A stretch of DNA of 33,541 nucleotides from Akkermansia muciniphila (GTDB taxonomy: Bacteria > Verrucomicrobiota > Verrucomicrobiia > Limisphaerales > UBA9464), in assembly GCA_945898055.1 (NCBI GenBank), contig CAMDGV010000047.1, forward strand, positions 1 through 33,541, given 5' to 3'. The stretch's first letter is position 1. Each line of letters starts with the position of its first letter. The notes beneath the pieces were generated by a model, which saw nothing but the letters and a program-made list of their open reading frames with translations, had not been told where the DNA came from and did not search any database. Of this stretch, positions 1 through 33,541 are shown piece after piece. A program made the translations under genes and the position numbers.

Positions 1-422
1 TCAAGTTGAAATCCTTGAGAAGACTGCGGATAAAATCGGGCGGCAGGCGATGAATGAGTGGTTTCTTTGCACGCCGGGCCGTATCGGCTCAATCGTGTGC
101 CTTCGCCAATCCAAAAAAGCCTACTCATCTCGGTTCGGCTTTTGCTCTGGCTGTGGCACCCTCTAATCCAATTCTACCCCCAGACGTGTGTCGCGCATAA
201 TCGCACAATGGCAAATCCCTCATTGATTTTTTCATCGAAATTGAAGCGACGAGGTCCCCAATTAAGTCTGCGACGAAAAGCGGCCGAGAGTGTCACGGAG
301 CAAGGCTTCAGCGGCAGTAGCTTCGCGCTGTGGTGAACGGCTGCGTCGCTCGACTACCGTCGGGTCACGTCGCGAACAAACAAGGGGGATGCTACCGAAG
401 CTTCGGCTTGTGTCTTCGGCGG
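1..422. other. Left-edge region without a supported gene
   Basis: No reading frame here resembles a known protein. The frame starting at base 2 is open from the window edge to a stop near 165, and a short minus-strand frame is also open to the left edge, so a gene end outside the window could reach in; neither is recognisable. A perfect 12-bp palindrome, CCGAAGCTTCGG, lies at 395-406, just beyond the stop of the minus-strand gene that ends at 423, where a terminator would be expected, but no T-run follows it. Confidence 0.4.
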
Positions 423-1385
423 CTACTTGACTCCTGAAGCGAGGACAGCCTTGTGCGCTGTCTCTTGGAGGAAGCGCACGTAGGTCTTGTCCAAGCCCGG
501 CGTGACGAACGTATTGCCCACCACGCTCTCGCCGAAGAGGATTTCATACCAGACGCACGCGCCCAGATACTCGCCCGCCGGGCCGGCGTGATGACCATCG
601 ATGTCGAGCTTGTTGCTGCCATCCTTCTGCTTCGCCATGCGCCAGCCAACGTGGAGGGAATGTTTCTGGTCGGGCAGGGCGGCCTGATCCTTGTTCTTGA
701 AGTCATACTTCGCGTCCGGCTGGTAGCCCCACTTCGGGTCCGTGTCGGCGAAGTAGAAGGCGTCGCCCACCGGGAGTCGGTGCGCGCCCAACTCGACGGC
801 GATGGTCGTGTAGGCGCTGGTGAGCATACGATACATGTCGGCCTGCTTGGCTGGCTCGCCGACCTTCGGCGCGGCGACGGCGAAGCGCGGGTCATCCACG
901 CGATACGCCCAAGTCTGATGCACCAGCAACGCAGCCATCGGCGCGTGCTGCTGGATGAAGTCGTGGAGCTGCTTGGCGAACGGCCGGTAGGTCTCGAGGT
1001 CGTGGCTCTTGAAACTCGCTTGCTGGATAGTCACGAAGTCCCACGGCTGGGCGCTCAGCATTTGTTTCAAGCTCTGCTTGTTTGAGTAAAGCCCGTTGGT
1101 GCTCTGCGGGTCCTGCTCGTGCGCCAGCGCCTTGGTCGCGTGGAGTTCCAGCGACGCGCCTCCCACGACGATGGGTTGGTGAATGAGCGTGTGGCCCGCC
1201 GCCTTCACCAGCGCGTCGAGATGCCGGGTGGCGTTCTCCGAAAAGCTGTTGCCCACCGTGAGCAGGCGCACGGTCTTGGCGGGCTTGAGAGGCGGCGCAT
1301 CAGCCGCCGGCGTAAGGCCGGAAAGAAAGCAGAGCGATGCGAGAAAGAAGGCGAGAGTTTTCATTCGTATTCGGACGTTCTGCAT
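423..1385 (-). CDS. Secreted DUF4886 / SGNH-hydrolase-like protein
   Basis: This 320-aa protein has an N-terminal signal peptide (hydrophobic residues about 10-24, then an Ala-rich cleavage region). A GDSL-like block I follows, TVGNSFSENA, whose Ser47 is the presumed nucleophile. The C-terminal DGHHAGPAGEYLGACVWYE block would carry the Asp/His of an SGNH fold. This matches DUF4886 proteins common in Verrucomicrobiota and Planctomycetota, for which no substrate is established; a secreted esterase or deacetylase role is inference. The ATG at 1385 lies 10 bases after the arsR stop, so the two are probably co-transcribed. An alternative ATG at 1364 (MKTLAFF) gives a more compact signal peptide; neither has a clear Shine-Dalgarno sequence. 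Confidence 0.8.
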   Translation of the reverse strand: MQNVRIRMKTLAFFLASLCFLSGLTPAADAPPLKPAKTVRLLTVGNSFSENATRHLDALVKAAGHTLIHQPIVVGGASLELHATKALAHEQDPQSTNGLYSNKQSLKQMLSAQPWDFVTIQQASFKSHDLETYRPFAKQLHDFIQQHAPMAALLVHQTWAYRVDDPRFAVAAPKVGEPAKQADMYRMLTSAYTTIAVELGAHRLPVGDAFYFADTDPKWGYQPDAKYDFKNKDQAALPDQKHSLHVGWRMAKQKDGSNKLDIDGHHAGPAGEYLGACVWYEILFGESVVGNTFVTPGLDKTYVRFLQETAHKAVLASGVK

Positions 1386-1395
1386 AGCTACCGAC

Positions 1396-1704
1396 TCAGT
1401 CCGCCAGTTGCGCCCGCACCAACTCGCACAACTTCATCACCAGCTTGTCCTTCATGCCGTAATAGACGCACTGGCCTTCCTTGTCGCGTGTCAGAATGCC
1501 GGACGCAGCCATCAGCGCAAGGTGTTTGGACACGTTCGCCTGCGTGGAGCCGGTGGCCGCCACGATTTGGCTCACGGTGCGCGGCTCGTGGCAGACGGCC
1601 TGCAAAATCCGCAGCCGCATCGGCTCGCCGAGCAGCTTGAACCGACCGGCCAGATGACCGAGTTCATCCTCCGACAGCAGCGGTGTTGAAACATTCTTTG
1701 ACAT
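1396..1704 (-). CDS. ArsR-family winged-helix repressor, possible persulfide sensor
   Basis: This 102-aa protein matches the ArsR/SmtB fold throughout: a dimerisation helix (ELGHLAGRFKLLGEPMRLRI), a recognition helix around residues 46-62 (GSTQANVSKHLALM) and a beta-wing (GILTRDKEGQCVYYGM). The ELCVCDL metal-binding motif of ArsR/SmtB is absent. It has Cys38 in the early helix and Cys92 in the C-terminal helix, a spacing resembling the two-cysteine sulfide/persulfide sensors SqrR and BigR. That role is inference, supported by the divergent rhodanese and CoA-disulfide reductase genes. It starts 33 bases from the rhodanese gene, so one intergenic operator could control both directions. Confidence 0.88.
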   Translation of the reverse strand: MSKNVSTPLLSEDELGHLAGRFKLLGEPMRLRILQAVCHEPRTVSQIVAATGSTQANVSKHLALMAASGILTRDKEGQCVYYGMKDKLVMKLCELVRAQLAD

Positions 1705-1737
1705 ATCGTTATATGGTTATATGATCATTCAAAAATT
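1705..1737. promoter_or_regulatory. Divergent promoter/operator between arsR and rhodanese genes
   Basis: The 33-bp gap is AT-rich within a GC-rich cassette. It contains a perfect tandem 8-bp repeat, GTTATATG at 1708-1715 and 1716-1723 (the first copy overlapping the extreme edge of the gap by the arsR start), followed by the palindrome ATGATCAT at 1721-1728. AT-rich repeats of this kind are typical ArsR-family operators. With no other space available, promoters of both genes must overlap it. Binding is inferred. Confidence 0.5.
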
Positions 1738-2322
1738 ATGAACAAAACGCAAACCGAAAATTCTATCAGCCCACTCGAGCTGCAGCGGCGCTTGGCTGCT
1801 GGCCAACCCGCCCAGCTCCTGGACGTGCGCACGCCTGGCGAGTACGCCAACGCCCACGTCCCCGGCGCGCGACTCATCCCGCTCGACGAACTGAATGCCG
1901 CCGCGTTCTGCCGTGAACGAAAGGGTGCGGGCACGCCTCTCTATGTCCTCTGCCAGTCCGGCAACCGTGCGAAGCGGGCCATTGAGAAGCTGGAGCAGGC
2001 GGGCGCGCTCGGCTGCCTGCGGGTGGAGGGCGGTACGCAAGCGTGGATGGACGCCGGACTGGCCGTGAATCGAGACGAGAGCCGGGTGCTTCCGCTCATG
2101 CGGCAGGTGCAGATTGTCGTCGGTTTCGTTTCCGCCGTCGGCGCGGCGCTGGCGCTGGCGGTGCATCCGTGGTTCGCCCTCATTTCGCTTCTGACTGGTG
2201 GCGGGTTGCTGTTCGCTGGACTCACCGGCTTCTGCGGCCTCGCCCTCGTGCTGGCAAAAATGCCTTGGAACAAAACCTCCATTTGCCACTCCACTGCCTG
2301 CTGCACTCCTGATTCAAAATGA
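1738..2322 (+). CDS. Rhodanese with YgaP-like membrane domain
   Basis: This 194-aa protein has an N-terminal rhodanese domain (about 10-105), with DVRTPGEYANAHVPGA and the active-site loop CQSGNRA at Cys72, expected to carry a persulfide. It continues into a DUF2892/YgaP-type domain with two hydrophobic hairpin segments (about 123-175, ending GFCGLALVLAKMPWN), so the sulfurtransferase would sit at the inner face of the cytoplasmic membrane. The C-terminus is a short Cys-rich tail with CHSTACC, unusual for the family and possibly a metal or sulfur ligand. Its stop overlaps the next start (ATGA), indicating translational coupling with the CoA-disulfide reductase. The start at 1738 lacks a clear Shine-Dalgarno site. 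Confidence 0.88.
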   Translation: MNKTQTENSISPLELQRRLAAGQPAQLLDVRTPGEYANAHVPGARLIPLDELNAAAFCRERKGAGTPLYVLCQSGNRAKRAIEKLEQAGALGCLRVEGGTQAWMDAGLAVNRDESRVLPLMRQVQIVVGFVSAVGAALALAVHPWFALISLLTGGGLLFAGLTGFCGLALVLAKMPWNKTSICHSTACCTPDSK

Positions 2323-3983
2323 AACCCTCCTCCCAACCCAGACGTATCATCATCGTTGGCGGCGTGGCCGGTGGGGCCTCCGCCGCCGCCAAGGCGCGGC
2401 GCGTGGACGAACTTGCGGAGATTCACGTCTTCGAGCGCGGCCCCTACATCTCCTTCGCCAACTGTGGCCTGCCTTATTTCATCGCGGGCGAGATTGACGA
2501 CCGCGCCAAGCTTATCGTCATGACGCCGGAGAAGTTTTGGGAGCGCTCGCGCGTCCACGCGCACGTCAACCACGAGGTGCGCTCCATCAACCGCGCCGCC
2601 AAGACCATCCAGGTCAAAGGCCCGGACGGCGCGACGCGCGATGTGGCCTACGACAAGCTCGTCCTAAGCCAGGGCGCAAAACCCATCGTGCCGCCGCTGC
2701 CCGGCGTGGACCTGCCGCACGTCTTCACGTTGCGCGACATCCCGGACATGGACCGCATTGCGCGGTTCGTGGACGAGCAAAAACCCAAACGTGCCGTCGT
2801 CATCGGTGGGGGCTTCATCGGCGTGGAGATGGCCGAGGCCTTTCACCATCGCGGCCTTCACGTCACGATGGTGGAGCGCAACCCGCACATCCTGCCGTTA
2901 CTGGACCGCGACATGGCAACCCATCTACAAAACCAGATTCGCCGCGCTGACTTTGACTTCAAGCCGCTCTCTCACGCCACGCAGTTCACCCGCGAAGGCG
3001 TGGAGTTTGCCGACGGCAGCCGACTCCCGGCGGACTTGATTCTCCTAAGCGTCGGCGTCAAGGCTGAGGTGGAGCTTGCGAAGTCAGCCGGGCTGGAGAT
3101 TGGCGTGACGGGCGGCGTGAAAACCAATGGCCGCATGGAATCCTCCGACCCCGCGATCTACGCCGTGGGCGACGCCGCCGAGACCCTGCACGCACTCACC
3201 GGTGCGCGGGCGCGTATCGGACTGGCCGGTCCAGCGAACCGTCAGGGCCGCATCGCGGGTGCGAACGCGGCGGGCGCGAAGCTCACCTACCCCGGCGCGC
3301 TCGGCACATCCATTGTGCGCGCGCTGCACATGACCGTGGGCTTCACCGGCCTCAACAGCGCACAGGCGGCCAAGACGGGTTTCAGCTTCTTCACCAGCCT
3401 GACGCGGGACCACAGCCACGCGCACTACTACCCTGGCGCGACCCCCTTGATGACGAAACTCATCGTCGAGGAAGGCACCGGCCGCTTGCTGGGCGCGCAG
3501 GTGCTCGGCGAGCGCGGGGTGGACAAGCGCGTGGACATCTTCGCCACCGCCATCGCGGGCAAGCTGACGGTGGATGATTTGGAAAGTCTCGACCTCGCCT
3601 ACTCGCCGCCGTTCGGCTCCGCGAACGACCCGGTGAACATCGCCGGCTTCGTGGCCGGCCACATCGCGCGCGGCGACATCCCGACCGTCGCTCCGGAAAC
3701 GTGGCAGCCTGACGGCGAGTTCCTCCTCGACGTGCGCGACCGCGACGAAGTCGCTGAACTAGGCAAGCTCAAGGACGCGGTGAACATCCCACTGGGCGAG
3801 TTGCGCGACCGGTTGGGCGAACTGCCGCACGACCGCCGTATCCTGGCGTATTGCCAGAAAGGCCAGCGCGGCTACCTCGCTACCTGCCTGCTGCGCGGGC
3901 GCGGCTTTGAAAATACGAGCAACCTGCGCGGTGGCTATTTGCAGGCGCAACTGAACGGGCTACCCACCACCGTCCCGGCGTGA
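2319..3983 (+). CDS. CoA-disulfide reductase / CoA-persulfide reductase with C-terminal rhodanese
   Basis: This 554-aa FAD- and NAD(P)H-dependent enzyme has the dinucleotide motif GGVAGGASAAAKARR near the N-terminus. Cys49 lies in SFANCGLPYF, the single redox Cys of the CoADR subfamily. A second Rossmann motif (VVIGGGFIGVEMAE) is at about 160-175, followed by a dimerisation domain. A fused rhodanese domain (about 460-550) has its active Cys512 in YCQKGQRG. The architecture is that of CoADR-Rhd enzymes such as the NADH-dependent persulfide/polysulfide reductase of Shewanella loihica, which reduce CoA-persulfides or polysulfides. It overlaps the upstream rhodanese gene by four bases, so sulfur would pass from the membrane rhodanese to this reductase (inference). 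The product name could equally be FAD-dependent pyridine nucleotide-disulfide oxidoreductase. Confidence 0.92.
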   Translation: MKPSSQPRRIIIVGGVAGGASAAAKARRVDELAEIHVFERGPYISFANCGLPYFIAGEIDDRAKLIVMTPEKFWERSRVHAHVNHEVRSINRAAKTIQVKGPDGATRDVAYDKLVLSQGAKPIVPPLPGVDLPHVFTLRDIPDMDRIARFVDEQKPKRAVVIGGGFIGVEMAEAFHHRGLHVTMVERNPHILPLLDRDMATHLQNQIRRADFDFKPLSHATQFTREGVEFADGSRLPADLILLSVGVKAEVELAKSAGLEIGVTGGVKTNGRMESSDPAIYAVGDAAETLHALTGARARIGLAGPANRQGRIAGANAAGAKLTYPGALGTSIVRALHMTVGFTGLNSAQAAKTGFSFFTSLTRDHSHAHYYPGATPLMTKLIVEEGTGRLLGAQVLGERGVDKRVDIFATAIAGKLTVDDLESLDLAYSPPFGSANDPVNIAGFVAGHIARGDIPTVAPETWQPDGEFLLDVRDRDEVAELGKLKDAVNIPLGELRDRLGELPHDRRILAYCQKGQRGYLATCLLRGRGFENTSNLRGGYLQAQLNGLPTTVPA

Positions 3984-3992
3984 AGAAGTTGG

Positions 3993-4220
3993 TCATTCTC
4001 CCAACCACACCCAACGCGCGCCGGTGTCCTTCCGGTATTTGCCGAGCGCGTGGTTATCAATCGCGTATACCGCGGCGCCTTGGTTCGCCTCCGCCGCCTT
4101 GAACCGCGGCGCCTCCTCGTGCCGTCCGCCGTCCGCGTCCGGACCGGCTGCACAAAGCGACTGGCCACAGAGAACGCGAAGGAGCGCCAAGACAAAGGCG
4201 GCACTCATTAATCTCTTCAT
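3993..4220 (-). pseudogene. N-terminal fragment of a secreted verrucomicrobial protein
   Basis: The frame starts with a good signal peptide (MKRLMSAAFVLALLRVLCGQ) and then reads AAVYAIDNHALGKYRKDTG before stopping after 75 residues. The segment resembles the start of longer secreted proteins I recall from Verrucomicrobiota and Planctomycetota (sometimes annotated as cycloisomerases), so this is probably only the 5' end. The frame ends 9 bases from the CoADR stop, suggesting that arrival of the GC-rich cassette removed the rest. The family assignment is from memory and weak; the truncation is inferred. Confidence 0.45.
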
Positions 4221-4269
4221 CGAGTGAGTGGGTTATCGGGGTGGCTCACTTCGTCATGGAGGGACAGAC

Positions 4270-4440
4270 TTACTTGCGCTCCAAGGCCTCGGTCAGCACG
4301 CGGCCCTCGACGTTTTCCATCTTCAAACCCAGCAGCGCGGCCACGGTCGGGGCCAAGTCCACGTTGCGGATTTCGCCCAACTGCGCGCCGCGCTTCAACT
4401 GATCGGAATTTGCTTTTTTGACGCCGTGTACACTCAGGGG
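4270..4440 (-). pseudogene. C-terminal fragment of an alkaline-phosphatase / nucleotide-pyrophosphatase family protein
   Basis: Reading the minus strand down to the TAA at 4270-4272 gives SVHGVKKANSDQLKRGAQ followed by LGEIRNVDLAPTVAALLG and LKMENVEGRVLTEALERK. This is the typical end of type I phosphodiesterase/nucleotide pyrophosphatase (alkaline phosphatase-like) proteins, where the substrate-domain Asp and an 'APT' turn precede the C-terminus. The 5' part is missing: the same frame runs upstream into a TGA and then unrelated transposase sequence. It lies 50 bp upstream of the signal-peptide fragment at 3993-4220, so the two were probably an operon before truncation. Confidence 0.6.
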
Positions 4441-4455
4441 CAGGCTAACGGTGCC

Positions 4456-4740
4456 TCACCAGCCCTTCAACAGATTCAGCTCGCCGGTGTCGTACTTCAC
4501 GTGGGGATCGAAGTAAAGGTCCGTGACGACGGCGTCGCCCAACCCTTGCTGATTGAAACCAAAAAGCGCTTGGATCAACTGGGGATCAGCGGCCAACGCC
4601 CGGAGCTTTTCCCGTGGGTGGGTCGGATACCGCACGCCCGGGCCGAGGATCAGTTCCAAATCTTGCCAATGGAGAAACTTGGTTTCTTCAAGATGGGCCG
4701 CTCCAAGCCAGAGTGCCGCCAGCCATTGGGTCAAGATGTC
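4456..4740 (-). pseudogene. Transposase fragment (DDE-type, family uncertain)
   Basis: The minus-strand frame contains EETKFLHWQDLELILG, then LYFDPHVKYDTGELNLLKGW, and stops. This resembles the central part of a transposase family in which the same stretch continues as KGWC and on to further catalytic blocks. Here the codon after KGW is TGA, and beyond it the frame continues into the phosphatase C-terminus at 4270-4440. Both ends of the transposase are missing and no terminal inverted repeats were found. Identification is from remembered motif similarity, so the family is not named. Confidence 0.5.
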
Positions 4741-4972
4741 CTAGGGATTTTAATCGATCCGAGAAATGGCCCCCAGCAACGAGGCGAAGATCAAAACTCC
4801 GGCCGGCTCGCACCCGTATAATTACCCGTCGGTGGAGGCCTCTGCCCGGGTATCGTCGGGGACGATCTCGATGATTTCAAAGCCGTCGTAGACCAAGAGC
4901 TGCTGGTGCTCTTGATCGTGATGAACGGTGATCAACGAATTGCGCTGATCAGCAGCGAAGATCAGTTGACCC

Positions 4973-5000
4973 GCGGGTGCCGCGGGTGCCAGCGGGTGCC
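4973..5000 (+). repeat. Short tandem repeat, three copies of GCGGGTGCC
   Basis: GCGGGTGCC occurs at 4973-4981, 4982-4990 and 4992-5000, the last separated by one base. On the minus strand it encodes Ala/Pro residues in a broken frame. Replication slippage is the simplest explanation. Confidence 0.8.
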
Positions 5001-5125
5001 GGGCGCTCGACTTTCAACGCTGCTCGGGAGGCCGAACTCGCAGACTGAATCGAAATCGCCGGATCTGTCGATGCCCCCGAAGGGTCGGGACCGCAGCGAC
5101 TAGCCTTGGAAACAAGCCGCTACTC

Positions 5126-5151
5126 TTATCGTCTGGCATTCCAAACGATAA
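5126..5151. terminator. Hairpin downstream of the metalloprotease gene
   Basis: TTATCGT (5126-5132) pairs with ACGATAA (5145-5151). Inside, after a 1x1 mismatch, TGG pairs with CCA around a CATT loop. It lies about 60 bases past the metalloprotease stop on the minus strand, the right place for a terminator, but no T-run follows in that direction, so function is uncertain. Confidence 0.35.
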
Positions 5152-5213
5152 CTCCACCTATGCAAAAAAACCTGAACAGAAAAATCCTGATTAACCAGCA
5201 GGCATTTCGTCCA

Positions 5214-7877
5214 TTATCGACTAGGTCCACTCGGTTTGGGTGGTAACAATTGTAAAATGTCCTGTTGCCTCAGGTACCATTCGCGCAGGGGTCTCGATAA
5301 CATTGTATCCTTAAAATCTTTGAAGTTGGCGATGTTCAACGATCCGTCGACGTCTTCCTTTAATTGTTTATTAAAATCCCCTTTGGAATCCACCGACCAA
5401 CCCCGATAGGAACCCGTCTTGTCATTCAGCATCTTGGCCGCCGCCATCCGGATTTCGGGCTCGTAACGAAAATCAACAACCTCGACCAATCCCTTGTCGA
5501 CCTTGCCCTTGAGTCGACGGGTCTCGTCCTTAGAGGTGAGTACGACCCGAGCTATATCAATAATCCGCTGCTCAAGCTTGGCGGTGATGTCGTTGTCTTC
5601 AATTCCCTCGTTGGCGATGCTTCCTAGATCACGGCTGACATTCTCTAGACGCTGACAAACCACCTTGATCAATTCATTCTCGAAATCAGCAAAGAATTTC
5701 TCGCCTCGCTTCAGGATCAACTCTTTTTCAGTTGTGGTAAACACATACTTCTTCTCATCAAGCCCAACAAAATTGGTGTAGGCAGGCGACTCCAAGAGTT
5801 TTTTGAGGCGGGCTTGAAGATTGGTGGCTGAGATTTTCTCCACCATAGGGATTCCCTTGGACGGATCCTTCAATTCCAGTTTGAGATCCAACGGCAGAAA
5901 ATTAAACAAAGCTCGGTCGACGCCGCCCAAACGTTCAATCTGCCCATTGAGATCCTTCCAATGAGCCTTGAAGCGGTCTTTGGCGTTCAGTTCGCCAATG
6001 AATTCGAACTGATTTTCTACGCGAAGAGAGCGGGTCCCGGAACGAAACCAAGCGAGCATCCCCACCATATGACCGGCTACCTGATTCGCGCTACGATTCG
6101 GCGAAAGATTGACTTCAGCCAAGGGCAATGCGTCGCGGGAATCCCTCGGTGCTCGGGCGGCAATAAATGTTTCGATCAAGCTGTTGGGCATTAATCGGAT
6201 GTCGTCGGCAAGTTGGGAGTAGGCCCCGACCACCGCTTCCCCGCCTTCATCAAACCGCTGTAAATCTCCATAGACACCCACTTGATCGTCTGTCCCAAAT
6301 AACATCTTAGAGTCACGCGGTTCTTGTCCGCCGAAATAACCCCACCGAATCGCCGCTCGATCATGAGGCAATGGTTCCTTTCGCGTGCGAATAAACCAAC
6401 CCACCTGCACCGCTGATTTGAAAACAGTATATTCCATAATCGACGACGACGCATAGCTGTTGGTGTACTCCTCTAAACTTTGCCCCCCAACGTAAGCCTT
6501 AAACCAGTCGTTCAATTCCTGCCGGTTCATATTCGATCCAAGACTACCGGCAAAGTTATGACGAAGACCTAGGACATGGCCGACCTCGTGAGCCACCACT
6601 TCGCGGACATAATCTTGGGAAGCTCGCAAAGCCGTTTCGTCCGTTAATCCATCGTTGGCTAGTAATTCTTCAAGGCCTTGGGCATATTGCTGGGCAAACT
6701 CAACGGTTTGAATGTGACAGAGTCCATTGGCCGTCATCCAAGGAAAACCTTGAGACGCTTTGCCGCCTACCCTTTCAGCAGGAATACTTTTTTTATCGAC
6801 GACAATATCTCGCATGATGCGAAGCAATGCCCGAGCGCGTGCCTTACCCGCTAAAGCAAACACACTGGTCATGAAGGCCTGTCCGTGCTGGGACTGGCCA
6901 CTTCGCGGGTCCAAAAGAATATCGGCATAAGCAAATCCCGCATTATCCCACGGAACCCATTGCACAATGTTATAGCGGGGATCAGGTGCGGTGACTCCTT
7001 CTGGGGCTTTTTCAGCTCGGATTATATTGGTCCCAAAGGCCCGATTCCAATAAAGAATACCGTCTTTGACCGCCTGAACATAAAGCTCAGGGGTATTGGC
7101 GCTGTAATGAAAGGAAAGAGGCTTAGAAAGATCAAATCGCGCCATTTGAGGCGACGGGCGACCCGTGGATTCCTCGAGGCGAGATTGGGTCTCAAAGAAA
7201 CGAGAATAACGCAAATCTGATCCAACAGCCTCCTTACCTTTATAAGTTCCGGCAAAATACCGAGTGAAGAAATAGCGAACCTCGAACTGTTGTTCGACAT
7301 TAGAATTGGATTCACGGTCACGCACCTGAACGCTTTGCCGAATCGAGATCTGATCGTCGATCTTCTCTGCTTGAAAGACCCGCGACTGGGGAATTTCCAA
7401 AGTTTCATCCCGCGAGACTGGGTTGAAGGATCGCCCTTGTCCGATCCATATTTCAGTGAAAAGGCGCCGCATACCTCGATTGAAATCTATCACCACTTTA
7501 GTTTGGTCCTGCTCCACAATGGGGAAGGTAGTCAAAAGTCGGCGGGCAGGAAGATCCTTGGTCACTACCAGTCCATCGGTGGCCTCATACAAATCGACGC
7601 CGTCATGGAAAACTTCGAAGCGCACGACTTTTCCAGACAAACCCGTCGACGTGGCAGCTAAGGCTTGAGGAATGAAAGAAGCGGACATCAAATGTTCTTT
7701 GCCCAAGGCGGAACGTGGAATCACCAAGGTGTTATTGGGGCCGACAGAAAGATCCAGCGAGGGTCGCTCTATTGACTGGGCCGACGCCGTGGGCTCAAGG
7801 AAGAACAACGCGACAACCAGGAGCAAAAAATTGAGTAAAGAAGGGATTAAACGTCGCAGAAGGAGAGGAAGAATCAT
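5214..7877 (-). CDS. Secreted zinc-dependent metalloprotease (DUF5117/DUF4953-like)
   Basis: This 887-aa protein has a signal peptide (hydrophobic about 10-27, cleavage near TASAQS). The extended metzincin motif HEVGHVLGLRH places zinc ligands at His430, His434 and His440 and the catalytic base at Glu431. About 45 residues later SSIMEYTVF supplies the Met-turn, completing the metzincin signature. The long N-terminal region and ~400-residue C-terminal region match the large zinc-dependent metalloproteases found in Bacteroidota and Verrucomicrobiota. It is predicted to act outside the cytoplasm; its substrate is unknown. It stands alone, with 88 bases to the pseudopilin gene upstream on the same strand. 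GC content is clearly lower than in the cassette at 423-3983. Confidence 0.9.
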   Translation of the reverse strand: MILPLLLRRLIPSLLNFLLLVVALFFLEPTASAQSIERPSLDLSVGPNNTLVIPRSALGKEHLMSASFIPQALAATSTGLSGKVVRFEVFHDGVDLYEATDGLVVTKDLPARRLLTTFPIVEQDQTKVVIDFNRGMRRLFTEIWIGQGRSFNPVSRDETLEIPQSRVFQAEKIDDQISIRQSVQVRDRESNSNVEQQFEVRYFFTRYFAGTYKGKEAVGSDLRYSRFFETQSRLEESTGRPSPQMARFDLSKPLSFHYSANTPELYVQAVKDGILYWNRAFGTNIIRAEKAPEGVTAPDPRYNIVQWVPWDNAGFAYADILLDPRSGQSQHGQAFMTSVFALAGKARARALLRIMRDIVVDKKSIPAERVGGKASQGFPWMTANGLCHIQTVEFAQQYAQGLEELLANDGLTDETALRASQDYVREVVAHEVGHVLGLRHNFAGSLGSNMNRQELNDWFKAYVGGQSLEEYTNSYASSSIMEYTVFKSAVQVGWFIRTRKEPLPHDRAAIRWGYFGGQEPRDSKMLFGTDDQVGVYGDLQRFDEGGEAVVGAYSQLADDIRLMPNSLIETFIAARAPRDSRDALPLAEVNLSPNRSANQVAGHMVGMLAWFRSGTRSLRVENQFEFIGELNAKDRFKAHWKDLNGQIERLGGVDRALFNFLPLDLKLELKDPSKGIPMVEKISATNLQARLKKLLESPAYTNFVGLDEKKYVFTTTEKELILKRGEKFFADFENELIKVVCQRLENVSRDLGSIANEGIEDNDITAKLEQRIIDIARVVLTSKDETRRLKGKVDKGLVEVVDFRYEPEIRMAAAKMLNDKTGSYRGWSVDSKGDFNKQLKEDVDGSLNIANFKDFKDTMLSRPLREWYLRQQDILQLLPPKPSGPSR

Positions 7878-7965
7878 CGTGAATAGGTTTCCATAGTTTG
7901 ATCAGAATAGCGAACGGCTTGAGAGTGCCATTACTCTTCTAAATACTCCAAAAGAAACCTGCTAC

Positions 7966-8814
7966 TTATCGCACAGAACGTGTGGACCGTTCCATCAACC
8001 ACAGGACATCCAAATTATTGGGCGACGGTACATTCAAAGGTATCTGTTGACCCCGTCGCAACACCGGCATCGTCCGTGAATCCATCCAACGCTTGATCTC
8101 TGAATGGCCGTCGGCAAAGGAGAGGCCTCCGGCTCGATTGTGGTAACTAGCTGGATAATCCACAATTTTCCATTGAGCTGGACTGGAAGGATAACCGCTC
8201 ATGCCTACAATCATTTCACCGTCGTTCATGCTATCCTCTCGCTCATCCATAAACACCCAAGTCAACGAGGGGCCTGGATTGGCAAAGTCGTCGAACTTTT
8301 TGAACACACGGAAACCGTCGCCAAATGAGGTGACATCCGTCGAATCGATCCACCCGTTCATCGACATACTTCGTACTCGGTTCCTTTTGACCCCCGCCAC
8401 GGTGACCGTACTAAGGTCGGCTGGACATTTGAAAACAGTGGCAGACTTACCGCAGTAACCCCAAAGGAGCCCTTTGGAAAGATCTTGGTTCACATCCCAA
8501 TTACTCCGATTAGCTGCATCGAAATTAAGTGAGCCATGAACCCACTCGTTTGGGCCGTAAGATTGAGGTAAACGATCTAAATGATCATCGACGTAGAGGC
8601 GCCAAGCCAACATTAGTTGGCGCCCATTATTCATGCACTGAATGCCGGTGGCCTTACTCTTGGCTTTGGCCAACGACGGTAATAACAACCCAGCCAAAAT
8701 GGCGATGATGGCGATAACAACCAGAAGCTCGATGAGGGTAAAGCCAGTAACTAAACGTCCACTAGGTAAGAGGCTTAGCTGGGCGGAACGACACTTTGGA
8801 GAGATTCGGTTCAC
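7966..8814 (-). CDS. Type II secretion / type IV pilin-like pseudopilin with H-X9-DG motif
   Basis: The protein carries a class III prepilin signal, [20 protein letters not shown], with Gly at -1, Phe at +1 and Glu at +5, so it should be processed by a prepilin peptidase and assembled via its N-terminal helix. The C-terminal half contains [12 protein letters not shown], exactly the H-X9-DG signature of the pseudopilins expanded in Planctomycetota and Verrucomicrobiota. The frame is open as far as a GTG at 8952, but no ATG precedes the cleavage site. The GTG at 8814 gives a 23-residue basic leader and is preferred. No secretion genes lie nearby, so it is one of many scattered paralogues; its specific role is unknown. 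Confidence 0.85.
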
Positions 8815-9058
8815 AAAAAATTTTAAAATGAAAGAGAGCACAGAGGTTCTGTACTCGACACAAGCATCTTCTACCCAATTTAAGGGAGGCGCTAGCAACA
8901 AGTTGACGACGAAATTAGGGCGACTCAGAGCATCAAAGGTTGAAAGAGCCACTCAAGATTGGACCCAAATAAAACTGGATGCTTGCCAGACCCGCCTTCC
9001 CAGTTAGCCTATTCGTCTTTCCGACACACAACCGTCGAATCAAACGCTTTCAAAATTT

Positions 9059-9619
9059 ATGGCAGTCAATGCGAACGAGCTCCGTAAGGGTCAGGCAATC
9101 CTTTATAACAACGACGTCTGTGTGGTTCTTGAAGTGACCCACCGCACGCCGGGAAATCTTCGAGCGTTCATTCAGGGGATTCTTCGGAGCATCCGCACGG
9201 GTAAAAGCATGGACGTGCGATTCAGTTCAGCTGAAAAGGTGGAAACCGTCCCACTGATGACCCGCAAAATGGAGTTCAGCTACAAGTCGGGGGAAGACTT
9301 CGTTTTTGTGGATCCGGAGAATTACGAGGAGGTGACTGTCTCTGCTGAATTCGTGGGCGACTCCAAGAATTTCCTCACCGAAAATAGCTTGGTGACCATG
9401 ACCTTCGTCGAAGAGAAAGCCGTCGTCCTTGAACTCCCTTCGAGTGTCATCCTCAAGGTGGCAAACGCGCCAGAAGGTCTTAAAGGGGACAGCGCCAATA
9501 ATGTTCAAAAAACCATCACTCTTGAGACTGGCGTCGAAATTAATGCGCCGTTATTCATTAAGACTGGCGAGCGAATCAAAGTGGACACTCGCACCGGCAA
9601 ATACATGGAACGGGCCTAA
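9059..9619 (+). CDS. efp: Translation elongation factor P
   Basis: This 186-aa protein aligns with EF-P along its whole length: an N-terminal KOW-like domain (1-65), a central OB domain, and a C-terminal OB domain with LKGDSANNVQKTITLETG and the conserved ending IKVDTRTGKYMERA. EF-P relieves ribosome stalling at polyproline. The loop that usually carries the modified residue (PGKG with Lys34 in E. coli) reads HRTPGNLRAF here, with Asn33 at the tip position and Arg35 two residues on. Modification by EpmA or EarP is therefore not expected at the usual place. The gene is monocistronic, divergent from the pseudopilin gene, and followed by a hairpin. The ATG at 9059 gives the family-standard N-terminus. 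Confidence 0.97.
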   Translation: MAVNANELRKGQAILYNNDVCVVLEVTHRTPGNLRAFIQGILRSIRTGKSMDVRFSSAEKVETVPLMTRKMEFSYKSGEDFVFVDPENYEEVTVSAEFVGDSKNFLTENSLVTMTFVEEKAVVLELPSSVILKVANAPEGLKGDSANNVQKTITLETGVEINAPLFIKTGERIKVDTRTGKYMERA

Positions 9620-9671
9620 GCCGGACGTGTCTCGGGGGCAGGTTGGGTTCGCCTCCTCTATTAAAACGTGG

Positions 9672-9700
9672 TTGTCAAAGGCGTTTTTTGCCTTTGCCAA
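9672..9700 (+). terminator. Hairpin downstream of efp
   Basis: CAAAGGC (9676-9682) and GCCTTTG (9690-9696) form a 7-bp stem with a T-rich 7-base loop. The stem is extended by TTG/CAA after a 1x1 mismatch. It begins about 55 bases past the efp stop. There is no T-run after the stem, so termination efficiency is uncertain. Confidence 0.5.
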
Positions 9701-9996
9701 TGAATTCGCCAGCCAGTGAGAACGCGAAATTCAGCTAGTTTTGCCACTTCAACGGGACCGTTGCTTTAAACCTTCGGCCCTTCGCCCCTTCCGCTTCGCA
9801 ACTGAGCGCGTAAGCCGAATCATAGCGTGGGGTCTACCGTGTAAAGATCGGGGGCATCTAGAACGAGGCAGCTGAGAAAGGGTCGGCCGCGGTAGTCTGA
9901 GAGAGAATTGGAGCCAGTGGCTCGCTCCGCACTTCCACTCCAAAGACAAAACCATCATTTGTTGGCTTTGAGACCAAAAAGTGAGGACTAGAGCTG
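9701..9996. other. Intergenic region, no gene seen
   Basis: Between the efp hairpin and the peroxiredoxin stop, the short open frames on both strands resemble nothing. No tRNA or strong repeat was found. Confidence 0.5.
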
Positions 9997-10503
9997 TTAC
10001 CTGCGAGACTTGAGAAAGGCCAGAACTTGGTCTGCTTGATCGGAAGTTGAACCCTTTGGATCAACCCAGATACAAATACCGTCGTTAAAAAGAAACGCTG
10101 AACGACTGGCCATCCCTATCAAATTCTTGACCCCAAATGCTTCGGTTACGGTCTTGTCTTTATCTGCTAATAAGGGGAAGGGGAATTTCTGCTCGTCCTT
10201 AAATTTTTTCTGACTCGTTTCCCCATCGGTGCTAACCCCTAAAACTTTGACTCCGGCCTTTTGAAGATCAGTCCAACCGTCCCGCAGAGAACACCCCTGT
10301 TTAGTGCAACCTGGGGTGCTGGCTTTTGGATAAAAATAAACCAGCAGAAAGCCCTTTTCCCCTACCTTTGCGAGGTCAACCGGTTGACCGTCCTGATTAT
10401 TACAGGTGATCGCTGGAAGGCTACTGCCGACGGCAAGCTTGTCGGCGGCGGAACCTAGGAAAGGGAAAAGAGAAAGAAGCATAATCCAGAAGAGTTGTTT
10501 CAT
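9997..10503 (-). CDS. Exported PrxQ/Bcp-type peroxiredoxin
   Basis: This 168-aa thioredoxin-fold peroxidase contains YFYPKASTPGCTKQGCSLRD. Peroxidatic Cys66 and resolving Cys71 are five residues apart, the arrangement of bacterioferritin comigratory protein/PrxQ. The downstream GVSTDGETSQKKF and PFPLLADKDKTVTEAFGV segments are also typical. Unlike cytoplasmic Bcp it has an N-terminal signal peptide (MKQLFWIMLLSLFPFLGSAA), so it likely reduces peroxides in the periplasm and would need a periplasmic thiol donor. It is divergent from the DUF6580 gene and stands alone. Confidence 0.93.
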   Translation of the reverse strand: MKQLFWIMLLSLFPFLGSAADKLAVGSSLPAITCNNQDGQPVDLAKVGEKGFLLVYFYPKASTPGCTKQGCSLRDGWTDLQKAGVKVLGVSTDGETSQKKFKDEQKFPFPLLADKDKTVTEAFGVKNLIGMASRSAFLFNDGICIWVDPKGSTSDQADQVLAFLKSRR

Positions 10504-10822
10504 AGCTTCAGTGTGCGGTTGTTTGGAAAATAGGCAAATCTCAGTCGTCTAAATTTGTGGTATTTCTCGGTCTAGCCCCCTTCCACTCATCCCCCTTGAA
10601 TGAGTCGATCGTTACCGCACTAAAGTTATCTGTGGAAATCTAGTTACCAATGGCTTTCGGTTTAACCTCAGGATCAAATCTTCGACGGCCTCCGACAAGG
10701 GGTGCTTGGGTTGGGAATTTGCGAGTCCTTTTACGCCCTGCCCTCCGTGGAATTAAAGGCCCCTCATAATTTCAGCTTGGGGCAAAGCGTCGGAAAGAAT
10801 GGGGTGGAGTAATTCTTAGGCG
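10504..10822. other. Divergent intergenic region with small hairpins
   Basis: It separates the peroxiredoxin (minus) and DUF6580 (plus) starts and should hold both promoters. Small inverted repeats occur: ACTCAT/ATGAGT at 10585-10605, and GCCCC/GGGGC at 10759-10783. No cobalamin, TPP or SAM riboswitch signature was recognised. Confidence 0.4.
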
Positions 10823-11515
10823 GTGAACCACTCAACAGCTTGTCATATATCTCCTGTAACGGTATTGTTTCGTCGAAAAGTGCCGGACCGTCTCCAAAAA
10901 TTTTTACCGTGGGTGTTTGCTCTCGTGTTGGCGCTGAGCCGCTGGCCCGATTTGTTCCCTCCCAACTTTAGTGCCGTTTACGCGGTTTGTTTGTGTAGCG
11001 GCCTTTTTATTCCGGGGTGCTTTAGTTGGAGCCTACCCCTAGGAGCTCTGCTGATCACCGATGTCGCCTTGAACTGCTGGTATCAGTTGGGCCTTGGCTT
11101 TGACGTTTGGAATTTGGCCTCTTTGGTTTGGCTTGGCGGCAACTATTTTTCCTATGCCGCACTTTGGTGTCTGGGGCGGGGAGTGCGGCCGATCGCAAAG
11201 TGGCATTGGCTTCGTCGTTTGCTGCCCACCGTCGCCGTTAGCGGCTTCGGCGCACTGCTATTTTATCTAATTACTAATACCCTAGCTTGGTTGTTAGATC
11301 CGCACTACTTGAAGACCTTCGCGGGGTGGTGGACAGCATTAACCTTGGGAACCCTTGGATGGCCTGAAACTTGGACCTTTCTCCGCAATGGGATTCTAAG
11401 TAGTGCTTTATTTAGTGCCTTATTTGCCGCTACTTGGCAAAATTCAGCCGCGGAGTCACCGGCTGAAAAAGGGGAAGAGATTTCTGAATCAGAGGCCGAG
11501 GAGGCAAAAGCCTGA
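10823..11515 (+). CDS. DUF6580 family integral membrane protein
   Basis: This 230-aa hydrophobic protein has about five to six transmembrane segments. Its conserved features are typical of DUF6580: SRWPDLFPPNFSAVYAVCLC and a later FYLITNTLAWLLDPHY followed by GWWTALTLGTLG. The fold resembles small substrate-binding (S-component-like) membrane proteins, and transport of a small molecule is inferred; the substrate is unknown. It ends in an acidic cytoplasmic tail rich in Glu and Ala (about 205-230). The start is a GTG at 10823. It is followed 37 bases later by a phosphodiesterase and then KDPG aldolase, all on the plus strand and probably co-transcribed. Confidence 0.8.
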   Translation: MNHSTACHISPVTVLFRRKVPDRLQKFLPWVFALVLALSRWPDLFPPNFSAVYAVCLCSGLFIPGCFSWSLPLGALLITDVALNCWYQLGLGFDVWNLASLVWLGGNYFSYAALWCLGRGVRPIAKWHWLRRLLPTVAVSGFGALLFYLITNTLAWLLDPHYLKTFAGWWTALTLGTLGWPETWTFLRNGILSSALFSALFAATWQNSAAESPAEKGEEISESEAEEAKA

Positions 11516-11552
11516 TCCGTGGATGTAGGTCTAACTTTTTCTGTCATCCAAT

Positions 11553-12023
11553 ATGAAAATTGGGATCATTTCGGACACACACAACTTTTTGGACCCGAGA
11601 GTTGCAACCCTTTTTCGTGGGGTAAACCATATCGTGCATGCGGGTGATATTGGCTCAGATGACATTATCGTCCGGCTGCAAAAGACGGCCCCTGTAACGG
11701 CCGTTTTAGGTAATAACGACGGAGGACTCCATTACAAGGAAACTGAGGCGCTTGAATTGGGTGGCCGATCCTTTTTGGTACATCATATTGTCCAACCGAC
11801 CGACCTTCTCAGTGTTATTGCTCGGCGGATTGCCCGAAACCGGCCTGACTTTCTCATCTACGGCCACACTCATCAGCAAGCTGATGTCACGGTGAATGGC
11901 GTTCGTTTCATCAATCCCGGCTATGCCGGCTCGCCGAGGTTTGGGCAGAACCGGAGTGTTGCTATTCTCGAGCTTTCAGGCTCGGAAATGATTCTGCATT
12001 TCCATCAACTCCCAACCGAATAA
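11553..12023 (+). CDS. YfcE/MJ0936-type metallophosphoesterase
   Basis: This 156-aa protein has all the metal-binding blocks of the small calcineurin-like phosphoesterases: ISDTH at the N-terminus, HAGD (about 30), GNND (about 54) and GHTH (about 104). The usual ending, RFINPGYAGSPR, is also present. Members hydrolyse phosphodiesters in vitro with Mn2+; the physiological substrate is generally unknown. Length and motif order match the family exactly. It lies between the DUF6580 gene (37 bp) and KDPG aldolase (23 bp) in a probable operon. Confidence 0.94.
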   Translation: MKIGIISDTHNFLDPRVATLFRGVNHIVHAGDIGSDDIIVRLQKTAPVTAVLGNNDGGLHYKETEALELGGRSFLVHHIVQPTDLLSVIARRIARNRPDFLIYGHTHQQADVTVNGVRFINPGYAGSPRFGQNRSVAILELSGSEMILHFHQLPTE

Positions 12024-12046
12024 GAATTGATTCTGCCTAGATCCTT

Positions 12047-12712
12047 ATGAATTTAATTCGACAACAACGGTGTCAGAGACTTTGCCAGACTGGAATCATT
12101 GCCGTTGTCCGCGCACGATCGTTAGAGCAGGTTCCGGCTATCGTCGAATCCCTTCTCCTTGGGGGTATCACTGGTATTGAAATTACCACTTCGACTCCAG
12201 AGTTTGCTCGAGCGATTTGCGAGACCCGTCGCCGGTTTGGTGACGCGGCTTTTGTGGGTGCCGGAACGCTCTTGAACGTTAATCAGGCAAACGAGGCTGT
12301 GGATGGGGGGGCTGAATTTCTTGTCAGTCCGGTTTTTAGGCCGGCACTACTTCCAGTGGCAGTGGCAGCAGGAACCCCGATTCTTTTGGGAGCTTATACT
12401 CCAACAGAATGCCAAGCAGCCTACGAGGCCGGGGCCGATTTTGTTAAGTTATTCCCGGCGGATACCTTAGGACCAGCCTATGTGCGGTCATTACGTGCAC
12501 CGTTGCCGCATCTCAAGATTATTCCGACTGGGGGAGTAACCGTAGAAAATATAGGTGAGTTTTTCCACGCCGGTTGTGTTGCCGTTGGAGTAGGATCTAG
12601 CCTCCTCAAGGCGGAGTGGATCAATTCGGCTCGGTGGAGTGATCTGACAACTTTGGCAGTTCGGTTTCACGACGAATTTCGCGCCGCTACCGATCTGCGC
12701 ACCGGTGGATAG
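12047..12712 (+). CDS. eda: 2-dehydro-3-deoxyphosphogluconate (KDPG/KHG) aldolase
   Basis: This 221-aa class I aldolase of the Eda family cleaves KDPG (and often 4-hydroxy-2-oxoglutarate) to pyruvate and an aldehyde in sugar-acid or Entner-Doudoroff catabolism. Glu45 in GIEITTSTPEF and the Schiff-base Lys134 in FVKLFPA match the E. coli positions almost exactly. VGAGTLLN and IIPTGGV are the further phosphate-binding blocks. It follows the phosphodiesterase by 23 bases. No KDG kinase or dehydratase is adjacent, although a PfkB-type kinase of unknown substrate lies 17 kb away. Which sugar acid it serves cannot be told. Confidence 0.94.
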   Translation: MNLIRQQRCQRLCQTGIIAVVRARSLEQVPAIVESLLLGGITGIEITTSTPEFARAICETRRRFGDAAFVGAGTLLNVNQANEAVDGGAEFLVSPVFRPALLPVAVAAGTPILLGAYTPTECQAAYEAGADFVKLFPADTLGPAYVRSLRAPLPHLKIIPTGGVTVENIGEFFHAGCVAVGVGSSLLKAEWINSARWSDLTTLAVRFHDEFRAATDLRTGG

Positions 12713-13269
12713 TGGTTTTTGAAGTCGATTTTCCGGCTGACTATCTCCAAAAAATATCTTTCGCCGAAACGAGTATTTTATCCTGTTCGCCGCGTAACTC
12801 AAAGTAAAGCCCGTCGTCGCAGTCAAACTTTGCGATATTGGCCAACAATTGGGGTCTCTTAACGCCAATTATCCTGAAAACGTCAGTTTAGAAGAAGTGT
12901 CGCCCTGCGCTTGCCCCGGAGTCCTAATCGAAAACTTTGGGACAGGCTAGTTCTGCACTCTTAAAAGCTTCTCAAAAAATCGGGTGACAGCCTAGTTGTC
13001 TTGGGTGGTAAACCTCGAATCTCTCCCTCAGTGATCACGGATTCAATCACTGAGTCTCCCGCGAACGAACGTTGACGATTGGATAAAATTATAAGGATTA
13101 AGTTCTCTCAGAGAGAAACATCTTCCCGTCATAAAAGCGTAACATCTAAGCGAAAGGGTAGGTGAATCAGCCTTGGAGGCCTTAACAACTCTCCGAAGTC
13201 ATAAAAGGCTGAATCATCAAAATCGTCATTATAACCCGCACACCTATCCTCAATATTAAGAACATCACT
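12713..13269. other. Long untranslated region upstream of the serine protease gene
   Basis: These 557 bp contain no supported gene. The right half has several inverted repeats, listed separately for 13027-13117. A further pair, TCAGCCTT (13167-13174) and AAGGCTGA (13205-13212), could form an 8-bp stem. The region ends with an AT-rich stretch before the protease ATG, without a clear Shine-Dalgarno sequence. Confidence 0.5.
13027..13117 (+). promoter_or_regulatory. Candidate regulatory region with a 9-bp inverted repeat and a palindrome
   Basis: CTCAGTGAT (13027-13035) and ATCACTGAG (13046-13054) form a perfect 9-bp inverted repeat with a 10-base spacer. TTGACG at 13072-13077 resembles a -35 element and is followed by an AT-rich stretch. 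A near-perfect palindrome, TTCTCTC-A-GAGAGAA, lies at 13103-13117. The arrangement looks like an operator and promoter for the protease gene 150 bp downstream, but no regulator is identified. Confidence 0.35.
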
Positions 13270-15174
13270 ATGAAGCACAGCCCCCGATTCCTCTACTCCC
13301 AGATTCTTCCTTCAGTCTGCGCTGCGGTCTTCCTCCCCACTCTTTCCCAGTCAATTCACGCAACCCCTCCCTCTACTGACAACCGCTCTAACTTAGTGCC
13401 TCGAGTTAGTTCCCGGATTGTCGGGGGCATAGATGCCTCCCGTGGTGCTTATCCTTGGATGACCGCTCTAGTCGGGCGGGGCCAAACTCCCCTCGCAGGG
13501 CAATTCTGCGGCGGTGCCCTCATCCATCCTGAATGGGTCCTGACCGCCGCCCACTGCATCGAGGACACCACCTCATCCTCGCTCGATGTGGTCATTGGCG
13601 TCCATGATCTTAGAAATGCCGGTGAAGGCGTCCGAATTGCTGTCTCGCAAATTATTCCTCATCCTCACTTCGCAAGCACCCACGGATCCCTCGTCAACGA
13701 TTTCGCTCTCCTCAAATTGGCGCATCCAGCCACCGGTGTTCCCCTTCTTCCACTGGTCGATCGAGCATCGCAGATCAACCTAAGCCGGGTGCCTCGCGCC
13801 ATCGGTTGGGGAACAACCTCCGAAGGAGGACGCGGTTCTCCTGTGTTGCAACAGGCTGACCTCGCCTTCGTCAACATCGCTACAGCAGGGCAGGTGTACG
13901 ATAACCTTTCGGAGGCACATCTGGCCGCAGCCGTTCTCGGAGGAGGACGGGACACCTGTCAAGGGGACAGCGGAGGGCCGCTCATTGTTACCGATGGAAA
14001 GGGCGGTTGGCTCCACGCCGGTGCGGTTAGCTATGGCGACGGATGTGCGCGCCCTGGTATTCCTGGCATTTATGCCAATACTTTGACCTTTCGCCCTTGG
14101 ATTTTCCAACAAACGGGGACCTTAGTTGGGGATGATCATGGCAATACACTTCCCCTTGCCAGCAGCGCGACTCTTGACACTCCCATCCCAGGCATACTTG
14201 AAGTCGCCGGGGACTTCGATGTCTTCCGATTAAGCCTCACTCGGGCAGGAACTCTCAACATCGTGAGCAGCGGCACTACCGATGTCATTGGATCGCTAAG
14301 TGATTCTGCCGGGACTCTCCTGACCCGGGATGACAACGGTGCCGGTGCCCCCAACTTCCGACTTTCTGCTCCGGTGACCCCTGGCACCTATTACCTGACC
14401 GTATCAGGTTCAACTTTCGCCATTGGGTCCTACACCCTACTCGCCAAAGTAATCCCGACGACAACAGCTCAACCAGAAATCTCTATTTTAGGCGTTAGCC
14501 GATCGATCATTAATGACGGTTCGGTCGTCGCCAGTGCCGCTTTGGGAACTCACTTCGGATCGGTAGACGTGACCGCCGGCAGCCACAGCTCTACCTTCAC
14601 AGTTCAAAATACGGGGAAAGGTCAGTTAAACCTCGGAACCGCTCTAATTACCGGTCCATCGGCTGCCCACTTTCGTGTTGCGATCCAGCCGGTCAACCAA
14701 TTGGCACCCGGTCGCAGCGGTACTTTTACCCTCATTTACGATCCCTTAAGCCCAGGCTGGCACACGGCCGAAGTAATTATGCCCAACACCGATCCAGATG
14801 AGAATCCTTACAACTTCATTTTGACCGGCACAGGCACCGGCGGCGTTGATGATCACGGTAATTCGATTACCACAGCAACTTCAGTCATTATCCCATCAAA
14901 GACACTCGGGGAATTGGGCGGAACCCGAGATCGTGATATTTTTCGATTTGCGGTCACCCAGTCGACCACTTTGAAAATTTTCACCACGGGTAATCTTGAT
15001 ACGTACGGTCGACTGATGGACGTAATGGGACAGATATTGGTCGAGAAAGACGACTCTGGATCTGACCTGAATTTCCGCTTTCAGCGCAAGTTGAGCCCTG
15101 GGACTTATTTTATCGCTGTCGAGGGTTTTACCGGACAAGAACGTGGTCCCTATTCTTTGGAAATCACTCGGTAA
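13270..15174 (+). CDS. Secreted trypsin-like serine protease (S1) with PPC and HYDIN-like domains
   Basis: This 634-aa protein has a signal peptide (about 1-31) and a short propeptide. Arg49-IVGG is the classic zymogen activation site. The catalytic triad is His95 (TAAHC), Asp144 (NDFALLKL) and Ser234 (GDSGGP). Asp228, six residues before the Ser, implies trypsin-like Lys/Arg specificity. After the peptidase domain (50-280) comes a first pre-peptidase C-terminal (PPC) beta-sandwich (about 290-395, DFDVFRLSLTRAGTLNI). A choice-of-anchor/HYDIN-like Ig domain (about 400-520) and a second PPC domain (about 525-634) follow. It is probably secreted and autoactivated or activated by a partner. A HEAT-like exported protein follows 31 bp downstream. 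Confidence 0.93.
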   Translation: MKHSPRFLYSQILPSVCAAVFLPTLSQSIHATPPSTDNRSNLVPRVSSRIVGGIDASRGAYPWMTALVGRGQTPLAGQFCGGALIHPEWVLTAAHCIEDTTSSSLDVVIGVHDLRNAGEGVRIAVSQIIPHPHFASTHGSLVNDFALLKLAHPATGVPLLPLVDRASQINLSRVPRAIGWGTTSEGGRGSPVLQQADLAFVNIATAGQVYDNLSEAHLAAAVLGGGRDTCQGDSGGPLIVTDGKGGWLHAGAVSYGDGCARPGIPGIYANTLTFRPWIFQQTGTLVGDDHGNTLPLASSATLDTPIPGILEVAGDFDVFRLSLTRAGTLNIVSSGTTDVIGSLSDSAGTLLTRDDNGAGAPNFRLSAPVTPGTYYLTVSGSTFAIGSYTLLAKVIPTTTAQPEISILGVSRSIINDGSVVASAALGTHFGSVDVTAGSHSSTFTVQNTGKGQLNLGTALITGPSAAHFRVAIQPVNQLAPGRSGTFTLIYDPLSPGWHTAEVIMPNTDPDENPYNFILTGTGTGGVDDHGNSITTATSVIIPSKTLGELGGTRDRDIFRFAVTQSTTLKIFTTGNLDTYGRLMDVMGQILVEKDDSGSDLNFRFQRKLSPGTYFIAVEGFTGQERGPYSLEITR

Positions 15175-15205
15175 TCCTCACTAAAACCTGCTCCTGCTTC
15201 ATTCG

Positions 15206-16063
15206 ATGAACCTTAATTATTTTGGCCTTCGGCCGTGGATTATAGGCGTTCTACTCGCCTTAACCTCCATCCATTGGTCCCCTCACTTTTCAGGTAAATC
15301 GTCGCCTGTCCGCAAAAACAGTGCCAATACGATGGACTTTGAGCTCACTCCGGCCAGATCGGATCCCCTCCTCGATCCAGTAACTCCGAAAGAGGTAGCC
15401 TTGGTAGCGGAACCCGAACCCGATTCAATGCCCGATGCCACTCGAGTGGGACAACAGCGTGAGGGAGAAATTGAATCCCTTGCTCAGTCTTTGCGGACTG
15501 CCGATACCCTTGAAGAAAAAGGGGTTCTAGCCGATCAGATCGCGGCGGTGGGCGGATTTCAGGCGGTGGAAAAACTCTACTTGCTCGCCTTTGAGCAGGT
15601 AGATGAACTGTCCACCCGTGCGGTGCTGGATGGATTTAATTCCCTCTCCGACCCCTCCGATATTCTTGCCCTCGCTTCATCTGTGGCGGCAACGTCGAAC
15701 TTTCAGGTGCTGCAAGCGGCTATTGAGACGGTGGCACGGGCGGCAACGGGCGACACTGTCAATTATCTCGCAGAACTTTACCGACAATCCCCCTCGCAAC
15801 CCACACAGCCCTTTGCCGCCCTCTGGGCCATCGAAAGTGTGGAGAATCCGGAAGCCGCTCGATCCCTCGGTAAACTAATCGCTCGCGAAGAAGAACCTGA
15901 CTTAGCGGCGGCGGCGGCCATTGCCTTATCCCGCATCGGTGGCCCTCTAGCTCATTCAACACTGGCCGACGCTGCAGCACTGTTGGGGCCGGGTGAAGGA
16001 CGATTAAGACTCACCTTGGCCAACGCTTTGAGCCTAGATCGGGCAGAGATTCCGGTCCCTTAA
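15206..16063 (+). CDS. Exported HEAT-repeat-like hypothetical protein
   Basis: This 285-aa protein has an N-terminal hydrophobic signal or anchor segment (about 9-22), then an acidic Pro/Glu-rich linker (about 40-85). An alpha-helical region from about 85 onward repeats short helix pairs rich in Ala/Leu, such as AAAAAIALSRIGGPLAHSTL, as in HEAT/Armadillo repeats. No enzyme motif is visible; a scaffold or protein-binding role outside the cytoplasm is inference. It lies 31 bp after the serine protease gene and before signal peptidase I, and may be co-transcribed with the protease. Confidence 0.75.
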   Translation: MNLNYFGLRPWIIGVLLALTSIHWSPHFSGKSSPVRKNSANTMDFELTPARSDPLLDPVTPKEVALVAEPEPDSMPDATRVGQQREGEIESLAQSLRTADTLEEKGVLADQIAAVGGFQAVEKLYLLAFEQVDELSTRAVLDGFNSLSDPSDILALASSVAATSNFQVLQAAIETVARAATGDTVNYLAELYRQSPSQPTQPFAALWAIESVENPEAARSLGKLIAREEEPDLAAAAAIALSRIGGPLAHSTLADAAALLGPGEGRLRLTLANALSLDRAEIPVP

Positions 16064-16083
16064 TCCGCATTCTTATACGCTAA

Positions 16084-16180
16084 AAAAGGAACTAACCGGT
16101 GAACCATCAACTTATGCAGGGCATGAGGGACTTGTTCATCTGCTGAAATCTGAAATATTCAGACTGGCCGAGTTCCTTTT
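16084..16180 (+). ncRNA. Candidate structured RNA element (branched hairpin) upstream of lepB
   Basis: Nested inverted repeats fill this 97-base gap. The outer stem is AAAAGGAACT (16084-16093) with AGTTCCTTTT (16171-16180), 10 perfect pairs. Inside, GGTGAAC (16098-16104) pairs with GTTCATC (16134-16140), with one G-U pair. It encloses CTTATGC-AGG-GCATGAG (16111-16127, 7 pairs with one G-U). A second arm is TCTGAA-ATA-TTCAGA (16149-16163). The result is a plausible three-way junction ending in a T-rich 3' strand. It could be a terminator for the upstream genes, a leader of signal peptidase, or a small RNA; no known family was recognised. Confidence 0.4.
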
Positions 16181-16205
16181 CTTAACCAAGAATAACCCCA
16201 CGCGC

Positions 16206-17618
16206 ATGTCTGTCCTACGCCATTTTCTCTGGAAGGTTTATCGTGAAGCAGGACAACTCGCGGATTCCGCTGAGAAGATTCTAAATCATCAGCGGGACCA
16301 AATCCCCAAGGAAAACAGCCTAAAGATGGCTGAGGGTATTGCCCGCCTTCGATCTTTCCGTAAAACGGGTTCAAAACTGGAAATCCGCCATGAAATGCAG
16401 GCTCTTGAAGAAAGCGCCAACCAATGGCTCAGGGCCTATCCTAACCCTGGGATTCGAGATAATCTCGAAAACTTCTTCACCATGGCCGTTCTCCTCTTTG
16501 CCTTTCGTCAGTTCTTCTTCCAACCAATGGTGATCCCAACCGGTTCTGCCCAACCCACCCTCAATGGCATTACCTCGAAGGATCTTCGTTTTACCCATCA
16601 ATCAATCCCTAACTGGCCTATTCGAGCCTTCGAATGGGCTCTGTTTGGGCACCATTATCTGGAGATCATCGCCACCGAGGATGGCGATTTCAACGTCTAT
16701 GATGGGGTGTCAGATCCGGCGCCGGGGTCAGCATTGAGAAATTTACTGGGTCGCAACTTTCTCGTCCGTGTCGGTAACCGTGAGTACCCTGTCTCTACTA
16801 CGATGAGCGAGACTCGTACCGACTTCATACGTCATGTGAGCCTGACCGATGAGTACGGCACAGTTCCCAAACGGCACTTCAAAGCAGGTGAACCTATCAT
16901 CCGCTGCTACATAAAATCGGGCGACCGCCTCTTTGTCGACCGCTTGATCTACAATTTTAAACGACCCGAACGAGGCGAAACGGTCGTATTTAAATCTCTG
17001 AAACATCCGGGAATGACTCCCAATACGCACTACATCAAACGACTTATTGCTACCGGCGGCGAAACTGTCCGGATCGGTGATGATCGTCATGTCTATATTA
17101 ACAACCGGCGTCTCGAATCATCTGACGAGGGTTTCTCTAAAATCTATTCCTTCGATCCGAATCAGCATCCGGCTTCCAGTGTCAACTCAGGCCATGTGAA
17201 CGGCACTGGGTTCGCCGAGGGTCGCTGGTTTGCTCCCCACGAAACCGAACATGCTCTCTCCCAAAGTGCCGATCCTAAAGCCAAAGAACTCCTTAAAAGT
17301 GTCGCCGCAGAAAAAGCAACTATCTGGCGCGCTTACACCAACGCCGCATTTATTCCCAAGGATGGGCCCTTACTCAGCCGCTATCTAGAAAGTAAAGGTG
17401 AACTCGACGCCCTCAGTCGATCCCCTTCCAATTTCTACGATGCGACCTCCGAGGTCACGGTCAGGCCAAGTCATGTGGTCTGTATGGGCGACAATACTCT
17501 GAATAGCTCGGACTCACGGATGTGGGGCGTTGCGGATTTTCCAGAAGAGCGGATCGTCGGACGTTCGGGTTGGGTCTTCTGGCCTTGGAGCCCTCACTGG
17601 GGCTGGGGTAAGAAATAA
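16206..17618 (+). CDS. lepB: Signal peptidase I
   Basis: This 470-aa inner-membrane protease removes signal peptides from exported proteins. A transmembrane segment (about 90-106) precedes the catalytic block IPTGSAQPTL with nucleophile Ser114. The general base is Lys278 in HYIKRLIATGGE, and box E is GDNTLNSSDSRMWG (Asp429 in GDN). The residue after Ser114 is Ala where most SPases have Met. The protein is longer than the E. coli enzyme (324 aa) because of a ~90-residue cytoplasmic N-terminal helix region and extra sequence in the periplasmic part, as seen in Verrucomicrobiota. The ATG at 16206 follows the structured element by 25 bases. The triple-fusion gene starts 81 bases downstream. Confidence 0.93.
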   Translation: MSVLRHFLWKVYREAGQLADSAEKILNHQRDQIPKENSLKMAEGIARLRSFRKTGSKLEIRHEMQALEESANQWLRAYPNPGIRDNLENFFTMAVLLFAFRQFFFQPMVIPTGSAQPTLNGITSKDLRFTHQSIPNWPIRAFEWALFGHHYLEIIATEDGDFNVYDGVSDPAPGSALRNLLGRNFLVRVGNREYPVSTTMSETRTDFIRHVSLTDEYGTVPKRHFKAGEPIIRCYIKSGDRLFVDRLIYNFKRPERGETVVFKSLKHPGMTPNTHYIKRLIATGGETVRIGDDRHVYINNRRLESSDEGFSKIYSFDPNQHPASSVNSGHVNGTGFAEGRWFAPHETEHALSQSADPKAKELLKSVAAEKATIWRAYTNAAFIPKDGPLLSRYLESKGELDALSRSPSNFYDATSEVTVRPSHVVCMGDNTLNSSDSRMWGVADFPEERIVGRSGWVFWPWSPHWGWGKK

Positions 17619-17699
17619 TCTCAACCCAAAATATAGGCCTGCTCCCGTCTAAAACAACGTTGCTCGACTCCTAATTCCCTCCCATCATTTAGTTTTGAG

Positions 17700-19847
17700 A
17701 TGTTGATGAAGACTCTTCTCTTCGTATGTACCGGTAATACCTGCCGGAGCCCTATGGCGGAAGCACTGGCTCGGCGGGCACTCGCAGATCATCCCGATTG
17801 GAAGGTTCTCTCGGCGGGCATCGGCGCAACTAATGGGCAACCTCCCAGTTCCTATTCGGTCGATGCACTTCACCAAATCGGAGTTCCTCTTTCCGGACAT
17901 ACCTCGAAGATGCTGACGGGCCGACTTATTCGTGACGCCGACTACATCTTCGGTCTCACCCGCAGTCATGTCGAAGGGATCGCACTGCTTTACCCTGAGG
18001 CTTCAGAAAAACTTTTTGTCCTGCGTGAATTCGAAGAAAACATCAGTGATATCGATCTCGATGTCCACGACCCTATCGGTGGAAGCCTGTCTGAGTACGT
18101 CGAATGCCGTGACCAAATCCAGACAGCGGTGGAGGCTGCCATCCAATTCGTCCTGCTATCCAACTCTCCGACTACCACTCGGGTCCTAGCCATCGGCGCA
18201 GATCATGCTGGTTTCCAGCTAAAAGAAGCACTTAAACCTTTGCTGGCCCGTCTTCAGATTGAGGTCGTGGATGTGGGCACTCATTCGACCGAATCCGCCG
18301 ACTACCCCGACTATGGTCGCGCTGTAGGCGAAATCGTCGCCGATGGTGAAGCTGACTTTGGACTTCTTATCTGCTCTACTGGGGTAGGAATCAGTATCGC
18401 CGCTAACCGAATTCCGGGCATCCGTGCTGCGGTTGTCCACACCGCTGAGGGCGCGACTCTGTGTCGCCAACACAATGACGCCAATATCCTCTGTCTCGGG
18501 GCCCGCTTCGTTTCCAAAGCACTCGCCGAAACTCTCCTCGAGATTTTTCTTACCTCTGAATTTGAAGGGGGCCGCCATGAAAGGCGTATCCTGAAGCTCG
18601 AATCCGCAATGCCTATCCAAATCGAAACAGTCGATCCACAGATCGCCGAAATTATCCGCCACGAACGACGACGACAGCACGAGAATATCGAACTGATCGC
18701 CAGTGAAAATTTCACAAGTCCAGCGGTGATGGCCGTTCAAGGGAGTGTTCTCACCAATAAATACGCAGAAGGGTATCCAGGAAAACGATGGTACGGAGGC
18801 TGTGAGTTCGTCGATGAAGCTGAAAAACTAGCCATCGACCGAGCAAAACAACTCTTCGGGGCTGAACACGCCAACGTCCAACCCCACTCAGGCTCCGGGG
18901 CTAATATGGCGGTTTACTTCTCCATGCTGAAGCCGGGCGACCGCTTACTCACTATGGACCTCAGCCACGGCGGCCATCTTACCCACGGCAATAAAGCCAA
19001 TTTCTCAGGCAAATTCTTCGATATTGTCCACTATGGAGTTCGACAATCCGATGAACGCATCGACTACGATCGCCTCGCCGCAATGGCCCATGAACACAAA
19101 CCAAAGATGATCACTGTCGGGGCCTCTGCTTACTCTCGTACGATTGACTTCCAGCGTCTTGGCGATATCGCCAAGGAAGTCGGAGCCCTCCTCTTGGCTG
19201 ACATCGCTCATATCGCAGGATTGGTCGCTGCGGGAGTCCACGCCAGTCCTGTTCCTCATGCCGATTTCGTCACCACAACGACTCACAAAACCCTACGTGG
19301 CCCCCGCGGTGGACTCATCCTTTGCCGCTCTCAGTATGCCAAAGCTATCGATTCTCAGGTCTTCCCTGGCATCCAAGGTGGCCCCCTAATGCACGTCATC
19401 GCCGCCAAGGCCGTCTGCTTCCTTGAAGCCTTGCAACCCAGCTTTAAGACTTACCAACATCAGACGATCAAAAATGCCGCTGCTCTCGCCGATGGAATGA
19501 AACGTAATGGCTTTCGCATTGTCAGTGGCGGGACGGATAATCACCTAATGCTGGTCGATGTCGGCGCCCGCGGTCTGACTGGCAAACAATGCCAACTGGC
19601 ACTGGATGAAGCTGGCATTACCACCAACAAAAATACCATTCCCTTCGAAACTCGCTCTCCTTTCGAAGGCAGTGGGGTTCGTCTCGGCACTCCTGCTGTC
19701 ACCACTCGCGGTATGCGTGAACCCGAAATGGCCGCAATCGCCGATATGATCAGTGAGGTCCTTCTCGATATTACTAATCCCGCCACCGCACTGACCGTAA
19801 AGGGCCGAGTGCGAGCCTTGACGGCAGGATTTCCACTACCCTTCTGA
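17700..19847 (+). CDS. Triple fusion: LMW protein tyrosine phosphatase - RpiB - serine hydroxymethyltransferase
   Basis: One uninterrupted 715-codon frame encodes three complete enzymes. Residues 1-155 are a low-molecular-weight phosphatase: the P-loop Cys10-X5-Arg16 lies in [14 protein letters not shown], and the general-acid Asp in DVHDPIGGS. Residues 161-300 are ribose-5-phosphate isomerase B, with GADHAGF and the catalytic Cys225 in [13 protein letters not shown], ending [13 protein letters not shown]. Residues 304-715 are full-length SHMT (GlyA, about 412 aa), with the PLP Lys530 in [14 protein letters not shown]. No stop or indel separates the domains. The SHMT part begins at an internal ATG (18609) without a clear Shine-Dalgarno sequence, so reinitiation giving free SHMT is possible but not indicated. 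The start may be the ATG at 17700 or 17706. A terminator follows directly. Why the three activities are joined is not obvious; separate rpiB-glyA neighbours merging by stop-codon loss is a plausible origin. Confidence 0.92.
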
Positions 19848-19863
19848 GTTCCTACTTTGGCTT

Positions 19864-19898
19864 GGGCTGATCCGGCCTCACTGCGTCCGGATCACCCC
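19864..19898 (+). terminator. Intrinsic terminator after the triple-fusion gene
   Basis: TGATCCGG (19868-19875) and CCGGATCA (19887-19894) form a perfect 8-bp stem with an 11-base loop. The stem is extended by GGG/CCC across a 1x1 mismatch and followed by a short T-run. It starts 17 bases past the stop and probably ends this transcription unit. Confidence 0.7.
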
Positions 19899-19951
19899 TT
19901 TCCTTGACCAAACACTTCGAGAACTCCACGCACCATCGTTCCGAGTCTAAG

Positions 19952-21217
19952 ATGGGTGGTTTCAAAATTGAACGCTGCAAAACTTTCCCCTTGAACAACG
20001 GAAGCCCCCTATCCCGCGGTCATGAGCGACTCCTTTTGCTGCTCCTCGCCGCCGTTCAGTTTACCCATGCCTTAGACTTCATGGTGATGCTGCCGCTCGG
20101 TCCAAAATTGATGCGTGAACTCGCTATCAGCCCCGTTATTTTCACCGGTCTTATCTCCCTTTACTCACTGTTTTCTGGCCTCGTCGGTTTCTTCGTCACC
20201 GGCTACATCGACCGCTACGAACGTCGTCAATTACTCCTCCTCAGCTACGCGGGCTTCATCATTGGCACTCTCGCTTGCGCTCTTTCCCATAGCCTCCTGA
20301 CCCTCGCAGTTTCGAGGTCTATTTGTGGTGCTTTCGGTGGCATTTGCGGTTCCATGGTCATGACAACGGCCTCGGATATTGTGCCACCTCAGCGACGTGC
20401 CGCGGGATTGAGTCTGGTCAGCACCTCTTTCTCCATTTCACTCGCCGGTGGCATCCCGCTGGGACTCTACCTCGCCAATCGATTTAACTGGGAAGCTCCC
20501 TTCTGGTTCATTGGCATCCTTTCTATTCTCAACTTTGGACTCATCCTCCAGTTCCTCCCCTCGATGCGGGCCCACATTAGTCCCACTCGTCAAGGGGGCT
20601 TCGCTCAAGTCTTAATGGTCGTCAAAGACTCCAATGCCCGACGAGCCCTCACCTTCTCAGGTTCCCTCGTCTTTGCTCATTTCACTATCATTCCTATGCT
20701 GGCGCCTTACCTCATCGCCAATACCGGTTTTTCGGAAACCCGTCTCTTCGCTTTCTATTGCATTGGCGGGATCCTAAGCCTAATGACCACTCCCATTATC
20801 GGCCTCCTCGCTGATCGATTCGGCCGTTTCCGCGTTTACATAGTTCTGGTTTCCGTCGCCACTTTCATCACCTTCGGTCTTACCCACGCCGAACAAATTC
20901 CACTCTGGGCAGTCATCCCTCTGGGGGCCGCCTTTTTTGTGTTTGGCAGCGGTCGTTTTATTCCTGTCCAAGCGATCTGTAGCCTCGCTATCCAACCCTC
21001 CCAACGTGGCGCTTTTATGAGCCTCAATAGTTGCTCCCGCGATTTAATGGCAGGCCTCACTTCCACCTTCGGCGGTTGGATGATCACAACTTCACCCCAG
21101 GGGACCCTGTCCGGCTATGATTTTCTCGGTTGGTTAGCCATCGCTGCGGCCTTGATCAGTCTCTGGATCGGAGCGGGTGTTCGAAATGTCGAACCGAATC
21201 GTCCGTTGCCCCACTGA
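19952..21217 (+). CDS. MFS transporter, drug-efflux type
   Basis: The protein has about 12 transmembrane helices in two halves. The loop between helices 2 and 3 reads GYIDRYERRQLLLLS, the MFS motif A position, and helix 1 starts with FTHALDFMVMLPLGPKLM, typical of the DHA1 efflux and arabinose-efflux-like group. The substrate cannot be assigned. The frame extends upstream to a TTG at 19904, but that lies at the tail of the terminator. The ATG at 19952 is preferred and gives 421 aa with a short basic N-terminus. It converges on fmt with only 24 bases between stops. Confidence 0.88.
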   Translation: MGGFKIERCKTFPLNNGSPLSRGHERLLLLLLAAVQFTHALDFMVMLPLGPKLMRELAISPVIFTGLISLYSLFSGLVGFFVTGYIDRYERRQLLLLSYAGFIIGTLACALSHSLLTLAVSRSICGAFGGICGSMVMTTASDIVPPQRRAAGLSLVSTSFSISLAGGIPLGLYLANRFNWEAPFWFIGILSILNFGLILQFLPSMRAHISPTRQGGFAQVLMVVKDSNARRALTFSGSLVFAHFTIIPMLAPYLIANTGFSETRLFAFYCIGGILSLMTTPIIGLLADRFGRFRVYIVLVSVATFITFGLTHAEQIPLWAVIPLGAAFFVFGSGRFIPVQAICSLAIQPSQRGAFMSLNSCSRDLMAGLTSTFGGWMITTSPQGTLSGYDFLGWLAIAAALISLWIGAGVRNVEPNRPLPH

Positions 21218-21241
21218 CCTAGGTCCCTCCTCGTCGCGAAA

Positions 21242-22183
21242 TCAGGTTAAAATCTCTATCGGATTACCAGCGAGAAACGAAGCCGCTCCCATTCGTTTCC
21301 CTCCTTCGATCTGTACCTCGGTCAGTTCCAAGGCACCCGTCCCACAACCCACCACCAACCGACCACGTCCCGATCCTAAGACTCGACCCGGCTCCCCTTC
21401 TCCCTCCACTGGGTGCGCGGCATGGACCTTCAAAATGCGCGATCTAGAACCACCTGAGACCTCGCAAAAGGCCCCGGGCCAAGGCGTAAATGCTCGAAGA
21501 CGTCGCCACGTTTCGACCGAGGAACGTTCCCACCGAATCCGCCCATCTTCACGAGTGATCTTCCTCGCCACGGTCGCGCCTTCCATCGGTTGTAATCGCG
21601 GCACCAATGTCCCAGCCACATACTCGGGTAACCCTGAAATAAGCAGTCGCCCTCCCATTTCGGCCAGACGATCGTGCAAGGTTTGTCCCGTGTCGGTATC
21701 AAGAATTAAAGTTCGGGCCGTTGTTACGATTGGCCCCGTATCTAACCCTGCATCCATTTTCATCAAGGTCACCCCAGTCTCAATCAGTCCATCGACAATT
21801 GCCCACTGGATAGGGGCTGCCCCCCGGTATCTGGGCAAAAGAGATGTATGAATATTCAGACAACCGTACCTCGGAACATCCAACAATTCTTGAGGTAAAA
21901 GCTGCCCATACGCGGCTACCACAATGAGATCAGGGGCCAATTTCTTAAGACGTTCCAAAAACTCTGGATTCCTCGCCTTCTGCGGTTGATCCACTGGAAG
22001 CCCCCATTCCAAAGCGCAGAGCTTAACCGGAGTCGGTTGCAGGACCAAATCACGCCCCCTTGGTTTATCGGGTTGGCTTACGGCACTGACCACGGTCCAA
22101 CGCGAATCCCTAACCAAACTCCGCAAGACGGTAGCCGCTAGTTCGGCCGTGCCCATAAAAACAATCCGTAGTAAATCAGACAT
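21242..22183 (-). CDS. fmt: Methionyl-tRNA formyltransferase
   Basis: This ~313-aa enzyme formylates initiator Met-tRNA using 10-formyl-tetrahydrofolate. The N-terminus LRIVFMGTAELAA, the catalytic block NIHTSLLPRYRGAAPIQWAI and the Asp-containing GVTLMKMDAGLDTGP are diagnostic. The C-terminal domain carries RAFTPWPGAFCE. The frame is open to 22246, but the ATG at 22183 gives the usual N-terminus with the Rossmann strand at once. No def gene is adjacent. It is divergent from the DHH phosphoesterase gene (99 bp apart). Confidence 0.95.
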   Translation of the reverse strand: MSDLLRIVFMGTAELAATVLRSLVRDSRWTVVSAVSQPDKPRGRDLVLQPTPVKLCALEWGLPVDQPQKARNPEFLERLKKLAPDLIVVAAYGQLLPQELLDVPRYGCLNIHTSLLPRYRGAAPIQWAIVDGLIETGVTLMKMDAGLDTGPIVTTARTLILDTDTGQTLHDRLAEMGGRLLISGLPEYVAGTLVPRLQPMEGATVARKITREDGRIRWERSSVETWRRLRAFTPWPGAFCEVSGGSRSRILKVHAAHPVEGEGEPGRVLGSGRGRLVVGCGTGALELTEVQIEGGKRMGAASFLAGNPIEILT

Positions 22184-22282
22184 TTCTAAGACCTTACCTA
22201 GAGACTGTTCTGACGGGAACCCCAGAAGATTCACCGATTCTGACATTGCCTCGTCGCGACGACTCCTTGAGTTTTTCCAATT

Positions 22283-23224
22283 ATGGGTTCATTGACCGAG
22301 CCACAAGTGGTTCTCACGCACGAAAGTGATCTCGACGGTTTGGTTTCCGGACTGCTCTTGCAGCGCCTCGCCAAACATGTCTTTGGATCAGATACCCCCC
22401 TAGAGGCCTATCATTACCAAGGCTGGAAACTCCGCTCGCTTTCCGAACGAACCGCTTGGGTCAGTGACTTCACCTTCGAAACCCGCCTCGATAAACCCAA
22501 CTGGCTGATCGTTGATCATCACTCAGGTGAAATAGTCCCAAAACTAGCTAAGCTCATCCATGATCCTCTCAAATCGGCTAGCCGTCTCTGCTATGAAATG
22601 TGCCAACAACACGCCATCGCCACCCCAGAACTAGATCGAATCGTTCACCTGACCGATGTCGGAGATCTCTACACCGAAAGCGACCCCGATTTTATCGAAG
22701 CCTGTGACTACGGAAACTTGGTTAAAGCCTATGGGTTCTGGAATCTTCACACACTGATCGAGGGCGATATCACTCAGTTGCTGAATCATCCACTCCTAGA
22801 GGTGATGCGGGTCAAACGCCGAGTCGAAGACCCCATCGGACTTGAATGTGCACGTCATCGTATCGAAGCGCTTAGCCCGGAGGTCGGATTGGTGAAAACA
22901 ATCATCGGCAATACCAATGCCATTGTTCATCGACTCCTCGAACAAGGCCTTACTACCCACACCGTCCTAGTGACTCTCTTCAAAAAAGGAAATAACGCCT
23001 TTGTGGTCAGCTTCCGCAGTCGCAATGGAGAAGCCCTCAAATTAGCGTCTAAACTGGACGGAGGAGGCCACCCGAATGCCGCCGGGACCACCTTACCAAA
23101 ATCGGTCAATAACCACGAATTAGCCACGGAATATATTCGCCAGCGAATCAATCCGCGCGCTGAACCCTCTGGCCTCACCGGAATGGAAGACCTTTTGGCC
23201 CGCTGGGAAACAGCCCGTAAATAG
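22283..23224 (+). CDS. DHH-family phosphoesterase
   Basis: This 313-aa protein begins with a modified first motif, HESDLDGLVSG, instead of the usual HxDxDG. It then has DFTF and VDHH (about 86-89), and ends with a DHHA1 domain containing GGGHPNAAG. These features place it in the DHH/DHHA1 superfamily, near NrnA-like nano-RNases and related nucleotide phosphodiesterases, with Mn2+ as the likely cofactor. The substrate (short oligonucleotides, pAp or cyclic dinucleotide products) cannot be decided from sequence. It is divergent from fmt. Downstream lies the degenerate region starting at about 23225. Confidence 0.88.
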   Translation: MGSLTEPQVVLTHESDLDGLVSGLLLQRLAKHVFGSDTPLEAYHYQGWKLRSLSERTAWVSDFTFETRLDKPNWLIVDHHSGEIVPKLAKLIHDPLKSASRLCYEMCQQHAIATPELDRIVHLTDVGDLYTESDPDFIEACDYGNLVKAYGFWNLHTLIEGDITQLLNHPLLEVMRVKRRVEDPIGLECARHRIEALSPEVGLVKTIIGNTNAIVHRLLEQGLTTHTVLVTLFKKGNNAFVVSFRSRNGEALKLASKLDGGGHPNAAGTTLPKSVNNHELATEYIRQRINPRAEPSGLTGMEDLLARWETARK

Positions 23225-23312
23225 CAACGCCAGCACTCTCGAAAGCGGAACTACCCCGAGCAGCACTGCACCACTACCGAATAAGCGAGGCCACGTCCTT
23301 AATATCGAATTA

Positions 23313-23679
23313 GAGGCACAGATAGCCTTCCCCTGAGTTTTCACTCTCGGGCCAGACGAGTTTGTTCTCTTTGTTTTTGACCTAGACGATTTCACGCGGT
23401 TTCGCGCCCACCTTCCACCCCGCATCGGCGATGAGGCAGCAATCGTCCTGCAGGGTCTCCGCCCAGTAGTCCATGAGGGGCTGATAGTCGTTGTGGGCAT
23501 AGAGGAGCGGCGCGGTCTTGAAGGTTGGCGAGCAGGTCCTCGGCGAGGCCTGCAATGAGCGGCTAGGGATGACCGTCCTTGGCGAGGCCCTTGAGTTGCG
23601 GGACGGTGGCCGTTTGCCATTTCGTGAAGAGCTTCTTTGCCTTCGTTGTGAAGGCGGTGAACTCGGGGTGGGCGAAATT
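23313..23679 (-). pseudogene. hsdM: C-terminal relic of type I restriction-modification methylase HsdM
   Basis: Minus-strand pieces in two frames reconstruct the HsdM C-terminal region: NFAHPEFTAFTTKAKKLFTK with LKGLAKDGHP, then PLIAGLAEDLLA, then YQPLMDYWAETLQDDCCLIA with GWKVGAKPREIV, then KNKENKLVWPESE. Lesions are visible: a TAG at 23563-23565, one extra base near 23525 shifting the frame between LLA and TFK, and a second TAG at 23382-23384 where Gln is expected. The N-terminal helical domain, the methylase core with NPPF/Y motif, and the hsdS and hsdR genes are absent. The fragment abuts the DruA relic exactly. Confidence 0.75.
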
Positions 23680-24090
23680 GCGAGGTTGGGGAAGACCAGG
23701 AGGCGGGCGTTCAACGACAATTATTCTTCCCCCTGGGAATAATAATCGTCGTCGTACAAGCGGGCGTTGTTGACGGCCCTGTGGCATCGACGGACGCGCG
23801 GGCGCGGGGACAAGCGATCCACTTATCGCGGGCCTTAATGTGGAGGGCGCGGCCGGAAAAGAGGAGGATCGCGACGGATTGATCGTCGATGACGGCGACG
23901 TAGTGGTGGGAGGAGCCTGCAACACTGGGTTGATGGAGGTACTTGGTCCTCCTTAAGGCGACGGTCAAACTTCCTTGCGCTCTTTCGGCTCGATCAGACG
24001 GACCACGACACGGTCAAGAAGGCCGGATTCGGAGAGTATTTTTGCGATGGCCATGACTTCGGGATCACGGGGCGGGATTGAAACTTTGCC
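23680..24090 (-). pseudogene. Relic of a DUF4338 (DruA-like) protein, interrupted
   Basis: Minus-strand segments in several frames match DUF4338, the domain of Druantia DruA and of transposon-associated relatives. They are DPEVMAIAKILSESGLLDRV, then SSHHYVAVIDDQSVAILLF with RALHIKARDKWI, then HRAVNNAR joined to LLVFPNLA. A TGA follows the first block, a frameshift lies between DKWI and VNNAR, and a 48-bp palindromic insertion splits VNNAR from LLVFP. Both ends are missing. Whether it came from an anti-phage system or a transposon passenger cannot be decided. Confidence 0.6.
23703..23768. mobile_element. 48-bp palindromic mini-insertion with 9-bp target duplication
   Basis: GCGGGCGTT occurs at 23703-23711 and again at 23760-23768, flanking 48 bp. 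The inserted segment folds into an 18-bp hairpin (23714-23731 with 23735-23752, 16 of 18 pairs, three-base loop CCT). Removing one repeat plus the insert restores the DUF4338 motif VNNAR-LLVFPN in one frame, which supports a true insertion. The size is far below any autonomous element; it resembles a non-autonomous palindromic unit mobilised in trans. Confidence 0.6.
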
Positions 24091-24239
24091 CAGTCAAAAA
24101 ACTAATCCCAGCCTGCCCGAAGCCAGTAGCTCATTTCAGATGAAGTGCCCCTGCCGAAAGGGCACCCTTGGCAATTTTAGACGCCAATCTGAGTTTTGAA
24201 GTGAAGTCGAAATCCTAAAAGACGAAATTATCCCAAAGG
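24091..24239. other. Short non-coding stretch between the DruA relic and the terminator
   Basis: No gene is seen. A small hairpin, GTGCCC/GGGCAC at 24145-24165, is followed by AATTTTAG on the plus strand. Confidence 0.4.
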
Positions 24240-24267
24240 AAAGGGACCGGAATACTCCGGTCCCTTT
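24240..24267 (-). terminator. Intrinsic terminator of the LamG protein gene
   Basis: AAAGGGACCGGA (24240-24251) and TCCGGTCCCTTT (24256-24267) form a perfect 12-bp stem with a four-base loop. On the minus strand the stem ends CCCTTT and is followed by CCTTT. It lies about 30 bases past the stop of the 889-aa gene. Confidence 0.85.
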
Positions 24268-24295
24268 CGTGAATAAATTGACCGACTTCCGACGG

Positions 24296-26965
24296 TTATC
24301 TTGCGCGGAAGAAAGCTGCTGCGCCCGTGGTTGTAACCGGGTAGGGACTCGCTGCACCGGTTACGTCGGTAAAGGGTCCTTTAATACCACTCGCTGTCTG
24401 GAGAGTGCCCGTGTAGGTAATTGAAGCCCCGCTCGCCGTTTTCACGACAGTTAATGGCCCGGGAGTAACCGGGGTGGAACCGCCACTCAGGCCTCGAATA
24501 ATCATGCCGCTGACGCCGCCGGAATTATCCTCCATCTCAGCAAACCATATATACTCACCGGCCTTGATATCTAAGGTAACGGTTCTTGGTTGCCCCAACG
24601 GTAACACATCCCCCGCATCGTTTTTCCCAGCATAATTGCCTGTGTTGGATTCCGCTGGCTCTTTTAAGCCTTTAATATCATCCGCCCAAATCTTGCCTGA
24701 TCTTGAGGCGTCGGTAGTGCGACCTTCAAAGACTGTTACTTTGTACTTCCCAGCATTTAGGCCACCAAAACGCATCAGAGTCTCGCTCCCAGTTGTGTCC
24801 GGATTGCGATAAAGGTAGTCATCTTTAACTGTCGAGGGAACGAGGATACCGTCATACATAACGGCAATTCCTTCTTTCGTGGGGTTGTTGGCAGTCTGCC
24901 CAAGTGCCGGAGGGAACTGGTTAGCATCGTTTTGTGCCACATTATTCAGCATCGTGAGCGTGACATTCTTGTTATTATCCTTGGAGTAATCATTTAGTTT
25001 CCAAGTCACTTCCGTGGCGGTGGCATTAGCCTTACCCTCGATGCTTGCCGTGCCAAGAACAACATTCGCGTTGGGTGCGTCAAAGGTCCATGTGGGGATG
25101 ACGTTCCAATCGGCCAAAGGAGCAGGAGCTTCGGTGTCCTCCCCAGCGTCATTCTTAACTACCCTTTCATTTTCAGATTGGCCGAAATCAATCTTGAACA
25201 GGCCCTTTGAATCTGCCGGATCGATGACAGAGCGGATGATCATGCCGCTGATGCCGCCTGAATTATCCTCTATTTCCGCAAACCAGAGATAGTCACCGGC
25301 GTTGATTTTGACGGACACAGTTCGAGGTTGTCCGTCGAGAAGAATTTCTCCAGCGTCGTTCTTTCCTGCGTAGTTGCCAGTGTTCGCTTCCGCTGGCTCT
25401 TTTGCCCCCTTCACATCATCCACCCAGACCTTTCCATACCTTCCGGAGTCCGTCGTGCGGCCTTCAAAAACCGTCACATTATATGTTCCAGGATCAAGAT
25501 TGGCTATCCGCATCAGACTTTCGGAACCGGCCGCATCAGGAGCCCGATAGAGATAATCGTCTTTGACAACAAAAGGAACTCTGACGCCGTCGTAGACCAC
25601 TTCCCTGCCCTCTTTCGTCGGGTTGTTGGCAGTCATGCCCAGCATGTAGGCCGGCGCATCTGGAGTTAGTTTCTCAGCCAGAGTTTTATTATCAAAAATC
25701 GTCAGCGTTACATTATCATTTGGATTCGAAGAAATGTCCTTCAGTTTCCATGTGACAGAGGTTCCATCAGCGCTAGCCACACCAGTGATACTGGCAGAAT
25801 CGGGGGCTACGTTTGCATTTGGATCTGCGAAGGTCCAAGTCGGAATGACAACCCAATCGATCAAGGCAGCGGGAGGTCCTACTTCAGTTCCATCGGCTTT
25901 CAATAGCGGATTTCCCTCCGCATCCTTAGGCGACCGTTCATTTTCAGACTGACCGAAATCGATCTTGAAGAGACTTCCGTTCAATCGGGCCGTTCCTGGG
26001 GGAATGGGTGCGCCAAGCGCCGCCGCCCAAAGGGACGCCACTTCGGCGTCCGTGAGCGCCCGATTGAGCCAGATCGCCATTTCGTCCTGGGCACCGGAGT
26101 GAGTTTGGGGCGTCGTCGGGTCCGCGCCGCGACCGCCGATTTTCGCTAGGCCAGTATCGACGCCCCAGCCTGTGGCATCGGGTTGGAGGTTGGCGGTCCG
26201 GTTGACCCCATTGATCCAGACCTTGAAATTCGACGCGCGTTCGGGGCCAGTCGCCCCGTGGGTGGAGGCCACGACGTGGAACCATCCGCTGTTCGGGTCG
26301 ATCAACCGGCGGTCATGGGCGCTATTGTCTTCGAGATAGAGAGTTCGTTCGGCATTGACGCCGGTCGAAGCCGGGTCGACGGCCATGACCAGACCGTTGT
26401 TGCCGCAGTCGATCTGAAAACTCTTCGTCGGGTCCGTGAGATTATTCGAGAAGAGGCGGTCGCCGCCCTGAGAAGGCCCTGCTTTCATGAAAAAGGCCAC
26501 GGTCATGTCATTGGCGCCATAGGCCGCGCCAGGGCCGAGGATGATGTGCCCTGAGTTGTTGCTGTAGTGGGCGAGGTTCGCCACGCCCCCAACTCCAGGC
26601 ACTAAGATGTCCCCGAAAACCTCGAGCGGACCGGGACCGCCGACCATCGCCGGGCCGTTGACGTAATCTCCGTTGAAAGAACTGGGCCCGACCGCACGGC
26701 CCATACTGTCGATGGCGCCGCCGGCGGTGGACGTATTGTTCAGTTGGTAATAGTAAGTCGGACTCAGTTTTATCACCGTATCCTGGTAGAGTGCGGCTTC
26801 CGCGGGTTGAGTTGCGACGGCAAGGAGTGCGCCAAGCACACTAGCGGCCACCGAAGGCCGGCGGAGACTGTTCAGGAAGGATCCTGATAGGAATCTGCTT
26901 TTTGACGCGGAGGGTAAATTCCAAACGGGAGATTTGCGTGGGTTACGGCAACGATAAGTTTTCAT
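24296..26965 (-). CDS. Large secreted LamG-domain protein with two ~255-aa internal repeats
   Basis: This 889-aa protein has a long basic N-terminus and signal peptide (hydrophobic about 38-57, ending PAEAAL). The LamG/concanavalin-like domain (about 60-320) includes NDMTVAFFMKAG, GWFHVVAS, FKVWINGVNR and the ending ALTDAEVASLWAAALG. Two homologous modules follow, starting LFKIDFGQSENER at about 332 and 589. Each contains YDGVxVP, KDDYLYR, VTVFEGRTTD and EDNSGG-SGMIIR. They look like beta-sandwich carbohydrate- or surface-binding modules, but the family is not recognised. The C-terminus (GPFTDVTGAASPY, ending FFRAR) is a type frequent in verrucomicrobial exported proteins. The LamG half is clearly richer in GC than the repeat half. 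A strong terminator follows. Confidence 0.88.
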   Translation of the reverse strand: MKTYRCRNPRKSPVWNLPSASKSRFLSGSFLNSLRRPSVAASVLGALLAVATQPAEAALYQDTVIKLSPTYYYQLNNTSTAGGAIDSMGRAVGPSSFNGDYVNGPAMVGGPGPLEVFGDILVPGVGGVANLAHYSNNSGHIILGPGAAYGANDMTVAFFMKAGPSQGGDRLFSNNLTDPTKSFQIDCGNNGLVMAVDPASTGVNAERTLYLEDNSAHDRRLIDPNSGWFHVVASTHGATGPERASNFKVWINGVNRTANLQPDATGWGVDTGLAKIGGRGADPTTPQTHSGAQDEMAIWLNRALTDAEVASLWAAALGAPIPPGTARLNGSLFKIDFGQSENERSPKDAEGNPLLKADGTEVGPPAALIDWVVIPTWTFADPNANVAPDSASITGVASADGTSVTWKLKDISSNPNDNVTLTIFDNKTLAEKLTPDAPAYMLGMTANNPTKEGREVVYDGVRVPFVVKDDYLYRAPDAAGSESLMRIANLDPGTYNVTVFEGRTTDSGRYGKVWVDDVKGAKEPAEANTGNYAGKNDAGEILLDGQPRTVSVKINAGDYLWFAEIEDNSGGISGMIIRSVIDPADSKGLFKIDFGQSENERVVKNDAGEDTEAPAPLADWNVIPTWTFDAPNANVVLGTASIEGKANATATEVTWKLNDYSKDNNKNVTLTMLNNVAQNDANQFPPALGQTANNPTKEGIAVMYDGILVPSTVKDDYLYRNPDTTGSETLMRFGGLNAGKYKVTVFEGRTTDASRSGKIWADDIKGLKEPAESNTGNYAGKNDAGDVLPLGQPRTVTLDIKAGEYIWFAEMEDNSGGVSGMIIRGLSGGSTPVTPGPLTVVKTASGASITYTGTLQTASGIKGPFTDVTGAASPYPVTTTGAAAFFRAR
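26883..26914 (-). repeat. Dispersed 32-bp repeat, copy 3 (inside the LamG gene leader)
   Basis: On the minus strand this reads CCCTCCGCGTCAAAAAGCAG and then ATTCCTATCAGG. It differs from the copy at 33269-33300 at 4 of 32 positions, and the TTTA before it is also shared. Here it is translated as PSASKSRFLS within the N-terminal region of the 889-aa protein. Confidence 0.65.
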
Positions 26966-27845
26966 AAAAAAGCGAAAGGTGGGAGAGTGTCAGGGATGGC
27001 GATGGGAAACTGAGTGAGGTGGATTAGAGTGAGGCGGAATATTTTCGAAATGGGTTGGGCAAATCAGATTAAATGGATAGCAGAGCGATTGTAGAAATTT
27101 GCATTCAGAGGCGGAAAATATATAGGTTTAGGGAACGCTTTTGATTACCTTGCCCAGAGATGATCTGTCAAGGTGCCTGTTGATGAAATTTTTTGTGGCG
27201 ATCGAACTTTTTATTAGCGTTGGGGCAACTTTCGGGACGCGCACGCTGAGTGATGGTTCGGAAAGCGCTGATTTCGATCGGAGCGGAGTGTTCGGTGGGG
27301 TTGGTGCTCGACCTGTCTTTGGGTCATTGGTGTATCCGGGGCCCACACCTTTTGCCCGTTTTTTTGTTTGCCCTAGATCCGTTAACGCGGAGGAGGCCGT
27401 GTGGGCGAATTAATATTACCTAGCAATAGCTACGTGAAGGCGTTGCTAATCGTGAAACTCACTTTTACGGGCGCGCTTAGAATCCCGACGACCGGTTGCC
27501 GGATGGAAGTCGGATGATGGCCGAATTAGCTGATTAAAAAGGTCTTCCATTTGCAGATTGGCAAGATCGCTCTATCGAATGAGTTCGAGGTCTAGTTTTT
27601 TTTCGAAAAGCCAGAATCGAAGCTCGAGGAACCCACGAGGGCGAAAATTGTGCCGCTGATCGTCGACTCAAAATCTCTCGTTCCAACGAAGCCCCAAAGA
27701 AGATTAAGTCGCAATGAATTTTAGAACAGTGACGAGACGTTCGCGAGGCTCATATCCCCAGCCGCCCTGCAGTCAGAGAGTAACAAAGTCGAAGACCACG
27801 AGGCCAAGTAAAAGAGGCTATCTTGCCAGTGAAAGGATCAGAGAA
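26966..27845. other. Long intergenic region, no supported gene
   Basis: About 880 bp separate the LamG gene start and the 2OG-oxygenase stop. The AT-rich first 150 bp presumably hold the LamG gene promoter. A plus-strand frame at 27141-27413 is open for 90 codons with a hydrophobic start, but nothing in it is recognisable and codon use is unconvincing. The stretch 27530-27845 looks degenerate, with many stops in all frames. Confidence 0.5.
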
Positions 27846-28463
27846 TCAGGTCCAATCGTAGTTAAAGCTGATGCTAATTCGTTCGGCTTTTAGGGGGTTT
27901 GAGGTAACTTCATGACGAAGCCAGCTTTCAAACAAAAGGATATGCCCCGCTTCGGCCGGATAGGTAATATAAGGACGATTGTGCGGCGCGGCTTCGGTTC
28001 GTCGAGGTGGGGCAGCCATGAAGCAACTCATCCTTGGGTCCTCAAACTTTAATCCAGCGCATCCCTTCGGTGTTGCCACATAATAGGTGCCGCTGACCAC
28101 AGAATTTGGGTGCAGATGGAGACTGTGATTCACCCCTTGAGGCATAATGTTAATCCAGCAATCCGACATTTTCAGCCCCCGCCCACCGAGGTCCCAGTCG
28201 AGGGTTTTGGCAAAGGCTCGGACATGGCGATCGAGCCGTCGTTCTAGTTCGGTAAAGGTGGACGACAATGTGTGAAGACGATCGAGAGATCCATACGAAG
28301 TGTAACCCCCAGGATAGCTTTTTGCCGACCAAGCGCGACCCGCGTCGTCGAAGTCGCGATACTGGCGACACTCTTTGAGAAGCTCTCGATTAAAAGCAGC
28401 GCCGTCCCTTCGTAAGAGTGACGCATAAATGATTGTGGGAAACCAAGACTCGATCCGTTTCAC
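27846..28463 (-). CDS. Putative 2OG-Fe(II) oxygenase (TIGR02466-like)
   Basis: This 205-aa protein has the layout of the TIGR02466 group of predicted 2-oxoglutarate/Fe(II) oxygenases. It starts WFPTIIYASLL. CWINIMPQGVNHSLHLHPNS and VVSGTYYVATP supply the first histidine ligand region, followed by LKFEDPRMSCFMAAPP. GHILLFESWLRHEV provides the second His, and ERISISFNYDW the Arg that would bind 2-oxoglutarate. The substrate is unknown. Length is typical. It is a lone minus-strand gene between two non-coding stretches. Confidence 0.87.
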   Translation of the reverse strand: MKRIESWFPTIIYASLLRRDGAAFNRELLKECRQYRDFDDAGRAWSAKSYPGGYTSYGSLDRLHTLSSTFTELERRLDRHVRAFAKTLDWDLGGRGLKMSDCWINIMPQGVNHSLHLHPNSVVSGTYYVATPKGCAGLKFEDPRMSCFMAAPPRRTEAAPHNRPYITYPAEAGHILLFESWLRHEVTSNPLKAERISISFNYDWT

Positions 28464-28802
28464 TGGGGACAGGCTACCTGTTTGAGGCCACTGCGGCGAG
28501 CCTGCAGCCTGATTGAAAATTTAAATTTCGATAAAAACCTTTTCCGAGAGAATCCGGATTTTAGGGAACAAGGTCCTCGTCTCCCTCCCTTACTTTTCGA
28601 GGCCCTGAGGGGTCAAAGTGAGCCTTTCAAAAATTCCCGCAAACCTGCGAATTTGGTCTGAGTACCGATTCTCAGGTGGGTCGAGTAGGTCCACTTTGGA
28701 ACTCGCTCGAATCTGCCAACTCGACTTTGTCGAGTTATAACTTCTGGTGGGTTTGTGAAATCCCTTTTGCTTCAAGACCGCTGCGGTCTCTAGAGTCTGC
28801 GC
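28464..28802. other. Divergent intergenic region between oxygenase and parB
   Basis: These 339 bp contain no gene. The first half is unremarkable; the second half holds the GTCGAGT/ACTCGAC repeats annotated separately. No consensus parS (TGTTTCACGTGAAACA) was seen here. Confidence 0.5.
28680..28736. promoter_or_regulatory. GTCGAGT inverted repeats upstream of parB
   Basis: GTCGAGT occurs at 28680-28686 and 28729-28735, and its complement ACTCGAC at 28719-28725. The last two form a perfect 8-bp hairpin, AACTCGAC-TTT-GTCGAGTT (28718-28736). Three half-sites in 57 bp, about 70 bp before the parB ATG, suggest an operator or leader hairpin; the binding factor is unknown. Confidence 0.35.
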
Positions 28803-29750
28803 ATGTCGAAACCGGCTCTTGGACGTGGACTGGGTGCATTGTTAGGGGGAGGCGCAAAGCCGCCCACCGCCCCGTCGGCTATTCCCCAATCATCAAGTGT
28901 GGTGCCCATACCACCGGTCGCAGAGGTGAATGCGCCCATCGGATCCGTTGTTCGAAGAGTATCGCGTGACCGAGTGCGTCCGTCACCGTTGCAACCACGT
29001 AAAGACTTTACCCCTGAATCGTTGATTGAACTTGCTGATTCAATTCGGGAGCAAGGAATTATCCAACCGCTCGTGGTGAGACCGTCGGGTGAGTTCTTCG
29101 AGTTGATTGCTGGAGAGCGACGTTGGCGGGCGGCCGGTTTAGCAGGATTGACAGAAGTTCCAGTAATCGAGCGTTTAGCTACCGACAGTGAAGTGTTGGA
29201 GTTGGCCTTGATCGAAAACTTGCAGCGAGAGAATTTGAATCCGGTGGAGGAAGCCTTGGGCTATCGGCAATTGCAGGGGCAGTTCTCCCTGACCCAAGAC
29301 GAGATTGCCCGCAAGGTGGGACGTGGGCGGGTGGTGGTAGCGAATGCGCTACGCCTTCTCAAGTTGCCGGAGGCTGTCCTTACATTTTTGCGCGAGGGGC
29401 GGATCTCTGTTGGACACTCCAAGGTGATTTTAGGCTTAGAGAATGGGGTAAAGCAGGAATCGATTGCGCGCCGGGTCATGGAGTTAGGGTTAAGTGTTCG
29501 ACAAACAGAAGAGGCGGTGGCCTCAGAGCTAGGGTTGACTAAGTCGAGCAAGATCAAGATCACAACCGCGACGCCTCCGCCCCAGCCTCGGGATCCGCAC
29601 GTCGTGGATTTAGAAAACCGAATTCGGGAAAAATTTGGGATGAGAATTGGGCTTCAGTACCAGTCAGGAAAAGGACGTTTGGAGGTACATTTTCATAGTG
29701 ACGCCGAATTAGATAGGGTTCTAGAGGTCATTGGAGTGACCGTGGATTGA
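28803..29750 (+). CDS. parB: Chromosome-partitioning protein ParB
   Basis: This 315-aa ParB/Spo0J-family CTPase binds parS and loads SMC and origin DNA. The N-terminal ParA-stimulating peptide is ALGRGLGALL (5-14). The CTP-binding/N-terminal domain has the conserved blocks QPRKDF, GIIQPLVVRP, GERRWRAAG (104-112) and ENLQRENLNPVEEA. A helix-turn-helix (about 160-185, LTQDEIARKVGRGRVVVANA) follows, and a C-terminal dimerisation domain comes after a Pro-rich linker. The ParA-interacting N-terminus implies a ParA partner, but no parA, gidB or rnpA is in the window. A sugar kinase lies 121 bp downstream. Confidence 0.96.
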   Translation: MSKPALGRGLGALLGGGAKPPTAPSAIPQSSSVVPIPPVAEVNAPIGSVVRRVSRDRVRPSPLQPRKDFTPESLIELADSIREQGIIQPLVVRPSGEFFELIAGERRWRAAGLAGLTEVPVIERLATDSEVLELALIENLQRENLNPVEEALGYRQLQGQFSLTQDEIARKVGRGRVVVANALRLLKLPEAVLTFLREGRISVGHSKVILGLENGVKQESIARRVMELGLSVRQTEEAVASELGLTKSSKIKITTATPPPQPRDPHVVDLENRIREKFGMRIGLQYQSGKGRLEVHFHSDAELDRVLEVIGVTVD

Positions 29751-29870
29751 CCTGTTTCGACCGAGGAAAAAGCCTTTGGAATAAAGGTCTAAAATGAGTA
29801 GAGGAGTTAATCGTTTGCACGTCCCGCTCGCCAAAATTCTATTTTTAGCTAAGTTCGACCCACATTTTGC

Positions 29871-30995
29871 ATGATCCGTTCTAACGAATTCCGAGCTTCC
29901 GTTGCCAATCAACTGGCATCCCTCAATACCACTGTGCCGACTCTGAGTGCATTTGTCGGGTTGGATGGGTTTGTTGATGAGATCCTCCACGTTGTTGATA
30001 CGCGGTACGATGCGCACCGTTTTGATCGAATCCCCACGATTACTGCTTATGCTGAGCGAATGGCGGCGGCGGCGGGTCGTAGCACGAATATCGAACTCGT
30101 GAATATTTTGACCAAGCTGGGAGGGAATGGTCCGATTATGGCCAATGCTTTAGCCAGTTTTGGAATGAGCGTCACCTACGTGGGGTCCTTGGGTTGGCCT
30201 TCACTGCATAGCGTGTTTGAGCCATTTGCAATGAGGGCGGAGGTTAACTCAATCTGCGAACCTGGATTGACGGACGCATTAGAGTTTGAAGACGGCAAGC
30301 TCATGGTGGGTAAACACTATACGTTAAAGCAGGTCACTTGGGAGAACCTGTGTCAGCGGTATGGGCGAGATAAATTTGGAGCTAAGTTTACCGGATCAAG
30401 TCTCGTTGCCTTTGTTAACTGGACGATGTTGCCCTATATGTCGGAGATCTGGGAGAGTCTTCAGGTCGAGTTTGTTCCAACGATGACCGGACCGCGCCGG
30501 AAAATTTTCTTCGATCTTGCCGATCCGGAAAAACGGACCCACGAAGATATTGCCCGCGCCTTACGGATTATTTCAGGATTCCAGTCTAAATTTGATGTGA
30601 TCTTGGGGCTAAACGAAAAGGAGGCTTACGAGATTGCTTCTGTGCTGGGTCTAAAGGCAGGGGAATTGGATTGGCAAGGACTGGCCTCATTGAGTATCGA
30701 AATTCAGCAACAGTTGGCAGTGGACACTCTTGTCGTGCATCCTGTTGCGTATGCTCTGGCGGTCTCAAAGGGAGTTGCGGACGTCGTAGAAGGGCCGGTT
30801 TGCAAGAAACCAAAAATTACGACCGGTGCCGGTGATCATTTTAATAGCGGGTTTTGTTTAGGTAAACTTTTGGGACTCGACAACGCGGCAAGCCTCTTAT
30901 GTGGAGTGAGTACCAGTGGCCATTACGTGCGGACTGCGGAAAGCCCAAGTGTGTCCGATCTCATTGCCTCAATGCGGGATTTTCCAAGCGCTTAA
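29871..30995 (+). CDS. PfkB-family carbohydrate kinase
   Basis: This 374-aa sugar kinase of the ribokinase fold has the first PfkB signature region GGNGPIMANALASFGMSVTY (about 80-100). The second is TTGAGDHFNSGFCLGK, with catalytic Asp322 in GAGD forming the anion hole. DVILGLNEKEAYEI is the usual 'N-E' phosphate/Mg region. The substrate is not evident; the protein is longer than ribokinase (about 309 aa) owing to an N-terminal extension and an inserted lid segment. It is preceded by parB and followed by ~600 bp without genes. Confidence 0.88.
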   Translation: MIRSNEFRASVANQLASLNTTVPTLSAFVGLDGFVDEILHVVDTRYDAHRFDRIPTITAYAERMAAAAGRSTNIELVNILTKLGGNGPIMANALASFGMSVTYVGSLGWPSLHSVFEPFAMRAEVNSICEPGLTDALEFEDGKLMVGKHYTLKQVTWENLCQRYGRDKFGAKFTGSSLVAFVNWTMLPYMSEIWESLQVEFVPTMTGPRRKIFFDLADPEKRTHEDIARALRIISGFQSKFDVILGLNEKEAYEIASVLGLKAGELDWQGLASLSIEIQQQLAVDTLVVHPVAYALAVSKGVADVVEGPVCKKPKITTGAGDHFNSGFCLGKLLGLDNAASLLCGVSTSGHYVRTAESPSVSDLIASMRDFPSA

Positions 30996-31273
30996 GACGA
31001 CAAAGGAGATCGTGAGTTCAGTATCGATACGGAGCCTAGGCTAATTGACTTCCATGTTTGGGGCGTTGGCTCACTTAGTCTCTAAGTTCAGACCTCAAAA
31101 AATGGGGGTTAAGCCCAGAAATCAGGTGCAGGTCCAAATCCCTGAGTTTTGAGCGATTTTTAGCTGAGGTGAATTTATCGTGGGGAATGCCAGCAGATAA
31201 GCTCGTTCTTCAGCCCATGGTAACTATCGGGTCATCGTGGGTAACCCATTCGGAGCCGCCATCAGCACTGAAC

Positions 31274-31297
31274 GTGGTTGCGACAGTGGTTGCGACA
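31274..31297 (+). repeat. Perfect 12-bp tandem duplication GTGGTTGCGACA
   Basis: Two identical copies lie at 31274-31285 and 31286-31297 in a non-coding region. It is probably a slippage product. Confidence 0.85.
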
Positions 31298-31481
31298 AGA
31301 GTTGCTTGTTGTCACCAAGCACCTTGCATCGTTGTTAGAATCCAGCAATCTATCTGATACTGATCAACGTCTAAGAGCACCGGTTTACCACCTTATCGTT
31401 CGTGACTCGGAAGATGTGGGTCTCTACCGCAATAGTCACAGCCGAACTCTGGGTAGCTATCTCGGCAACAACTACTAGGTC

Positions 31482-31508
31482 GTTCTCAAATGATGTAGTT
31501 CTCAAATG
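31482..31508 (+). repeat. 11-bp direct repeat GTTCTCAAATG
   Basis: Copies lie at 31482-31492 and 31498-31508, separated by five bases, about 80 bp before the Asp-box gene. Confidence 0.8.
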
Positions 31509-31551
31509 GTTGCAACAGCACGATTGCTTAGATACAAATCACATCTAATTC

Positions 31552-31583
31552 CCCTCCCCGTCAAAAAACAATTTCCTATCAAT
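31552..31583 (+). repeat. Dispersed 32-bp repeat, copy 1
   Basis: It starts CCCTCCCCGTCAAAAAACAA and then reads TTTCCTATCAAT. It matches copy 2 (33269-33300) at 28 of 32 positions. In the frame used by the LamG gene leader it would read PSPSKNNFLS. It ends six bases before the Asp-box gene ATG. Confidence 0.65.
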
Positions 31584-31589
31584 AATTAT

Positions 31590-32636
31590 ATGACCCCGAA
31601 CCGCGTCTGGCTCGTTCCCGTGTTGCTCATACTCGGCTGGATGGCCGCGCTGCCAGCGCGCTCCGCTCACAGCGCGGACCACTGGACTGATATTTCCAGC
31701 CCGCTATTGGCGCGGTTGACCAACAACGGGGCCAGGGCTGAGTGGCCTGGCGGCTGTTCAGGAGTGGTCGTGAATCGAACGAACGGGGATGTCACGATCA
31801 AAGTCGTCGGACAGGGCCTGTGGCGAAGCTCCGACCGAGGTGGCAACTGGCAGCGTCTGGATGACAGCACAATCTCCGGCCGGGATGAGACCGGTTGGGC
31901 CACCAGCGGAGATCAGAATGCGCCGGGGAGAATCGCCAGTTTTTCGCTGGATGGGGCGGCGGGCTGGACGTCGGATGGGATCAAGTGGCAGCGATTCACC
32001 AGCCTAGGCCGCAACTGGGATTTCGGCTCGGTGGATTGGGCGACGGCGGTTCCAAAAACCATCCTTGGAGCGAAGCATGAAACCTCTCCGCCCGGCGAAG
32101 TCTATCTGACGCAGGACGGCGGCGTGACGTGGAAGCTGCTCTCGATTCATCTTTCCGGGAGGCCGGACCGCCTTTCGATGGTGGGCGTGCTGGATGCGAC
32201 AACGTTGGTTTACAGCAACGGCGATGGCATTCATCGCAGCACAGACGCCGGCGGCAAATGGACGAACGTTTCCCCCATCAATCCGCAGACGAGAATCCCC
32301 GGCCTCTTTCGGGGTGTGCATTATCTCGGAAGCACGAACGGATTGCTCGTCAGCAAGGACCTTGGCGCGACCTGGCAGCCCCAAGGTGCGGCAGTGAACG
32401 TCTGGCAAGGCCCGTTCTTTGGCCGGGATGAGAAGGAAATGCTGGTCGTCGGCAAGGACGGCGCTTTTCTCACGAAGAACGCCGGCACCGATTGGAAGCA
32501 GGTGGCCAGCCTCAAGTCCAAGGAGCGTGGCTTCGTGTTCGCCGCGAACTGGTTTGGCTGTTACGCGTGGGACCCTTTGAACAACATTCTTTACGCCTCG
32601 GCCATGGGAAATCCCGTTTACAAACTGGAGTTTTGA
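31590..32636 (+). CDS. Exported Asp-box (BNR/sortilin-like) beta-propeller protein
   Basis: From the ATG at 31590 the protein has 348 aa, starting with a signal peptide (VWLVPVLLILGWMAALPARS). Five Asp-box-like turns mark a beta-propeller: SSDRGGNWQRL, TQDGGVTWKLL, STDAGGKWTNV, SKDLGATWQPQ and the weaker TKNAGTDWKQV. Such folds occur in sialidases, BNR proteins and Vps10-type receptors. No sialidase Arg triad or FRIP motif is evident, so an enzymatic role is not claimed. The frame is open further upstream to 31506, but that part lacks a signal peptide and covers a dispersed repeat. GC content is higher than in the flanking DNA, as in the cassette at 423-3983. Confidence 0.82.
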   Translation: MTPNRVWLVPVLLILGWMAALPARSAHSADHWTDISSPLLARLTNNGARAEWPGGCSGVVVNRTNGDVTIKVVGQGLWRSSDRGGNWQRLDDSTISGRDETGWATSGDQNAPGRIASFSLDGAAGWTSDGIKWQRFTSLGRNWDFGSVDWATAVPKTILGAKHETSPPGEVYLTQDGGVTWKLLSIHLSGRPDRLSMVGVLDATTLVYSNGDGIHRSTDAGGKWTNVSPINPQTRIPGLFRGVHYLGSTNGLLVSKDLGATWQPQGAAVNVWQGPFFGRDEKEMLVVGKDGAFLTKNAGTDWKQVASLKSKERGFVFAANWFGCYAWDPLNNILYASAMGNPVYKLEF

Positions 32637-32793
32637 ATGCGCAACTGCCCGAGAATTGAACCGGCCGCGCTGGAGCGCCCACCAGCCGAGACCGCGCCCT
32701 AAAAGGAGAATGGTGATCCGCCCTGAGTGACGAGGCCAGCAGCAGCGGCATCCCGGGCGAGGAGTTCCCTGTACAACGATGAACTGCGCGCCC
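32637..32793. other. Short degenerate stretch before the IS66 relic
   Basis: No gene is seen. It may contain unrecognisable upstream parts of the IS66 transposase. Confidence 0.4.
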
Positions 32794-33096
32794 TTGCCCC
32801 TAGGGCAATGGACGGCATTGCAGCGATATCTGGAGGAGGGCGTTTAAGAGATCGATAATAATCTGGTTGAGAACGTCATTCATCCCACCTGTATTGGGAA
32901 AAAGAACTGGCTCTTCATTGGGCGCCCGGACGCCGGATGGCGGAATGCGGTGATTTACGCCGTTTTAATGACACCAAGACGATACGGGTTAGATCCGGTG
33001 GCCTGGTTGACCGATGGGTTGCCGCGTATTCCGCAGGCAACGAACCCTACGGTTGCCTAACTCCGGCCGTGGAACTGGAAACCGGCGAAAGCCTAA
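32794..33096 (+). pseudogene. tnpC: IS66-family transposase C-terminal relic
   Basis: A single frame reads LPLGQWTALQRYLEEGV, then a TAA (32845-32847), then EIDNNLVENVIHPTCIGKKN, WLFIGRPDAGWRNAVIYAVL, YGLDPVAWLTDGLPRIPQAT, a second TAA (33058-33060) and finally LRPWNWKPAKA before the natural-looking end at 33094-33096. The EIDNNLVEN block carries the last catalytic Glu of the IS66 DDE transposase. Two in-frame stops and the missing N-terminal ~350 residues make it non-functional. No tnpA or tnpB was seen. Confidence 0.85.
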
Positions 33097-33316
33097 TCCG
33101 GTTGGGCGCCCTTTGGCCCCCGCCTTCGATCGCGGAATATCCTACTTTCGGCAACGAGGGAACCGTGGGGTTGGGCGTGCGCTTACAAACTTTATACCGA
33201 TCACGGATTTGTTGGAATTCCTGCATAGGGTGTTGAAAGCAGCCCTCAAAAATTAAATCTCCCTTTTACCCTCCGCGTCAAAAAACAAATTCCAATCAGT
33301 TGGAAAGTGTCTACTA
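33097..33316. other. Non-coding region between the IS66 relic and the aminotransferase
   Basis: No gene is seen. It contains copy 2 of the dispersed 32-bp repeat at 33269-33300, followed by AT-rich sequence downstream of the minus-strand aminotransferase. Confidence 0.45.
33269..33300 (+). repeat. Dispersed 32-bp repeat, copy 2
   Basis: It starts CCCTCCGCGTCAAAAAACAA and then reads ATTCCAATCAGT. One frame reads LPSASKNKFQSV, close to the LPSASKSRFLS encoded in the LamG gene leader. It may be a broken 5' end of a similar gene. Confidence 0.65.
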
Positions 33317-33541
33317 TTATTTAAAGAAATAATTAAAAACAGTTCCTATCCTTTGTCTATCAGCATTTGTTAAATTTGACCCCGACGGAAGACACAGTCC
33401 ATTATCAAATAATTTCTGCGCAACTTCACCTCCATAATATGGATAAATTGCAAAAATTGGCTGAAGATGCATTGGCTTCCAGAGCGGTCGACTTTCAATG
33501 TTTTCCTGTTCGAGGGCAAGGCGGAGATCTTCCCGTGTTCT
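33317..33541 (-). CDS. DegT/DnrJ/EryC1/StrS-family aminotransferase, C-terminal part
   Basis: The frame enters from the right edge and runs 74 codons to a TAA at 33317-33319. It contains EQENIESRPLWKPMHLQPIF, then YYGGEVAQKLFDNGLCLPSG and SNLTNADRQRIGTVF. This is the characteristic ending of PLP-dependent sugar aminotransferases (PglE/StrS type) that make amino sugars for surface polysaccharides or glycans. The PLP Lys and start lie outside the window. A polysaccharide or glycosylation locus probably continues to the right. Confidence 0.88.
   Translation of the reverse strand, partial: RTREDLRLALEQENIESRPLWKPMHLQPIFAIYPYYGGEVAQKLFDNGLCLPSGSNLTNADRQRIGTVFNYFFK

Follow-up and report, generated by a model that had tools for sequence, protein, structure and literature searches.

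A 51-bp palindromic mini-element with the ends of a resident IS21-family transposon in a decayed DruA gene of Akkermansia muciniphila

An insertion of 51 bp (positions 23708 to 23758, plus strand) in a decayed DruA/DUF4338 relic of the window, i.e., the whole stretch of 33,541 nucleotides analyzed here, carries the two ends of a resident IS21-family transposon; the genome contains 23 full copies of this element, the one in the window included. On balance, we favor the view that this mini-element is an IS21-derived MITE, which lost the interior of the IS and reached new sites through IstA/IstB supplied in trans. Like MITEs, it is short and noncoding and has inverted ends, a target duplication, many copies, and ends that match IS tips; the element is ordinary in kind and unusual in its size and its single repeat per end. 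The original prediction of a very small palindromic, nonautonomous insertion in a DUF4338 relic is borne out by the 23 copies, the 6-bp duplications, and the empty sites, and a transposase with the same ends is present as well, whereas the proposed 9-bp duplication and the "unidentified transposase" did not stand.

The mini-element is a near-palindrome of two 24-bp arms that are separated by 3 bp and contain no gene. In the window, the left arm (23708 to 23731, plus strand) is of the L1 type, i.e., the outermost left repeat of the resident IS21 element as recognized by pattern search (IS left end, C21:259-282), and the right arm (23735 to 23758, minus strand) is of the R1 type, the outermost right repeat (IS right end, C36:1711-1734). 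The central CCT spacer (23732 to 23734, plus strand) is common to 17 of the 23 full copies, and its reverse complement AGG occurs in one more. The first base of the left arm is C instead of T, and the right arm has the TGTACG variant, the sole such case among the 23 full copies. These older arm variants mark the copy in the window as old. It is flanked by a 6-bp target duplication, GGCGGG at 23702 to 23707 and AGCGGG at 23759 to 23764, which match at five of six positions.

The 9-bp direct repeats around 48 bp that had been described earlier do exist: GCGGGCGTT is found perfectly at 23703 to 23711 and at 23760 to 23768, and the 48 bp in between contain an inverted repeat. The left of the two repeats, however, is composed of five target bases and the first four bases of the element, whereas the right one consists purely of target bases. 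Since base 1 of this copy is C, the CGTT of the element matches by chance the target CGTT next to the right duplication, and a 6-bp duplication therefore looks like one of 9 bp. Removal of 51 + 6 bp and removal of 48 + 9 bp rebuild the identical sequence, so that the true unit is invisible from a single copy.

The insertion is located in a relic that extends approximately from 23382 to 24032 on the minus strand. When 57 bp are excised, VNNAR and LLVFPN become contiguous in a single frame, exactly as had been proposed. The motif is uninterrupted in three of the eight DruA/DUF4338 loci examined, as NNTRFLI (L086), QNRRLLI (L087), and NNARFLI (L088), and the motif search gave no match in the other five; arms of the element occur in one of the eight loci (L094), outside the DruA match. 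A Pfam search of the two pieces of the relic gave no hit, and the window is absent from the 10 PF14236 matches of the genome. The host is labeled DruA because the L088 fragment matched the window region in tblastn (E value of 3e-6) and because the downstream flank is 67% identical at the DNA level to C84:18212-18455, a stretch that overlaps an above-cutoff PF14236 match. To judge from these comparisons, the relic is badly decayed and the insertion landed in a DruA pseudogene. A protein-level role of the mini-element was considered and rejected; 18 of the 23 copies keep the frame by their length, but the host frames look truncated and no supporting evidence was found.

The genome of the window (4.63 Mb, 136 contigs, 95% complete) yielded 51 matches in a DNA search, in which 40 of 55 first-look candidates were scored. 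A 24-base arm pattern with up to three mismatches gave 72 matches, compared to none for the reversed-pattern control, and 46 of them form 23 back-to-back pairs of 49 to 55 bp, 18 being 51 bp long. The remaining 26 matches are unpaired and comprise 22 single arms (10 left, 12 right), three arms with a second inner repeat (C21:259, C21:665, and C36:1711), and a weak one with three mismatches on C7. The genome search thus uncovered the further copies that the original prediction called for. Seven of the 23 full copies are letter-for-letter identical (TGTACAACGACAATTATTCTTCCC-CCT-GGGAATAATAATCGTCGTTGTACA, the commonest form), and their two arms have the sequences of the IS tips at C21:259 and C36:1711; most mini-elements share the arm variants of the present IS, and in L028 both arms are of the right type. 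The copy numbers were taken from the arm pattern because the best-match regular expression skips weaker sites (C19:874, C11:84012, and C21:665 were missed); the latter was used for the order-wide pattern, the IS ends, the empty sites, the looser search, and the ends in the sister genome G001. The search covered fragments of about 24 bp or more with up to three mismatches. Two mini-elements are located in open frames (L030, 815 to 1969; L041, 523 to 1413) with RHS-core and dihydroorotate-dehydrogenase hits downstream of the mini-element, and there 51 + 6 bp preserves the frame; another one ends an AbiEii-like hit.

With the element register set to TGT...ACA, perfect 6-bp flanking repeats were present in 11 of the 23 full copies, and 13 have them with at most one mismatch, including the window copy. 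Perfect repeats of 4, 5, 7, 8, or 9 bp were found in none of the 23, and swapping the flanks between copies gave an expectation of 0.000 at 6 bp. Moreover, eight paralogous empty sites are available for three copies (six for L029, one each for L037 and L036), and their flanks overlap by six bases, five of them as aligned and three after extension by one or two unaligned bases. The true duplication is hence 6 bp rather than 9 bp and the element is 51 bp rather than 48 bp long, which excludes a 9-bp-duplicating transposase. Ten full copies lack a duplication. They may reflect deletions at insertion, by analogy with those reported for the IS21 member ISPve1 (PMC3281130); an origin from exchanges between copies was rejected, with no exact matching 6-mers. 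The hairpin described as 18 bp proved to have fewer pairs, as DNA folding gives 16 of them, two 1x1 mismatches, and a loop of 3 nt, and its energy is unremarkable (z score of -1.65; 13 of 200 shuffled sequences fold equally well). Such an energy would suit a chance repeat, an ordinary terminator, or a REP without any insertion, but this reading is refuted by the 23 copies, the 6-bp duplications, and the empty sites, and an Rfam search of 22800 to 24800 gave no match, so that we give it virtually no weight.

The parent of the mini-element is represented by two IS ends. The right end (C36:1711-1734) is followed by a second repeat, a frame of 520 amino acids, and the start of the next frame, while the left end (C21:259-282) likewise comes with a second repeat and with the terminal part of a frame. 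The 520-amino-acid protein is an IS21-type IstA (NF033546 transpos_IS21, 183.2 bits with a cutoff of 160; PF22483 [Mu-transpos_C_2], 46.5 with a cutoff of 27; PF00665 [rve], 22.4 and below the cutoff of 32.6), and its nearest PDB chains, 8q4d and 8b4h, are both IS5376 IstA. The frame end beside the left tip is the C terminus of IstB (PF01695, 24.9 bits with a cutoff of 24.1); for the frame start at C36, IstB-type models are weak (best E value of 0.12), and the middle of IstB is absent from the assembly. The full-length istA directly inside the matching tip is the transposase gene with the same terminal sequence that had been anticipated, and the ends of the mini-element can be assigned to a resident, IstA-encoding IS21-family element.

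The IS is located in GGGG-CAGGCT-ACC, with CAGGCT on the right and CAGCT, one base short, on the left. We infer that both ends belong to one insertion with a duplicated CAGGCT that probably lost one base on the left, because the same tandem repeat lies at both ends and CAGGCT fits. The tandem repeat has a unit like gaactatggggcaggctacctattcctacagt and lies outside both IS ends (C21, L066 about 285 to 500; C36, L069 about 1735 to 2325). One full-length istA and a weak match at C84 were detected in the genome, in which a collapse of repeats in the assembly could hide further IS copies. The second inner repeat is present at each end of the parent and absent from the mini-element, and the inner edges of the left and right IS ends have a short CT in common. 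In the sister genome G001, six left-type tips were found, one of which precedes the start of an istA, as well as five right tips that have a second repeat; these tips lie near contig edges, and no pairing of left and right ends by a duplication was seen. A search for close IstA relatives in GTDB species gave four pattern stretches, none of which was confirmed.

In the favored scenario, everything between the two outermost IstA repeats of the resident transposon would have been lost, so that the left IS end contributes 25 bp and the right one 26 bp to a unit of 51 bp, and IstA/IstB would act in trans and insert the mini-element with a 6-bp stagger. We infer that the IstA/IstB of the resident IS is the agent and the 51-bp unit itself the donor. 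This is in line with the 23 full copies of 49 to 55 bp, seven of them with arms equal to the IS tips, with the 6-bp duplications and the 6-bp overlap at the eight paralogous empty sites, with the IS21-type IstA and the IstB C terminus beside the left tip, with the flanks of the IS itself (CAGGCT on the right and CAGCT on the left), and with the ratio of one full-length istA to 23 mini-elements. On the other hand, the middle of IstB is missing and its start is weak, the IS ends of G001 are not paired by a duplication, 10 of the 23 copies lack a duplication, and 51 bp leaves scant DNA for the pairing of two ends. IS5376 IstA has been described to need two complete repeats per precleaved end for integration in vitro (PMC10122671), and the mini-element has one; either this requirement is different here, or the donor is something other than the 51-mer.

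Relatives provide evidence on both sides. Two arm cores with a gap of 12 to 26 nt were found in 9 of 320 genomes of the order, namely, at 21 places in the genome of the window and, in eight other genomes, at one or two places each, where the centers differ; the pairs of G005 and G008 are located in similar flanks, and a looser search gave up to three pairs per genome (G005). A design of about 50 bp recurs in other genera and families, with differing arms and centers. None of the other genomes examined showed an amplification (one to three pairs per genome), which together with the differing centers speaks against the MITE reading, as does the scarcity of duplications: among 20 pairs from relatives, a perfect 6-bp duplication was found in three (G006, G010 C130, and G014 C72), a perfect 7-bp duplication in one (G089 C39), and none of 4 to 9 bp in 16. 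In its favor is a longer form of 80 to 86 bp with one-repeat ends and a common filler. Three species have this form, its flanks differ, and one case shows a perfect 6-bp duplication, so that one-repeat ends seem to be enough. It is mainly for this form that movement in trans is placed first. The filler measures about 35 nt (CCCGCCTCCGGTAACC...GAGGCAATGCG) and was located at L083 16482 to 16516 (C87), L053, L046, L062, and L177, as well as alone in G010 C152.

All 22 single arms depart from the sequence of the mini-element 0 to 4 nt past the arm, i.e., at the center of the palindrome, and they have the same inner limit of 25/26 bp as the mini-elements within a few bases. A 27-nt center pattern with up to three mismatches was found at 18 places, every one inside a full copy, and no copy broken elsewhere than at the center was seen at these limits. 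Examples of 24 to 26 bp are located at C73:12770, C4:110454, and C13:67790. For the two arms that were compared with relatives, those on C73 and C4, the match to the relatives covers the inner side as far as the arm but not the outer side, so that these arms represent junctions of unrelated DNA. The arm on C4 may be older than the species, since G014 has a left arm downstream of the same gene. The TGTACG tip is present in 9 of 13 right single arms versus 1 of 23 full copies (Fisher test, 6.6e-5) and the TGTT tip in 9 of 11 left single arms versus 7 of 23 full copies (0.009), each single-arm set including one intact IS end. Both are the tips of the IS of G001, and the single arms therefore look like an older generation than the full copies.

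The single arms are neither the distant ends of one larger element nor halves of mini-elements split by an insertion at the center, as no left/right pair with outer 6-mers of at most one mismatch was found among the 10 left and 12 right arms. Either a breakage of the palindrome at its center or a joining of lone tips would yield arms that end at the center. On C87, the filler of the 80- to 86-bp form follows an arm and stops exactly where the right arm would start; this case strains the breakage view. Cleavage by SbcCD and joining by Ku is unsupported, as neither SbcD nor Ku was matched in the 95%-complete genome (in controls, SbcD was detected in 13 of 14 genomes and Ku in one of 14). The same sequence of about 95 bp borders on arms of the element in two species, on a left arm at L045 1086 to 1207 (C84) and on a right arm at L182 89 to 206 (G014 C113), and an IS481/IS21-like rve open reading frame (ORF) lies beside the C84 arm of L045.

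The common inner limit of single arms and mini-elements is what would be expected if the mini-element never moved. IstA would then insert both tips of the IS with a 6-bp stagger, and the DNA between them would be trimmed to the outermost repeats; tips of 25 and 26 bp sealed to each other would leave a 51-bp scar with a duplication, and a tip sealed to other DNA a single arm. Most mini-elements have the arm variants of the present IS, as if remade from it, which fits this reading better than the MITE reading, and so does the recurrence of the design of about 50 bp in other genera and families, where each genome has one to three cases and the centers differ. IstA is described to join L + L or R + R in vitro as well, which would suit the L028 copy with its two right-type arms, and concerted integration of short ends linearizes the target in vitro (PMC10122671). 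Against it stand the filler that the 80- to 86-bp form has in common in three species, the older variants in single arms than in full copies, and the lack of a Ku match in the genome. Furthermore, we know of no agent that cuts at the inner limit of the outermost repeat. Capture of the ends in situ is a rather unlikely origin of the mini-elements. With the same low probability, the 51-bp scars and the lone 25/26-bp tips would be fixed-length footprints of the IS21 integration complex, formed anew in many lineages and marking rearrangement breakpoints, and the mini-elements fossils of failed insertions.

Two further origins were weighed against the MITE reading. In the nearly precise excision of Tn10, about 50 bp of transposon ends remain together with the duplication. 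Likewise, a slippage across the inverted tips of full IS21 elements with 6-bp duplications could have removed the interior, with about 50 bp remaining; the arms follow the IS, the inner edges of the IS ends have the short CT in common, and the design recurs in other genomes. However, the 23 remnants contrast with a single full istA and a single additional left-end relic that has a second repeat, single arms are not predicted, and the filler is common to the 80- to 86-bp mini-elements, which makes this origin less probable still. Here, unlike for the Tn10 remnants, many copies, one full IS, and single arms are observed. A different transposase with a 6-bp stagger that recognizes the same tips is very improbable. 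A candidate would be the IS481/IS21-like ORF C84:1-1107, which adjoins a left single arm and has rve-type hits, all below the cutoff, but the contig begins inside this ORF, no second arm is present there, and the IS21 element has its full-length istA directly inside the matching tip.

Among known systems, the mini-element resembles MITEPsy1, which is 100 nt long and has a duplication of 4 nt (PMC3189936), in being short and without a gene, with the ends of a resident IS, a duplication, and several copies; it differs in that it is roughly half as long, has hardly any interior, carries ends of the IS21 type, and is flanked by a 6-bp duplication. The full element has the IstA type and the L1/L2 and R1/R2 repeats described for IS5376 and its IS21 relatives, and the IS21 family and the mini-element both have a target duplication of a few base pairs (PMC10122671, PMC11208146). 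The mini-element, in contrast, has L1 and R1 alone, no gene, and a duplication of 6 bp instead of the 5 bp given for IS5376 (PMC10122671). REP palindromes are likewise tens of bases long, palindromic, and interspersed, but they have been linked to tyrosine transposases (PMC2817692, PMC3733652), whereas the mini-element has 6-bp duplications and IS21 ends. No description of an IS21-derived MITE was found among the titles and abstract openings examined in the open-license PMC literature.

If the 51-bp unit with one repeat per end does move, the two-repeat requirement of IS5376 would not hold in general, and studies of the mechanism would gain a very small DNA transposon. If it is immobile, fixed-length IS21 scars and lone tips would provide a countable trace of failed transposition and genome breakage. 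Either way, a short hairpin that might be mistaken for a terminator or a REP can receive its correct annotation.
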